From assembly GCA_017854485.1 (NCBI GenBank), contig JAFMHN010000006.1, positions 1 to 57,454 on the forward strand: a DNA stretch of 57,454 bases. Direction: 5' to 3'. Positions 1 to 57,454 of the stretch are shown here, in pieces. The notes below the pieces were generated by a model that saw only the letters and a list, made by a program, of their open reading frames with translations, made no database searches and had not been told where the DNA came from. A program made the translations under genes and the position numbers. This DNA comes from Aquiluna sp. Its GTDB lineage: Bacteria; Actinomycetota; Actinomycetes; Actinomycetales; Microbacteriaceae. Each line of letters begins with the position of its first letter. Within the stretch, counting starts at the first letter, position 1.

Positions 1-6
1 ACTTTG

Positions 7-79
7 TGGAGACTAGGGGGGTCGAACCCCTGACCCCCTGCTTGCAAAGCAGGTGCTCTACCAACTGAGCTAAGTCCCC
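7..79 (-). tRNA. tRNA-Ala (anticodon TGC)
   Basis: A complete 73-nt cloverleaf reads on the minus strand. The acceptor arms GGGGACT and AGTCTCC pair imperfectly but recognisably. The D arm (AGCTCAGTTGGTAGAGC), an anticodon loop CTTTGCAAG giving TGC, and a T arm with GGTTCGACC are visible. The discriminator A is followed by CAAAGT, so CCA is not encoded and must be added by the nucleotidyltransferase at 21 kb. It follows tRNA-Ile(GAT), the usual Ile-Ala pair downstream of gyrA in actinobacteria. Confidence 0.97.
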
Positions 80-113
80 GAAGCGAGCCTTCCCTTGTGG
101 AAAGTGCTCACCG

Positions 114-187
114 TGGGCCTAGGAGGACTTGAACCTCCGACCTCTTCATTATCAGTGAAGCGCTCTAACCACCTGAGCTATAGGCCC
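114..187 (-). tRNA. tRNA-Ile (anticodon GAT)
   Basis: A 74-nt cloverleaf on the minus strand has acceptor arm GGGCCTA pairing with TAGGCCC. The D arm, an anticodon loop containing CTGATAA (anticodon GAT) and the T-arm sequence GGTTCAAGTCC are all visible. The discriminator A is followed by CGG, so CCA is not encoded. It lies between the DUF3566 gene and tRNA-Ala, probably in one transcript with them. Confidence 0.97.
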
Positions 188-240
188 GTTGAGCAAGATG
201 ATGCTACTAGAAAAAACCAACCGCCACAAACTCTAATTTC

Positions 241-642
241 TTAGTTATTGGTAAAGGTGAGCGAAAGCCCGCCAACCAGCTTAGAAATTAGGTTGAAAAT
301 GACCGCCCAGACCGCCCAAAGTGCTGTGGTTAGCACAACGTTAAGCAGGGCCAGGGTGGTGGCAGTTGTCATAACATTCGTGAAAGAAAAGTCTTCCTCG
401 AGGTTAATGTTGCTGCCATCTCCAAGAATGGAGCCCAGCAGGCTGCCAATCGAGGAGAAGATTCCGGAGTTTGCAAGTACCGACCAGATAAGCCAGGCGC
501 CAACGATCAGGGCTATTGATGAAGCGATAGAAATAAGGAAGCCAACCTTCACCGCTGACCAGACATCTACGGCACGTAGTTTTAGTCGGATCTGCTTCTT
601 AGGCTCTTTTGGCTGCTTATTCCGGTTGAACAGCTGTGTCAC
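241..642 (-). CDS. DUF3566-family membrane protein
   Basis: A 133-residue protein of the DUF3566 type, which sits directly downstream of gyrA in many actinobacteria. It has a basic, hydrophilic N-terminus (about residues 1-25, rich in Lys/Arg), then two hydrophobic segments near residues 33-57 and 95-120 separated by a glycine/serine-rich stretch. The start is a GTG at 642 preceded by AAGGAGC at a suitable distance; this overlaps the 3' end of gyrA by 26 nt, suggesting translational coupling. The function of the family is unknown. Its conserved linkage to gyrase suggests, but does not show, a role near the membrane in chromosome or envelope biology. Confidence 0.85.
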
Positions 643-3136
643 TGGCCGCTCCTTCGGTTTCGGTTTCGATCTCGTCGTTTGTCTCTAGATTGCGCTCTGA
701 GTTCCGAGCTATCGAAAGCACCGAGTCGTTGTCGTCAAATCTAGCAAAGACTACGCCCATGGTGTCGCGGCCCTTGGCAGGAACCTCGGTTGCAGCTGAT
801 CGGATCACCTTTCCAGAGGAAAGTACGGCTAGCACCTCATCGGTTTCATCAACCATTAGTGCGCCAACTAGGTCGCCGCGCTTTTCATCAAGCTTGGCTA
901 CCTTGATTCCGATGCCGCCACGCTTTTGAACGCGGTATTGGTCGGCTGCGGTTCGCTTGGCATAACCACCCTCGGTTACAACAAAGACGAATCCAGATTC
1001 ACCGATCACCGAGGCCGATAGCAGCTCGTCGCCCTTGCGGAACGCCATGCCAATCACACCTGAGGTATCGCGGCCCATCGGGCGCATCGAATCATTGGCG
1101 GCGGAGAACCTGATCGACATACCCTTGCGGCTTACCAGCAGCACGTCGTTTTCTTCACTTACCAGCATGGCGTTCACAAGCTCGTCGTCCTCGCGCAGCT
1201 TGATTGCAATGATGCCGCCGGTGCGGGCGGTGTCATAAAGCTCAAGCGAGGTCTTTTTGACAAGCCCGTTTCTGGTTGCCATCACCAGATATGGCTGCTC
1301 CTGGTAGTCCTTTAGATCCAGAACCTTGACCACGCGTTCCTCGGGCTGCAGAGCCAAAAGGTTTGCAACGTGCTGACCCTTGGCGTCTCTTCCTGATTCT
1401 TGAATCTCGTAGACCTTGGAGCGGTAAACGCGACCGGTGTTTGTAAAGAACATCAACCAGTGGTGGGTGGTGGAAACGATGAAGTTCTGCACCACATCAT
1501 CAGCTCGAAGGCTGGCGCCTCTAACACCGCGGCCGCCGCGGTGTTGAATGCGGTAGTTATCGCTTCTGGTGCGCTTGATGTAACCACCCTGAGTCAGGGT
1601 CACAACCATTTCTTCCTGGGGAATCAGGTCCTCGACGCTGACATCGCCGTCGTAGCCGAGCATGATCTCGGAGCGGCGATCATCACCGTACTTGTTGGTG
1701 ATTTCAGCTAGTTCCTCGGCAACAATCTCGCGCTGTGCGTTTTCGTCGGCAATGATGCGCTGGAACTCAACGATTTGCTTTTCAAGTTCGGCTGCCTCGT
1801 CGATAATCTTCTGGCGCTCAAGAGCCGCAAGCTGTCTTAGCTGCATGTTCAAAATTGCACGGGCCTGGAGCTCATCGATCTTGAGCAGCTTAATCAGGCC
1901 ATCACGCGCATCTTCAACCGTTGGGCTCTTGCGGATGAGTGCGATTACCTCGTCCAGTGAATCCAGGGCCTTTAGGTAACCGCGAAGGATGTGGGCACGC
2001 TCTTCGGCCTTGCGCAAGCGGAACTGAGTTCTGCGCACAATGATGTCGATCTGGTGAGTTACCCAGTTGGTGATAAAGCCATCGATGGACAGCGTCCTTG
2101 GAACACCATCGACCAAAGCCAGCATGTTGGCACCGAAGTTGTCCTGTAGTTGGGTGTACTTGAACAGGTTGTTTAGAACAACCCTGGCAACAGCGTCCTT
2201 CTTCAAAACAATCACAAGGCGCTGACCGGTTCGACCAGAGGTCTCGTCGCGAATGTCCGCAATTCCAGTGAGTTTGCCCTCTTTTGTGAGTTCGGCGATC
2301 TTCAGAGCCAGGTTGTCGGGGTTCACCTGATAGGGAAGCTCGGTTACCACTAGGCAGGTGCGGTTGTGGATTTCCTCAACGTTTACAACTGCGCGCATGG
2401 TGATTGAACCGCGACCGGTTCGGTAGGCATCTTCGATGCCGCGGCGACCTAGGATTTGGGCTCCGGTTGGGAAATCTGGCCCCTTCACGATCTTGATTAG
2501 CTCGTCGATTAGCTCGTCACCCAAAATGGTTGGGTTCTTGAGCACGAACTGAGCTGCCTCAGCTACCTCACGAAGGTTGTGAGGCGGGATGTTTGTCGCC
2601 ATACCAACGGCAATACCGATTGAACCGTTGACCAGCAGGTTTGGGAACCTGGCTGGCAGAATTGTTGGCTCCTGGGTGCGGCCGTCGTAGTTGTCCTGAA
2701 AATCAACGGTTTCTTCGTCGATATCCCGGACCATCTCCATTGCCAAAGGTGCCATCTTGCACTCGGTGTAACGAGGGGCAGCAGCCGGGTCATTACCTGG
2801 GGATCCGAAGTTTCCCTGGCCCCAAACAAGCGGGTAGCGCAGGTTCCAGTCCTGAACCAAACGGACCAGGGTGTCATAGATAGCAGTGTCACCGTGAGGG
2901 TGGAACTGACCCATGACATCACCGACGACACGGGAGCACTTCGAAAACTGCTTGTCTGGACGATATCCACCGTCATACATCGCATAGAGAACCCTGCGGT
3001 GCACTGGCTTTAGTCCATCTCTCACGTCCGGCAGCGCTCGGCCCACGATAACGCTCATTGCGTAGTCGAGGTAGCTTCGCTGCATTTCGACCTGAAGGTC
3101 GATTTGTTCTATCTTGTCGATCTGATTTTCTGACAT
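617..3136 (-). CDS. gyrA: DNA gyrase subunit A
   Basis: Breakage-and-reunion subunit of DNA gyrase, which introduces negative supercoils with GyrB. With the ATG at 3136 the protein has 839 residues and begins MSENQ; that ATG follows an AGGAGA ribosome site 13 bp after the gyrB stop. A longer frame to 3220 would overlap gyrB and is not supported. The catalytic tyrosine is Tyr123 in PRYTE. The quinolone-determining loop reads [10 protein letters not shown] (79-88), with Thr where E. coli has Ser83. The C-terminal wrapping domain carries a GyrA box in the variant form QHRGGRG, followed by beta-pinwheel repeats. The tail is acidic. Gene order gyrB-gyrA-DUF3566 indicates one operon. Confidence 0.98.
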
Positions 3137-3149
3137 TTGTCTCTCCTGC

Positions 3150-5093
<1,944 letters not shown>

Positions 5094-5207
5094 TTACTTC
5101 CCGTTTGGGTTAGCTCCACGTAAATGCGGTCCAGGACCGACTGAGATTCGGGTTTGCTAACCCCTACATTCTACCCTAGAGCCGAGAAAAACTCTGGGAT
5201 ATGGTTA

Positions 5208-5696
5208 TTAGCCATAAGTGTCGCGTGGGCCGCGTCCTGGAACCGACCGGGAGCCTTTTTTCCAACTTGGGGCCGTTGGGCCCAAAAACATCACCTGATC
5301 AATGATCAGGTTCGGGTGTTCGAGCTTTAGCTTTTCGAGGATCTGTGGTTCTAGTAGACGAAGCTGGGTCGCCCAGGCGGTCGATCGGCACCTGACCACC
5401 AATTGGGACCCCTTTAGTTCTTCTGGGAACGACGCCTCGGCGCTTTCTTTGCCGACCACCTTGTCCCAATCAGAGAACAGAGCAGCCTTCTCGAGCTGAC
5501 CTCCCCAGTTGAACTCGCCAAAAAGATGTTCCAGCCCCTGTTCGGCTGTGATGAGGTCCCGACCCTTGTCGAATGGTTTTGATCCGCGCTTTTGGTAGCG
5601 GTCACGCCTTTTTTCATCGCGGGACTTTATGCCGTGTGAGTTTGCCAGGAAACTCTTGAAGAAGCCGTCAGCCACATGGAAGTCCATCTCACGCAC
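5208..5696 (-). CDS. DciA-like DUF721 protein (helicase-loading factor family)
   Basis: A 162-residue protein with the DUF721 core at about residues 48-140 (WDKVVG, then FPEELKGSQLVVRC and TAWATQLRLLEPQI). Members are related to DciA, which helps load the replicative helicase DnaB in bacteria lacking DnaC/DnaI; no DnaC-like gene is seen here. The basic N-terminus (about 24-45) fits DNA binding. The chosen start is the GTG at 5696, because GAAGGGGG lies 6 nt upstream; the ATG at 5687 is an alternative. It overlaps the recF stop by 8 nt, so it belongs to the dnaN-recF transcription unit. Functional assignment rests on family and context. Confidence 0.85.
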   Translation of the reverse strand: MREMDFHVADGFFKSFLANSHGIKSRDEKRRDRYQKRGSKPFDKGRDLITAEQGLEHLFGEFNWGGQLEKAALFSDWDKVVGKESAEASFPEELKGSQLVVRCRSTAWATQLRLLEPQILEKLKLEHPNLIIDQVMFLGPTAPSWKKGSRSVPGRGPRDTYG

Positions 5697-6822
5697 CGAT
5701 AACCCCCTTCGATACCGAAAGTTCAGCCGCCCAATCCAACTGTGGGGCCATCGCCTGATCCGCGGCGGTTATAAAGACCTGCTCGTAGTCGGTTACGAAT
5801 TCGAGCAGTCTTTGGCGCCTGCCCTTATCCAACACAGCAAACACATCGTCCAGCAGCAATATTGGGTCTCCAAGGTCCGAGTTTTTTCTGGACACCGAGC
5901 CAAGCGCAAGCTTTAGGCCCAGAGCAAGAGACCAGGCTTCGCCCTGGGACGCATGGGATTTGGCGAGGAGACCAGCTTTTTCGATTACCAACTCGTCCCG
6001 GTGTGGGCCAGCAAGGGTGATGCCGCGCTCCAGCTCCCTGTCCCTAAGTGTTTCGAGCCTCTGGTAGAAGTCATTGGCGTATGCCTTGGCATCGGGTTCG
6101 ATGTCTGCAAAATTCTCACCCTCATCTGCTCCAACCGCCGAAACCAGCCGAAGTCTTACCTCCTCCTTGGAGGCGCTGAGTTTGGCGTAGAAATCCTTTA
6201 TTAGTGGCTCTAGTTGTGCCACAAGACGAAGACGTTCAATTGTTAGCTCGGTTCCGAGTGCCACGAGCTGGTCATCCCAAATATCGAGTGTTCCAAGATC
6301 GGGGTTCTTGACGGATCGAGCGGATTTGAGCAATGCGTTGCGCTGCTTCAGAACCCGGTCATAATCTGATCTCACAGCGGCAAGCCGCGGTTTTAGTTGC
6401 ACCAGAGACGAGTCCATAAACGCACGCCGGTCACTGGGATCGCGTCTAATTAGGTCTAGGTCCTCCGGAGCAAAGGTCACGGTTCGAATTAGCCCAAGAA
6501 TTTCCGAGGTCTTTTTTCGTTGCGATCCATTCAGGAAAAACCTGTTCGGCCTGTCCTTGTTGAGTTCTACCCCCACGATGATCTCTCGACCCTGGTGGCT
6601 TACCTTTGCTGACAACTGAGAAGAGCTCTGGTTTTTTTGGATAAGGGATTGGTAACCGGCTACCCGATGGGATTCAAGGGTGGAAAGATAACCGATCGCC
6701 TCAACAAGGTTTGTTTTTCCCTCGCCATTTTCACCGATTATCAAAACTGGGCCAGCTGGGAACTCCGCGCCTAATTGCTCGTAGTTTCGATAACCAGTCA
6801 GCTGTAAAGATCTAAGCCACAA
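5689..6822 (-). CDS. recF: DNA replication and repair protein RecF
   Basis: SMC-like ATPase that loads RecA at single-strand gaps. The 377-residue length is normal. The Walker A motif is GENGEGKTN at residues 30-38, the signature-like AGPHRDEL lies in the C-terminal half, and Walker B is ILLLDDVFAVLD near residue 325. The start is TTG at 6822: the protein then begins MWLRSLQLTGYRNY, matching the family, with AGCAGG upstream, and no ATG or GTG is available in frame before the dnaN stop. It sits 16 nt after dnaN and overlaps the dciA start. Confidence 0.96.
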   Translation of the reverse strand: MWLRSLQLTGYRNYEQLGAEFPAGPVLIIGENGEGKTNLVEAIGYLSTLESHRVAGYQSLIQKNQSSSQLSAKVSHQGREIIVGVELNKDRPNRFFLNGSQRKKTSEILGLIRTVTFAPEDLDLIRRDPSDRRAFMDSSLVQLKPRLAAVRSDYDRVLKQRNALLKSARSVKNPDLGTLDIWDDQLVALGTELTIERLRLVAQLEPLIKDFYAKLSASKEEVRLRLVSAVGADEGENFADIEPDAKAYANDFYQRLETLRDRELERGITLAGPHRDELVIEKAGLLAKSHASQGEAWSLALGLKLALGSVSRKNSDLGDPILLLDDVFAVLDKGRRQRLLEFVTDYEQVFITAADQAMAPQLDWAAELSVSKGVIGA

Positions 6823-6838
6823 CCCGTGCCTGCTTCGC

Positions 6839-7969
6839 TTATGAAACTAGAAGATTTGGCTGGAGCAGGTAACGGAAGTCTTTGTCGCCGTCTTTTGGAT
6901 CTACAGGGCTGATGAGTACCGGTCCTGGTTTGTTTGGATTGTTCGGGTTTACCGTGAAACCAATCTTGACGCTCTCGGCGTCTAGACCTGCTAAAGCATC
7001 AGACAAAAACTGCGGCCTAAGGGAAACAAGTGTTTCTCCGCCCTTTAGTGAGCACGCGATCTGTTCGGATGCATCAGCTACGTCCGAACCAATTGACTCA
7101 AGGGAGAGTTCACCCTCTGAGAACTTATAACGGAGTGGCTTCTCGCGGTCAACAACCAGCGCCACTCGTCTGGTGGCATTTAGTAGATCTTGGTTGTTCA
7201 AAACAGCGAAGTTTTCAGTGTCTTGAGGGAAAAGCTGCAGCACAGCTGGGTACTTACCCTTGATTGTGGCGGTAGACACTGTTTTGTTGCCGCTGGAAAA
7301 ACCAATCATTTCTTTCTCGGTCTCGCCGAACGCAAGTTCTAAATCGCCTTCATGGCTGAAGGTCTTAGCGATCTCGTTGAGGACCCGCGCTGGAATCAAG
7401 ACATCCCGGTCAATTGCTTTCCCTGTCCAAGGTAGTGACTTGACTGCAACTCGGAAGCGGTCGGTTGCAACCATTGTTAGGTTTTTCGCGTCAGCCTGGA
7501 TCATCACCGCGGTAAGCACTGGAGTAACTTCTTCTCGGGAGGCCGCTGATGCCACCTTCGCAACCGAGTTTGTGAATTCCGCTGCAGACACTTTCCCGGT
7601 TGCCGCTGGAAATTCAGGGGTATCCGGATAATCAGTTGTTGCCATGGAGGACAGCGAAAATTTGCTTGACCCTGAGGTCACCTGGAGCCTGGATTCGTCA
7701 ATCACCAAAGAGACAGAAGAGGCTGGTAGTTTGCTAACGATTTCAGATAGCAGTCGAGCTTGGACCAAAACCTTGCCTGGTGCTTCAACTGCGGCCGCAA
7801 TTTTTACCCTTGCCGCTACTTCGTAGTCAAAGATAGAGAGGACTACTTCGTCCTTTGTTGCTTCGATCATCACACCAGATAGCTGAGGAAGCTGTGGTCT
7901 TGGAGACAAAAGACGTACTAGAAAAGAAACAGCATCACTTAGAACTTCGCGATCGGCCTGAAATTTCAT
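6839..7969 (-). CDS. dnaN: DNA polymerase III beta sliding clamp
   Basis: The clamp that tethers DNA polymerase to the template, 376 residues, matching the family. Three beta-clamp domains follow one another, recognised by the start MKFQADREVLSDAVSFL, the central VLTAVMIQ..ATDRFRVAV segment, and the C-terminal FRYLLQP, the conserved hydrophobic-pocket end. The ATG at 7969 has AGGAAG 5-10 nt upstream. The gene is read away from the dnaA-dnaN gap and starts the recF-dciA series. Confidence 0.97.
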   Translation of the reverse strand: MKFQADREVLSDAVSFLVRLLSPRPQLPQLSGVMIEATKDEVVLSIFDYEVAARVKIAAAVEAPGKVLVQARLLSEIVSKLPASSVSLVIDESRLQVTSGSSKFSLSSMATTDYPDTPEFPAATGKVSAAEFTNSVAKVASAASREEVTPVLTAVMIQADAKNLTMVATDRFRVAVKSLPWTGKAIDRDVLIPARVLNEIAKTFSHEGDLELAFGETEKEMIGFSSGNKTVSTATIKGKYPAVLQLFPQDTENFAVLNNQDLLNATRRVALVVDREKPLRYKFSEGELSLESIGSDVADASEQIACSLKGGETLVSLRPQFLSDALAGLDAESVKIGFTVNPNNPNKPGPVLISPVDPKDGDKDFRYLLQPNLLVS

Positions 7970-8297
7970 TACAACTTCCTAGCTTTATGGGCTTTTATCT
8001 TGTCACAAAGCACCCACAGTTACACATTCGAGTATTTGGGGTTAAAAATAAAAAGTTTAAATATCTTTAATAATTACTAATAACCTGCTGTGGAAATGTG
8101 AATAACTAACTACTGCCCTTTTGTAATTTGAGAACTACATAGGTGTAAGTTGTTCACAGTTGTGGGGATAAGTCTGTGGATAACTACTAGTCCTGTTTAT
8201 AAATTAATTGAAATACACAAAAAGTGACAAGTTATTGGGTTTCTGAGACACTTTTATCAACAGAAATTTGTGTGGTTATCCACAGGTAGTTTGAAAA
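7970..8297. other. oriC: Probable oriC: dnaA-dnaN intergenic region
   Basis: This 328-bp gap holds no gene. It has a strongly AT-rich stretch at about 8041-8085, suited to unwinding. DnaA boxes follow: perfect copies TGTGGATAA at 8175-8183 and TTATCCACA at 8276-8284; single-mismatch copies at 8097-8105 (TGTGAATAA), 8163-8171 (TGGGGATAA) and 8254-8262 (TTATCAACA). A second AT-rich block lies at about 8196-8220. The dnaA-dnaN gap is the standard position of oriC in actinobacteria. Origin function itself is inferred. Confidence 0.8.
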
Positions 8298-9686
8298 CTA
8301 TTTGTGATTGTCTTTGATTTTCACGATGATCTCTGACACCTGGTTATAGATGTAGCGCTTTTCTCTCATCTGGGTGCTGATCTTTTTTGTCGCATACATC
8401 ACAGTCGTGTGGTCTCTGTTTCCGAAATGGGTCCCAATTTTGGGAAGCGATAAGTCTGTAAGCTCCCGGCAAATGTGCATCGCTATCTGCCTGGCAAGTG
8501 CGATTGCAGCCTGACGACCGGAACCAGTGATTTGTTCCTGGGTGATTTTGTAATAGGACGCCGTGGCAGCGATGATCTCCTGTGGGCTAATTCTCGTGTC
8601 CTCCGAGATCGAAAAGCTATCCTTCAGGACTGTCTGAATCAGTTCCATATCAATCTGCTGTCGATTTAGGTTCGCAAACGCAGTGACCCTGATTAGGGTC
8701 CCCTCTAGCTCTCTGATGTTTGAGGAAATTCTAGAGGCCATAAACTCAACGACCTCGTCAGGTATTTCGATTCGTTCAATCGCGGCTTTTTTCCTAAGAA
8801 TGGCAACACGGGTCTCGAACTCGGGCGCTTGAATGTCTGTGATCAAACCCCATTCGAAGCGCGATAGCATGCGCTCCTCAAATCCTTCAAGCTGCTTAGG
8901 CCTTAGGTCCGAGGTGATTACAACCTGTTTGTTGTGGTCGTGAAGGTTGTTAAAGGTGTGGAAGAAAGCCTCTTGGGTTTGGTCTTTACCCTGCAGGAAC
9001 TGAATGTCATCAACAAGCAGGATGTCCACGTCCCGGTACTGAGCCTGGAAGTCTGCTGTCTTGTTGTTCTGGATGGCGTTGATGAAGTCGTTCGTGAATT
9101 CTTCGCTGGATACGTAGCGAACTTTGGTTCTGGGCTTTAGGTGCATCGCATAGTGACCAATTGCGTGCAGCAGGTGAGTCTTACCCAAACCACTGGACCC
9201 ATATATGAACAGCGGGTTGTATGCCTCTGCCGGTGCCTCAGCGACCGCAAATGCGGCCGCGTGGGCAAAGCGGTTGGATCCTCCGGTTACAAAATTCTCG
9301 AAACTATATTTTGGGTTTAGGTGTGACTCGTCAGTTGTTGCCACTGGTCCCGTCGCAGGGTCCCGATCTACTACAGGAGGCTCTGGCTCCTGAACGAACT
9401 CAACTCGAGTCGGTGTTTGAAGGTCTTCGTTGGTGATTACTAGGAACGAAGTGGGCCCACCAAATTCGGCGATCTCACCCAGGGCATCCAGTAGTAACTC
9501 CCGCAACCGCTGCTGAAGCATTGACCTGGTGGTTTCGTTTGGAACTTCTAGGTAAAGGGTCTCGTCCAATACACCTTTTGGAACTGCAAGGTCTAGGTGG
9601 CCTCTGAGGTGTGGAGTGACGCGAGGGTCTGTCGAAATCTTGGCTACAAGGTTGCCCCACATTGTAGTGAGAGCGACGTCGGCCAT
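8298..9686 (-). CDS. dnaA: Chromosomal replication initiator DnaA
   Basis: AAA+ initiator that binds DnaA boxes and opens oriC; 462 residues from the ATG at 9686. That start (MADVALTTMW) has AAGGA 8 nt upstream and matches the domain I beginning; the frame extends to 9731 but has no better start. Domain I covers about residues 1-90, a Pro/Asp-rich linker about 95-125, then the AAA+ core with Walker A GSSGLGKT (163-170) and Walker B DILLVDDIQF. The C-terminal helix-turn-helix carries the DnaA signature FGNRDHTTVMYA. A perfect DnaA box at 9712-9720 lies only 25 nt before the start, consistent with autoregulation. Confidence 0.98.
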   Translation of the reverse strand: MADVALTTMWGNLVAKISTDPRVTPHLRGHLDLAVPKGVLDETLYLEVPNETTRSMLQQRLRELLLDALGEIAEFGGPTSFLVITNEDLQTPTRVEFVQEPEPPVVDRDPATGPVATTDESHLNPKYSFENFVTGGSNRFAHAAAFAVAEAPAEAYNPLFIYGSSGLGKTHLLHAIGHYAMHLKPRTKVRYVSSEEFTNDFINAIQNNKTADFQAQYRDVDILLVDDIQFLQGKDQTQEAFFHTFNNLHDHNKQVVITSDLRPKQLEGFEERMLSRFEWGLITDIQAPEFETRVAILRKKAAIERIEIPDEVVEFMASRISSNIRELEGTLIRVTAFANLNRQQIDMELIQTVLKDSFSISEDTRISPQEIIAATASYYKITQEQITGSGRQAAIALARQIAMHICRELTDLSLPKIGTHFGNRDHTTVMYATKKISTQMREKRYIYNQVSEIIVKIKDNHK

Positions 9687-9997
9687 GGTCCAATCCTTAC
9701 GAGTAGAGAAGTTATCCACAGATTTTTGCACACATTAGGCACCCTGTGGAAAAACCATGAAGTGCTGTGGAAAACTAGAAGGCTATTCCCATTGCACTTC
9801 GATTGGAACATTCAAGTGGAAAGCCAGGACAAATATCAAATCCTTTCGGCGTGTCGCTCCCAATTTTTATGTTTTTTTATGAGAAGCGAGCCTCTGGGAA
9901 CATATTTGCAGTTAGTGCCTTGACTATCTAGCGGATACAGCGTAGATTACTGAAGTTGTTTTGGGACTTAATGCCCAACAGATCCAGGGAGTCTTCA
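9687..9997. promoter_or_regulatory. dnaA-rpmH divergent control region with DnaA boxes
   Basis: A 311-bp gap between divergent dnaA and rpmH with no gene. A perfect DnaA box TTATCCACA is at 9712-9720. Two one-mismatch boxes, TGTGGAAAA, are at 9745-9753 and 9766-9774. These sit where the dnaA promoter and leader must be, so DnaA autorepression is likely. The right side holds the rpmH promoter, listed separately. No clear dnaA -35/-10 pair could be picked out by eye. Confidence 0.7.
9920..9948 (+). promoter_or_regulatory. Promoter of rpmH operon
   Basis: TTGACT at 9920-9925 and TAGATT at 9943-9948 are separated by exactly 17 nt, a near-consensus housekeeping promoter reading towards rpmH. The predicted transcript start is about 9955, leaving a leader of roughly 43 nt with an AGGGAG ribosome site before the GTG at 9998. 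Confidence 0.75.
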
Positions 9998-10135
9998 GTG
10001 AGCAAGCGCACATTTCAGCCGAACAATCGTCGTCGTGCAAAAAAGCACGGTTTCCGTCTTCGCATGCGCACCCGTGCCGGTCGTGCCATCTTGGCAGCTC
10101 GCCGTCGTAAGGGTCGTACCGAACTAAGCGCCTAG
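9998..10135 (+). CDS. rpmH: 50S ribosomal protein L34
   Basis: A 45-residue, highly basic protein that reads [19 protein letters not shown] at the start and ends with [11 protein letters not shown], the classic L34 pattern. The start is GTG at 9998, with AGGGAG 6 nt upstream. It is the first gene of rpmH-rnpA-yidD-yidC-khpB-rsmG, diverging from dnaA, the conserved bacterial arrangement. Confidence 0.97.
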
Positions 10136-10142
10136 AGGGCAG

Positions 10143-10466
10143 TTGCTAGCTCGCGAGCATCGACTCACTTCAAGCGGTGACATTCGCACTGTAATTAGGT
10201 CGGGCAAACGAAGCAGCAATAAGTTCGTGACTCTTCACTATCTCCCCGCAGAGACCCATCAATTTGCAATCGTGACTTCGCGCGCCGTTGGTAACGCTGT
10301 CGTGCGCAATAAGCTCCGCAGGCGGACCAAAGCGATATTGCGGACCCTGATAGAAACAACCCCCGAGGTAAAGGGTGTCTTTAGATACCGGCCCGAGGCC
10401 AACCACCTAACCTTTGATGAACTGACAGCGTCGGTAACCGAGCTGCTTCAGCGGACCAAAAAATGA
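10143..10466 (+). CDS. rnpA: Ribonuclease P protein component
   Basis: Protein subunit of RNase P, which matures tRNA 5' ends with the M1-type RNA (the RNA gene is not in this window). At 107 residues it has the conserved basic core VGNAVVRNKLRRRTKAILR (the RNR motif) and the N-terminal REHRLTSSGDIRTV segment. The start is TTG at 10143, 7 nt after the rpmH stop, with GAGGGC just upstream. Its stop overlaps the yidD ATG as ATGA. Confidence 0.95.
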   Translation: MLAREHRLTSSGDIRTVIRSGKRSSNKFVTLHYLPAETHQFAIVTSRAVGNAVVRNKLRRRTKAILRTLIETTPEVKGVFRYRPEANHLTFDELTASVTELLQRTKK

Positions 10467-10771
10467 GGGCCCTCTATTTCTTGGTCTTGTTGCCAAGGAA
10501 TATTTTGATTGCCCCGGTTCTAATTTGGCGCAAGGCCATCTCCCCGCTTTACGGTGATGTTTGTCGCTATTACCCATCCTGCTCGAGTTACGGTCTGCAG
10601 TCGTTACAGCGACTTGGAGCAATCCGGGCAATCCCCTTGACCGCTTGGCGTGTGCTCAGGTGTAATCCTTGGTCATCCGGTGGAGTTGACGAGGTTAGGG
10701 ATGCCCCCGCCTGGATATCAATAAGCCAGCTAGGATTTGTAAGTCCAGTTAATTCAGGGAAAAAGAGGTAA
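10463..10771 (+). CDS. yidD: Membrane protein insertion efficiency factor YidD
   Basis: A small membrane-associated protein of 102 residues that supports YidC-dependent insertion. The conserved YidD core is present: YRKAISP-like IWRKAISPLYGDVCRYYPSCSSYGLQ segment with cysteines, and the later RVLRCNPWSSGGVDEV. An N-terminal hydrophobic segment (residues 3-20) anchors it. It overlaps rnpA by 4 nt (ATGA) and ends 2 nt before yidC, so expression is coupled. Confidence 0.95.
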   Translation: MRALYFLVLLPRNILIAPVLIWRKAISPLYGDVCRYYPSCSSYGLQSLQRLGAIRAIPLTAWRVLRCNPWSSGGVDEVRDAPAWISISQLGFVSPVNSGKKR

Positions 10772-10773
10772 CA

Positions 10774-11703
10774 GTGGATCTGCTATGGCCAATTAAATGG
10801 CTCATCGAGCTAATTCTCGTGGGTTTCCACACGCTTTTTAGTTCTATCGGTTTCTCGTTCAACTCGGGCGCTTCATGGGTTCTAGCGATTATTGGCCTGG
10901 TGTTGGTTGTTCGAGCGGCCCTGATCCCTGTGTTTGTAAAGCAAATCAAGAGCCAGCGAAACATGATGTTGGTTCAGCCAGAACTGGCAAAGCTTCAGAA
11001 AAAGTACAAAGGCAAGACTGACCGCGAGTCACGAGAGCGTTTTGCTAAAGAGCAAATGGATCTCTATAAGAGGACCGGCTCAAACCCACTGAGCTCTTGC
11101 CTGCCGTTGCTGTTGCAGATGCCGATCTTCTTCGGATTGTTCTCAGTTTTGAATGGCGCACAGCGCAACGTCGCCGGAGTTGGTCTTTTGAATGCAGACT
11201 TGGCCCAGTCGTTTTCCCAAGCACAGCTGTTTGGTGCAAAGTTGTCCGACACCTTCTTTGGTTCTGACGACATAAACGTCAAGATCATCGCTGCGGTGAT
11301 GATCGTGTTGATGTCCTCATCGCAGTTCATCACTCAGAAGCAGATCATGGCTAAGAACCAGAACCCTGAGACTCAGAACAGCCAGTTCATGCAGACCCAG
11401 AAGATCATGCTTTATGCACTTCCTGCAGTCTTCCTGTTCTCGGGTCTAACCTTCCCGCTTGGTGTAATGACCTACTGGTTGGTTTCGAACTTCTGGACCA
11501 TGGGCCAGCAGTTCATTGTTATTAGAAACATGCCAACACCTGGATCACCTGCCTTCAAGGCCCGCCAGGAGCGCCTAGAGCGCAAGGGCAAGCTGCCCAA
11601 ATCAGAGACCACCCCCGCTATCGAAGAAGAGGCGCCGCAGCCAGAAACAAAGCAGCGCCAGCAACCGATCAGCAAAAACCGAGCCAAGAAAAAGAAAAAG
11701 TAA
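10774..11703 (+). CDS. yidC: Membrane protein insertase YidC/Oxa1
   Basis: Inner-membrane insertase that folds and inserts membrane proteins alone or with SecYEG. At 309 residues it is the short, Gram-positive/actinobacterial form without the large periplasmic domain. A first membrane segment (about 5-30) leads to the 60KD_IMP core: a charged cytoplasmic hairpin (LQKKYKGKTDRESRERFAKEQ) and the membrane helices around NPLSSCLPLLLQMPIF, SSQFIT and FLFSGLTFPLGVMTYWLVSN. The C-terminus is a Lys/Arg-rich tail for ribosome contact. No lipobox is seen. The start is GTG at 10774, just after the yidD stop. Confidence 0.96.
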   Translation: MDLLWPIKWLIELILVGFHTLFSSIGFSFNSGASWVLAIIGLVLVVRAALIPVFVKQIKSQRNMMLVQPELAKLQKKYKGKTDRESRERFAKEQMDLYKRTGSNPLSSCLPLLLQMPIFFGLFSVLNGAQRNVAGVGLLNADLAQSFSQAQLFGAKLSDTFFGSDDINVKIIAAVMIVLMSSSQFITQKQIMAKNQNPETQNSQFMQTQKIMLYALPAVFLFSGLTFPLGVMTYWLVSNFWTMGQQFIVIRNMPTPGSPAFKARQERLERKGKLPKSETTPAIEEEAPQPETKQRQQPISKNRAKKKKK

Positions 11704-12171
11704 ATGAGCGACGAAAAAGAACTAGAGCAGCAAGGCGAAATCGCAGCGGACTTCATTGAGGAGTTCTTGGATGTTGCGGACCTAGATGGAGATCTTGACA
11801 TTGAGTTCAAGAAAGAGCGTGTCTATATCAGCGTTCAGAGCGAGGGCGACTCCAACCTAAGCAAGATTTCCGATCCAGACACCGTAGAGGCCGTGCAGGA
11901 GCTTGCTCGTTTGGCTGTTCAGGCTAAGACCGGTGAGATGAGTCGGCTAATCCTTGACATCGCCGGCTCGCGCCAGGTGAAGATGGACAAGCTAAAGGCG
12001 CTGGTTGAGCGGACCATCGAAAAGCTTGAGGACACCGACGAAGCACAGCACCTAAAGCCAATGACCTCTTATGACCGCAAGCAGGTCCACGACATGGTTT
12101 CTGAGGCCGGCTTTGTTTCCGAGTCTGAGGGTCAGGGCCGAGACCGACACATAGTCGTTCGCAAAGCCTAA
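11704..12171 (+). CDS. Jag/KhpB-type KH-R3H RNA-binding protein
   Basis: A 155-residue RNA-binding protein encoded directly after yidC. Residues about 10-85 form a KH-like domain, including the AVQELARLAVQ helix; residues about 90-155 form an R3H domain ending SEGQGRDRHIVVRKA, with the conserved Arg-x3-His arrangement. The N-terminal Jag_N domain found in firmicute homologues is absent, as usual in actinobacteria. The ATG follows the yidC stop without a gap. A parS site begins within 2 nt of its stop. Partners such as KhpA are not in the window. Confidence 0.92.
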   Translation: MSDEKELEQQGEIAADFIEEFLDVADLDGDLDIEFKKERVYISVQSEGDSNLSKISDPDTVEAVQELARLAVQAKTGEMSRLILDIAGSRQVKMDKLKALVERTIEKLEDTDEAQHLKPMTSYDRKQVHDMVSEAGFVSESEGQGRDRHIVVRKA

Positions 12172-12173
12172 AT

Positions 12174-12187
12174 GTTTCACGTGAAAC
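12174..12187. promoter_or_regulatory. parS: parS site 1 (ParB-binding)
   Basis: The palindrome GTTTCACGTGAAAC is the universal parS core; with flanks it reads TGTTTCACGTGAAACG. It lies between the khpB stop (12171) and the rsmG GTG (12197), only 9 nt before that start codon. ParB is encoded 1.7 kb away. Confidence 0.97.
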
Positions 12188-12196
12188 GGTAGTTTC

Positions 12197-12841
12197 GTGG
12201 AAGATCAGCAAAACATTGAATTAGAGCCCGAGTACAGCCAAGTCGTATTTGGTCAGGGCATCGAGAAGGCTCGTGCCTACGCAGCGATATTGGCGCGGGA
12301 TTCCGACACCTTCGGGCTACTGGGTCCCCGGGAGCTTCCTAAGCTGTGGAGTCGACACGTCCTAAACAGCGGTTTACTCGGCGAACTAATTCAGCCCGGC
12401 GACAAGGTTGTAGACGTTGGCAGCGGAGCTGGCCTTCCGGGTATCCCAATGGCAATCGCAGTTCCCGAAGCACACTTCACACTCGTTGAGCCAATGGAGC
12501 GAAGGTCAAACTGGCTAGCTTCTGTGGTTCAGGAGCTTGGCCTAGAAAACGTAGAAGTTATTAGATCCCGTGCCGAGGACCTAGAACGCACCGATTTTAC
12601 GGTGGCTACTGCCAGGGCGGTTGCGGCACTGGATAAGCTGCTTCGACTGCTAACCCCTTTGATTAGAGGCACCAAATCCGGGACCGTGCTTGCCATGAAG
12701 GGATCCAAGGCTCCCGAGGAGATTCAGCTTGCCGCTAAGCGGATGGAGCGACTTGGGTTTGAAGCTCCTGTGATTTTGACTCTCGGTGAGGGCAAAGCTC
12801 CGGAGACAGCGACGGTGGTTCGGATTAGGCTAAAGGCTTGA
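12197..12841 (+). CDS. rsmG: 16S rRNA (guanine-527-N7) methyltransferase
   Basis: SAM-dependent methyltransferase acting on G527 of 16S rRNA; 214 residues, typical size. Motif I is VVDVGSGAGLPGIPMAI near residue 75, followed by the acidic FTLVEPMERR loop and the ARAVAAL segment conserved in RsmG (formerly GidB). The start is GTG at 12197. A ribosome site is weak because the leader is occupied by parS site 1. It is flanked by both parS sites and precedes parA. Confidence 0.95.
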   Translation: MEDQQNIELEPEYSQVVFGQGIEKARAYAAILARDSDTFGLLGPRELPKLWSRHVLNSGLLGELIQPGDKVVDVGSGAGLPGIPMAIAVPEAHFTLVEPMERRSNWLASVVQELGLENVEVIRSRAEDLERTDFTVATARAVAALDKLLRLLTPLIRGTKSGTVLAMKGSKAPEEIQLAAKRMERLGFEAPVILTLGEGKAPETATVVRIRLKA

Positions 12842-12848
12842 GGCAACT

Positions 12849-13025
12849 ATGAATGATCATCCAGCAGATGAAACAGCAGAAACCAAGGCTTCGGTTTATC
12901 CGGGCCTTGGCTACCCAAACCATCGCGACGAGAGCGCAATCGAGCCAATTGGTTGGCACGGCCTCGGCGAAGCGGAAATAGACAATGTTTCACGTGAAAC
13001 CGTCGACAAAGAAAGCGATGGCTAA
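12849..13025 (+). CDS. Short ORF upstream of parA: displaced ParA N-terminus or small protein
   Basis: An open frame of 58 codons starts ATG at 12849, 7 nt after the rsmG stop, and ends TAA at 13023-13025, overlapping the parA start region. It is hydrophilic, beginning MNDHPADETAET and containing a PGLGYPNHRD stretch. parS site 2 is translated in this frame as NVSRETV. In many actinobacterial ParA proteins, an N-terminal extension contains VSRET encoded by a parS in just this way. Here that extension is in frame 0 while the ParA ATPase is in frame +1. It could be a natural split, an upstream coupled ORF, or a frameshift error. Confidence 0.4.
   Translation: MNDHPADETAETKASVYPGLGYPNHRDESAIEPIGWHGLGEAEIDNVSRETVDKESDG
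12987..13000. promoter_or_regulatory. parS: parS site 2 (ParB-binding), inside coding sequence
   Basis: A second perfect GTTTCACGTGAAAC core, 813 bp from site 1, lies immediately before parA. It falls inside the open 58-codon frame and also inside the longest parA frame, whose ATG at 12985 would overlap it. Confidence 0.97.
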
Positions 13026-13905
13026 CACCATGGATAACAAGGCGCCGATCATGCGCGAGATGACCCTCAACAGCGAGCGGTCTAAAAGAATCGCCGCCAC
13101 GGTCTTGCAAGCGCCAGCAAACCCAAGAGTGATCACCATATCCAACCAAAAAGGCGGGGTGGGTAAGACCACAACTGCCGTTAATCTTGCCGCTGCCCTT
13201 GCAAATAAAGGCTTGCGGGTTCTGGTTGTTGACCTTGACCCTCAGGGGAACGCGTCTACAGCTCTGGGTGTAGAGCACCACAACGGGGTTCCAGGTAGTT
13301 ACGAAGTGCTGGTCGACGGCGCCCCGATTGCTGAGGTCGTAAAACAGAGTCCTGAAAGCGAAAACCTATTTTGCCTGCCTGCCAGCATTAATCTTGCTGG
13401 GGCCGAGATCGACATGGTTAGCGTTCCAAACAGGGAACAGGTCTTGTCTTCAGCACTGAAGACGTTTCTGGCTTCAGAATCTCCAAGGTACGACTTTGTC
13501 TTCATTGATTCCCCGCCCAGCCTCGGCTTGCTCACGGTAAACGCATTGGTGGCGGCAAGTGAGGTTTTGGTGCCCATTCAGTGCGAGTACTACGCGTTGG
13601 AGGGTGTTACTCAGCTGATATCTAACATAGAACGAGTCAAAAAGGCCCTGAATCCAGCTCTGGATGTGAGCGCTATCTTGCTAACGATGTTTGATAACCG
13701 AACCAACCTGAGCTCGGATGTGGCAAACGAGGTCCGCAAGTTCTTCCCCAAGCAGACCCTAGGTGCCACAATTCCGAGGTCGGTTCGACTTTCAGAGGCG
13801 CCAAGCTTTGGGCAAACAGCCATCACATTCGACCCTAAGAACTCGGGCACCCTTGCTTACCAGGAGGCCGCCATTGAGCTAGCGCAACGAGGAGACCACA
13901 AATGA
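13018..13905 (+). CDS. parA: Chromosome-partitioning ATPase ParA (Soj)
   Basis: Deviant Walker ATPase that forms a nucleoid gradient to move ParB-parS complexes. Walker A is QKGGVGKTTT with the signature Lys; later motifs are VVDLDPQGNAST, the FIDSPPSLGLLTVNAL loop and the C-terminal region ending RGDHK. I chose the ATG at 13018 (295 residues); ATGs at 12985 (inside parS) and 13030 are alternatives, and no ribosome site clearly decides. The start overlaps the stop of the 58-codon upstream frame. The gene overlaps parB by 4 nt. Confidence 0.93.
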   Translation: MANTMDNKAPIMREMTLNSERSKRIAATVLQAPANPRVITISNQKGGVGKTTTAVNLAAALANKGLRVLVVDLDPQGNASTALGVEHHNGVPGSYEVLVDGAPIAEVVKQSPESENLFCLPASINLAGAEIDMVSVPNREQVLSSALKTFLASESPRYDFVFIDSPPSLGLLTVNALVAASEVLVPIQCEYYALEGVTQLISNIERVKKALNPALDVSAILLTMFDNRTNLSSDVANEVRKFFPKQTLGATIPRSVRLSEAPSFGQTAITFDPKNSGTLAYQEAAIELAQRGDHK

Positions 13906-14828
13906 CCACAAATAAGCGCCCTGAACGCCGAGGCGGACTCGGTCGAGGCATTGGCTCCTTGATTCCAACCGGTGATCGCGATGCGGTGGATGTTTTCTTC
14001 AACTCCGAAGACCAGAATCCGGCAGCCGTTGAGATAGCGCCAGGGGCGCTCTTTGCACAACTGGACCCCAGGGAAATTACCCCCAACCCCCAGCAGCCGC
14101 GATCAGTGTTTGAAGCAGAGGCATTTGCAGAGCTGGTTCACTCCATCAAGGAGTTCGGTGTCCTGCAACCCATCGTGGTTCGACCGCTTGGCAAGGGTTT
14201 TGAGCTCATCATGGGTGAAAGACGACTACGAGCTTCAATTGAGGCTGGCCTATTGACGGTGCCGGCTGTAATCCGAGAAACTGCCGACGAGAACATGCTT
14301 CGGGACGCGCTGCTTGAGAACATTCACCGCGCAAACCTAAACCCACTCGAAGAAGCATCCGCGTATAAGCAGATGCTGGAAGACTTTGGCACCACTCAGG
14401 AGGAGCTGGCCGACAAACTTGGTCGCTCTAGGCCACAGATCACCAACACCCTTCGACTATTGCGCCTTCCGCTTCAGGTCCAGGACAAAGTAGCTTCCGG
14501 TGTTCTGTCCGCTGGTCATGCTCGCGCCCTGCTTGGTGCGCCAAATGAGGCAACGATTCTTGAATTGGCGAACCGGGTAATTCGCGAGGGAATCTCCGTG
14601 CGCGGTCTTGAGGAGCTGGTTTCTGGCGTCAAGCTAAAGCCAGGCAAGGCCAAAATCACTGCAGGCGGCAGGCAAGACATGCTCAAAGAGCTCTCTGATG
14701 ACTTGGCTGACCACCTAAACACGGTTGTGAAGATTAACTTGGGCCGGAAGAAGGGCCAGTTGGTTATTGAATTCGGGAATGTTGCAGATTTGCGCCGGAT
14801 AATTCAGGACATCAAGGGCCAGAACTAG
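13902..14828 (+). CDS. parB: Chromosome-partitioning protein ParB (CTP-dependent clamp)
   Basis: DNA-binding CTPase that loads at parS and slides; 308 residues. The N-terminal RGGLGRGIGSLI segment contacts ParA. The CTP-binding ParB/Srx fold includes NPQQPR, then MGERRLRAS and ALLENIHRANLNPLEEASAY. The helix-turn-helix is at about residues 160-185 (TTQEELADKLGRSRPQITNT). A dimerisation domain ends the protein. The ATG overlaps the parA stop as ATGA. The 3' end overlaps the convergent ligase gene by 4 nt through a shared CTAG. Confidence 0.97.
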   Translation: MTTNKRPERRGGLGRGIGSLIPTGDRDAVDVFFNSEDQNPAAVEIAPGALFAQLDPREITPNPQQPRSVFEAEAFAELVHSIKEFGVLQPIVVRPLGKGFELIMGERRLRASIEAGLLTVPAVIRETADENMLRDALLENIHRANLNPLEEASAYKQMLEDFGTTQEELADKLGRSRPQITNTLRLLRLPLQVQDKVASGVLSAGHARALLGAPNEATILELANRVIREGISVRGLEELVSGVKLKPGKAKITAGGRQDMLKELSDDLADHLNTVVKINLGRKKGQLVIEFGNVADLRRIIQDIKGQN

Positions 14829-15769
14829 GCCTTAGCAACACTCCTAGCAAGGGCTGCATAGGTTTCCGAGAGCTCATTGCCGTTTGCAATTACCGCCTGT
14901 GGCAGCAACGAAGTTTCGGTCATCCCTGGCGTTACGTTTGCCTCGAGGAACCAGATCTTGCCCGATTCGTCAACAATTAGGTCAACCCGGCTCAGGTGTC
15001 TAAGGCCCAGAGCCTTATGGGCCACCAGTGCAATCTCTGCTGCTTGATCTAAAACCTGCTGTGGCAGGCGTGCCGGCACGTAGTAATCGGTCTGACCGGG
15101 CGTGTAGCGCTCGCTGTAGCCAAACTGGCCGGACTCCGGAACGATTTCGACTGGTGGCAGGGCCTCAGGCCCGTTTCCGGTGTCAATAACGCTTACCGCC
15201 AGCTCTGTGCCGGAGATGAAAGTCTCCACCAAAACTTGGTCGCCGTAGGCGAAGGCATCAACCATCGCTTTTGCGAAAGCTTTGGGATCGCTAACTTTGG
15301 TCAGGCCCTGAGCGGAACCGCTCTTGGCCGGCTTCACGATAATCGGGAAGGTCAGCTGAGTACCAACCATGGCCAGAACCGACTCAGCGTTCATTTCCTT
15401 GAAGCTTGACCTGGGAAGGGTGATGGAAGCCGGGGTCGCCAGTCCGTTTCTGGATACCAAAACCTTGGCAACAGGCTTACTCCAGGCAAGCCTTGCACCG
15501 GCAGAGTCTGATCCGACGAACGGGGTCCCGGAAAGTTGTAATAGGTCCTGAATCGACCCGTCCTCACCAACAGCTCCGTGCAGGGTGGACCAGACTAGGT
15601 CCGGACGAGTTGCCATCAGGTGGCCAATGAAATCCCCATCCGGCTCTCTTATTTCAGCGGAGATGCCAGCATCGGTGAGCGCATCAGCAACTCGCCTTCC
15701 GGATTTCAATGAAACGTCTCGCTCGTGAGAAATGCCGCCGGCCAGAACTAAAACCCTAAGGTCTGCCAT
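14825..15769 (-). CDS. D-alanine-D-alanine ligase-like ATP-grasp enzyme
   Basis: A 314-residue ATP-grasp ligase, probably making D-Ala-D-Ala for peptidoglycan. The N-terminal domain has LAGGISHERDVSLKSG and LHGAVGEDGSIQ. The ATP-grasp core has PIIVKPAKSGSAQGLTKV and, at the C-terminus, LSRVDLIVDESGKIWFLEANVTPGMT with the Mg-binding Glu and Asn. The length is close to the DdlB form. It starts 1 nt from the aminotransferase stop, so the two are likely one transcript. Substrate specificity is inferred from family and cannot be proved here. Confidence 0.9.
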   Translation of the reverse strand: MADLRVLVLAGGISHERDVSLKSGRRVADALTDAGISAEIREPDGDFIGHLMATRPDLVWSTLHGAVGEDGSIQDLLQLSGTPFVGSDSAGARLAWSKPVAKVLVSRNGLATPASITLPRSSFKEMNAESVLAMVGTQLTFPIIVKPAKSGSAQGLTKVSDPKAFAKAMVDAFAYGDQVLVETFISGTELAVSVIDTGNGPEALPPVEIVPESGQFGYSERYTPGQTDYYVPARLPQQVLDQAAEIALVAHKALGLRHLSRVDLIVDESGKIWFLEANVTPGMTETSLLPQAVIANGNELSETYAALARSVAKA

Positions 15770-17028
15770 TAGTCAACTTTCCCAAAGGTTTCGATTAGCT
15801 CAATCTGCTGGTTCACAACTCTAGACAGGCGCTCGATGCCAACTTTCACGTTGTCGGCAGTTGGGTGCGAAAAGCACACCCGAATGTTTTCTTGCCCTCG
15901 GCCGTCGCCGTAGAAGGCGGTTCCTGGTGTGTAGGCAACAAGCTCGGTGACCGCCAAGGGCAACATTTCCTTGCTGTTTAGGCCCTCAGGCAGGGTTAGC
16001 CATAGAAAAAAACCGCCAGCTGGCCTAGTTGTTGCCACTTTTGGCAAATACTGCTCAACAGCCTGCATCGCGGCATCGCGCTTGGTTTTGTAAAGCTGCC
16101 TGAAGCTTTCGATCTGCTGCTGCCAGTCGGCAACACTCAGATACTCACTAACCAGCATCTGGGCGAAGCTGGCAGGAGACAAGATTGCGGATTCGTTGGC
16201 AAGGACCAGCTTTTCGCGGATTGCTGGCGGAGCAAGCACATAGCCAACCCTGAGTCCTGGAGACAGGATCTTTGAGAAGCTGCCCAGGTAGACGATGTTT
16301 TCCTCGTCCAGTGAGCGCATTGCCTTCGGAGGCTTCTGGTCGAAATAAAGCTGGCCGTAGGGATTGTCTTCAACAATCAGAATGCCCAGGCGCTTACAGA
16401 TCTCCAGAACCTGAATTCTTCGCTCTGCTGTGAGGGTCACTCCGCTTGGGTTGGCAAAGTTTGGCACAAGATACAAAATCTTGATTCTTTTGCCCTCGGC
16501 CAAAAGTCGCTCCGCCGTTTCCTCGAGCGCTTCCGGTGAAATTCCGTCGTGGTCAGTGAAAACGTGCTCGATCTGCGCCTCTTTGTGGCGGAAGATGCCA
16601 ACCGCACCGACGTAACTGGGGGCTTCAACCAGCACAACGTCACCCTGGTCTAGGAAAAGGTCTGAAATCAGCTCTAGGGCGTGCTGAGAGCCCGTTGTGA
16701 CCGTTATGTCGTCCACCGAGCCGTGAATACCCTCAAGTGCCATGATTTCCTGAATTTGCTCGCGCAATCGCAGGTCACCCTGTCCGCCTCCGTATTGCAG
16801 TGCATAGTTGCGGCGGTTGGCCATGAGTGAGGCGTAAGCCTTGTCAATCAGGTTTACATCCAGCGCAGCAACATCCGGCATGCCGCCGGCAAGAGATACA
16901 ACCTCGGGTCTTGAGACCACTGAGAACAATGCCCTGACTTCAGAGACGGCTAGGTTTTCCGCTCGCGCGGCATACGCATGCTTCCAAGCATCAAAGTTGG
17001 TTACACCGCCGGCACGCGTCTTAGTCAT
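15769..17028 (-). CDS. PLP-dependent aminotransferase, class I/II (2-aminoadipate-aminotransferase-like)
   Basis: A 419-residue fold-type I aminotransferase. The PLP lysine lies in YLGSFSKILSPGLRVGY near residue 245. Other conserved parts are LAGGMPDVA, VTTGSQHALELI, VPNFANPSG and VEDNPYGQLYF. The pattern resembles the LysN/MocR catalytic domain, but there is no N-terminal GntR helix-turn-helix, so it is an enzyme rather than a regulator. The substrate is unknown; 2-aminoadipate, aromatic or branched-chain amino acids are all possible. A gene of this type next to parB is common in Microbacteriaceae. The ligase gene follows with a 1-nt overlap. Confidence 0.88.
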   Translation of the reverse strand: MTKTRAGGVTNFDAWKHAYAARAENLAVSEVRALFSVVSRPEVVSLAGGMPDVAALDVNLIDKAYASLMANRRNYALQYGGGQGDLRLREQIQEIMALEGIHGSVDDITVTTGSQHALELISDLFLDQGDVVLVEAPSYVGAVGIFRHKEAQIEHVFTDHDGISPEALEETAERLLAEGKRIKILYLVPNFANPSGVTLTAERRIQVLEICKRLGILIVEDNPYGQLYFDQKPPKAMRSLDEENIVYLGSFSKILSPGLRVGYVLAPPAIREKLVLANESAILSPASFAQMLVSEYLSVADWQQQIESFRQLYKTKRDAAMQAVEQYLPKVATTRPAGGFFLWLTLPEGLNSKEMLPLAVTELVAYTPGTAFYGDGRGQENIRVCFSHPTADNVKVGIERLSRVVNQQIELIETFGKVD

Positions 17029-17085
17029 AAAAACTCCAGGTCATTGGCCTCAAAGTTTACTGGCTTGATTCCAGTTCGGAAAGGG

Positions 17086-17415
17086 CTAGCTGGCAGGAAG
17101 GAGGTCTGCAATCTCAGCCATGATGGCCGCCTTGGGCCTGGCACCGACTAGCTGCTTGACCAGTTCGCCGTTTTTGAATACGCCCAGCAGCGGAATTGAG
17201 GTCACGTTGTAGTTCATCGCGAGTTGACCCTCGTTGTCCACGTTGACCTTCACAACCTTCAGCGAAGAAGCGTTTTCGGTTGCTATTTCGTCCAAAACGG
17301 GCGCAACCATTCGGCACGGACCACACCACTCGGCCCAAAAGTCAACGATCACGAGCTTGTCGGACTTCAAGACCTCCTGGTCAAATGAATCCTGGGTTGC
17401 GTCGATTGCTGCCAT
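17086..17415 (-). CDS. trxA: Thioredoxin
   Basis: A 109-residue disulfide reductant with the active site WCGPC at residues 30-34, preceded by VIVDFWAE, and the cis-Pro loop TSIPLLGVF. A ribosome site AGGAGACAAAA precedes the ATG. It starts 9 nt after trxB, forming a trxB-trxA operon likely driven by the promoter upstream of trxB. Confidence 0.97.
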   Translation of the reverse strand: MAAIDATQDSFDQEVLKSDKLVIVDFWAEWCGPCRMVAPVLDEIATENASSLKVVKVNVDNEGQLAMNYNVTSIPLLGVFKNGELVKQLVGARPKAAIMAEIADLLPAS

Positions 17416-17424
17416 TTTTGTCTC

Positions 17425-18345
17425 CTATTTTGAGCTGAGGTAGTGTTCTGCGTCGAGTGCAGCCACACAGCCGGAACCGGCTGCCGTGATTGCTTGGCGG
17501 TAGGTCGGGTCAATCACATCACCGGCTGCAAATACACCCGGCAACGATGTTTTTGAAGATCTTCCATCGACCTTGATAAAGCGTTCGTCTGAAATCTCAA
17601 CCTGGTTCTCAACTAAATCAACGCGCGGATCATTTCCGATTGCGATGAACAGGCCATCTAGCGCCAGGTCATTCTTCTCGCCGGTTTCAGTGTTCTCCAA
17701 AACTACGCCCTCAAGCTTTGCCTCACCCTTTAGCTCGGCAATCGCGCTGTTCCAGATAAATTCAATTTTTTCGTTGTCAAAGGCACGCTGCTGCATGATC
17801 TTCGATGCCTTGAGGCTGTCGCGGCGGTGAATTACGTAAACCTTTGAGGCAAACTTTGTAAGGAAGTTGGCCTCCTCCATTGCCGAGTCGCCACCACCAA
17901 CAACGGCGATGGTCTTCTCTCTAAAGAAGAAGCCGTCGCAGGTTGCACACCATGAAACTCCGTGGCCGCTGAGCTCTTTCTCCCTGGGAAGACCAAGCTC
18001 GCGATAGGCAGCTCCAGTGGAGATGATTACGGTCTTTGCCTCTAGGGTTTGACCACCGCCGGTCTTTACGATTTTGACATCACCGGTTAGGTCAACCTCA
18101 ATAACGTCATCGAACATGATCTCGGTGCCGAAGCGCTCGGCCTGTGCCTGGAAGTTTGCCATCAGATCTGGGCCCATAAGCCCCTCGGGGAAACCGGGGT
18201 AGTTTTCAACCTCGGTGGTTTTCATCAGCTCACCACCGGGCTCAACACTGGAGGCGATCATCAGCGGGTTCAGTTGCGCCCTTGCGGCGTAGATCGCGGC
18301 TGTGTATCCAGCTGGACCGGACCCGATGATGATTACTTCTCGCAT
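17425..18345 (-). CDS. trxB: Thioredoxin reductase
   Basis: NADPH-dependent flavoprotein that recycles thioredoxin; 306 residues, typical low-molecular-weight class. The FAD motif GSGPAG is at residues 8-13, the redox pair Cys133-Ala-Thr-Cys136 is in SWCATCDGFFF, the NADPH motif is VVGGGDSAMEE, and the C-terminal FAD motif is GVFAAGDV. Its promoter has the thiol-stress form described in the next entry, matching the control of trxBA known from streptomycetes. Confidence 0.97.
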   Translation of the reverse strand: MREVIIIGSGPAGYTAAIYAARAQLNPLMIASSVEPGGELMKTTEVENYPGFPEGLMGPDLMANFQAQAERFGTEIMFDDVIEVDLTGDVKIVKTGGGQTLEAKTVIISTGAAYRELGLPREKELSGHGVSWCATCDGFFFREKTIAVVGGGDSAMEEANFLTKFASKVYVIHRRDSLKASKIMQQRAFDNEKIEFIWNSAIAELKGEAKLEGVVLENTETGEKNDLALDGLFIAIGNDPRVDLVENQVEISDERFIKVDGRSSKTSLPGVFAAGDVIDPTYRQAITAAGSGCVAALDAEHYLSSK

Positions 18346-18373
18346 TGTGCTCTTTCCTTAGGTTGCTTTTTGA

Positions 18374-18399
18374 AACATAGATGATCATCTATTTATTCC
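18374..18399 (-). promoter_or_regulatory. SigR/SigH-type promoter of trxBA with a 16-bp palindrome in the spacer
   Basis: On the minus strand GGAAT (18395-18399) and GTT (18374-18376) are separated by exactly 18 nt, the consensus of actinobacterial thiol-oxidative-stress sigma factors SigR/SigH. The spacer contains the perfect palindrome ATAGATGATCATCTAT at 18377-18392. It is located 29-54 nt before the trxB ATG. SigR control of trxBA is established in Streptomyces; here it is inferred from the motif. Confidence 0.7.
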
Positions 18400-18414
18400 A
18401 ATTATTGCAGCTAG

Positions 18415-20064
18415 CTACTTCGATTTCCTACCAAATCTAGCGCGCAATTGCTTGGTGACCTCGCGCAGCTCGGGTGCTTTCAAAAGCCAAAGCAGACCCA
18501 GGTAGGTAACCAACATCGCAAGACCCACCAAAATGCCGCTAGCAACAGCCGTGACAACTCGATCCAGCGGGTAGCTGCCTTCGGTAATGCCCCCCAGTTG
18601 ATCGAGCACAACAACCCCGACGAATGCGGCCGGAAGCATTGCAAGGATGAACAGCATCAGCGATCTGCCGACGCCGAAACCCTCGAGGCCACCGATTCTC
18701 CGTTTCAAAAGCAGGTAGGCAAAGATCCCCTGAATCGTCACCGAAAACGCAGTTAGCAGCGCGATGGAAACCACCAACCACTGCTTTTCAACTGTTGCGC
18801 CAAGAATCAAAGAGCCGGTGATGTGGATTGCAATCTGAATGCTGGTGAAAACAAACGGAGTCCTGGTGTCCTCCAGCGCAAAAAACGCCCGCTGCATCAT
18901 GTAAACAAAGCTGAATGGCACCAGCCCGATCATGAAGGCGGCAACCACGTTTCCGAGAGCCACCGTTGCCGGGTATTCACCTGCAAACACTCGCGCAATT
19001 GGGTAACTCAGAATGATTAGGACTGCGGTTGAGATAACGCTGACCAGCGCAATCACCCTAAGGCCAGTGGTCAAGTCCGTTTTGAAATTCGCCATGTCCT
19101 TTGCCGCCGCGTGCTTGGACATTCGAGTGAAGTAGGCGGTGGCAATAGAAACCGTGACAACCGAGTGCGGGAGCATGAAAATCAGCCAGGCAATTGCAGC
19201 GGCTGCAACCGAGGCAACCGCCTCGGTGCTGGTTCTAGCGCTCGCAGCCGTTGAGGCAACTGCGGTTTGAACCAGACCACCAATTTGAGTAACCAGCACC
19301 ATCGCGAGCGACCAGCTGGCTGCCTTCATGGCGGGTCCCAACCCAAACCCTCGGAATTTGAAATTCAGTCGTAGTTTTAGCCCAATCCGGCGCCAGCTCC
19401 AGAGCAAGATGGCGGCTTGGGCGGCAACACCGAGGGTTGCAGTTCCGGCCAGCACAGCAATTTGATCGGCGCCCCAGTTGGCTACCGATCTCACGCCAGT
19501 GGGATCGGCACCAAAGATGAGAATGAACGCTCCCAGGCCGCCCAGAGAAACAACGTTGTTTAGAACCGGCGCCCACATGTAGGGGCCAAAAGCGCTTCTG
19601 GAATTCAGCACCTCTCCGAAAACCGAGTAGAGACCATAGAAAAACAGTTGAGGTAGACACCAGTAGGCAAAAGCAGTCGCCAGGGCCAGCTGCTGCTCGG
19701 TCCAGTCCGCTGTGTAGAGGCGCACGAGCAACGGAGCGGCGATTGTGAAAATCAGCCCAACAACAAAGAACACCGTAATCGCCAGTGTTACAAATCGATC
19801 AATATAACCTTTGCCGCCGTCCGACATGGAACGCGCCCGAACCAACTGCGGAACCAAAACTGCATTCAGCACGCCGCCAACGATGATCGCGTAAACGTTG
19901 TTGGGGAGCTGGTTGGCAACGCCAAAAGCGTCCGCCGCATCGGTGGTCACGCCAATTGCCGAGGCAAGCAGCACCGCTCTAGCAAAGCCCAACAACCGCG
20001 AAACAATTGTTCCGCTGGCCATAATTAGCGAGCTTTTGGTCACCGAAGGGTTGAGGTCACTCAC
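18415..20064 (-). CDS. murJ: Lipid II flippase MurJ (MviN family)
   Basis: A 549-residue polytopic membrane protein with about 14 hydrophobic segments, the MurJ/MviN size. Recognisable parts are SLIMASGTIVSRLLGFARAVLLA at the start, the NVYAIIVGGVLNAVLVPQLVRA loop, and QRAFFALEDTRTP in the second half. It exports lipid II for peptidoglycan assembly. Unlike the mycobacterial protein it has no C-terminal kinase-like extension. It overlaps the upstream small membrane protein by 8 nt, the usual actinobacterial linkage. Confidence 0.95.
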   Translation of the reverse strand: MSDLNPSVTKSSLIMASGTIVSRLLGFARAVLLASAIGVTTDAADAFGVANQLPNNVYAIIVGGVLNAVLVPQLVRARSMSDGGKGYIDRFVTLAITVFFVVGLIFTIAAPLLVRLYTADWTEQQLALATAFAYWCLPQLFFYGLYSVFGEVLNSRSAFGPYMWAPVLNNVVSLGGLGAFILIFGADPTGVRSVANWGADQIAVLAGTATLGVAAQAAILLWSWRRIGLKLRLNFKFRGFGLGPAMKAASWSLAMVLVTQIGGLVQTAVASTAASARTSTEAVASVAAAAIAWLIFMLPHSVVTVSIATAYFTRMSKHAAAKDMANFKTDLTTGLRVIALVSVISTAVLIILSYPIARVFAGEYPATVALGNVVAAFMIGLVPFSFVYMMQRAFFALEDTRTPFVFTSIQIAIHITGSLILGATVEKQWLVVSIALLTAFSVTIQGIFAYLLLKRRIGGLEGFGVGRSLMLFILAMLPAAFVGVVVLDQLGGITEGSYPLDRVVTAVASGILVGLAMLVTYLGLLWLLKAPELREVTKQLRARFGRKSK

Positions 20065-20524
20065 CAGAACGCCTTCTTAGTTTGGACGCGGTTCGCAAGA
20101 CGCCGACCACGATCAGCGCAAACAGAGCCATGCCGAAGGTGACCAACAAGAAAAGCTCAATGTCGTAGTTCACGTTTACCTGAACCAAGACCGGCTCACC
20201 GATTGCCTCGCCATTCACGGTCAGCGAAACGGCAATTTCAACCGGACCATTCGCGATTGCCTTGATTGGCAACTCGGCAACTTCACTGGAACCGGCTGGA
20301 ACAATCAGCGTTGCTGATTCCAAAACCTCTAATCGGAAGCTATTGCTCACGGCGCTGACAACCACCTCAAGATCTTGATCAGTGGGGTTTGTGATCGTTA
20401 CTGGGATGCGGGCATCTCTGGCGACCACGTTGATGTTGCTTCCCGGCACAATGCTTGGCTCGGCTGCCTGGCTGACGCCGGGAATAAGCAGTAGCCCGAG
20501 CAGCAGAGCCGCTAGCCGCTTCAA
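20057..20524 (-). CDS. Secreted/membrane-anchored protein resembling the C-terminal part of DUF6049
   Basis: A 155-residue protein with a signal peptide (MKRLAALLLGLLLIPGVSQA), an Ig-like beta domain of about 80 residues, a membrane helix near residues 125-147 and a short basic tail (KLRRRSGE). At this position next to murJ, other actinobacteria usually encode a far longer DUF6049 glycoprotein-like protein with the same C-terminal anchor. This one looks like a minimal version containing only the signal peptide, one beta domain and the anchor. It overlaps the NUDIX gene and murJ by 4 and 8 nt. Function unknown; assignment by position and architecture. Confidence 0.7.
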   Translation of the reverse strand: MKRLAALLLGLLLIPGVSQAAEPSIVPGSNINVVARDARIPVTITNPTDQDLEVVVSAVSNSFRLEVLESATLIVPAGSSEVAELPIKAIANGPVEIAVSLTVNGEAIGEPVLVQVNVNYDIELFLLVTFGMALFALIVVGVLRTASKLRRRSGE

Positions 20525-20967
20525 GACAGCAGCTTTCTTGCTACCTCAGCGATTCCCTTTTCATTCGCATGGGCCAGCACTTCGGAGACTTCCGTCAGCG
20601 AAAACCACTGAACCTCTAGGACCTCACCGGTTGGGTCGCCCTCGCTGGTGAGTTCGCCTCCGGTTTGGCGAAGCAGAAAGTGATGCACGGTCTTGTTCAC
20701 GCGCGTCTTGCCGACGGTGAATCGGTAATTTACTTCGCCAAGCTTCGAGATCACTTCGCCGGCAATGCCGGTCTCTTCAGCAACCTCGCGCAGCGCGGTT
20801 TGCTCAAGATCCTCACCGGCTTCGACGTGGCCCTTAGGGATTACCCAGTTCCTACCGCCGCCGCGATTGCGGTGGCTAATTAGAGCAACTTTGTTTGGAT
20901 TATCGGCACTAACAACCAGGCCGCCAGCAGACACCTCACTGACAGTTATCGGCTGCTTGACGTTCAT
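20521..20967 (-). CDS. NUDIX hydrolase
   Basis: A 148-residue NUDIX pyrophosphohydrolase. The box is complete: Gly46, Glu52, Arg60-Glu61, Glu64-Glu65 and Gly67 in GHVEAGEDL...REVAEETGI. The preceding NWVIPKGH pattern resembles MutT/diadenosine-polyphosphate-type members. The substrate cannot be told. The gene is leaderless: TAGAGT lies 6 nt before the ATG at 20967. It diverges from the CCA-adding enzyme gene, an arrangement conserved in many actinobacteria. Confidence 0.92.
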   Translation of the reverse strand: MNVKQPITVSEVSAGGLVVSADNPNKVALISHRNRGGGRNWVIPKGHVEAGEDLEQTALREVAEETGIAGEVISKLGEVNYRFTVGKTRVNKTVHHFLLRQTGGELTSEGDPTGEVLEVQWFSLTEVSEVLAHANEKGIAEVARKLLS

Positions 20968-20973
20968 AACCCA

Positions 20974-20979
20974 ACTCTA
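20974..20979 (-). promoter_or_regulatory. -10 element of leaderless NUDIX promoter
   Basis: TAGAGT on the minus strand is 6 nt before the ATG at 20967, so transcription should begin at or next to the start codon. No ribosome site is present. Confidence 0.55.
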
Positions 20980-21006
20980 CTTGGCGACTGTGGCAAGCTA
21001 TTGCCC

Positions 21007-22425
21007 ATGCAAGCTGTTGCCGACGCCCTGAAGAATCTTTCGGACAATACAAACAATCCATTGTTTGATGTCCTGGGAGGTGCCTTTGACGCAGCCGGCG
21101 AGGAGCTGTCGCTTGTCGGTGGGCCAGTCCGAGACGCGATTCTGGGTCGGGTGGCACTGGATTTAGACTTCACCACAAGTGCTGATCCCGACAAGATCTT
21201 GAAAATTGTGAAGCCGTTGGCATCAGCTACCTGGGACGTCGGGCGTGAGTTCGGCACGATTGCCGCCCAGATCGGTGATCACAAGATCGAGATCACCAGC
21301 TATCGAGCAGACAGCTACGACAAAGGCTCCCGGAAACCGACAGTCGAGTTTGGTGACAATCTTGAGGACGACCTAAAACGTCGAGACTTCACCGTCAATG
21401 CGATGGCGCTTCGGCTGCCATCAAAGACTTTTGTCGATCCACACCAGGGGCTTCGCGACCTGATGCTAGAGACCCTGAGAACCCCAGCAGCCCCGGAAAT
21501 CTCATTCTCGGATGACCCGCTTCGAATGATGCGTGCGGCTAGGTTCACCTCCCAGCTTGGATTTGAGTTGGACCCAGCAGCATTTACCGCAATGCGTGAC
21601 ATGGCAAGTCGAATCGAAATCATTTCAGCTGAGCGGGTCAGGGACGAGCTGAGCAAACTATTGATTTCTAAAAACCCGCAGCCTGGCCTGGAGTTGCTGG
21701 TTGAGAGCGGGATTGCCGAGCTGGTTCTGCCCGAGCTGCCGGCACTTCGCCTGGAGGTAGACGAGCACCACCACCACAAGGATGTTTACCAGCACAGCCT
21801 GACCGTAGTTGCGCAGGCGATTTCTCTTGAGCCCCAGTATGGCTTTGATCGCGATCTAACCCTGAGGTTGGCAGCTCTACTGCACGACATCGGAAAGCCG
21901 GCAACTAGAAAACTTGAGCAGGGCGGGTCGGTCACCTTTCACCACCACGATGTGGTGGGGGCGAAGCTTGCCAAAAAGCGCCTGATGGCACTTCGCTTCG
22001 ACAACGACACCATCAAGGCGGTCTGTCGTTTGATCGAACTTCACCTGCGATTCTTTGGATATTCGGACCAGCAGTGGAGCGATAGCGCGGTGAGGCGCTA
22101 TGTCAGAGATGCCGATGATCAACTAAAGCGACTGCACATTCTCACCCGAGCCGACGTCACAACCAGGAACCAGCGCAAAGCTGATCGCTTGGCCCATGCC
22201 TATGACGACCTGGAGGCCAGAATCAAAGTCTTGGCCGAACAAGAGCAGCTGGATGCGATGCGCCCGGACCTCGATGGCGAAGAGATCATGCAGCTACTGG
22301 GCATCAAGCCTGGTCGCGAAGTCGGTCAGGCCTACAACTTCCTGCTCGAACTAAGGCTTGACGAAGGCGCAATTGGCAAGGATGAAGCCAAAAAACGCTT
22401 GCTTGAGTGGTGGCCGAACCGCTAG
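21007..22425 (+). CDS. CCA tRNA nucleotidyltransferase
   Basis: Adds or repairs the 3' CCA of tRNAs; 472 residues from the ATG at 21007 (a TTG at 21001 is also in frame). The nucleotidyltransferase head has LVGGPVRDAILG and the catalytic DLDFTT, then the RRDFTVNAMA and DDPLRMMRAARF motifs that bind tRNA and nucleotide. The C-terminal half has an HD domain (LLHDIGKPATR, with HHHH upstream at DEHHHHKD), as in actinobacterial PcnA/Cca. Both tRNA genes in this window lack encoded CCA, so this enzyme is essential to mature them. No clear ribosome site is seen. Confidence 0.94.
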   Translation: MQAVADALKNLSDNTNNPLFDVLGGAFDAAGEELSLVGGPVRDAILGRVALDLDFTTSADPDKILKIVKPLASATWDVGREFGTIAAQIGDHKIEITSYRADSYDKGSRKPTVEFGDNLEDDLKRRDFTVNAMALRLPSKTFVDPHQGLRDLMLETLRTPAAPEISFSDDPLRMMRAARFTSQLGFELDPAAFTAMRDMASRIEIISAERVRDELSKLLISKNPQPGLELLVESGIAELVLPELPALRLEVDEHHHHKDVYQHSLTVVAQAISLEPQYGFDRDLTLRLAALLHDIGKPATRKLEQGGSVTFHHHDVVGAKLAKKRLMALRFDNDTIKAVCRLIELHLRFFGYSDQQWSDSAVRRYVRDADDQLKRLHILTRADVTTRNQRKADRLAHAYDDLEARIKVLAEQEQLDAMRPDLDGEEIMQLLGIKPGREVGQAYNFLLELRLDEGAIGKDEAKKRLLEWWPNR

Positions 22426-22461
22426 TGTTGTCAGGTTGCCTAGGCAATAACAATGCAAAAC

Positions 22462-22505
22462 CCTCCTGTCACGGAGAGACCGTGACCGATTTAGACCGAA
22501 GGAGG
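22462..22505 (+). promoter_or_regulatory. Candidate rpsF mRNA leader that can hide the ribosome site
   Basis: A perfect 7-bp hairpin, GTCACGG (22468-22474), loop AGAGA, CCGTGAC (22480-22486), is flanked by CCTCCT (22462-22467) and AGGAGG (22500-22505). These two outer strands are complementary and AGGAGG is the rpsF Shine-Dalgarno site. An ACCGA occurs just before it. Leaders with a CCG-containing bulge that bind S6:S18 are known upstream of rpsF in several phyla. Here the structure is deduced by eye only. Confidence 0.45.
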
Positions 22506-22515
22506 TGGGTTAGCT

Positions 22516-22920
22516 ATGCATAACTACGAGCTGATGGTCATTATGGACCCCTCAGAAGATGAGCGCACAGTAGCCCCAACACTCGACAAGTTCCTAAAGG
22601 TAATCACCACAGCTGGTGGCACCGTGGACAAGATCGATATTTGGGGTCGCCGTCGCATGACATACGAAATCAAGAAGCACTCAGAAGGGCTATACGCAGT
22701 CATCAACATGACCTGCAGCTCCGAGGCTGTTATCGAGCTTGACCGTCAGCTAAGGCTGAACGAGTCATTCCTTAGAACCAAGGTTCTAAGGCTGGAAGAT
22801 GCAGTATTCAGCATCAACCCAATGGAATTTGTCCCAGAAGAGAAGCCAGCACGTGCCGGCCGCGGTGGACCCCGTGGTGGAGCACGCGGCAAGCGTCCAG
22901 CAGGCGCAAAGGCTGACTAA
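22516..22920 (+). CDS. rpsF: 30S ribosomal protein S6
   Basis: A 134-residue S6 with the family start [12 protein letters not shown] and the conserved [16 protein letters not shown] segment. The C-terminus is an Arg/Gly-rich tail ([16 protein letters not shown]) longer than in E. coli. A strong AGGAGG site lies 10 nt before the ATG. First gene of rpsF-ssb-rpsR-rplI; its stop overlaps the ssb start by 1 nt. Confidence 0.97.
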
Positions 22921-23411
22921 TGGCAGGCGAGGTTAGCGTAACCATCGTTGGCAACTTGGCCGACGATCCGGAACTCCGCTACACCCAGGGTGGTGTCGCC
23001 GTGGCTTCAGTCCGCGTTGGCTCAACCCCAAGAACCTTTAACCGTTCCACCAACGAGTGGGTAGACGGCGAGACCGTATGGGTTCGTTGCACCGCATGGC
23101 GCGAGGTTGCAGAAAACGTAGCTCAGTCACTGACCAAGGGAACCCGTGTTGTGGTTACCGGTCGACTGAAGCCACCTTCTGCCTACCAGAGCGCTCAGGG
23201 TGAAGCGAGAGCGTCGCTTGAGCTGGAAATCGACGAAATTGGACCATCACTGCGCTACGCAACAGCGAGCGTAACAAGGCGTGCCCGCGAGGGTTCTGCT
23301 CAGGTTGAGTCACCTTGGGGTGGCCAGCAGGCAGAAACAAAGCAGGCCTCCTCTGGAGCTGAAGCATGGGCAAACCCCGCTACAGCACCGAGTGACGAAG
23401 CACCTTTTTAG
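22920..23411 (+). CDS. ssb: Single-stranded DNA-binding protein
   Basis: A 163-residue SSB with one OB-fold (about residues 4-110): VTIVGNLADDPELRYTQGG at the start, then VRCTAWREVAENVAQSL and GRLKPP. A flexible linker follows and the protein ends SDEAPF, the acidic interaction tail that recruits replication and repair proteins. It sits in the conserved rpsF-ssb-rpsR-rplI order. Start ATG at 22920 overlaps the rpsF stop. Confidence 0.97.
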   Translation: MAGEVSVTIVGNLADDPELRYTQGGVAVASVRVGSTPRTFNRSTNEWVDGETVWVRCTAWREVAENVAQSLTKGTRVVVTGRLKPPSAYQSAQGEARASLELEIDEIGPSLRYATASVTRRAREGSAQVESPWGGQQAETKQASSGAEAWANPATAPSDEAPF

Positions 23412-23433
23412 AAAGACCTAGGAGACAAATAAC

Positions 23434-23688
23434 ATGGCAGGAAAGTCAGCTGACCGCCGCAAGAAGATGAACTCTAAGTTCGACAAACTTGCGCCGGCAA
23501 AGACGATCAAGATCGAGGTAATCGATTACAAGGACGTCGCAACACTTCGCAAATTCGTAACCGACCGCGGCAAAATCCGTGCTCGTCGTATCACCGGTGC
23601 AACGGTGCAGGACCAGCGCAAGATTGCTACGGCCATCAAGAACGCACGAGAAATGGCGATCATGCCATACTCCGGTTCTGGACGCTAG
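23434..23688 (+). CDS. rpsR: 30S ribosomal protein S18 (cysteine-free form)
   Basis: An 84-residue S18 with [19 protein letters not shown] and [23 protein letters not shown]. There is no cysteine anywhere: the N-terminal CxxC zinc site of the C+ form is replaced by [12 protein letters not shown]. It is therefore of the zinc-independent type although located in the main ribosomal operon. Ribosome site AGGAGACAAAT precedes the ATG. Confidence 0.96.
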
Positions 23689-23699
23689 GAGATAAGCAC

Positions 23700-24152
23700 A
23701 TGTCAAAACTAATTCTGACCAACGAGGTCTCGGGCCTTGGCTCTGCAGGCGATGTCGTTGAGGTCAAGGATGGTTACGCACGTAACTTCCTAGTACCAAA
23801 CGGCCTAGCTGTTGTCTGGAGCCGCGGTGGCGAGAAGCAGGTCACACAGATCCGCGACGCACGCGACGCACGCGCCATTGCATCTGAAGAGATCGCCATG
23901 GAAATCAAGTCAAAGTTGGAGGGAACCGTCCTTCGCATCACTGCAAAGGCCGGCGCCAACGGCCGCCTGTTTGGCGCAGTGAAGACCTCCGACATCGCAG
24001 ATGCCGTCAAGGCACTGGGATTCGGTGATGTTGACAAGCGCAAGATCGAATTTGCATCATCGATCCGCACAACCGGTGACTACGAGGCGAGTGTTCGTTT
24101 GAACTCTGACCTAGTTGCCCAGGTAAAGCTTCAGGTGGTAGCTGCTAAGTAG
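23700..24152 (+). CDS. rplI: 50S ribosomal protein L9
   Basis: A 150-residue L9 with the N-terminal RNA-binding domain ([25 protein letters not shown]) and a C-terminal domain joined by a helix. Length is normal. AGGAGAT precedes the ATG. It closes the operon and is followed at once by a strong terminator. Confidence 0.97.
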
Positions 24153-24165
24153 TGGCTCACCATAG

Positions 24166-24200
24166 GAACAACCCGTCGGAAACGGCGGGTTGTTCTCTTT
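24166..24200 (+). terminator. Intrinsic terminator after rplI
   Basis: GAACAACCCG (24166-24175) pairs with CGGGTTGTTC (24186-24195), extended by inner base pairs to a GAAA tetraloop, and is followed by TCTTTT. It ends the rpsF-rplI operon just before the DnaA-box cluster. Confidence 0.92.
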
Positions 24201-24204
24201 TAAG

Positions 24205-24390
24205 GGGATGTTTTCCACAACCTTGAGGTTGAGCTTTAGAGTTTTCAACAATATATTTATCCACAGCTAGATGCCAGTAAACTAAAGGGATAGCGAAAGT
24301 TGTTAGTTTTTTATCCACAGGTTATCCACAGTTACTAACAGGTTTCATCGGCGTGTTTCCACAGGGTTATCCACAGTTATCCGCAGACTG
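24205..24390. other. Cluster of DnaA boxes upstream of dnaB
   Basis: The 302-bp rplI-dnaB gap carries four perfect DnaA boxes, all TTATCCACA on the plus strand: 24257-24265, 24311-24319, 24322-24330, 24367-24375. One-mismatch boxes are at 24211-24219 (TTTTCCACA) and 24377-24385 (TTATCCGCA), with a weaker GTTTCCACA at 24355-24363. Spacing between neighbours can be as little as 1-2 nt, as in initiator-binding arrays. The stretch 24241-24260 is AT-rich. The cluster could control dnaB, titrate DnaA or take part in replication initiation. Confidence 0.85.
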
Positions 24391-24454
24391 ATTTGTATGC
24401 ACCGTGTCGGTGCCCCAAGCTATACATGGTTTATCGCAAATCCGGAGGGAATAT

Positions 24455-25798
24455 ATGTCGATGTTGGCGCCTTCAACGGCAGCGGATCCACGCGTACCCC
24501 CGCACAACCTTGAAGCAGAACAGTCCACTCTAGGTGGCATGCTGCTGAGCCAAGAGGCAGTGGCAGAAGTTGTTGAGGAAGTCAGCAGCTTTGACTTCTA
24601 CGCCGGTAAGCATGAATTGATTTTCAACGCAATCGTGAACCTTTTTGGAAAAGGCGAACCGACTGACGTTATCGCAGTTACTGATGAACTAAATAAGCAG
24701 GGAAATCTTCTAAAAGCCGGCGGTAGCGACTACCTGCACTCACTTGCAAGCTATGTTCCGACCGCAGCTGCCGCTGGTTACTACGCGAGCATCGTTGCCG
24801 AAAAGGCAATTCTTAGAAGGTTGATCGAGGCCGGGACCAGGATTGCCCAGTCTGGCTATGAGAGCCAGGGCGAAGTTGTGGATCTTGTGAACCAAGCCCA
24901 GGCTGACCTTTATAAGGTGGCCAGCCAGTCCTCCAAGGAGGACTATGTTGGCCTGAGCGAATCGCTTGAAGCGGCCATTCACGAAATTGAAGTGGCTCAG
25001 AATCGTGGCGGCGAGCTCACTGGAACCCCTACCGGTTTCACGGATCTAGATGCCTATACCCATGGATTGCACCCCGGACAGCTGGTTATTGTTGCGGCCA
25101 GGCCCGCGGTTGGTAAGTCGACATTTGCTCTGGATATCGCCAGAAACGCATCGGTCAAGCACAACCAAGCGACGATCTTCTTCTCGCTCGAAATGGGTCG
25201 GGCTGAAATCGCAATGCGAATGCTCAGCGCCGAAAGCTCGATTTACCTGCAGAGCATGCGTAAAGGAACAATTTCTGACGGCGACTGGACCAGGCTCGCA
25301 GCGGTGAGAGGTCGGATCAATGATGCACCGCTCTACATCGATGACTCTCCAAACATGTCTCTGGTTGAAATTAGGGCTAAGTGCCGTCGCCTCGCTCAGC
25401 AGGTTGACCTGAAGTTGGTGGTCATCGACTACATCCAGCTGATGTCCAGCGGTAAGAAGGTCGAGTCGCGTCAGCAAGAGGTTTCTGAGTTCTCAAGGGC
25501 GCTGAAGCTGCTCGCCAAAGAGCTCGGAGTCCCGGTTGTTGCCCTGTCACAGCTAAACCGTCAGGCAGAACAGTCCAAGGACAAGCGGCCAGAGCTTTCT
25601 CACCTGCGTGAATCCGGATCTCTGGAGCAGGACGCCGACGTTGTCGTACTGCTTCACCGAGAGGGTATTTATGAGCGGGATCATCCGCGTGCAGGCGAGG
25701 CAGATCTGATTCTTGCCAAGCAGCGAAATGGACCAACCGGAACGGTCACAGTTGCCTTCCATGGACAGTATTCGCGTTTCGTGAATATGCCAAGCTAG
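24455..25798 (+). CDS. dnaB: Replicative DNA helicase DnaB
   Basis: Hexameric 5'-3' helicase of the replication fork; 447 residues from the ATG at 24455. That start has GGAGGG 6 nt upstream; the frame is open to 24404 but has no such site. The N-terminal collar begins PPHNLEAEQSTLGGMLL; the RecA-like domain has Walker A ARPAVGKST, Walker B LKLVVIDYIQLM, and the C-terminal LSHLRESGSLEQDADVV and AKQRNGPTG motifs. No intein is present. Its upstream region is filled with DnaA boxes. Confidence 0.97.
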   Translation: MSMLAPSTAADPRVPPHNLEAEQSTLGGMLLSQEAVAEVVEEVSSFDFYAGKHELIFNAIVNLFGKGEPTDVIAVTDELNKQGNLLKAGGSDYLHSLASYVPTAAAAGYYASIVAEKAILRRLIEAGTRIAQSGYESQGEVVDLVNQAQADLYKVASQSSKEDYVGLSESLEAAIHEIEVAQNRGGELTGTPTGFTDLDAYTHGLHPGQLVIVAARPAVGKSTFALDIARNASVKHNQATIFFSLEMGRAEIAMRMLSAESSIYLQSMRKGTISDGDWTRLAAVRGRINDAPLYIDDSPNMSLVEIRAKCRRLAQQVDLKLVVIDYIQLMSSGKKVESRQQEVSEFSRALKLLAKELGVPVVALSQLNRQAEQSKDKRPELSHLRESGSLEQDADVVVLLHREGIYERDHPRAGEADLILAKQRNGPTGTVTVAFHGQYSRFVNMPS

Positions 25799-25802
25799 GC
25801 AC

Positions 25803-26306
25803 GTGCAAATACTTTTTGGCCTTAGGGCCGCTCTCTCGTTCGGTCTCGGCGTTCTAATCACCTTCACACAGGCCCACACCTATGGTGTTGGGTCGGCCGT
25901 GCTCGCTGGCTTTGGACTCCTGTTGGGCCTGAGTTCCTTGGGTTATATCTTGCGAGTCAAGAAGTTCCAGTGGCTTATTCCGCTGCTGATCATCGCCACA
26001 CTGGTAGGCGTTTTGGCTCTTGTCACCTTCATAGATCAAACGCTCCAAGAGGTTCTTTTCTTGCCCCTGGTAGCGCTGTTTGGTCTTTCATTTGCAGCCT
26101 TCGAGAGCTATCTGGCCAGAAGGCATCGTGGCTCGTCAGCACTGGGCAGAGATTTTGCCATCAGCGCTGTTTTGAGCCTTGCCCTTGGCCTCGTATTTTT
26201 GCTGGCACCGCTTGATGAGGTTAGTGCTGTCGGTTTTCTTGGTGCCTATCTGGCAATTAGCGGTGTTTTTTGGGGTATCACGGCCGCTAGCCCGCAACCG
26301 AAGTAG
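25803..26306 (+). CDS. Polytopic membrane protein of unknown function
   Basis: A 167-residue protein made mostly of six hydrophobic segments in three helix pairs, with a short basic loop (ARRHRGSS) in the middle. The pattern is reminiscent of HdeD/DUF308-type proteins, but I cannot assign it. The start is GTG at 25803, 4 nt after the dnaB stop, so it is likely co-transcribed or coupled. A second small membrane protein follows 9 nt later. Confidence 0.7.
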   Translation: MQILFGLRAALSFGLGVLITFTQAHTYGVGSAVLAGFGLLLGLSSLGYILRVKKFQWLIPLLIIATLVGVLALVTFIDQTLQEVLFLPLVALFGLSFAAFESYLARRHRGSSALGRDFAISAVLSLALGLVFLLAPLDEVSAVGFLGAYLAISGVFWGITAASPQPK

Positions 26307-26315
26307 GCTTGAGTC

Positions 26316-26528
26316 GTGAAACGATTTGTAAACCTAAAAAGCTACATGGTGATGTCCACTGTCGCCGCATTGTTTGTCGGACTCATCGTCCTCTTCGGCA
26401 CCAGATTTGTTGAGCAGGCCATCATTTGGGCGCTGGCAACTTTCATAATCTCTCTAGTGGTTGTTGCAACTCTGGATCTGAGCTTTAAGCCAGATGATCA
26501 GGACCCAAACAAGCCAAGGCTGCGCTAG
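26316..26528 (+). CDS. Small two-helix membrane protein
   Basis: A 70-residue protein with two hydrophobic segments (about residues 11-28 and 33-52) and a polar C-terminal tail ending KPDDQDPNKPRLR. The start is a GTG at 26316. Its last 4 nt overlap the convergent purB stop. No function is recognised; the regular membrane topology and operon position support a real gene. Confidence 0.65.
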   Translation: MKRFVNLKSYMVMSTVAALFVGLIVLFGTRFVEQAIIWALATFIISLVVVATLDLSFKPDDQDPNKPRLR

Positions 26529-27910
26529 TCAGCTAGGTAGTCAACCAGCTCAGTTGATAGGCCAAGGTAGGTGCTTGGCTTGAGCACCAAAAGTCTTGCC
26601 TTAGTTTCTTCTGAAACGTCAAGCTCATTTACGAAAGCCAGTAGTTCCTCTTCGCCAACTCGCTTGCCTCTGGTTAGCTCTTTCAGCATCGCATATGGGT
26701 CAGAAATCTTTGATTCGCCTCTAGCTACGTCTGCCCTAATGGCAGTTTGAATTGCCTCCCCAAGAACCTCCCAGTTCTCCAGCAGGTCAGCCATCAAAAC
26801 ACCCTCGCTGATTGCAATTTCATCCAGCCCGCGATTTATGTTGTCTAGGGCAAGTAGGGAGTGGCCAAAACCCACACCAATGTTGCGCTGCGCGCTGGAG
26901 TCAGTGAGGTCTCGTTGCATTCTCGAGGTAACAAGGGTCTGAGACAACGAATCTAGAATCGCGCAGGACAGCTCCAGGTTCGCCTCGGCGTTCTCAAATC
27001 GAATCGGATTGATCTTGTGAGGCATTGTCGAGGAGCCAGTTGCGCCAGCAACTGGAATCTGCTTGAAGAAACCGAGTGAAATATAGGTCCAGACATCCGT
27101 CGCGAGGTTGTGCAGGATGCGGTTGAAGTGTGAAATTGAGCTGTAGAGCTCGGCCTGCCAATCGTGCGATTCGATTTGGGTTGTGAGCGGGTTCCACTGG
27201 AAACCCAGGTGCTCGACGAAGGCCTTTGATTGTGCGGGCCAATCAACCTCGGGGGCAGCTGCCAGGTGCGCGGCAAAGGTACCGGTTGCACCCGAGAACT
27301 TACCTAGAATTTCCTGGTTTTCAATTCGGTGCAATTGTCGACCAAGTCGGTGAGCGAAAACCGCAAATTCCTTACCCATGGTCGTTGGGGTAGCCGGCTG
27401 CCCATGAGTCCTAGAAAGCATCGGCACGTTCTTCATCTCGCCTGCCATGCGGGTGATCTTTGTGAGAGCGTCCTTGGCCTTGGGGAGCCAAGCTCGCTCC
27501 AGGGCGTCATGGACGGTGATCGCATAGCTGAGGTTATTGATGTCCTCTGAGGTGCAGGCGAAGTGAACCAGCTCGTGCAGGTCTTCGCGCTTCATTGCCG
27601 TTAGCGCATCCCGAACAAAATACTCAACCGCCTTCACATCGTGACGGGTGGTGGCTTCGATCTTGGAAAGTTTTTCAACTGACTCGTCGGAGAATTCACT
27701 CACGAGCTCGCGCAGCTTGGCGGCTTCTTTCTCGCTGAGGGTCTTGTTTACCTGAAGCAAGTCTTTTTCAACCAGCCAAATCAGCCACTCAACCTCAACC
27801 TGGACCCTGGCTCTGTTGAGGCCGGCCTCGCTGAGATGCTCGCCGAGATCCCTAACCTGAGGAAGATAGCGGCCGTCTAGTGGGCTGAGAGGTTGCGAAG
27901 AAAGAGTCAC
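26525..27910 (-). CDS. purB: Adenylosuccinate lyase
   Basis: Cleaves SAICAR and adenylosuccinate in purine synthesis; 461 residues. The start MTLSSQPLSPLDGRYLPQVR and the internal TRHDVKAVEYF and SRTHGQPATPTTMGKE are of the E. coli-like long PurB branch. The fumarase-superfamily signature is GSSTMPHKINPIRFEN, with the flexible catalytic Ser loop. The start is GTG at 27910, without a visible ribosome site; CAAAAT lies 6 nt upstream, so it may be leaderless. Confidence 0.96.
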   Translation of the reverse strand: MTLSSQPLSPLDGRYLPQVRDLGEHLSEAGLNRARVQVEVEWLIWLVEKDLLQVNKTLSEKEAAKLRELVSEFSDESVEKLSKIEATTRHDVKAVEYFVRDALTAMKREDLHELVHFACTSEDINNLSYAITVHDALERAWLPKAKDALTKITRMAGEMKNVPMLSRTHGQPATPTTMGKEFAVFAHRLGRQLHRIENQEILGKFSGATGTFAAHLAAAPEVDWPAQSKAFVEHLGFQWNPLTTQIESHDWQAELYSSISHFNRILHNLATDVWTYISLGFFKQIPVAGATGSSTMPHKINPIRFENAEANLELSCAILDSLSQTLVTSRMQRDLTDSSAQRNIGVGFGHSLLALDNINRGLDEIAISEGVLMADLLENWEVLGEAIQTAIRADVARGESKISDPYAMLKELTRGKRVGEEELLAFVNELDVSEETKARLLVLKPSTYLGLSTELVDYLAD

Positions 27911-27972
27911 AACACCATTTTGCCCTATTTATTCGCTATTGACTAAGCGGCTCGGCCGACACCGAGCAATGG

Positions 27973-28398
27973 CTAGCGAATCTTGAGAACTTTCAGCACG
28001 GCTCTGGTGAAGAAGCTGGCAATGCTCATGACTATCGCAGCCAGGATTGCCCAACCTAGAGAAGCGATTTCGAGGCCCTCTGAGGTGAAGCCATCGATGC
28101 TAAATACATCAGCACCCAGCAGGGTGCTGAGCCAGGCCACCAAAATCAGCAGCGCGCCATTGATCACGAATGAAATAAGCCCAAAGGTGATGATGTAGAG
28201 CGGGAAGGCCAGAATTTTTATGACCGGGGCAATGATTGCGTTTACCAAACCAAAGACCGCTCCGACTACCAAGAATGAGCCGGCGATGTTCCAAAAACCC
28301 TCGCCACCATAGGGGGTGAGCTGAACCTGAGGGATTACAGAAGTGGCGACCCAGAGGCCGACCGCATTGACAATTGTGCTAACTAGAAATCGCAACAT
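27973..28398 (-). CDS. Phage-holin-family-IV-like membrane protein
   Basis: A 141-residue protein with four hydrophobic segments and the PF04020-like pattern (FLVVGAVFGLVNAIIAPVIKILAFPLYIITFGL). Despite the family name, such proteins are ordinary chromosomal membrane proteins in many bacteria, and no phage genes are near. Role unknown. It diverges from the E1-alpha gene. Confidence 0.8.
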   Translation of the reverse strand: MLRFLVSTIVNAVGLWVATSVIPQVQLTPYGGEGFWNIAGSFLVVGAVFGLVNAIIAPVIKILAFPLYIITFGLISFVINGALLILVAWLSTLLGADVFSIDGFTSEGLEIASLGWAILAAIVMSIASFFTRAVLKVLKIR

Positions 28399-28422
28399 CA
28401 GGCAATTCTTTCAGTATCGGGC

Positions 28423-28428
28423 TAAATT
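28423..28428 (+). promoter_or_regulatory. -10 element of leaderless promoter for the oxoacid dehydrogenase operon
   Basis: TAAATT is followed by exactly 7 nt and then the GTG at 28436. The transcript is therefore expected to start at the GTG. No ribosome site precedes it. Confidence 0.6.
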
Positions 28429-28435
28429 AGTGGGC

Positions 28436-29554
28436 GTGACCCCAGAAAAGCAGCCACCAATGTTGCAATTACTTGCACCTGATGGAACCTATGGCGTTCC
28501 AAAGGGCTACGAAAAGTACGGGAAGCTCATCGAGGATCTTGATGAGGACACTCTAAAAACTTTCTATCGCGACATGGCGCGCATCCGCCGCTTTGACATT
28601 GAAGCCATTGCGCTACAGCGTCAGGGTCAGCTTGGCCTTTGGGTTCCAGCCATTGGCCAGGAGGGCGCTCAAATTGGTTCTGGATACGCGGTCGGAAAAA
28701 ATGACCACATGTTTCCAAGCTATCGGGAGCACGGCGTTGCACTGACTCACGGCGTTGAGCTGATGTCGATTCTAAAAATGATGCGTGGTGTGAACCACGG
28801 TGGTTGGAATCCTGAGGAAACCAGGTTCCACCTTTACGCAATTGTTCTGGCAACCCAGGTCCTCCACGCGGTTGGGTATGCCATGGGTGTGAAGCTAGAT
28901 GGCAAGGTTGGAACCGGCAACCCAGAAGAAGACCTCGCTGTGATTTCTTACATGGGTGATGGCGCCACCGCCGAGGGCGATGTGTCTGAATCACTTTTGT
29001 TTGCAGCAGTGAATGAATCGCCAATTGTTTTCTTTATTCAAAACAACCAGTGGGCAATCTCCGCTCACATTGACAGCCAAACCAAGGCTCCCCTCTACAC
29101 AAGGGGCGAGGGCTTTGGCGTTCCCGGCATGAGGATTGATGGCAACGACGTGCTTGCCTGCTATGCCGCTACCAAGCTCCACATGGATCAGGCCCGTGCC
29201 GGCCAGGGTCCGTTCTTGCTCGAGGCGCTGACCTATCGAATTGGTGCTCACACCACATCGGATGACCCGAGCAAATATCGCGAAGACGCGGAAGTTGAGC
29301 AGTGGAAGGCGAAGGATCCAATCGTTCGCTTCGAAACCTTCCTGAGGCGTCAAGGTGTTGGCGATGATTTCTTTGATGAGGTCACTGCGGCCGGCGATCA
29401 GCTTGCCAAGGAGATCAGAGAGCAGACTTTCGCCCTCCAGAATCCACCTATGGAGAACATCTTCAACCACGTTTATTCCGACCAGCACCCAGAGATCGAC
29501 AAGCAGCGCGCTTGGCTAGAAGCCTATGAAGCCCAGATGGGTGACCATGAGTAA
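28436..29554 (+). CDS. 2-oxoacid dehydrogenase E1 component, alpha subunit
   Basis: Thiamine-diphosphate-dependent decarboxylase subunit of a pyruvate or branched-chain 2-oxoacid dehydrogenase; 372 residues from the GTG at 28436. The ThDP-binding motif is GDGATAEGDVSE...NNQWAIS near residues 180-215, with the RYREHGVALTHG-like segment PSYREHGVALT and the phosphorylation-loop-like IGAHTTSDDPSKY. The open frame reaches back to 28343, but that would overlap the divergent holin-like gene. E1-beta and E2 follow; no E3 is adjacent. Branched-chain versus pyruvate specificity is uncertain. Confidence 0.9.
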   Translation: MTPEKQPPMLQLLAPDGTYGVPKGYEKYGKLIEDLDEDTLKTFYRDMARIRRFDIEAIALQRQGQLGLWVPAIGQEGAQIGSGYAVGKNDHMFPSYREHGVALTHGVELMSILKMMRGVNHGGWNPEETRFHLYAIVLATQVLHAVGYAMGVKLDGKVGTGNPEEDLAVISYMGDGATAEGDVSESLLFAAVNESPIVFFIQNNQWAISAHIDSQTKAPLYTRGEGFGVPGMRIDGNDVLACYAATKLHMDQARAGQGPFLLEALTYRIGAHTTSDDPSKYREDAEVEQWKAKDPIVRFETFLRRQGVGDDFFDEVTAAGDQLAKEIREQTFALQNPPMENIFNHVYSDQHPEIDKQRAWLEAYEAQMGDHE

Positions 29555-30530
29555 CTACAAAGAGATGCCAATTGCCAAGGCCCTAAACGCCGGGCTTAGC
29601 CAAGCGATGAGCGCCAACGACAAGGTCTTGATGTTTGGCGAAGATGTTGCAGAACTTGGCGGTGTGTTCCGCGTGACCGAGGGTCTGTTGGATGAATTTG
29701 GTGAAAAGCGAATCTTTAACACTCCAATTGCGGAATCTGGAATCGTGGGAACCGCAATTGGACTTGCCATGCGCGGCTACCGCCCGGTGGTTGAAATTCA
29801 ATTTGATGGCTTTGTGTTCCCGGCCTTCAACCAAATAACCACTCAGCTGGCGAGGCTCACCTACCGCTCCGAGGGCTTTCTGGAGATGCCGGTTGTAATC
29901 AGAATTCCTTACGGTGGCGGCATTGGTGCCGTTGAGCACCACTCCGAATCTCCCGAGGCTTACTTCGCTCACACCCCGGGCTTGAGGATTGTGACACCCT
30001 CGAACCCAAACGATGCCTATTGGATGATGCAGCAGGCGATTGAATGCCCTGATCCTGTGATCATGCTTGAACCAAAACGTCGCTATTGGCAAAAGGGCCC
30101 GGTTAATCTGGACACCCCGCCCCTGCCACTGCACAGCGCCAGGTTGATGCGGGAGGGAACTCAGGTGACCCTGATTGCCTACGGGCCAATGGTGACCGCG
30201 GCCTTGCAGGCCGCGGAGATCGGCGCCGAGGAGGGTGTCAGCATCGAAGTGATTGACATCAGATCGCTGTCCCCGATTGATTACCCAACGATCATCGCAT
30301 CGGTGAAGAAAACCTCCAGAGCGGTGATCGTGCATGAGGCTCCAACCAACGTTTCAATTTCCAGCGAGATTGCAGCCAGGATTTCAAACGAGGCCTTTTA
30401 CAACCTTGAAGCGCCGGTAATTAGGGTTGGTGGATTTGACACCCCCTACCCACCTGCAAAACTTGAAGAGATTTATCTTCCGGATGCGGACCGCATTCTG
30501 GAAGCAGTCGACAGATCTTTGGCTTACTAG
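29547..30530 (+). CDS. 2-oxoacid dehydrogenase E1 component, beta subunit
   Basis: Partner of the alpha subunit; 327 residues from the ATG at 29547, which overlaps the alpha gene by 8 nt. Conserved elements are [55 protein letters not shown] and the C-terminal transketolase-like [11 protein letters not shown]. Close homologues act on pyruvate or branched-chain 2-oxoacids. Confidence 0.93.
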
Positions 30531-30538
30531 GGAGGCAT

Positions 30539-31846
30539 ATGAGCATTTCAAAGTTCCCACTGCCAGACGTTGGCGAAGGTCTAACTGAGGCCGAGATCGT
30601 GAGCTGGTTGGTTGCCCCAGGAGACATGGTCAAGGTCAATCAGACAATCTGTGAAATCGAGACCGCCAAATCGGTAGTAGAGCTGCCATGTCCCTTTGAG
30701 GGCGAAGTTCAGGAATTACTGGTTCAAGTTGGCGACACGGTTGAGGTTGGCACCCCGATTATTTCGGTCAGCACTCAGGGCGCTTCGCCGATCCCGGTTG
30801 TTGAAGACAAGACTCCAACTGCAGCCGCTCAAGAGGCAGACACCGGCGCTGAATACAAGATCCCAACCCTGGTTGGCTACGGTGATGCCGGTGACGTCAA
30901 GTCAAGAAGGTCAAGGGCAGTAAAGGCCGCACCAACCTCAACCGCGGTTCCGGTTGCGATGGTTGCCGCAGCAGCAGGTGCAGCCGATTCGATTATTGCC
31001 AAGCCACCGATTCGTAAGATGGCCAAAGAGCTGGGCGTGAACCTGGCAAACCTTGCCGGAACCGGAACTCGCGGCGAGATTACCCGGGAAGATGTCATTG
31101 GTGCAGCCAGCCAAGCAAGTGTCTTCAAGAACCTGACCACCCCTGATGTTCCAAGCGAACGCGAAGAGCGGATTCCGGTCAAGGGCATGCGCAAGGCGAT
31201 TGCTACAGCCATGGTTTCTAGCGCCTTCACCGCCCCACACGTCAGCATCTTTGTCGACGTTGATGCAACCAGGACCATGGAATACGTAAAGCGCCTAAAG
31301 GCATCGGTTGATTTTGCTGGCGTGAAAGTAACTCCGCTGTTGATCATGGCCAAGGCAATCATTTGGGCTGCCAGAAGAAACCGAATGGTGAACTCAACCT
31401 GGACTGACACTGAGATCATCGTTCATAACTTCGTGAACCTAGGAATTGCAGCTGCAACCCCGAGGGGTTTGATCGTCCCGAACATCAAAGACGCCGATGC
31501 TATGAACATGATTGAGCTGGCAACAGCCATCGAGAAGCTGGCAGCAGTTGCTAGAGATGGTAAGACCGCTCCGGAAGACATGAAAGACGGAACCATCACC
31601 ATCACAAACATTGGAGTCTTCGGTGTTGACACCGGAACTCCTATCTTGAACCCCGGTGAAGTTGGGATTGTTGCCCTGGGCTCGATTCGCAAAAAGCCCT
31701 GGGTCGTTGACGATGAGATCGTGGTGCGGCAGGTGACCACAATTGGTGCAACCTTCGACCATCGGGTTGTGGATGGCGATGTGGCCTCCCGCTTTGTTCA
31801 GGACGTGGCAAGCGTGATTGAGGAACCAGCCCTACTGCTTGACTAA
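30539..31846 (+). CDS. Dihydrolipoamide acyltransferase E2 component
   Basis: A 435-residue acyltransferase core of the complex. One lipoyl domain (about residues 1-80) carries the lipoylated Lys in [11 protein letters not shown]. An Ala/Pro-rich linker leads to an E3-binding domain (about 152-190: [20 protein letters not shown]). The catalytic domain ends with [11 protein letters not shown], containing the His and Asp of the active site. GGAGG precedes the ATG. No dihydrolipoamide dehydrogenase is nearby, so E3 must be encoded elsewhere. Confidence 0.95.
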
Positions 31847-31852
31847 TTGGTA

Positions 31853-31882
31853 TTGACAATCGTTTTCAATAAGGCGTATTGT
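31853..31882 (+). promoter_or_regulatory. znuA promoter with Zur-like operator
   Basis: TTGACA (31853-31858) and TATTGT (31877-31882) are 18 nt apart, and the second lies 6 nt before the znuA ATG, so the mRNA is probably leaderless. The imperfect palindrome TGACAATCGTTTTCA (31854-31868) overlaps the -35 element and matches the actinobacterial Zur box TGAAAATNATTTTCA at most positions. Zinc-bound Zur would block polymerase here. The Zur protein is encoded in the same operon. Confidence 0.7.
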
Positions 31883-31888
31883 TGAGCT

Positions 31889-32893
31889 ATGAATCCACTA
31901 TTGAAGAAACTTCTGCTGGCCGGTGCCGCCGCAGGTGCAGCCCTGGCTCTTGTCATTACCGCTCTCACCTTCTTTTTCAATAGTCCAGACACCGATCCGG
32001 ATTCAACCCCCAGTGCATCGCCTAGTTTGACCAGGTCCGGTATGACCGGAACAATCCAGGTTGTAACCTCCACAAACGTTTGGGCAAGTGTTGTTGAGTT
32101 CATTGGTGGTGACTGGGTTGAGGTCACCGCGATTATTGACAATGTTTCCCAAGATCCACACTCCTACGAGGCAACCGCCAGGGACCAGCTGGCCGTTCAG
32201 GACGCTGAACTCGTGATTGCTAACGGTGGCGGATATGACGAATTCATGGAGCAGTTGGTCGCAGCAACAACAGGCGAAAAGATGTTTATTGAGCTGGTCG
32301 AAGGTGGTCACGACCACACCGTCGATGGCGAATCCGAGATTGACGCGGAGACGGCAATGGACCAGGCCCACGCGAATGAACACATTTGGTATGACCTGCA
32401 CCAGGTCTCTGAGGTAGCTGAACAGATCGCCGCTGCAATCAATGAGCTAAGGCCAGAGGCATTTGATGATGTAAATGCAAACTACGACTTCTTTGCTTCC
32501 GAGCTTGAAAATATTGAACTTCGAGTCGAGGCGCTTCGTGATCAGGCCTTGGGCCTTGGTGTCATCGCCGTCGAGGGCGTTGGAAACCTAATGCTGGAGG
32601 ATGCCGGCTTTGAGATTTTGACTCCTCAGGACCTGGCGGATGCAATTGAGGAAGAGCGTGATGTTCCATTGACCGCGCTCGAAGAAGCAAAGTCACTGCT
32701 TCAGAACAAATTGGCAATTCTGTTGGTGATCAACACCCAGGTAGATGACGCGGTCTCCGTTGAACTTGTGAAAATTGCGGAGTCTGTTGGCACGCCAGTA
32801 GTTGCCTTGAGCGAACTGATTCCAAGTGACGACCTGGATTACCTGGACTGGATGGCTTCGGTTGTCGACGAGTTGCAAGAGGCGATCTACTAA
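31889..32893 (+). CDS. znuA: Zinc/manganese ABC transporter substrate-binding protein
   Basis: A 334-residue cluster-9 metal-binding protein. An N-terminal hydrophobic segment (about 8-30) is followed by a Pro/Ser/Thr-rich linker; there is no lipobox Cys, so it appears anchored by an uncleaved or atypically cleaved signal. Likely metal ligands are the His of QDPHSYEAT, the His of ANEHIWYDL, a Glu in VEGVGN where some members have a third His, and acidic residues further on. A mobile acidic/His loop (EGGHDHTVDGE) is present, as in ZnuA. With the Zur-like operator and the downstream zur, zinc is the most likely substrate. Confidence 0.9.
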   Translation: MNPLLKKLLLAGAAAGAALALVITALTFFFNSPDTDPDSTPSASPSLTRSGMTGTIQVVTSTNVWASVVEFIGGDWVEVTAIIDNVSQDPHSYEATARDQLAVQDAELVIANGGGYDEFMEQLVAATTGEKMFIELVEGGHDHTVDGESEIDAETAMDQAHANEHIWYDLHQVSEVAEQIAAAINELRPEAFDDVNANYDFFASELENIELRVEALRDQALGLGVIAVEGVGNLMLEDAGFEILTPQDLADAIEEERDVPLTALEEAKSLLQNKLAILLVINTQVDDAVSVELVKIAESVGTPVVALSELIPSDDLDYLDWMASVVDELQEAIY

Positions 32894-33688
32894 TTGAACG
32901 TAATTCTTCAGGTCAACAACGCGTCGTTACAGTTTGACGAGCGCGTAATTTGGCAGAACCTGAACTTTGAAGTTCAACCGGGAGAGTTCATTGCCCTGAT
33001 TGGCGCCAATGGCTCTGGAAAGTCGATGTTTCTAAAGTCCGTACTTGCTCAGCAGAAGCTGACCTCGGGGTCCATCAATTTTCTAGGTTCAAAAGTTCGA
33101 CGCGGCAGCACCGACATCGGTTACATCCCGCAGCATCGCTCACTCGATGCGCAGTTGCCGCTGACGGTCTTTGATGCTGTGCGGCTGGGCCTTGATGGTC
33201 ACAAGCTTGGTTTACCGCTGACGGGTGCAAAGACCAAAGCCCTGGTTACCGAGGCACTGATTCAAGTTGAAGCGGACCAGCTTGCCCAAAAGCCATTGGG
33301 TGAACTCTCCGGCGGCGAAATGCAACGAGTGCGGGTTGCCCAAGCGCTCATATCTAAGCCAAAACTCATCCTGGCGGATGAGCCATTGAGCGCTCTGGAT
33401 CTCAACCACCAGCATGTTGTGAGCGAACTAATCGCGAATCAGGCCAAAAAACAGGGCGCTGCGGTGATTTTTGTTACCCACGACCTGAACCCAGTTTCTG
33501 ACTACGTCGACCGGGTGCTCTACTTGGCTAAGGGTCGCTACTCGATCGGAACCACTCAAGAGGTCATGCAGTCAGACGTGCTTTCAGATCTTTATGGGAC
33601 CGAGATTGATGTGGTGAGGAGCCAGGGCCGAATCGTGGTTTTAGGTGCTCACGATCACGATCACCATGATGATGAGGAGTGGGTCTGA
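32894..33688 (+). CDS. znuC: Zinc ABC transporter ATP-binding protein
   Basis: A 264-residue ABC ATPase energising metal import. Walker A is GANGSGKS near residue 37, the signature LSGGEMQR, Walker B LILADEPLSALD and the switch His in VTHDLN. The C-terminal tail is rich in His and Asp (HDHDHHDDEEW), possibly metal-sensing. The start is TTG at 32894 immediately after the znuA stop, with AAGAGGCG in the end of znuA. It overlaps znuB by 1 nt. Confidence 0.93.
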   Translation: MNVILQVNNASLQFDERVIWQNLNFEVQPGEFIALIGANGSGKSMFLKSVLAQQKLTSGSINFLGSKVRRGSTDIGYIPQHRSLDAQLPLTVFDAVRLGLDGHKLGLPLTGAKTKALVTEALIQVEADQLAQKPLGELSGGEMQRVRVAQALISKPKLILADEPLSALDLNHQHVVSELIANQAKKQGAAVIFVTHDLNPVSDYVDRVLYLAKGRYSIGTTQEVMQSDVLSDLYGTEIDVVRSQGRIVVLGAHDHDHHDDEEWV

Positions 33689-34533
33689 TGGACTTCTCCG
33701 ATGTCTTTAATTTTTCTGACTACGATCGGCTGATTCCGCTGGTTGCAAACTCGCTTTGGGCTGGGGTGTTGCTTGCACTTGTCGGTGGCTTGATCGGTGT
33801 TTTTGTAATGAACCGAGAGTTGTCTTTTGCGGTTCATGGAATTTCTGAACTTTCGTTTGCAGGGGCTGCAATCTTCCTGCTGTTTGGTCTTGATGTTGTC
33901 CTCGGCTCTGTGGTTGGCTCGCTGACCGCCGCTTTGATAATCGCAGTCTTGGGCGATAGGTCAAAGGACCGGAATTCGATAGTCGCGGTTTTGATGCCGT
34001 TCGGGCTGGGTATTGGGATTCTGGCACTTGCTCTATATCCCGGCAGGGCAGCAAATAAGTTTGGCTTGCTGACGGGGCAAATAGTGGCGGTCGACGACCC
34101 AAAGCTTGCTTCGCTTGCGGTAATTAGTGCGATTGTGTTGGTTTCAATGGTGGTGATTTGGAGGCCGCTACTGTTTGCAACCCTTGATAGCGAAGTTGCC
34201 GCCGCCAGAGGAGTCAACACCCGGGTCCTGGGAATTGTGTTTGTGATGCTGCTTGGGCTAGCGGTTGCCGCCGCCGTTCAAGTGGTTGGAGCGCTACTGG
34301 TGCTGGCGCTACTGGTGACACCGGCTGCCTCTGCGCTAAGGCTCAGCAAGAGCCAGCTCTGGGTTCCGGTGTTGAGCGTGGCATTTGCCTTCGTCGCCAT
34401 GATTGGTGGGATTCTGTTGGCTCTAGGCGGTGGGTTACCAATTAGCCCCTATGTCACAACCATTTCGTTCTTGATTTACCTAACTGCACGAGGAATTAGT
34501 TTTGTTCGGGGAAAGCTCGAGGTTTCCAAATGA
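33688..34533 (+). CDS. znuB: Zinc ABC transporter permease
   Basis: A 281-residue ABC-3 family permease with about eight membrane segments, including the conserved FAVHGISELSFAGAA loop and the VVGALLVLALLVTPAASA stretch. The ATG at 33688 overlaps the znuC stop and has GAGGAG 8 nt upstream; a GTG three codons earlier is also in frame. The stop overlaps zur by 4 nt. Confidence 0.93.
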   Translation: MDFSDVFNFSDYDRLIPLVANSLWAGVLLALVGGLIGVFVMNRELSFAVHGISELSFAGAAIFLLFGLDVVLGSVVGSLTAALIIAVLGDRSKDRNSIVAVLMPFGLGIGILALALYPGRAANKFGLLTGQIVAVDDPKLASLAVISAIVLVSMVVIWRPLLFATLDSEVAAARGVNTRVLGIVFVMLLGLAVAAAVQVVGALLVLALLVTPAASALRLSKSQLWVPVLSVAFAFVAMIGGILLALGGGLPISPYVTTISFLIYLTARGISFVRGKLEVSK

Positions 34534-34922
34534 CACAGAAGCGAGCCACCTGGCAGAAAACGGCAGTTTTTGACGCACTAAACCAAGAACCTGTTTTTGT
34601 TTCGGCCCAAGAGCTTCACCAGAAGCTGATTGGCGCCGAGAAAAAGCTCGGGCTGACCACCGTCTACCGCGCACTAACCGAGTTGGTTGAGGCGGGCCAG
34701 GCAGACGCACTGGCCGGAGAAGACGGCGAAATGCGCTACCGGATCTGCAGCGACGAGCACCACCACCATCTAATTTGCCGCGAATGCGGCACTGCCGAGG
34801 AGTTTGATCTTGATGGTTTTGAGGCTGAAGTGAGCCAATTGGCGGCGAAATTCGGCTTCAGCAAGGTCTCTCACAGCATTGAACTTTTCGGCATTTGCAA
34901 AAAATGTGGCATGTCGGCTTGA
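34530..34922 (+). CDS. zur: Fur-family zinc uptake regulator Zur
   Basis: A 130-residue Fur-family repressor. The winged-helix domain (about 1-75) includes LGLTTVYRALTELVEAG. Regulatory metal ligands lie in the DEHHHHLICREC stretch (His77-80), and the structural zinc site is formed by Cys83, Cys86, Cys123 and Cys126. Being last in znuABC-zur and downstream of a Zur-like operator, it is most likely the zinc sensor and autoregulated, rather than an iron or peroxide regulator. Confidence 0.9.
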   Translation: MTQKRATWQKTAVFDALNQEPVFVSAQELHQKLIGAEKKLGLTTVYRALTELVEAGQADALAGEDGEMRYRICSDEHHHHLICRECGTAEEFDLDGFEAEVSQLAAKFGFSKVSHSIELFGICKKCGMSA

Positions 34923-35044
34923 TTTTCTTTGGCTAAGACTTGCTTTTGGAGGGCAATGCCTCCTAAACTTGCATGGTTGCACGGGCTTAGCCCTGCACAA
35001 ACCCACGTAATTAGCTTCGGGTAAACGCGCCCCTAGGAGGACAA
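34923..35044. other. zur-rpmB gap with two short hairpins
   Basis: This 122-bp gap holds no gene. GGAGG-GCAATG-CCTCC (about 34951-34966) could be a weak terminator after zur but lacks a clear T run. A second hairpin, GGGC-TTA-GCCC with TGCA extensions, follows at about 34978-34997. I see no Zur-box-like palindrome here, so the ribosomal genes downstream are not obviously zinc-regulated. Confidence 0.4.
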
Positions 35045-35281
35045 ATGGCAGCCTACTGCCAGGTGACGCAGACAGGACCGCAGTTCGGTCACAAGGTTTC
35101 GCACGCTCAGAACAAGACCAAGCGTCGTTTTGACCCAAACATTCAAAAGAAGACTTACTTCGTTCCTTCACTGGGCCGCAAGGTTACCCTGCAGCTTTCA
35201 GCCAAGGGCATCAAGGTTATTGATGCACGTGGCATTGACTCTGTAATCACTGAGCTTGTCGCTCGTGGCGAGAAGATCTAG
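35045..35281 (+). CDS. rpmB: 50S ribosomal protein L28
   Basis: A 78-residue L28 with [20 protein letters not shown] and [14 protein letters not shown] single Cys at residue 5 remains, and the other zinc-binding cysteines of C+ forms are absent. The sequence resembles the actinobacterial paralogue that elsewhere is encoded with rpmG2-rpsN2 in Zur regulons. AGGAGGACAA precedes the ATG. Confidence 0.95.
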
Positions 35282-35292
35282 GGAGTACACAG

Positions 35293-35460
35293 ATGGCCAA
35301 GGATAAGGACGTACGTCCAATCATCAAGATGAAGTCAACCGCAGGTACCGGCTTCACCTACGTGACCAAAAAGAATCGTCGTAACGACCCAGACCGTATC
35401 ACTCTGAAGAAGTACGACCCAGTAGTGCGCAAGCACGTTGAATTCCGCGAGGAGCGCTAA
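35293..35460 (+). CDS. rpmG: 50S ribosomal protein L33 (cysteine-free form)
   Basis: A 55-residue L33 beginning [20 protein letters not shown] and containing the conserved [21 protein letters not shown] core. No cysteine is present, so no zinc ribbon. ATG at 35293, 11 nt after the rpmB stop, with GGGAG upstream. Confidence 0.96.
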
Positions 35461-35464
35461 ACAC

Positions 35465-35770
35465 ATGGCAAAAAAGTCAAAGATTGCTCGTAACGAGCAG
35501 CGCAAGGTAATCGTTGAGCGCTACGCAGAAAAGCGTCTAGAGCTCAAGAAGGCCTTGGTTGACCCAACCTCTACCGCTGCGCAGAAGGAAGAGGCACGTC
35601 TAGGACTGCAAAAGCTTCCTCGCAACGCAAGCCCGGTTCGAGTCCGCAGCCGCGACCTAATTGATGGTCGACCACGTGGTGTGCTTTCGAAGTTCGGCGT
35701 TAGCCGTGTTCGTTTCCGCGACATGGCTCACAAGGGTGAGCTTCCTGGAATCACCAAGTCCAGCTGGTAA
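35465..35770 (+). CDS. rpsN: 30S ribosomal protein S14 (cysteine-free long form)
   Basis: A 101-residue S14 of the long C- type ([35 protein letters not shown]; ending GITKSSW) with no cysteines. The true start is the ATG at 35465, 4 nt after rpmG; a longer in-frame start at 35438 lies inside rpmG. Together with rpmB and rpmG it forms the C- ribosomal protein cluster found downstream of zur. Confidence 0.96.
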
Positions 35771-35777
35771 ATAGTTT

Positions 35778-36953
35778 CTAACTAAGTCCCGCCATCAAAG
35801 GCCAATTGCCTTTGGTAGGCGGGATTAGTGTTTCTGCGCCAACCCAATTCATGGCAAGCTCCAACTCTTGCTGCAGCCACGGGGTAATTTCTTCTAGCTC
35901 TGCTGCTGCTAGGTTTTCGTGCCAAAGAGATTGAACTATGAGCTGTTTGCCCTTGCGCTCGTGCTTCAGGTCAACTCGGCCAATGAGCCGGTCCCCATAA
36001 AGCAGCCCCAGCGTGTAGTAGCCATACTTGCGCTTGGCCTCCGGCGTGTAGATCTCGATCAGGTAGTCAAAGTCAAACAGGCGCTTGGTTCGCTCCCTGT
36101 TCCACATAATCGGGTCAAATGGGTTCACCAATTTCAATGGTCGCTGGTCAGTGCCATCGGGCTGAGGTTTCGATAGCAGCCCCGGAGCGATAAAAGCAAG
36201 ATCCTTCCAAGAATCAACCTCGACAATCTCCAGAGCGCCCTGCTCCACCAATTGTTTTAGGTGAGGCCTGGCGGTGGGTCGAGTCAGGCGATAGTAGTCA
36301 GCCAGATCCGCTTCGGTGGCAACACCAAGGGAGGTGGCTGCCTGGACCAGCAGTGTTTGGATTTGCTGATCTTTGGTCAGTCCGCTTGATTCGCCAAAGG
36401 AAGGGTTCAGTGAGTATTTGCGCTGGAAGTTATGACGTCCGGCCGAAACAACAACACCTGCGAACACCAACCTCTCCAGAATCACCTTGACCTCAGACCA
36501 TCCCCACCAGCTGCCGCCACGTTTATTGAGATCGTGCTCAAACTCGCTGATAGTCATTGCCCCGTTTTGTCGAAGCTCACCGAAGACCCACTGCGCTGTC
36601 TTATTGCCTGGCTTCAAGATTTCCTGAATGCTCGGCTTGTTCAGGTATTCGTTTCTTCGAAACTCAAACAGCTTCCAGTCACGCTCGGGTATCAATGCTT
36701 GGCAGTGGGCCCAGTATTCAAGGTAGGAGGGTTTTGCTCCAGCCCCAAAGGCAAGCCGCTCAAATTCGGCTAGGTCGTAATTACCAATCCGCGTGAACAC
36801 TGGCATCAGGTGGGCTCTGGCAAAAACATTTACTGAGTCAATCTGGATCAGGTTAAGGGTTTCAATCACCTGATCAATGGTCTCTAGCCCCCGAGTCACA
36901 CCGAGGCTTGCAAGGCTGATTTGGCGCGCTTCTTGAGCGCTCAGAGTTTGCAT
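35778..36953 (-). CDS. YcaQ/AlkX-like winged-helix DNA glycosylase
   Basis: A 391-residue member of the HTH_42 (DUF1006) family, whose E. coli member YcaQ unhooks DNA crosslinks and removes alkylated bases. The catalytic QxD motif of the family is seen as Gln37-Ile38-Asp39 in LIQIDSVNV. Other conserved parts are YEYWAHCQALIP-like LEYWAHCQALIPERDW and the C-terminal GRVDLKHERKGKQL. It stands alone, convergent with rpsN. The substrate is inferred from the family. Confidence 0.88.
   Translation of the reverse strand: MQTLSAQEARQISLASLGVTRGLETIDQVIETLNLIQIDSVNVFARAHLMPVFTRIGNYDLAEFERLAFGAGAKPSYLEYWAHCQALIPERDWKLFEFRRNEYLNKPSIQEILKPGNKTAQWVFGELRQNGAMTISEFEHDLNKRGGSWWGWSEVKVILERLVFAGVVVSAGRHNFQRKYSLNPSFGESSGLTKDQQIQTLLVQAATSLGVATEADLADYYRLTRPTARPHLKQLVEQGALEIVEVDSWKDLAFIAPGLLSKPQPDGTDQRPLKLVNPFDPIMWNRERTKRLFDFDYLIEIYTPEAKRKYGYYTLGLLYGDRLIGRVDLKHERKGKQLIVQSLWHENLAAAELEEITPWLQQELELAMNWVGAETLIPPTKGNWPLMAGLS
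35787..35824. terminator. Two-part hairpin between rpsN and convergent ycaQ-like gene
   Basis: TCCCGCC (35787-35793) pairs with GGCGGGA (35818-35824), and inside it CAAAGGC (35796-35802) pairs with GCCTTTG (35808-35814) around a CAATT loop. It lies 16 nt after rpsN and within the last 15 codons of the opposite-strand gene, so it may end plus-strand transcription while coding on the other strand. No T run follows. Confidence 0.5.
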
Positions 36954-37112
36954 CCAACCCTTCCGCTTCGTTTGTTGTTCGCTAATTTAACAGTCTTTTT
37001 ACCCAGCACTGACGTTAACTAAGCGTTTGGAAAGGCGGCAAATTCTGCCAGAAATATATCGTTGCAGTTTTTCCAGACTAACTTTGTCCAAAAAAATGGG
37101 CTCAATGGCTCT

Positions 37113-37136
37113 ATATCCCCTAAAAATAGGGGATAT
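37113..37136. repeat. Perfect 10-bp inverted repeat upstream of hup
   Basis: ATATCCCCTA (37113-37122), loop AAAA, TAGGGGATAT (37127-37136). It lies 100-123 nt before the HU start, upstream of the likely -10 (37186-37191), so it is placed as an operator or upstream element rather than an mRNA leader hairpin. The rest of the 282-bp gap 36954-37235 shows no gene. Confidence 0.6.
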
Positions 37137-37185
37137 CGCAAGGTGCAACACGCCGAGAGAAGAGTTATCCCAAGCAGGTTCTACC

Positions 37186-37210
37186 TATACATTGATTGAG
37201 ACATCAATGT
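37186..37210 (+). promoter_or_regulatory. hup promoter -10 and downstream inverted repeat
   Basis: TATACA (37186-37191) is a good -10 reading towards hup; no clear -35 is seen. Overlapping it, ACATTGAT (37189-37196) and ATCAATGT (37203-37210) form a perfect 8-bp inverted repeat with a 6-nt centre covering the expected transcript start. This is well placed for a repressor or, once transcribed, a 5' hairpin. Confidence 0.5.
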
Positions 37211-37235
37211 CCACAAGTAGTCCAGGAGGACCATT

Positions 37236-37508
37236 ATGAACAAGAGCGAGCTAGTTGCTGCAGTAGCAGCACACACCGGCGAGTCACAGGCAGCAGTAGG
37301 CCGTGTAATCGACGCAATGTTTGACACAATCGGCGCATCAATCGCGAAGGGTGACAAGGTCACCATTCCTGGTTACCTATCTGTTGACAAGGGACACCGT
37401 GCTGCACGTGCGGGCCGTAACCCACAGACTGGCGCAACCATCCAGATTGCTGCAGCTAACACCGTAAAGGTTTCAGCTGGAAGCAAGCTAAAGGCTGCAG
37501 TCAAGTAA
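37236..37508 (+). CDS. hup: DNA-binding protein HU
   Basis: A 90-residue nucleoid protein with the family start MNKSELVAAVAAHTGESQAAVG, the GDKVTIPGYLSV strand and the DNA-wrapping arm RAARAGRNPQTGATIQIAA. There is no Lys/Ala-rich C-terminal extension as in mycobacterial HupB. AGGAGGACCATT precedes the ATG. It is monocistronic, followed by a strong terminator. Confidence 0.97.
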   Translation: MNKSELVAAVAAHTGESQAAVGRVIDAMFDTIGASIAKGDKVTIPGYLSVDKGHRAARAGRNPQTGATIQIAAANTVKVSAGSKLKAAVK

Positions 37509-37522
37509 CTCAAAAGCTAAAT

Positions 37523-37556
37523 AAAAAGCGGTGTCTCGTTTGAGACACCGCTTTTT
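37523..37556. terminator. Strong (bidirectional) terminator after hup
   Basis: A perfect 15-bp stem, AAAAAGCGGTGTCTC (37523-37537) with GAGACACCGCTTTTT (37542-37556), around a GTTT loop. A-run on one side and T-run on the other make it usable from both directions. Confidence 0.95.
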
Positions 37557-37568
37557 GCTTGCCTGGAA

Positions 37569-37574
37569 TAGGGT
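37569..37574 (+). promoter_or_regulatory. -10 element of leaderless promoter before the methyltransferase-like gene
   Basis: TAGGGT is followed by exactly 7 nt and the ATG at 37582, just after the hup terminator. No ribosome site is present, so the transcript should begin at the ATG. Confidence 0.55.
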
Positions 37575-37581
37575 TGTCTTT

Positions 37582-38046
37582 ATGAACAACAAATCCCGCT
37601 CATACTCCCTAGTTCTGTTGCAGTTTGTTTTGATCATTCTGCTGGTGCTTACCCCCAGACAGGAAAACGCCTACGGTGCTGCCAGTGAAATTGTCGGCAT
37701 GGTCGGACTGGCATTCATTGCGATCGGCTCCATCGTGCTGCTGGTTAGCTTCTTGGGGTTGGGAAATGCTCTGACTGCACTGGCCATTCCCAAGGACAAC
37801 GGAACCTTGGTGACCACCGGCATCTACTCTCGGGTTCGACACCCGATTTACTTTGCCCTGCTGTTGATGAGCTTCGGCATCATGCTCGACGCCGGTTACT
37901 GGCCACAGATCATCGTTGTAATGCTGCTTTACGCACTGCTCAGCAACAAAGCGGATTTTGAAGAGTCATTGCTTCGCGAGCGTTACCCGCAATACAAGCA
38001 GTACGCGGAGAGGACTCCTAGGTTCTTCCCGAGGCTTGGTAGGTGA
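37582..38046 (+). CDS. Isoprenylcysteine carboxyl methyltransferase-family membrane protein
   Basis: A 154-residue membrane protein with about four hydrophobic segments and the family core LVTTGIYSRVRHPIYFALLLM and FEESLLRERYPQYKQYAERTPRFFP, which binds SAM and methyl acceptors in ICMT/PEMT relatives. The true substrate in bacteria is usually unknown. The start is the ATG at 37582; the longer frame to 37531 runs into the terminator. It overlaps the CopD-CtaG gene by 4 nt. Confidence 0.88.
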   Translation: MNNKSRSYSLVLLQFVLIILLVLTPRQENAYGAASEIVGMVGLAFIAIGSIVLLVSFLGLGNALTALAIPKDNGTLVTTGIYSRVRHPIYFALLLMSFGIMLDAGYWPQIIVVMLLYALLSNKADFEESLLRERYPQYKQYAERTPRFFPRLGR

Positions 38047-40007
38047 ATCAACAGACGCCTAGTCGTCACCTTGTCGCTATTGCCCTGGTTGTTGCTGCCG
38101 GGCTAGTTAGCGTTATTGCAGGTTTGGTTGTCGGCGGCGGCGCTGACCCGCTGCAGTTTTCAGACCCAGGTCCGGTGGTCCGATTCGGAGCCCCGTTTGC
38201 AAAACTAGTCATGAATTTCTCGATGGCGACCGCTGTCGGATCGCTGGTGCTCTCTGCCTACGCAGCCGACTCCAAGGAGCGATTGAAGTTAGCGCCAGTG
38301 GCAGCATGGTCCGCCGCCATTTGGGCCCTGGCGGCCTCCGTGAACTTCGTGATGACCTACCTGTCTGTTTCGGGTTCAGCGATCTCCTACGGTCAAACCT
38401 TTAGCGACAGCCTCTGGTTGTTTGCAACGGACATTGAGCTCGGGGTTCTTTTGATTTGGAATCTTGGGATTGCCTTTGTGCTGTCGCTTTCAACCCTGGC
38501 CTTTGTCGGGAGGCGGATGACCGCCATTAATGCAGCAGTCGCAATCGCCGGACTCTATCCGTTGGCTGAGTCGGGGCATGCTTCCTCAGATGCCGGCCAC
38601 GCCCTCGCGGTGAACTCACTTCTGATGCACCTGGTTGGCATCAGCATTTGGGTGGGTGGGCTGATTGCGCTCTATGTCGTATTCAAAGGTCAGTCAGAGC
38701 GATCTGCTGTTTTGGTCTCGCGCTACAGCTCGCTCGCGCTGGTTGCGTTCATCATGGTTGCCGTTTCGGGAGTGACTTCCGGGGTTATCAGGCTTTACGA
38801 ACCAGCCGACCTTTTTTCAAGTTATGGCCTACTGCTGATCGGCAAGGCGTCGCTCTTGGTTGTGCTCGGCTTGATTGCAGCACGGCACCGGCTGTCGCTC
38901 GTGAGGCGATTTAGCGAGAAGGCAGTTGGCTTTTGGCGCCTGGCTCTGGTTGAGATAGCGATCATGGGACTCGCGATTGGGCTTGGAACGGCGCTCGCTA
39001 AAACTCAAACTCCGCTGGACAAGGCCGAGTTTGTTCCGCTGACGCCAGCAGAAATCCTCACCGGTGACAAGTTGCCACCGGAGCTAACAGAGGAGTCGTG
39101 GCTCACGGTTTGGGACATCGATGTGCTTTGGATAAGCGTTTGCCTTGGTGCGATTGTTTTCTACCTCTACGGGGTTTGGGTGCTAAGAAGGCGTGGCGAC
39201 CGCTGGCCAATTGCAAGGACCTTGTCCTGGATTGGCGGGATGCTCACGCTGTTGTATGTCACCAACGGTGCCCTCAATGCTTACCAGGAGTATCTATTTA
39301 GCATGCACATGATCGGCCACATGGTGCTTTCCATGATGGTTCCGGTGTTGCTGGTGCCTGGGGCGCCTGTCACGCTGCTAGTTCGGGCACAGCCTGCTCG
39401 CAAGGATGACTCCTGGGGGCTAAGGGAGTGGGTGCTCTGGGCCGTTCACACACCTTTTGCCTGGTTTATCTCACACCCTCTGTTTGCCGGATTGAACTTC
39501 GCGCTGTCGTTGGTGATGTTCTACTACACACCGTTGTTTAGGTGGGCAACGGAGGAGCACTTAGGCCACCAGTGGATGCTGATTCACTTTCTGATCACCG
39601 GCTACCTGTTTGTGCAGTCGCTGATGGGGGTTGACCCGCAGCCACACAAGACCGGCTACCCGGTCAAGCTAATGCTGTTGATTGGCACCATGGCCTTCCA
39701 CGCATTCTTTGGGCTGGGACTCATGAACGAGAAGAGCCTGTTGCTTGCAAACTGGTTTGGAGCGATGGGCCGAACCTGGGGCGATGATCCGCTGACGGAT
39801 CAGGCCGTTGGCGGCGCTTTTGCCTGGGGTGTTGGTGAAATCCCCACTATCGTCATAGCTCTGATAGTTGTCACCCAATGGTCCAGATCCGATGATCGAG
39901 AGCGCAAGCGCTTGGACAGAGCATCAGACAGAACCGGCAATAAGGACCTCGAGGATTACAACCAAATGCTGCAGCAGCTAAGTGACACAAAGGACCAGCG
40001 CCGGTGA
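38043..40007 (+). CDS. CopD - cytochrome c oxidase assembly factor CtaG fusion
   Basis: A 654-residue polytopic membrane protein. The N-terminal half (to about 320) resembles CopD copper-transport proteins, with the conserved HLVGISIWVGGLIAL. The C-terminal half is a caa3_CtaG domain, with NAYQEYLFSMHMIGHMVLSMMVPVLLVPGAPVTL and HFLITGYLFVQSLMGVDPQPH, containing potential copper-binding His and Met. The fusion is common in Actinobacteria and serves copper delivery to cytochrome oxidase. GTG start at 38043 overlaps the preceding gene; the stop overlaps the helicase gene by 4 nt. Confidence 0.92.
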   Translation: MNQQTPSRHLVAIALVVAAGLVSVIAGLVVGGGADPLQFSDPGPVVRFGAPFAKLVMNFSMATAVGSLVLSAYAADSKERLKLAPVAAWSAAIWALAASVNFVMTYLSVSGSAISYGQTFSDSLWLFATDIELGVLLIWNLGIAFVLSLSTLAFVGRRMTAINAAVAIAGLYPLAESGHASSDAGHALAVNSLLMHLVGISIWVGGLIALYVVFKGQSERSAVLVSRYSSLALVAFIMVAVSGVTSGVIRLYEPADLFSSYGLLLIGKASLLVVLGLIAARHRLSLVRRFSEKAVGFWRLALVEIAIMGLAIGLGTALAKTQTPLDKAEFVPLTPAEILTGDKLPPELTEESWLTVWDIDVLWISVCLGAIVFYLYGVWVLRRRGDRWPIARTLSWIGGMLTLLYVTNGALNAYQEYLFSMHMIGHMVLSMMVPVLLVPGAPVTLLVRAQPARKDDSWGLREWVLWAVHTPFAWFISHPLFAGLNFALSLVMFYYTPLFRWATEEHLGHQWMLIHFLITGYLFVQSLMGVDPQPHKTGYPVKLMLLIGTMAFHAFFGLGLMNEKSLLLANWFGAMGRTWGDDPLTDQAVGGAFAWGVGEIPTIVIALIVVTQWSRSDDRERKRLDRASDRTGNKDLEDYNQMLQQLSDTKDQRR

Positions 40008-41407
40008 TTATTGAACTTTCCAGCGAGCAGCAGGCGCTGTTTGAATATATTGAGCAGTCAGAAAGCAATGTCTTTGTGACAGGTCGCGCCGGCACCGGGA
40101 AGTCCACGCTGCTTTCTCACCTGACTGCAAACACCGAGAAGTCTTTCGCTGTTTGCGCTCCCACCGGAGTTGCTGCTCTAAATGTTGGCGGAGTAACTAT
40201 CCACTCCCTGTTTACTTTCCCCCTTGGGCTGCTCGGTGAAGTTGAGATCGCCAGGCACCTGTCACGCCGAACCAGAGAGGTGCTCAGGGCACTGGACATG
40301 CTGGTTATCGATGAGGTGTCGATGGTTTCGGCAGACCTGATGGACGCAATCGACAGAGCACTTCGAATTGCCAGGGGTCGAAAGAACGAGCCTTTTGGTG
40401 GGGCTCAGATTGTGATGTTTGGTGACCCCTATCAGCTGGCGCCGGTGCCACCGCGCGATCCAGCTGAGCGCACCTACATCGCCGAGAACTACCAGTCGCT
40501 CTGGTTCTTCGATGCTCATGTTTGGCGCAACACTGACCTGGAGCGGTTTGAGCTCTCAGAAATCTTCCGGCAGTCAGACGCTGACTTCAAGGAAATCCTG
40601 AATGCCATCCGCGATGGCTCTGTCACACAAGAGATGTTGGATGCACTGAACAAGGCCGGCAATCGCTACCCGCCTCATTCGGACGTGATTCGCCTGGCAA
40701 CAATCAATGAAACCGTGAACTCGGTGAACCACCAGCGCATGAGTCTTATCGAAACCGAGCCAAAGGTATTCAGGGCCGTCTACTCCGAAGGCGCTGAGAA
40801 GGCATTCGGCAGGGCACTGCCTGCAGAAACCGACCTGGCCCTAAAGGTTGGCGCGCAGGTGATGTTTATCAAGAACGATGATGCCTCCAGCACCAAGGGG
40901 ACCAATGGTGCGATGGTTAGGCGCTGGGTAAACGGAACCATCGGCCGAATCGTTGCCCTTCCCAAGTCCGGCCTGGTGGTGGTCGACGTTGATGGCGAAG
41001 AGCTTGAGGTTGGACCAGCAACCTGGGAAAAGGTTCGCTATGAAGTTGAAGAAGACTTTGATGAGGCAACCGGCAAAACCAAAGAGGTTTTGGTTCCGGT
41101 AACCCTAGCTGAGTTCAAGCAGATTCCGCTGCGGCTTGCCTGGGCAGTCACCATCCACAAGTCACAGGGCCAAACCTATGATGAGGTTCAAATTGACATG
41201 GGCAGGGGTGCTTTTTCGCCTGGCCAAACCTATGTTGCGCTCAGCCGAGTGCGTGCACTCACCGGCCTTTATTTGACCCGCGCGATTTTGGTTCGGGATG
41301 TGATGGTTGATAAGGACGTGGTGAGGTTCATGTCCGGTGCCAGCACTACCCCTGATCTCGATCAGGAGCCCTTAGCCACCAGTTCAGAGCATCTGCCACC
41401 CTTCTAG
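40004..41407 (+). CDS. PIF1/RecD-like superfamily 1B helicase
   Basis: A 467-residue AAA-type helicase. Walker A is GRAGTGKSTL (residues 27-36), motif II is MLVIDEVSMV, the Q/arginine segment is EIFRQSDADF, and the C-terminal motifs are LAWAVTIHKSQGQTYD and YVALSRVRALTGL. The PIF1 arrangement is clear; the length is short, without accessory domains. Bacterial PIF1 enzymes help with D-loops, G-quadruplexes and replication-transcription conflicts. Start GTG at 40004. Its last 62 nt overlap the convergent esterase gene. Confidence 0.88.
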   Translation: MIIELSSEQQALFEYIEQSESNVFVTGRAGTGKSTLLSHLTANTEKSFAVCAPTGVAALNVGGVTIHSLFTFPLGLLGEVEIARHLSRRTREVLRALDMLVIDEVSMVSADLMDAIDRALRIARGRKNEPFGGAQIVMFGDPYQLAPVPPRDPAERTYIAENYQSLWFFDAHVWRNTDLERFELSEIFRQSDADFKEILNAIRDGSVTQEMLDALNKAGNRYPPHSDVIRLATINETVNSVNHQRMSLIETEPKVFRAVYSEGAEKAFGRALPAETDLALKVGAQVMFIKNDDASSTKGTNGAMVRRWVNGTIGRIVALPKSGLVVVDVDGEELEVGPATWEKVRYEVEEDFDEATGKTKEVLVPVTLAEFKQIPLRLAWAVTIHKSQGQTYDEVQIDMGRGAFSPGQTYVALSRVRALTGLYLTRAILVRDVMVDKDVVRFMSGASTTPDLDQEPLATSSEHLPPF

Positions 41408-42470
41408 CCCAGTAGCTTTCGTGGTGCCCAGTGTTTGGGTAGGTGGCGGCAACAAGTGAATCTGGCTCCGAGTAACCTCGAGCTTGAATCTTCTCAACCG
41501 CAGCCTTGTGGAAAGGCGGGTAGTACTGATCAAGCTCAATGGTGCCAGTGTCGGTCCAAATTCTGTGACTACTGGCATCTGGCAATAGTTCGGTCAGCTC
41601 ATTCACCATGTCATTGCCACCAAATGGCCAGTGGGTTGAAAAGGCTATTGCCGTTCCAAAAACCTCAGGTCGTTGTCCAAGTGCATAAAGTGACATCAAC
41701 CCGCCCATTGATGAGCCCATGACCGCGGTTCGGTCAGGGTGCAGCTCGAGACCGTGTTTGTCGGCAACGAATGGCAAGATCGCATCCGCCATCAGCGACA
41801 CATAGGCATCGCCCATAGATTCACCGGGGGCGTCGGCATACTCGGCAGGCATGCCATCCCAAATTTCCTGGTGGTTATCCAAGATCTTTTGTGGGGCAAG
41901 CTCACGCAGTCGGGTTAGGTCACTAAAGCCCCAAAGTGCAATGACAACCGGCTTTGGACCCCGAACCTCATCACGAATCGCAGGCAAAACCTCCCAGGTC
42001 TTACCGGTGTAGGAGTCTTTTTCATCAAAAATATTGCGGCCATCGTGCATTACCAGCACCGGGGTCTTTGGGTTTAGGTCTGCGGGCAGCCAAACGTCAA
42101 CGATGTGGTTGTCGAATTCGTAGCGCTCGATGCTGCCTCCAGCAAGCCGCAGCTGCAACAGCTTTCGCTCTCTAAAAGCCATGAACAGCGGGAAGGTGAA
42201 GGCCATGGCGGTGAAACCAGAAAGTAGGAAGTAGATCCAAACTCGCTTCATGCCAAGCCGTTTAGCCTCCACCAACATGAAGGTGATTACACCGGCACCA
42301 ACAATCAATAGATCTAAAGAGAGGACCCAATCCACATATGAGCCAAACCAAGCCCTGAGGTAGTCTGCTTCTTGGAAGACAGCCATGGCATTGAACCACC
42401 ATGCCGTGATCAATCCCAAAGCTGCGATTGTGAAATAAATTCTGGATCGAATCCTGTGTTTTTTGAACAT
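41346..42470 (-). CDS. DUF2834 membrane domain fused to an esterase-D-like alpha/beta hydrolase
   Basis: A 374-residue protein. The N-terminal third (about residues 10-100) has three membrane segments and the DUF2834 pattern (WWFNAMAVFQEADYLRAWF, LDLLIVGAGVITFMLVEAKRLGM). The rest is an esterase-D/enterochelin-esterase fold, with the nucleophile elbow GSSMGGLMSLYALG, the acid likely in the WTDTGTIELD stretch and the His in PNTGHHESYW. The hydrolase domain follows the last helix, so it probably faces one side of the membrane. Substrate unknown. The last 62 nt overlap the convergent helicase gene. Confidence 0.85.
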   Translation of the reverse strand: MFKKHRIRSRIYFTIAALGLITAWWFNAMAVFQEADYLRAWFGSYVDWVLSLDLLIVGAGVITFMLVEAKRLGMKRVWIYFLLSGFTAMAFTFPLFMAFRERKLLQLRLAGGSIERYEFDNHIVDVWLPADLNPKTPVLVMHDGRNIFDEKDSYTGKTWEVLPAIRDEVRGPKPVVIALWGFSDLTRLRELAPQKILDNHQEIWDGMPAEYADAPGESMGDAYVSLMADAILPFVADKHGLELHPDRTAVMGSSMGGLMSLYALGQRPEVFGTAIAFSTHWPFGGNDMVNELTELLPDASSHRIWTDTGTIELDQYYPPFHKAAVEKIQARGYSEPDSLVAATYPNTGHHESYWARRVADALNWWLRAPDRDQG

Positions 42471-42529
42471 AGGGAAATCCTGCCACGAAGTTTTTGGTTG
42501 GCAACACAGGTGGGGAATATAGGAAACAG

Positions 42530-44650
42530 ATGTTAGCTCTTGGACATTTCATAGTCAGGCATGCCAAATGGGTGCTGTTTGGCTTCATTGGCCTGATTGC
42601 ACTCAGCAGTGTTTGGGGATTTCAGGTCTTTGGAAACCTAAAGGGCGGCGGTTACGACAACCCAAACTCTGATTCGGCGACCGTCACAGAGCTGCTTGGC
42701 TCCGAGTTCGCAGTCGATCCAGCCGAGGTAATCGTGCTGGCAGATCTTCCCGGTCAGGCCAACGACCTAAATGCCGACGGCATGCCAAAGTATTTCGAGC
42801 TGGTCACTTCCCTGTCTGATGATTTGAGTAAGGTTTCGGGCGTGAAGTCGGTGCTCAACTACTACACGCTCGGCTCTCCGGCATCACTGGTTTCTGCCGA
42901 CGGCAAGCTGATTTATCTGCTGGTTGATTTAGAAAACGGGATCAGTCAAACCGAGGCCGTGGCAACAATTGTGGATGAGTTCACCGGTGACTACCAAGGT
43001 GCCAAGGTTCACATAGCTGGCTTTGGTGCTGTCACCAAGGCCATCAATGAAACCATTGAGTCAGATTTGATTCGAGCCGAAACCATCGCGATTCCAATTG
43101 TTTTGATTCTGCTTATTTTCGTATTCGGTTCGCTGGTTGCAGCAGGGTTGCCGTTGTTTGTGGGTGGTCTTGCAATCGTTGGTTCATTCTTTGTGGTGTG
43201 GGGCGTTAGCAACTTCACAGACGTTTCAATCTTCGCGCTGAATCTGATTACTGGCCTCGGTCTTGGCCTCGGAATTGACTACAGCCTGCTGGTTGTGAAC
43301 CGGTTCCGGGAGGAACGGGCTGCCGGCAAGAGTGTTGAAGAGGCAACGGCAATAACGGTCGCTACTGCCGGAAAGACCGTGGTGTTCTCAGGACTAACCG
43401 TTGCGCTAGTGATGCTGTCGATGTGGTTTTTCCCGCAGTACTTCCTGCAATCCTTTGCCCTGGCCGGCTTCACGGTGGTCACCATCGCGGTTGTCGGTGC
43501 TGCGATTGCTGTTCCAGCTCAGCTCAGCCTGATCGGAGACAAAGTCAACTCAATCAGGGTCTTCAGGCGTGACCTAACGCCAAAGGACAAGGGAGTCTGG
43601 GAAAAGATCGCTCGCTTCACGATGCGCCGTCCCCTGCCAATTTTGTTTGTCACAGTCCTTGGTCTTTCCGGAATGTTCTCACTTTCAACCGATGCCGTTT
43701 TTGGTCAGGTTGACGACCGAGTGCTGCCGAAGGAGAGCCCCGCATTGGTGGCCTCAAATCTTTTGCGAGAGCGTTTTGATGGCAGAGAGTCATCACCCAT
43801 CGAAATCCTGGTTCAGGGCAGTGACAGCGCAGTGAATGAGTATCTGGACCAGCTCCAGGACCAGCCAGATATTGTTCGGGTCGCGATTGTGCCAACTGAT
43901 CAGGACACATCCTGGGTCAGGATCAATGCGATTACTGATTTGGAACCAAGAAGCCCAGAGGGGTTGGAGCAAACAGTTTCGTTGCGAGGGCTGGACAGCA
44001 ACCTGGATCAGGTTCTGATTGGCGGTGGTGGTGCCTACTACACCGACTCTCAGCAGGGAATTGAGCAGGCACTGCCGCTGGCAGCGCTCTGGATTTTTGT
44101 TTCTACCTACATTTTGCTGTTCCTATTCACCGGTAGTGTGCTGCTGCCACTGAAGGCGATTTTGCTGAATGTGCTCTCGCTCGGAGCAATCCTTGGTGTT
44201 TTGAGCTACGTCTTCCAAAACGGCCACCTGCAGTGGTTGCTCGGTGAATACTCGGTCACCGGAACCATCGACACCTCCTCGCTGGTGATGGTCGCGGTTG
44301 TGGCATTCGGACTGTCGATGGACTACGAGTTGTTCCTGCTCTCGAGAATCAAGGAGCAGCATGATGCCGGTATGAACACCGTCAACTCAGTTGCCATTGG
44401 TCTGCAGCGCTCCGGACGAATCATTACTGCCGCAGCCTTTATCCTCGCGGTCACCTTCGGTTCCTTTGCCTCATCTGGGGTTTCGATCATGAAGATGCTT
44501 GGGTTTGGAATTGCGTTTGCGATCCTGATTGATGCCACAATCGTTCGAGCACTTTTGGTGCCGGCGCTGATGCGACTGTTCGGTGCTGCCAACTGGTGGG
44601 CACCGAAGTGGCTGACAAGAATCTATAAAAAGGTGAACCTCACCCACTAG
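42530..44650 (+). CDS. MMPL/RND-family transporter
   Basis: A 706-residue membrane protein with about 12 helices in two halves separated by large external loops, as in MMPL transporters. Conserved membrane motifs [19 protein letters not shown] (first half) and [18 protein letters not shown] (second half) carry the Asp-Tyr pair used for proton coupling. Substrates are probably lipids or hydrophobic compounds. The chosen start is ATG 42530, with AGGAAAC just upstream; the frame reaches 42494. It diverges from the DUF2834-hydrolase gene by 59 bp. Confidence 0.93.
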
Positions 44651-44687
44651 TTTGCCTGGGTTTGCCAAGAAACCTGGTTCGAATAGG

Positions 44688-44693
44688 TAACCT
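44688..44693 (+). promoter_or_regulatory. -10 element of leaderless dcd promoter
   Basis: TAACCT is followed by exactly 7 nt and the ATG at 44701. Confidence 0.55.
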
Positions 44694-44700
44694 TGAGACC

Positions 44701-45297
44701 ATGCTGCTTTCAGACAGAGACATCAGAGCCCAGATTGACGCGGGCCGGATTGGGCTAGACCCACTTGACCTAGGTTTGATGCAGCCAAGCAGCATTGACG
44801 TCAGGCTTGATCGCTTCTTCAGGCTGTTTGATAATCACAAGTACCCATTCATTGATCCTCGTGAACAGCAGGATGACCTAACCCGATTCGTCGAGGTTGA
44901 AAGCAATGAGGCTTTTATTTTGCACCCGGGCGAATTTGTGCTCGGTTCAACTTTTGAATACGTGAAATTGCCAGATGACATCGCAGCAAGGCTAGAGGGC
45001 AAGAGTTCGCTTGGAAGACTGGGTCTCTTGACCCACTCAACCGCAGGGTTTGTGGACCCGGGCTTTGAGGGTCATGTCACCCTGGAACTCTCGAACGTGG
45101 CGACGCTGCCAATCAAGCTTTGGCCAGGCATGAAGATTGGTCAGTTGTGTTTCTTCCAGCTTTCAAGTGCGAGCGAGAACCCCTACGGCAGCTCCGCCTA
45201 TGGTTCTAGATATCAGGGACAGCGTGGGCCAACCGCCTCCAGAAGCCACCTGAACTTCCACATCACCGACACCGGCAACGGGCCACTAGCCAAATAG
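44701..45297 (+). CDS. dcd: dCTP deaminase
   Basis: A 198-residue trimeric deaminase of dCTP; in many actinobacteria the enzyme is bifunctional and makes dUMP directly. Conserved elements are [29 protein letters not shown], the catalytic Glu region [25 protein letters not shown], and [10 protein letters not shown]. The start is the ATG at 44701 ([11 protein letters not shown]), preceded by the leaderless -10. The last 12 nt overlap the convergent peptidase gene. Confidence 0.95.
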
Positions 45298-45993
45298 CCT
45301 TCTGGCCTCGTTCAGGTCTTTTGAATAGACGCGTTTGAGCGCGTAGTTGTCAGCGCTTAGTTCACTGAGCCGATCAATCTCATAAACCAATGCTCTAGAT
45401 GCCGCCACCCATGGCAGCAGCTGATAGATCAAGTAGGCAAACTTCTTTAGGTTCTGGTGCCCGAGTTTGATGTGGCCATATTCATGCCGCAAGATCGCCT
45501 CAAGTTGCTTGGCTGGCAACTCAAAGACGCTCTTTGACAGGTAGATGGTTCTGTCTCTAGTCAGGGCAAAATAACCTGGAATTTCCAGCTCAACAATTTT
45601 TGCCCGTCGATACTCCATTATTTCCCTGGCCAAAAGGTCTACAAGCGGATCCACCCTCTGGCCAAGGGCGAACAGCGGAGCTAGTCGCTGATTGGCAAGC
45701 GCCAACAAAATGCCGGCAACCCCGAGTAATACCCAGGGCGCAACACTGAAGGCAACCGTGAACAATAGGTTTTGATCGCTGGAGAGGCTTTGCCAGGTAA
45801 TAAAGATTGAAATGGTGGCAATCGCAACGGCTACTGCCGTTGCCAAGATTGCCGAGAGCAGGCTAGTGAACCAAAGCCAGATTCCAAGGCTTGGGTATTT
45901 ATTGAAGCGGCCAGCAAAGAACATCGGTGCCGCGACAGTCACCAGCATCACCCACTCGATCAGCACAATCAGCAGGTAGAGAAATCTCTCCAT
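45286..45993 (-). CDS. M56/BlaR1-like membrane metallopeptidase
   Basis: A 235-residue membrane protein with three N-terminal hydrophobic segments and one near residue 85-100, and a zinc-protease motif HEYGH at 170-174 with a downstream Glu in [14 protein letters not shown]. The arrangement is the peptidase part of BlaR1/MecR1 without a sensor domain. It starts 9 nt after the BlaI-family gene, so the pair probably forms a proteolysis-controlled switch. No beta-lactamase gene is present nearby, so the inducer and target are unknown. Confidence 0.85.
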
Positions 45994-46002
45994 ATTCGAA
46001 GA

Positions 46003-46356
46003 CTACTGGTCTAAAGATGCTTTTAGTTTTTGAAGTTGGTCAGCCGAGAGCGAGCTGGCGAAGTGTGAGAAAACAAGAGCCGGGTTACTCGATTGCTGAA
46101 CTGCATCCAGCAGCAGCGACGCGGTGTGCGCCTCTCTGGTCTTGGTGGCAACAAACAACAGTTTCCTGCCGCTGTCTTGTTCTTTTGTAACCAGACCCTT
46201 GTCGCTCAGCCTGGAAAGAACGGTCAATACCGTGGTGATTGCCAGCTCATCATCGCCCAGTAGGGCCAAAATTTGCTGCGAACTCAGGCCTGCTGGTCGA
46301 TCCCAGAGGCAGCCCATAATTGCTGACTCGAGCTCTCCCTGCTTGCGTTTTGACAT
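46003..46356 (-). CDS. BlaI/MecI/CopY-family transcriptional repressor
   Basis: A 117-residue winged-helix repressor (LESAIMGCLWDRPAGLSSQQILALL; AITTVLTVLSRLSDKGLV), with a C-terminal dimerisation half. An operator overlaps its own promoter (next entry), indicating autoregulation. It is coupled to the M56 peptidase gene. Confidence 0.88.
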   Translation of the reverse strand: MSKRKQGELESAIMGCLWDRPAGLSSQQILALLGDDELAITTVLTVLSRLSDKGLVTKEQDSGRKLLFVATKTREAHTASLLLDAVQQSSNPALVFSHFASSLSADQLQKLKASLDQ

Positions 46357-46363
46357 GAACCCT

Positions 46364-46380
46364 ATTCTACAGAATGTAGA
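46364..46380 (-). promoter_or_regulatory. BlaI-type operator over a leaderless -10
   Basis: The inverted repeat TCTACA-GAA-TGTAGA (46366-46380) resembles BlaI/CopY operators (TACA-N-TGTA). Read on the minus strand, TAGAAT (46364-46369) lies 7 nt before the repressor ATG at 46356, so the operator covers the -10 of a leaderless promoter. Confidence 0.65.
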
Positions 46381-46386
46381 GGAAAG

Positions 46387-47706
46387 TTACATAGCGGCTT
46401 GTGGCGCAGCCTCTGCCCTGACAGAAATCAGCAACAGCAATCCGATCACCAAAATAAGCATCAATCCGATGATTCCGTAGATCGGAGAGAACAGACCAAC
46501 GAAGATGGTCCACGCAGCTGGTGCCAAGAAACTCACGGCGCGTCCAGTCGTTGCATAAAGACCAAAGGCCTCACCCTGCTTGTCATCGGCTGACAGCCTG
46601 GACATCATGGTTCTCGAGGCCGCCTGAGCAGGACCGACAAAGGTGCAGAGGAACAAACCGAAACCAAAGAAGGCAATGGTTCCAGCGCTCTCAAAAGCAA
46701 ACACTCCAGCGCCACCAAGAATCACGCCAACCAGGGAGATAAAAATGATCTTCCTAGAACCAACCCGGTCCTCGAAAGCTGAGCCAACAAAGGCTCCGAT
46801 TCCCGCCACCAAGTTTGCGGCTATTCCGAAAAGTATGATTTGGGTCAAATCCAGGCCAAAGGCAATTCCGCCAAGGACCGCGCCGTAGGCGAAGACACCG
46901 TTCAGGCCATCACGATAAACAGCGGAGGCAATCAAAAACTTCAGCAGGTTAGGGTTTTCCTTGCCCATCGTTCGAAGCGAGCGAAACAGTTTCTGGTAGG
47001 CAGCGAACACACTTTCTTTCTCGGTTCCAGGAATTGCCTTGGCTTCTGGAACCCTCAGCATCAGTGGAATCGAGAAGAGAATCACCCAGAACATGCTGAT
47101 CACCATTACAACTCGAACCGACAGCGCATCTGAGTCTGGAATCCCCAAGAGCTCAGCGCCTCCAAACTGAATAATCCAGAGTGCAACCACCAACAGGATG
47201 ATGCCTCCGATGTAACCAAGGCCCCAACCAAGCTGACTGATCTTGCCGCGCTCGTGTGGCCTAGCAACCTCATTCAGCATTGAGTTGTAGTTCACGGTTG
47301 CGAACTCAAAGAAAATTCCTCCGGCTGCAAGCAGCACCAGGCCGAAGAAGAAGAAGTCACTCGAGGGTGCTACGAAGAACATCAGTCCGATGGTTCCGGC
47401 AAAGAGGTAGGTGTTGACCATCAGCCAGAACTTCTTGCGGCCTGAGGTGTCGGCCCGACGCCCGACAATCGGGGCAATCAGAGCAATCAGCACTCCGGCG
47501 ATGACGCCGGAGATACCAAGCCAGAAGGCTGTGTATTGTCCGGCTTCCTCTATGGAGTAACCGGCAGGAGCGAAGAATTCACTGGTTATGTAACGTCCGA
47601 AGATGAATGAGGTGACTACCGTCGGGAAGGCTTGTGATGCCCAATCCCACAGTGCCCAAGAGAAGGTGCCTTTCGGCTTAGCTGCTGCAACGTCGTTGTT
47701 GGTCAT
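46387..47706 (-). CDS. UMF1-type (Atg22-like) MFS transporter
   Basis: A 439-residue, roughly 12-helix transporter. The start motif FSWALWDWASQAFPTVV and the NYNSMLNEVARPHERGKISQLGWGLGY segment are typical of bacterial UMF1 proteins. Export or import of amino acids or other small molecules is possible. It ends 31 bp upstream of the BlaI-like gene, which is encoded on the same strand. A TAGCCT lies 6 nt before the ATG, so it is leaderless. Confidence 0.9.
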   Translation of the reverse strand: MTNNDVAAAKPKGTFSWALWDWASQAFPTVVTSFIFGRYITSEFFAPAGYSIEEAGQYTAFWLGISGVIAGVLIALIAPIVGRRADTSGRKKFWLMVNTYLFAGTIGLMFFVAPSSDFFFFGLVLLAAGGIFFEFATVNYNSMLNEVARPHERGKISQLGWGLGYIGGIILLVVALWIIQFGGAELLGIPDSDALSVRVVMVISMFWVILFSIPLMLRVPEAKAIPGTEKESVFAAYQKLFRSLRTMGKENPNLLKFLIASAVYRDGLNGVFAYGAVLGGIAFGLDLTQIILFGIAANLVAGIGAFVGSAFEDRVGSRKIIFISLVGVILGGAGVFAFESAGTIAFFGFGLFLCTFVGPAQAASRTMMSRLSADDKQGEAFGLYATTGRAVSFLAPAAWTIFVGLFSPIYGIIGLMLILVIGLLLLISVRAEAAPQAAM

Positions 47707-47712
47707 GCCAAC

Positions 47713-47718
47713 AGGCTA
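47713..47718 (-). promoter_or_regulatory. -10 element of leaderless UMF1 transporter promoter
   Basis: TAGCCT on the minus strand is followed by 6 nt and the ATG at 47706. Confidence 0.5.
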
Positions 47719-47785
47719 GCGACTAAACGTGAATCGGTGAATAGCGGAAGGTAAACAATTGATGTGTCATGTTGTTAAACACAAA

Positions 47786-47870
47786 CTTGAGTCATTCACA
47801 CTCAACTTTCAGGAATGGATTCTTGACAATTCTGTTGCACTTAACAAGACTTGAGTGCATGTGACTCAAC
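47786..47870 (+). promoter_or_regulatory. dnaK control region: two HAIR operators and a SigH/SigR-like promoter
   Basis: Two HAIR-type sites, CTTGAGT-N7-ACTCAAC, occur at 47786-47806 and 47850-47870; the classical HspR operator is CTTGAGT-N7-ACTCAAG. Between them GGAAT (47812-47816) and GTT (47834-47836) are 17 nt apart, like a SigH/SigR promoter, and TTGACA (47823-47828) could serve as a housekeeping -35. The second HAIR would cover the start of transcription. HspR is encoded in the same operon. Confidence 0.8.
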
Positions 47871-47926
47871 TTAAGTCACAAGAAGCACTTCAAGACCTAA
47901 AGATTTCATTAGAAAAGGAGAAACAA

Positions 47927-49780
47927 ATGGGTAGAGCAGTAGGTATTGACCTGGGAACCACCAACAGCGCGGTAACCGTGCTGGAGGCGGGAGAGCCAAA
48001 GGTTATTTCAAACGCAGAAGGATTCAGGACAACCCCATCGGTTGTTGCTTTCACCAAGGACGACAACGTTCTGGTTGGAGAAACCGCGAAGCGCCAGGCA
48101 GTTACCAACGTGGACAGGACCGTTTCATCGGTCAAGCGCCACATGGGAACCGACTGGAAGTTCAAGGTTGAGGAAAAGGAATACACCCCGCAGGAGATTT
48201 CCGCTCGAATCTTGATGAAGCTAAAGCGCGATGCAGAAACCTACCTGGGTGAGTCTGTAACCGACGCAGTAATCACTGTTCCGGCTTACTTCAACGATGC
48301 TGAGCGTCAGGCAACCAAGGAAGCCGGCGAGATCGCGGGCCTAAACGTACTTCGCATCATCAACGAGCCAACCGCGGCAGCACTTGCCTATGGTCTCGAC
48401 AAGGGTAAAGAAGACGAACTTATCTTGGTGTTTGACCTCGGTGGTGGAACATTCGATGTTTCATTGCTTGAGGTTGGTAAGGACGATGAGTTCTCAACCA
48501 TTCAGGTTCGTTCGACCTCGGGTGATAACCGCCTGGGCGGAGACGACTGGGATCAGCGAGTAGTTGACCACCTGGTTACCAAGTTCAAGGAAACCACCGG
48601 TGTTGATGTCTCCAAGGACAAGATTGCCCTGCAGCGACTAAAGGAAGCTGCTGAGCAGGCAAAGAAGGAACTGAGCCAGTCGACTTCAACCTCGATTCAG
48701 CTTCCCTACCTGTCGCTAACTGACGCGGGTCCTGCGAACCTAGACGAGACCCTAACCAGGGCTCAGTTCGAGTCACTGACTTCGGACCTACTAGAGCGCA
48801 CTCGCAAGCCATTCGAAGATGTCATCAAGGAAGCCGGAGTGAAGGTGGGCGACATCGCTCACGTCGTAATGGTTGGTGGATCAACTCGTATGCCTGCGGT
48901 AACCGAATTGGTAACTAAGTTGCTGGGCGGAAAAGAGCCAAATAAGGGCGTAAACCCGGATGAGGTTGTTTCTGTTGGTGCTGCACTGCAGGCAGGTGTT
49001 ATCAGGGGTGAGCGTAAGGACGTGCTTCTTATTGACGTGACCCCGCTTGCTCTTGGTATTGAAACCAAGGGTGGCATCATGACCAAGCTGATTGATCGCA
49101 ACACTGCGATTCCAACCAAGCGAAGCGAGACCTTCACCACAGCTGACGACAATCAGCCAAGTGTTTCGATTCAGGTCTTCCAGGGAGAGCGCGAGTTCAC
49201 CCGTGACAACAAGTCACTTGGAAACTTCGAGCTAACTGGAATTGCTCCTGCACCACGCGGCATCCCACAGGTTGAGGTCACCTTCGACATCGATGCCAAC
49301 GGAATCGTTCACGTGTCAGCCAAGGACAAGGGAACCGGCAAGGAACAGTCAATGACTATCACCGGCGGATCCTCACTGTCTGAAGAGGACATCGAGCGCA
49401 TGGTTAAGGACGCCGAAGAGCACGCAGCAGAAGACAAGCTGCGTCGTGAAGAGGCTGAAACCCGCAACCAGGCCGAGCAGCTTGCCTACTCAACTGAGAA
49501 GTTGATCAAGGACAACGACGACAAGCTACCTGAGGACGTAAAGACTGAGGTTCAGGCCGATGTCGACGAACTAAAGGCGGCGCTCGCAGGTGAAGATGCT
49601 GAAGCAGTCAAGGCTGCTCAGGAGAAGCTTTCAACTTCCAGCCAGAAGCTAGGCGAGGCAATCTATGCCAACCAGAGCGCTGAGGGTGAAGAAGCTGCCG
49701 AGCAAGCGCCTGAAGAGGATGTAGTTGACGCCGAAGTTGTCGAAGACGACGAGGCAGAAGACACCAAGGACGAGAAGTAA
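47927..49780 (+). CDS. dnaK: Chaperone DnaK (Hsp70)
   Basis: A 617-residue Hsp70. The ATPase domain starts [16 protein letters not shown] and contains [17 protein letters not shown] and [12 protein letters not shown]; the substrate domain follows [17 protein letters not shown]. The C-terminal tail is acidic. The start is ATG 47927 with AAGGAG upstream; the frame opens at 47855. It leads dnaK-grpE-dnaJ-hspR-clpB. HspR and DnaK together feed back on this operon in related organisms. Confidence 0.98.
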
Positions 49781-50328
49781 TGTCCGAGGACAACATCCAC
49801 CACGATGACCCTCAGCATCACGAGGGCAACCAGACTGAAGAGATGAAGGAGGAGGGCTCACCGGTTGAGCCCTCTCCGGAAATCTCCGAGGACGAAAAGG
49901 ATGCAGTTGATCGTGAGCTGGAGATTTTCCAGGACCTACAGCGACTGCAGGCCGACTTCGTAAACTACCGCGCTCGCGTTGAGCGAGACCGCGGAGCGGA
50001 GCGCCAGGCGGCGATCGCAGAGGCGATCAGAGCATTCTTGCCAGCCCTTGATGACCTAACCCGTGCCGAGGCTCATGGCGACATGGCCGAGGGAACGCCA
50101 ATGGCAGCTGTTGCTCAGAAGCTGAAGGCAGCCGGCGAAAAGTTTGGCCTGGTTTCATTTGGCGCAAAGGGCGAGGATTTCGATCCCGAAATCCACGACG
50201 CTCTCGTGCAGAACCCAAGCCCGGATGTAACCAAGCCACAGGTCGCAGACGTGATCGAACCCGGCTACAAGATTCAAGATCGACTGCTGAGACCGGCGAA
50301 GGTCGCAGTGTTTTTACCAGCCGAATAG
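49780..50328 (+). CDS. grpE: Nucleotide-exchange factor GrpE
   Basis: A 182-residue GrpE. A long acidic N-terminus (about 1-45) is followed by the coiled-coil helix (DLQRLQADFVNYRARVERDR) and the beta-wing domain ending VIEPGYKIQDRLLRPAKVAV. The ATG overlaps the dnaK stop by 1 nt. It exchanges ADP from DnaK. Confidence 0.97.
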   Translation: MSEDNIHHDDPQHHEGNQTEEMKEEGSPVEPSPEISEDEKDAVDRELEIFQDLQRLQADFVNYRARVERDRGAERQAAIAEAIRAFLPALDDLTRAEAHGDMAEGTPMAAVAQKLKAAGEKFGLVSFGAKGEDFDPEIHDALVQNPSPDVTKPQVADVIEPGYKIQDRLLRPAKVAVFLPAE

Positions 50329-50338
50329 GAGGTGTTAG

Positions 50339-51259
50339 ATGGCGTCACAAGATTGGGTAGAAAAGGATTTCTACAAGATCCTGGGAGTAACGAAGGGCGT
50401 CGCCGACGCTGACCTTAAAAAGGCTTACCGAAAGCTAGCCAAGGACAACCACCCTGACCTTCACCCAGGAGATCAGGCGGCTGAGTCCAGGTTCAAGGAT
50501 ATTTCCGAGGCCTACGATGTGCTCTCTGACCCGGCACAGCGTCAGGAATATGACGCGGTTCGGGCGATGGGTGGCGGAGCTAGGTTCCAAGCTGGCGGCC
50601 GCGGCGGCCAGGGCGGATTCGAAGACGTGTTCTCGAACCTGTTCGGCGGCGGGGGCTTCCAGGGCGGCGGTTTCCCCGGTGGCGGAGGATTTGGTGGCTT
50701 TGGACCGCAGCGCGGTTCAGACCTAACCACAACCTCCAGCATTGATTTCATTGATTCGATCCATGGAACCAACATCAAGCTCAACGTTGCTGGCAATTCA
50801 GTGACCCTCAAGGTTCCAGCAGGAATTCAGGATGGTCAGAAACTAAAGCTGAAGGGCAAGGGTCAAGCCTCTCCTAACGGTGGTCAGGCAGGAGATCTGG
50901 TTGTCACCATCAAGGTGAGGCCACATCCTGTTTTCACCAGGGACGGCGACAACGTTCGGGTTGTGGTTCCAGTGACTTTCACCGAGGCGGTGCTTGGCGC
51001 AACAATCCAGGTTCCAGTGCTTGGTGGTGAGCCTGTGAAGCTCAAGGTCTCTCCAGGAACACCAAACGGCCGAACTCTTCGAGTCAAGGGCAAGGGTGTT
51101 CAGGGCGATGGCAGACAGGGAGACCTGCTGGCAACAGTCGAGATTCTGGTTCCAAACAGAATCAACAAGAAAGCCGAAGAGGCCCTGAAGGCTTTTGACG
51201 CCGAGATCCCAGAAGAGGATCCAAGAGCAGAACTCATCAGCAAGGCAGGACTTCTGTAA
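50339..51259 (+). CDS. DnaJ-type co-chaperone lacking the zinc finger
   Basis: A 306-residue Hsp40. The J-domain (about 8-75) has the HPD motif in KDNHPDLHPG. A Gly/Phe-rich region (about 82-120) follows, then the two beta-barrel C-terminal domains (KVPAGIQDGQKLKLKGKG; VSPGTPNGRTLRVKGKG). No CxxCxGxG repeats are present, so it is a class B (CbpA-like) protein. AGGAGG precedes the ATG. It works with DnaK/GrpE. Confidence 0.94.
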   Translation: MASQDWVEKDFYKILGVTKGVADADLKKAYRKLAKDNHPDLHPGDQAAESRFKDISEAYDVLSDPAQRQEYDAVRAMGGGARFQAGGRGGQGGFEDVFSNLFGGGGFQGGGFPGGGGFGGFGPQRGSDLTTTSSIDFIDSIHGTNIKLNVAGNSVTLKVPAGIQDGQKLKLKGKGQASPNGGQAGDLVVTIKVRPHPVFTRDGDNVRVVVPVTFTEAVLGATIQVPVLGGEPVKLKVSPGTPNGRTLRVKGKGVQGDGRQGDLLATVEILVPNRINKKAEEALKAFDAEIPEEDPRAELISKAGLL

Positions 51260-51268
51260 GGAGGGGTT

Positions 51269-51679
51269 GTGGAAATAAGTGAAGACACACCATTATTTGT
51301 GATTTCAGTTGCCGCAGAACTAAGCGGCATGCACCCACAAACCCTGCGCCAGTATGACCGGATGGGCCTGGTTTCACCAACTAGAACCTCAGGCAAGTCT
51401 CGCCGCTACACGATGCAGGACGTTGCCAAACTAAGAGAAGTAGCGAAGCTGAGCGCCGAGGGCGTTTCGCTCGAGGGGATCAAGCGAGTGCTTGATCTCG
51501 TGACTGAAAATGCCGATTTGAAGGCAAGGGTTCGAGATCTGGAGCGAGAGCTCGCGAACCAAGTAATGAGCCAGCCAGGAAACCGTGTGTTTGCCGCCGG
51601 CGATCAAGGAGTAATAAGACTAAATCCCGGTCAGCGCCCAGAGCGTTCCGGGTCAGTGGTCTTGTGGAGGAAGAGATAA
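51269..51679 (+). CDS. hspR: Heat-shock repressor HspR (MerR family)
   Basis: A 136-residue MerR-type regulator. The winged helix spans about residues 8-75 (HPQTLRQYDRMGLVSPTRTSGKSRRYTM), followed by a coiled-coil. It represses chaperone genes through HAIR sites, of which two precede dnaK. The start is GTG at 51269 with AAGGAGGGG upstream. Its stop abuts the clpB ATG. Confidence 0.94.
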   Translation: MEISEDTPLFVISVAAELSGMHPQTLRQYDRMGLVSPTRTSGKSRRYTMQDVAKLREVAKLSAEGVSLEGIKRVLDLVTENADLKARVRDLERELANQVMSQPGNRVFAAGDQGVIRLNPGQRPERSGSVVLWRKR

Positions 51680-53830
51680 ATGAATCAACAACCACAACAA
51701 GAAGAGCAAAAAAGTGCACTCGAACAGTTCGGTATTGACCTAACCGCTGTTGCAAGAGCAGGAAAACTTGACCCGGTTATCGGCAGAGATGCTGAAATCC
51801 GCAGAGTGAGCCAGGTGCTGTCACGCAGAACCAAGAACAACCCGGTGCTTATTGGTGAACCAGGTGTTGGTAAGACTGCGGTGGTTGAAGGCCTAGCCCA
51901 AAGAATTGTGGCGGGAGACGTGCCGGAGAGCCTCAAGGGTAAGACCCTAATCAGCCTTGACCTCTCGGCGATGGTCGCCGGCAGCAAGTTTCGTGGGGAA
52001 TTTGAGGAACGGCTAAAGGCGGTTCTAAAAGAGATCCAAGATTCTGACGGACAGGTCATAACTTTTGTGGACGAGCTCCACACCCTGGTTGGTGCCGGAG
52101 CGGCTGAAGGTTCGATGGATGCCTCGAACATGCTCAAGCCAATGCTCGCTCGCGGTGAACTGCGCCTAATTGGTGCCACCACGCTGGATGAATACCGCGA
52201 ACGAATCGAGAAAGACTCAGCCCTTGAGCGCCGTTTCCAGCAGGTCTTTGTTGGTGAACCATCAGTAGAAGACACCGTTGCAATCCTGCGCGGTCTAAAA
52301 GAGCGCTACGAAGCACATCACAAGGTCACCATCGCAGACAGTGCGCTTGTTGCTGCAGCCTCGCTTTCCAATCGCTACATCACCGGCCGCCAATTGCCAG
52401 ACAAGGCAATTGACCTAGTCGATGAGGCAGCTTCCAGGCTTCGCATGGAGATTGACTCGGCTCCGGTTGAAATAGACGAACTCAGGCGATCAGTTGAGCG
52501 CTTAAAACTGGAGGAACTGGCTCTAAAGAAGGAAAAAGACGATGCTTCAAAGCAGCGCCTTGAAAAGCTTCAGGAGGACCTTGCCGAGAAGCAAGCAAAA
52601 CTAAATGAACTCAATGCCCGCTGGGAAAAAGAGCGCAGCGAACTCAACAAAATTGGTGACCTAAAGACCAAACTGGATTCGCTCCGAATTCAAGCCGAGC
52701 GAGCTCAGCGCGAGGGAAACCTAGAGGCAGCATCCAAGCTGCTCTACGGCGAGATTCCAGCGCTTGAAAAAGAGTTGAATGAAGCAGAGCGTGCAGAGAC
52801 CGAAACCCAGTCTGCTGACCGGATGGTTGGCGATCAGGTTTCCGAGGATGAAATCGCAGCGGTTGTTTCGGCGTGGACCGGAATTCCAACCGGAAGGTTG
52901 CTTGCTGGTGAATCCAAAAAGCTTCTAAACCTAGAGCAGGAACTGGCTAAGAGGTTGATTGGTCAATCAAAGGCCGTAAAGGCAGTTAGCGATGCGGTTC
53001 GCAGAACTAAAGCCGGAATCTCTGACCCAGACCGACCAACCGGCTCCTTCTTGTTCTTAGGTCCTACCGGTGTTGGTAAGACTGAGCTTGCTAAGTCGCT
53101 TGCGCACTTCCTGTTTGACGACGAGCGCTCCATGGTTCGAATTGACATGAGTGAGTATGGCGAGAAACACAGCGTTAGCCGGCTAATCGGAGCTCCTCCG
53201 GGCTATGTCGGTTATGGCGAGGGTGGTCAGCTGACCGAAGCGGTTAGGCGTAGGCCCTATTCAGTGGTGCTTTTCGATGAAATCGAAAAGGCCCACCCTG
53301 AGGTCTTCGACGTGCTGCTCCAGGTTCTTGATGACGGCCGACTAACCGATGGCCAGGGCAGAACGGTTGACTTTAGAAACGTGATCATGATCATGACCTC
53401 GAACTTGGGCTCCCAGTTCTTGATCGATCCAGAGCTATCAGACGATCAGAAGTCTCAGGCGGTGATGGACACGGTTCGGTCTGCATTCAAGCCGGAGTTC
53501 CTAAACAGGCTTGATGACATCGTGCTGTTTGATGCTTTGAGCGTTGAAGAGCTTGGTTTCATTGTCGATCTAAACATCGAGAAGCTAACGGCAAGGCTTG
53601 AAGACAAGCGACTAACCCTCGGTGTTACCCCAGCTGCAAGATTGTGGTTGGCAGAGCACGGTTACGACCCTGTTTATGGAGCAAGACCTTTGCGCAGGCT
53701 CATGCAGCGAGAGATTGATGACAAGCTTGCGAATCTGCTGCTTGCCGGACATGCCTCGGAAGGCTCACAGGTTGTGGTTGAAGTGAACCCTGATAAATCG
53801 GGACTGTCGGTAACTGGATCAACTAGCTAA
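51680..53830 (+). CDS. clpB: Disaggregase ClpB without the N-terminal domain
   Basis: A 716-residue Hsp100. Two AAA+ modules are intact: Walker A GEPGVGKT (59-66) and GPTGVGKT (about 461-468), with a coiled-coil M-domain around 270-400. Residue 1 corresponds to roughly residue 145 of full-length ClpB (about 860 residues), so the Clp_N substrate-binding domain is missing. The upstream neighbour ends at the base before this ATG, so no larger frame exists. The pore loops [10 protein letters not shown] and GYVGYGEGG are present. It resolves aggregates with DnaK. Confidence 0.94.
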
Positions 53831-54599
53831 GCGTTAGGACGACTGGAACGTGGTCGCTCGGGAGCTCTCCCTTGCGCTCATCCCGCTCAATTGAGGCGGC
53901 GGTGATGCGCTCGGTGAGGGCTTCTGAGGTTAATAGAAAGTCGATCCGCATGCCGTTGTTCTTGGGAAAGCACAGGTCCTTGTAGTCCCAGTAGGTGTAC
54001 ATGTCAGGGACTAGTTCCCGGACCTTGTCGGTAAGGCCAATCTGCTCGAATGCTTCGAAAGCGTCCCGCTCTGGTTCTGACACGTGGGTTTCGAAAAGAC
54101 TTAGGTCGTAGACGTCTGAATCCAAGGGCGCAACGTTGAAGTCGCCAACCAGGGCGATTTCAAGCTCCGGGTCCATTTCCAGCTGCTCTGCGGTGGTCGC
54201 AGCCAACCGATCTAGAAAATCAAGCTTGTATTGCATGTGTGGGTCATCTAGCCCCCTGCCATGAGGGACGTAGAGCGACCAGATGCGCACGCCATCAAAG
54301 GTTGCACCAAGCGCTCTGGCCTCCACTGTTTCTTTGAATTCTGGTTGACCTGAGAAGGAGTGCTCGATGTCCTCTGGGTTTAGGTGTTCCTTATAGGCAA
54401 AGGCAACGCCGTTCCACTGGTTGAGGCCGTGGGCAATGACTTTATAGCCAATTGCCTCAAAGGCCGCGTAGGGGAATTGCTCCGGTTTGCACTTGATCTC
54501 TTGCATCGCTAAAACGTCAACTTGGGTGCGAGTGAGGAACTGAGTGATGCGCTCGGCTCTTGCTCTTGCGGAGTTTACGTTCCAGGTGGCGATTTGCAT
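53823..54599 (-). CDS. Exodeoxyribonuclease III (AP endonuclease)
   Basis: A 258-residue ExoIII/APE1-family nuclease. It begins [14 protein letters not shown] and has [35 protein letters not shown] and the C-terminal [12 protein letters not shown] ... [12 protein letters not shown] with the catalytic His. Base-excision repair is expected. Its ATG is 15 bp from the pyrE ATG on the other strand; TAGAGT (54606-54611) lies 6 nt before it. The 3' end overlaps clpB by 8 nt. Confidence 0.93.
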
Positions 54600-54602
54600 C
54601 TC

Positions 54603-54611
54603 TAAACTCTA
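54603..54611. promoter_or_regulatory. Overlapping divergent leaderless promoters of xth and pyrE
   Basis: In the 15-bp gap 54600-54614, TAAACT (54603-54608, plus) lies 6 nt before the pyrE ATG, and TAGAGT (54606-54611, minus) lies 6 nt before the ExoIII ATG. The two -10 hexamers share 3 bp. Each -35 region would fall within the other gene. Confidence 0.6.
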
Positions 54612-54614
54612 ACT

Positions 54615-55175
54615 ATGAGCTTTGAATCAAATAACAAGCCACGTCTAGTTGAGCTAATAAAAGAACTTGCCATTGTTCACGGCAAGGTGACCCTTTCTTC
54701 AGGGCTTGAGGCCGACTACTACGTTGATCTGCGCCGTGCCACCCTGCACCACGAGGCAGCGCCCTTGATTGGCAAAGTGATGCTGGAGCTCTTGGAAGCA
54801 AACGGCTTTGGTGGTGTTGATGCCGCTGGCGGACTGACCATGGGTGCTGACCCGGTTGCAACCGCCATCCTGCACCAGAGTGCTGCCCAGGGAAAGACCA
54901 TTGACGCGTTCGTTGTCAGAAAGCAAGCCAAGGCCCATGGCATGGCAAGGCAGGTGGAGGGACCAAGCGTTGCCGGTAAAAAGGTGGTTGTTCTGGAGGA
55001 CACCTCAACCACCGGCGGGTCGCCTTTGACTGCAGCAGAAGCGCTTGTTGCAGCTGGAGCTCAGGTGGTTGCTGTGGCAACGGTCGTTGACCGCGACACC
55101 GGTGCACGCCAAGCAATTGAAGCGGCAGGCTATCCTTATCTAACGGCGATCACGCTAGGTGATCTCGGTCTTTAG
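54615..55175 (+). CDS. pyrE: Orotate phosphoribosyltransferase
   Basis: A 186-residue PRTase of pyrimidine synthesis. The PRPP-binding motif is VVLEDTSTTGGSPL near residue 120; the N-terminal LSSGLEADYYVDLRRATLHHEAA matches OPRTase, with GGLTMGADPVATA. No ribosome site; leaderless start. The MFS gene follows 5 nt later. Confidence 0.93.
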   Translation: MSFESNNKPRLVELIKELAIVHGKVTLSSGLEADYYVDLRRATLHHEAAPLIGKVMLELLEANGFGGVDAAGGLTMGADPVATAILHQSAAQGKTIDAFVVRKQAKAHGMARQVEGPSVAGKKVVVLEDTSTTGGSPLTAAEALVAAGAQVVAVATVVDRDTGARQAIEAAGYPYLTAITLGDLGL

Positions 55176-55180
55176 AAGAG

Positions 55181-56392
55181 GTGAAAGTGCAGCGTAGAGT
55201 TGCGCCTTTTGTCCTAACCCAGCTTGCATCGCTCACAAGCATTACTTCGGGTTCAATGGTGTTTATCGCCATTCCATGGATAGCGCTTGAAATCAGCGGG
55301 TCTGCCGCATCCGCAGGTTTAGTTGTTGCCCTAACGGCAATCCCCGGTCTGATTGTGATTCCAGTAATTGGTTCAGTGATTGACAAGTTTGGCCGCAGAA
55401 GAGTAGCAATCTGGGGCGAGTGGATAACTGCAACATTGACGCTGCTGTTGCCACTGGTTGCAAACCTCTGGGGGCTCAGCTTGATCGGGTTGATTATTCT
55501 TGCGACCCTGAAAAACGTTGTTTCCCCTTCTGGTTCAACAGCTAGAAAGTCGCTTGTTCCAGACGTTGCCAAGCCAGCTGGCATGACTTTGGATCGAGCG
55601 AACTCAATCCATGAAGCAGTGTTTGCAACAGGTTTTGCGTTGGGACCGGCGCTCGCAACTTTCTGCATCGCCCTAATTGGTTCGGCAAATACATTTTTTG
55701 TGGTGGCATTCTTTGGAGCACTCAGCGGCCTGTTCGCACTCTTGATTCGGGTTACCGAGCAGCACGAGGAAAACGACCAGACCGAAAAGGAACCCTTCAT
55801 GCGCTATGCGATGCAGGGCTTCAAGGTCTTGTTTGCAACTCCGTCAGTGTTGGTGATGATGTCGGCGATTGTGATTCTCGCGGTTGTTTACCTGCCAACC
55901 GAGATGGTTGTGTTGCCTGCCTATTACAACTCACTTGCAGACCCAGAGGGACTGGGGCTGTTGATTTCAGCCATGGCCGCAGCCTCAATCTTGGGTGCGT
56001 TGTTTTTTGAGCAGATCCACAAATACTTGAGCTACTCAACAATCCTGAGAATCGGAATCCTTGGTGTTCCACTTGCCATGTTGCCAATGAGCCAACTGCC
56101 TCCGCAGTGGGCAATGCTCACAGGAGCACTGGTTTTGGGTCTGGCCTGGGGTCCACTGCTGCCACTTCTAAACACGGTGATTCAAAAGAAGATCCCAGCA
56201 AATAAACGCGGGCGTGTATTTGCTCTGGAAATGACAATTTGGAATGCCGGGCCACTTATCTCAATGGTTGCCGTTGGCACTGCCGTTGACGGGATTGGTA
56301 TTCGGCCCACCTACACGGTCCTGGCAGCCACAGTAATGATCGCCGGGGTGATCGTGTCGTTCAACCGACACATCAAGAAGCTGGATGGCTAG
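55181..56392 (+). CDS. Major facilitator superfamily transporter
   Basis: A 403-residue protein with about 12 hydrophobic segments in two halves. The loop after helix 2 reads GSVIDKFGRRRVAIWGEW, the MFS signature form. The overall layout resembles the MFS_3/enterobactin-exporter-like efflux type. Substrate unknown. GTG start at 55181 behind AAGAGG, co-transcribed with pyrE. It ends 1 nt before the convergent NagD gene. Confidence 0.88.
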   Translation: MKVQRRVAPFVLTQLASLTSITSGSMVFIAIPWIALEISGSAASAGLVVALTAIPGLIVIPVIGSVIDKFGRRRVAIWGEWITATLTLLLPLVANLWGLSLIGLIILATLKNVVSPSGSTARKSLVPDVAKPAGMTLDRANSIHEAVFATGFALGPALATFCIALIGSANTFFVVAFFGALSGLFALLIRVTEQHEENDQTEKEPFMRYAMQGFKVLFATPSVLVMMSAIVILAVVYLPTEMVVLPAYYNSLADPEGLGLLISAMAAASILGALFFEQIHKYLSYSTILRIGILGVPLAMLPMSQLPPQWAMLTGALVLGLAWGPLLPLLNTVIQKKIPANKRGRVFALEMTIWNAGPLISMVAVGTAVDGIGIRPTYTVLAATVMIAGVIVSFNRHIKKLDG

Positions 56393-57163
56393 TTAGAGAA
56401 GGTTTGCAACCGAGTCCATAATCTCGGTTGGCCTGAATGGGTACTTTGCGATTTCCGCATCATCCGAGATTCCGGTTCTAACCAGGATGGTGTGAAGGCC
56501 GGCTTCGATTCCTGCCACTACGTCGGTGTCCATTCGGTCACCAATCATGGCGGTGGTCTCAGAGTGAGCACCAATTTTTCTCATCGCAGACCGGAACATC
56601 ATCGGGTTTGGCTTCCCAACGATGTACGGGTCCTTGCCGGTGGCCCTGGTTAGAAGAGCGGCCACTGAACCAGTTGCCAACATCACGCCGTCCTTGCTTG
56701 GGCCGGTTGGGTCTGGGTTGGTAGCAATGAACTTCGCACCGTTGTTAATAAATCTCGCTGCCTTAGTGAGGCTGTCAAAGCTTAGGTTTCTGGTTTCACC
56801 GAGCACCACATACTCCGGGTTTGATTCAGTCAGCACATACCCGATGTCGTGCATTGCGGAGATCAGACCATTTTCGCCAATTACGTATGCGCTGCTTTTT
56901 GGTGACTGGTGGTCCAAGAAGTCAGCCGTTGCCAGCGCTGAGGTGTAGATCAGTTCCTTGGGAACATTCAGGCCGCCGGCCTGGAGTCTGATTGAAAGAT
57001 CGTGCTGTGTGTATATCGAGTTGTTGGTTAGAACCAGGAACTTGGTGTCCGCATCGGTCCATTTCTGAATGAGCTCGGGAGCCCCGGCAATTGCCTTGCC
57101 CTCGTGCCAGAGCACCCCATCCATGTCGGTTAGCCAACTGATTATTTCTGAACGATCTCTCAT
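56393..57163 (-). CDS. HAD-superfamily phosphatase, NagD/HAD-IIA type
   Basis: A 256-residue phosphatase. The catalytic Asp pair is in WLTDMDGVLWHEG, motif II is FLVLTNNSIYTQ, and the C-terminal IIA part has GKPNPMMFRSAMRKIG and MIGDRMDTDVVAGIEAGL. The true start is the ATG at 57163; the frame is open to 57328, but that would overlap the divergent methyltransferase gene. Substrates of the family include nucleotides and sugar phosphates. Confidence 0.9.
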   Translation of the reverse strand: MRDRSEIISWLTDMDGVLWHEGKAIAGAPELIQKWTDADTKFLVLTNNSIYTQHDLSIRLQAGGLNVPKELIYTSALATADFLDHQSPKSSAYVIGENGLISAMHDIGYVLTESNPEYVVLGETRNLSFDSLTKAARFINNGAKFIATNPDPTGPSKDGVMLATGSVAALLTRATGKDPYIVGKPNPMMFRSAMRKIGAHSETTAMIGDRMDTDVVAGIEAGLHTILVRTGISDDAEIAKYPFRPTEIMDSVANLL

Positions 57164-57171
57164 AACAACCA

Positions 57172-57187
57172 AGCCTAGCTTTAGGCT
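57172..57187. promoter_or_regulatory. Mirror-image divergent promoter pair (NagD / TrmH genes)
   Basis: AGCCTA (57172-57177) and TAGGCT (57182-57187) form a perfect inverted repeat with a 4-nt centre. TAGGCT on the plus strand is 7 nt before the GTG at 57195; the same hexamer on the minus strand is 8 nt before the NagD ATG at 57163. Both genes are probably leaderless from the same site. Confidence 0.55.
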
Positions 57188-57194
57188 GTTACAA

Positions 57195-57454
57195 GTGATT
57201 GAAGAAAATTTGACAGGTACCCATGAGCAACCAACTTGGGGTGTTGGTCCATGGCCTGGACAGCTTCCTGATTCCTCGCACCCAGACTTTGAAAAGTTCG
57301 ATTTAGACCTGCTGCAATCAGGCGACACCAGAAATGTGGTGGATAAATATCGCTACTGGTCAATGGCTGCAATCGTTGCGGATCTAGACACCCAACGCCA
57401 CGAATATCACGTGGCAATTGAGAACTGGCAGCATGACCTCAACATCGGTTCGAT
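57195..57454 (+). CDS. TrmH/SpoU-family RNA methyltransferase (5' part, cut by window end)
   Basis: An open frame of 86 codons runs off the end of the window. It starts GTG at 57195, reads VIEENLTGTHEQPTWGVGPW, and continues to VVDKYRYWSMAAIVADLDTQ and IENWQHDLNIGS, the N-terminal extension and first motif of TrmH-family 2'-O-methyltransferases in actinobacteria. Leaderless start, 7 nt after TAGGCT. Its end lies outside the window. Confidence 0.8.
   Translation, partial: MIEENLTGTHEQPTWGVGPWPGQLPDSSHPDFEKFDLDLLQSGDTRNVVDKYRYWSMAAIVADLDTQRHEYHVAIENWQHDLNIGS

Follow-up and report, generated by a model that had tools for sequence, protein, structure and literature searches.

A one-way array of predicted DnaA boxes kept upstream of dnaB in Aquiluna and much of the class Actinomycetes is likely a DnaA-binding region of the helicase gene promoter

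The best-known task of DnaA is to open the replication origin, and how the supply of the replicative helicase is matched to initiation is much less clear. For the mycobacteria, the passages covered of PMC7738170 report that purified Mycobacterium tuberculosis DnaA enriched five regions, including one upstream of dnaB, that the homologous five DnaA-bound regions were found by ChIP-seq in M. smegmatis, and that the M. tuberculosis DnaA variant I282T binds less at the dnaB promoter and uniquely under-expresses dnaB. On the strength of these passages, binding of DnaA in front of dnaB is already in print for mycobacteria, and is cited there for Caulobacter (PMC7738170). Among the literature searched, this was the only source whose covered passages bring the phrase 'upstream of dnaB' together with DnaA; those of a Caulobacter paper (PMC3193534) do not mention dnaB, and those of PMC6478999 use the dnaB promoter only in a construct. 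In E. coli, DnaA binds in vivo mainly to pairs of boxes 2-3 bp apart, according to the portion covered of PMC11317965. Here we describe an array of predicted DnaA boxes in front of dnaB in a 57,454-nucleotide stretch of DNA from an Aquiluna sp. (Microbacteriaceae), which was analysed at its full length and is called the window below.

The window comes from a 1.22-Mb genome in 34 contigs, and its DnaB shares 93% identity with the counterpart in Candidatus Aquiluna sp. IMCC13023. The dnaB start is likely ATG 24455, with GGAGGG at 24444, and not the upstream GTG of the longest open reading frame. Within the resulting rplI-dnaB gap of 302 bp (Table 1) lie six boxes with at most one mismatch, four of them perfect. 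All six are on the plus strand and face dnaB, and together they occupy 24211-24385 (175 bp). The box scan thereby bears out the original prediction of four perfect boxes in one orientation and at least two one-mismatch boxes within about 175 bp, along with its neighbour gaps of 2 bp (pair 24311/24322) and 1 bp (pair 24367/24377). An additional weak box with two mismatches is found in 18 of the 20 aligned genus sequences, the other two carrying GTTTACACA in its place. Elsewhere in the window, a DciA-family protein (5208-5696) adjoins a recF-like gene; Pfam names DciA as the antecedent of the DnaC/DnaI loaders.

Table 1. Features of the window around dnaA and dnaB (positions are those of the window; boxes are predicted DnaA boxes)
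Feature	Position	Strand	Remarks
dnaN	6839-7969	-	
dnaA-dnaN gap, expected oriC	7970..8297	-	2 perfect boxes (8175, 8276); 86% AT stretch
dnaA ORF	8298-9731	-	
dnaA promoter region	9712..9774	.	three boxes before likely dnaA start (~9686); box scan
rpsF-ssb-rplI-dnaB block	22516-25798	+	~15 kb from dnaA/dnaN
rplI	23700-24152	+	flanks array on side away from dnaB
rplI terminator-like hairpin (24165-24196) and short T-rich tail	24165..24203	+	14-bp stem; -25.3 kcal/mol; z -6.0
Distal box TTTTCCACA, 1 mismatch	24211..24219	+	column perfect in 13/20 aligned genus sequences
CTTTAGAGTTTTC, candidate element	24234..24246	+	partly conserved in alignment of 20 genus sequences
Box TTATCCACA, perfect	24257..24265	+	box scan
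Box TTATCCACA, perfect, first of pair 2 bp apart	24311..24319	+	box scan
Box TTATCCACA, perfect, second of pair 2 bp apart	24322..24330	+	box scan
CGGCGTGTTTC element	24349..24359	+	first ten bases in 20/20 aligned genus sequences, final C in 18/20; family form CGGCGTTTC
Weak box GTTTCCACA, two mismatches	24355..24363	+	overlaps CGGCGTGTTTC element; 3 bp before box 24367
Box TTATCCACA, perfect	24367..24375	+	identical in 20/20 aligned genus sequences
Promoter-proximal box TTATCCGCA, 1 mismatch	24377..24385	+	begins 28 bp after CGGCGT start, the position of the wider-family box
Predicted dnaB promoter	24392..24426	+	TTTG (24392-24395), -10-like TATACA (24421-24426); TATACA in 20/20 genus sequences
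dnaB, replicative helicase	24455..25798	+	447 aa from ATG 24455; TIGR00665, 3.5e-158

Boxes are over-represented in the window as a whole, where 19 boxes with at most one mismatch stand against 8.0 +/- 3.0 expected, a number reached in 0 of 100 shuffles. The whole 1.22-Mb genome contains nine perfect boxes: four lie in the array, two in the dnaA-dnaN gap, one before the likely dnaA start and two elsewhere, which agrees with the earlier count by eye that the array is richer in perfect boxes than the dnaA-dnaN gap. In the complete genome of a relative (G001), only three places have at least three boxes (at most one mismatch) per 300 bp, namely the start of dnaA, the gap that follows this gene and the region in front of dnaB, the last of which is the densest cluster with six boxes. 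A pattern of two perfect boxes in the same orientation, with no more than 30 bp between them, gave 44 matches in 22 genus genomes, 33 of them before dnaB (at most 420 bp after rplI), 11 at most 450 bp past the end of dnaA and none elsewhere; three of these 22 genomes (G005, G007 and G012) have no match to the pattern. The three boxes before the likely dnaA start in the window suggest autoregulation of dnaA. Three further box clusters near the origin, besides those at oriC, dnaA and dnaB, are seen in the relative G121 (C1:1392495, 1435098 and 1456026; L444, L446 and L447).

The original prediction had proposed comparing the gap in close relatives, and there the boxes are kept at dnaB throughout. 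Counting boxes with at most one mismatch to TTATCCACA or TTGTCCACA within 500 bp upstream of dnaB, in family, order, class and phylum loci that were the best 30 matches of each search plus 40 hand-picked family stretches, and leaving out loci with less than 450 bp upstream of dnaB or with identical upstream sequence (family 61 to 60, class 42 to 35), we found at least three boxes in 19/19 genus, 51/60 family, 21/31 order and 18/35 class sequences, and in 0/28 from other classes of the phylum. The mean number of boxes per upstream region declines in the same order, from 6.1 in the genus through 3.8 (family), 3.2 (order) and 2.5 (class) to 0.4 in the other classes, with 0.1-0.3 in shuffles. Boxes are most concentrated in the ~400 bp before the dnaB start, and their density falls to almost zero within the gene and farther upstream. 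Such boxes are also carried by a Rhodoluna MAG (L019); for Rhodoluna lacicola, a cultured relative from freshwater, gene-inactivation tools have been published (PMC11577799). Among 34 scored dnaB loci of named non-actinobacterial organisms, 25 have no box, eight have one and one has two. Within the order and class, no box was found at dnaB in 9/66 loci, including all three sampled genomes of lineage f12 (G129, G146, G163) and three of four of f7 (G124, G142, G159; the fourth, G175, has one box), with single further cases in G174, G183 and G209; the missing arrays, those of the order relatives in f12 and f7 included, are apparent losses. Three named Streptomyces/Kitasatospora dnaB loci likewise have no box, and no rplI in the 3 kb before them; these may be second helicase genes.

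With rplI directly upstream of dnaB in the window, the array could be a feature of either gene, and loci in which the two lie apart tell them apart. Across 54 scored order and class loci (L268 and L288 left out), at least three boxes are found at dnaB in 5/12 loci with rplI less than 1.2 kb away, 23/29 at 1.2-5 kb, 4/8 at 5-50 kb, 0/3 beyond 50 kb and 1/2 with rplI on another contig, such that 27/37 of those with a separation of 1.2-50 kb retain the array. Loci outside this table have six boxes at a separation of 5 kb (G155), three at 25 kb (G135), five at 89 kb (G153), four at 126 kb (G121) and one at 16 kb (G231). Where more than 50 kb or a contig boundary separates dnaB from rplI, at least three boxes are present in 3/7 cases and fewer than three in 4/7. 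The rplI side was read in 15 separated-gene genomes, a non-random set chosen for dnaB/rplI separation or absent boxes, for which the 54-locus table is the fuller count: five keep at least three boxes at dnaB, three have one and seven none, and the 500 bp after rplI never hold more than one box, with a single box in G124 only. We accordingly rejected the array as an rplI-associated feature, since separated loci keep boxes at dnaB and have at most one after rplI; the array mostly goes with dnaB.

The sequence between rplI and dnaB also has the layout of a separate promoter. The terminator-like hairpin after rplI, for which an equally good fold arose in 0/200 shuffles, implies that dnaB should have its own promoter and transcription unit. 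A consensus scan listed no plus-strand terminator and gave a minus-strand terminator-like match over this hairpin; its promoter search did not list the conserved TATACA, and two other promoter-like matches that it returned in the distal part were set aside, their TATATT half not being conserved in the genus alignment. All 20 aligned genus sequences are identical in CGGCGTGTTT, in a TTATCCACA box 18 bp after the start of CGGCGTGTTT, in TTG and in AAGCTATACA. The spacing from TTG to TATACA is 22 bp in the genus, as against 16-18 bp in the wider family, which makes the -35 element in the genus uncertain. In Microbacteriaceae sequences, near-identical ones included, selected for having both the CGGCGT element and a box, so that the conservation of those two is not independent, a -35-like TTG lies 7-8 bp past the end of the promoter-proximal box in 28/31, and a TANNNT -10 follows after a 16-18 bp spacer in 25/30.

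The CGGCGT element is, within the genus, conserved to the same degree as the boxes, and its exact genus form, the 11-mer CGGCGTGTTTC, has a single occurrence in the complete G001 genome. With near-identical loci included, 47/61 family loci carry CGGCGT[GT]T on the forward strand and four on the reverse strand, and a box begins exactly 28 bp after the forward element in 30 of the 47; outside Microbacteriaceae the element is much rarer in the sample (7/31 order and 6/39 class loci). In counts on the same basis, boxes face dnaB in 114/116 cases in the genus and 214/234 in the family, and gaps of 2-3 bp account for 96/122 box pairs in the family, 26/39 in the order and 29/41 in the class, with the genus also featuring 1-bp gaps (25 pairs in 17/20 loci). 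By comparison, 71 kb of dnaB coding sequence from the genus and family contain no box pair at most 12 bp apart.

Two attributes of DnaA-regulated promoters are thus found together at this locus, namely several boxes beyond chance beside a predicted promoter and closely spaced, same-facing box pairs. We consider it likely, though well short of assured, that the array is a DnaA-binding upstream region of the dnaB promoter, from which DnaA most likely recruits RNA polymerase to dnaB. DnaA would bind the same-facing boxes, which are often separated by 1-3 bp and end just upstream of the -35 position; the bound DnaA would recruit RNA polymerase to dnaB, and the supply of helicase would rise as active DnaA rises. 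For Aquiluna, we infer the DnaA binding itself, its activating sign and its ATP dependence. Activation is the most likely sign because the boxes lie upstream of the -35 position and because the mycobacterial mutant binds less and makes less dnaB, an analogy drawn from a single mutant protein of a different group within the class. Of the roles first suggested for the array, a link between helicase supply and initiation appears the best supported, judging from boxes that accompany dnaB in most of the sequences sampled and keep a fixed distance to the promoter; by analogy, it is also favoured by the mycobacterial region upstream of dnaB, a DnaA-binding site in the passages covered of PMC7738170. 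More tentatively, and as an extension that could well prove wrong, we posit a feed-forward circuit in the class Actinomycetes, in which a DnaA filament on the one-way array would switch on dnaB and, in Microbacteriaceae, a second, CGGCGT-binding regulator positioned 28 bp from the promoter-proximal box would act with DnaA; such a circuit would be old.

The array might instead be mainly a sink that lowers free DnaA after duplication of the origin region, in the manner of datA, and lie beside dnaB by happenstance. Restraint of untimely initiation by box clusters is cited for Streptomyces and Bacillus in the passages covered of PMC4585315 and PMC5742627, and titration is reported in E. coli in those of PMC12371093. 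The array is the densest box cluster of G001, lies 13-14 kb from dnaA wherever a single genus contig carries both, and is kept at 64-130 kb from dnaA (G153, G135, G121) and absent at 267 kb (G129), as an early-copied sink would be; G159, however, is without an array despite a dnaB only ~51 kb from dnaA. Against a sink also speak the association of the array with dnaB instead of rplI where the two genes are apart, and the fixed promoter spacing, which titration does not require. As the main function we therefore regard titration as rather unlikely; the earlier suggestion that the array titrates DnaA holds as a possible role, alone or in addition, but does not by itself explain the promoter spacing, and titration may add to the activation of dnaB.

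E. coli DnaA represses its own gene, and the opposite sign of control, in which DnaA would repress dnaB and the helicase would be made when active DnaA is low, has to be weighed as well. Boxes near a promoter can block it, and the dnaA promoter region in the window also carries boxes. Yet the conserved boxes upstream of dnaB end before the -35 position and do not lie over the promoter, and the mycobacterial mutant with weaker binding makes less dnaB in the passages covered of PMC7738170, which together leave repression quite improbable.

A second or true replication origin, as also suggested at first, gains from the higher number of perfect boxes in the array than in the dnaA-dnaN gap and from a local skew low in G001 whose depth near dnaB slightly exceeds that near dnaN. 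The AT-rich stretch noted beside the boxes is indeed present but modest, at most 70% AT in 50 bp as against 86% in the dnaA-dnaN gap, and so offers no strongly AT-rich unwinding stretch. The skew signal within the window is too weak to place an origin within 15 kb, as it is in G001, where the minimum is at 117,579 and the values near dnaB and dnaN differ little. The GC-skew check proposed with the original prediction could be resolved in one relative, G121, in which dnaB and dnaA are 130 kb apart: on either side of dnaB the cumulative skew declines (-1463 and -1890 over 60 kb), and its minimum (1,412,821) is near dnaA (1,398,098), ~13 kb beyond the boxes after this gene, with the array (1,268,783) inside one arm. 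The array is probably not an origin; the modest AT content and this one genome leave the origin reading very little credence. Chance or compositional enrichment deserves practically none and is already refuted by the conservation of the array, with shuffles reaching three boxes in just 0-1.6% by group as against 19/19 in the genus, and none matching the box count of the window.

Returning to the preferred reading of a DnaA-bound activating region, the literature searched yielded no account of class-wide conservation of such an array, of same-facing paired boxes at dnaB or of a CGGCGT element at fixed spacing. That the array is kept with dnaB across much of the class, and in one family at a constant distance from the promoter, suggests a further role for the initiator, in setting the supply of the helicase that it helps load. 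The mycobacterial binding peak becomes a testable, conserved circuit, to which a conserved CGGCGT element is added.

Taking the known systems in turn, and as far as the passages covered of each source go, the Caulobacter case (Hottes 2005, cited in PMC7738170) resembles ours in having the initiator upstream of the helicase gene and differs in belonging to another phylum. The Streptomyces cluster near oriC (Smulczyk-Krawczyszyn 2006; PMC4585315, PMC5742627) also consists of actinomycete boxes that lie outside oriC and take part in the control of replication. The double-box promoters of E. coli (PMC11317965) share the boxes 2-3 bp apart, whereas the Aquiluna array has more boxes, the 1-bp gaps of the genus and dnaB as its target. 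In Mycobacterium (PMC7738170), which belongs to the same class, the DnaA site also precedes dnaB, and a mutant ties weaker binding to lower dnaB expression; what sets the Microbacteriaceae apart is their CGGCGT element, so much rarer outside that family in our sample.
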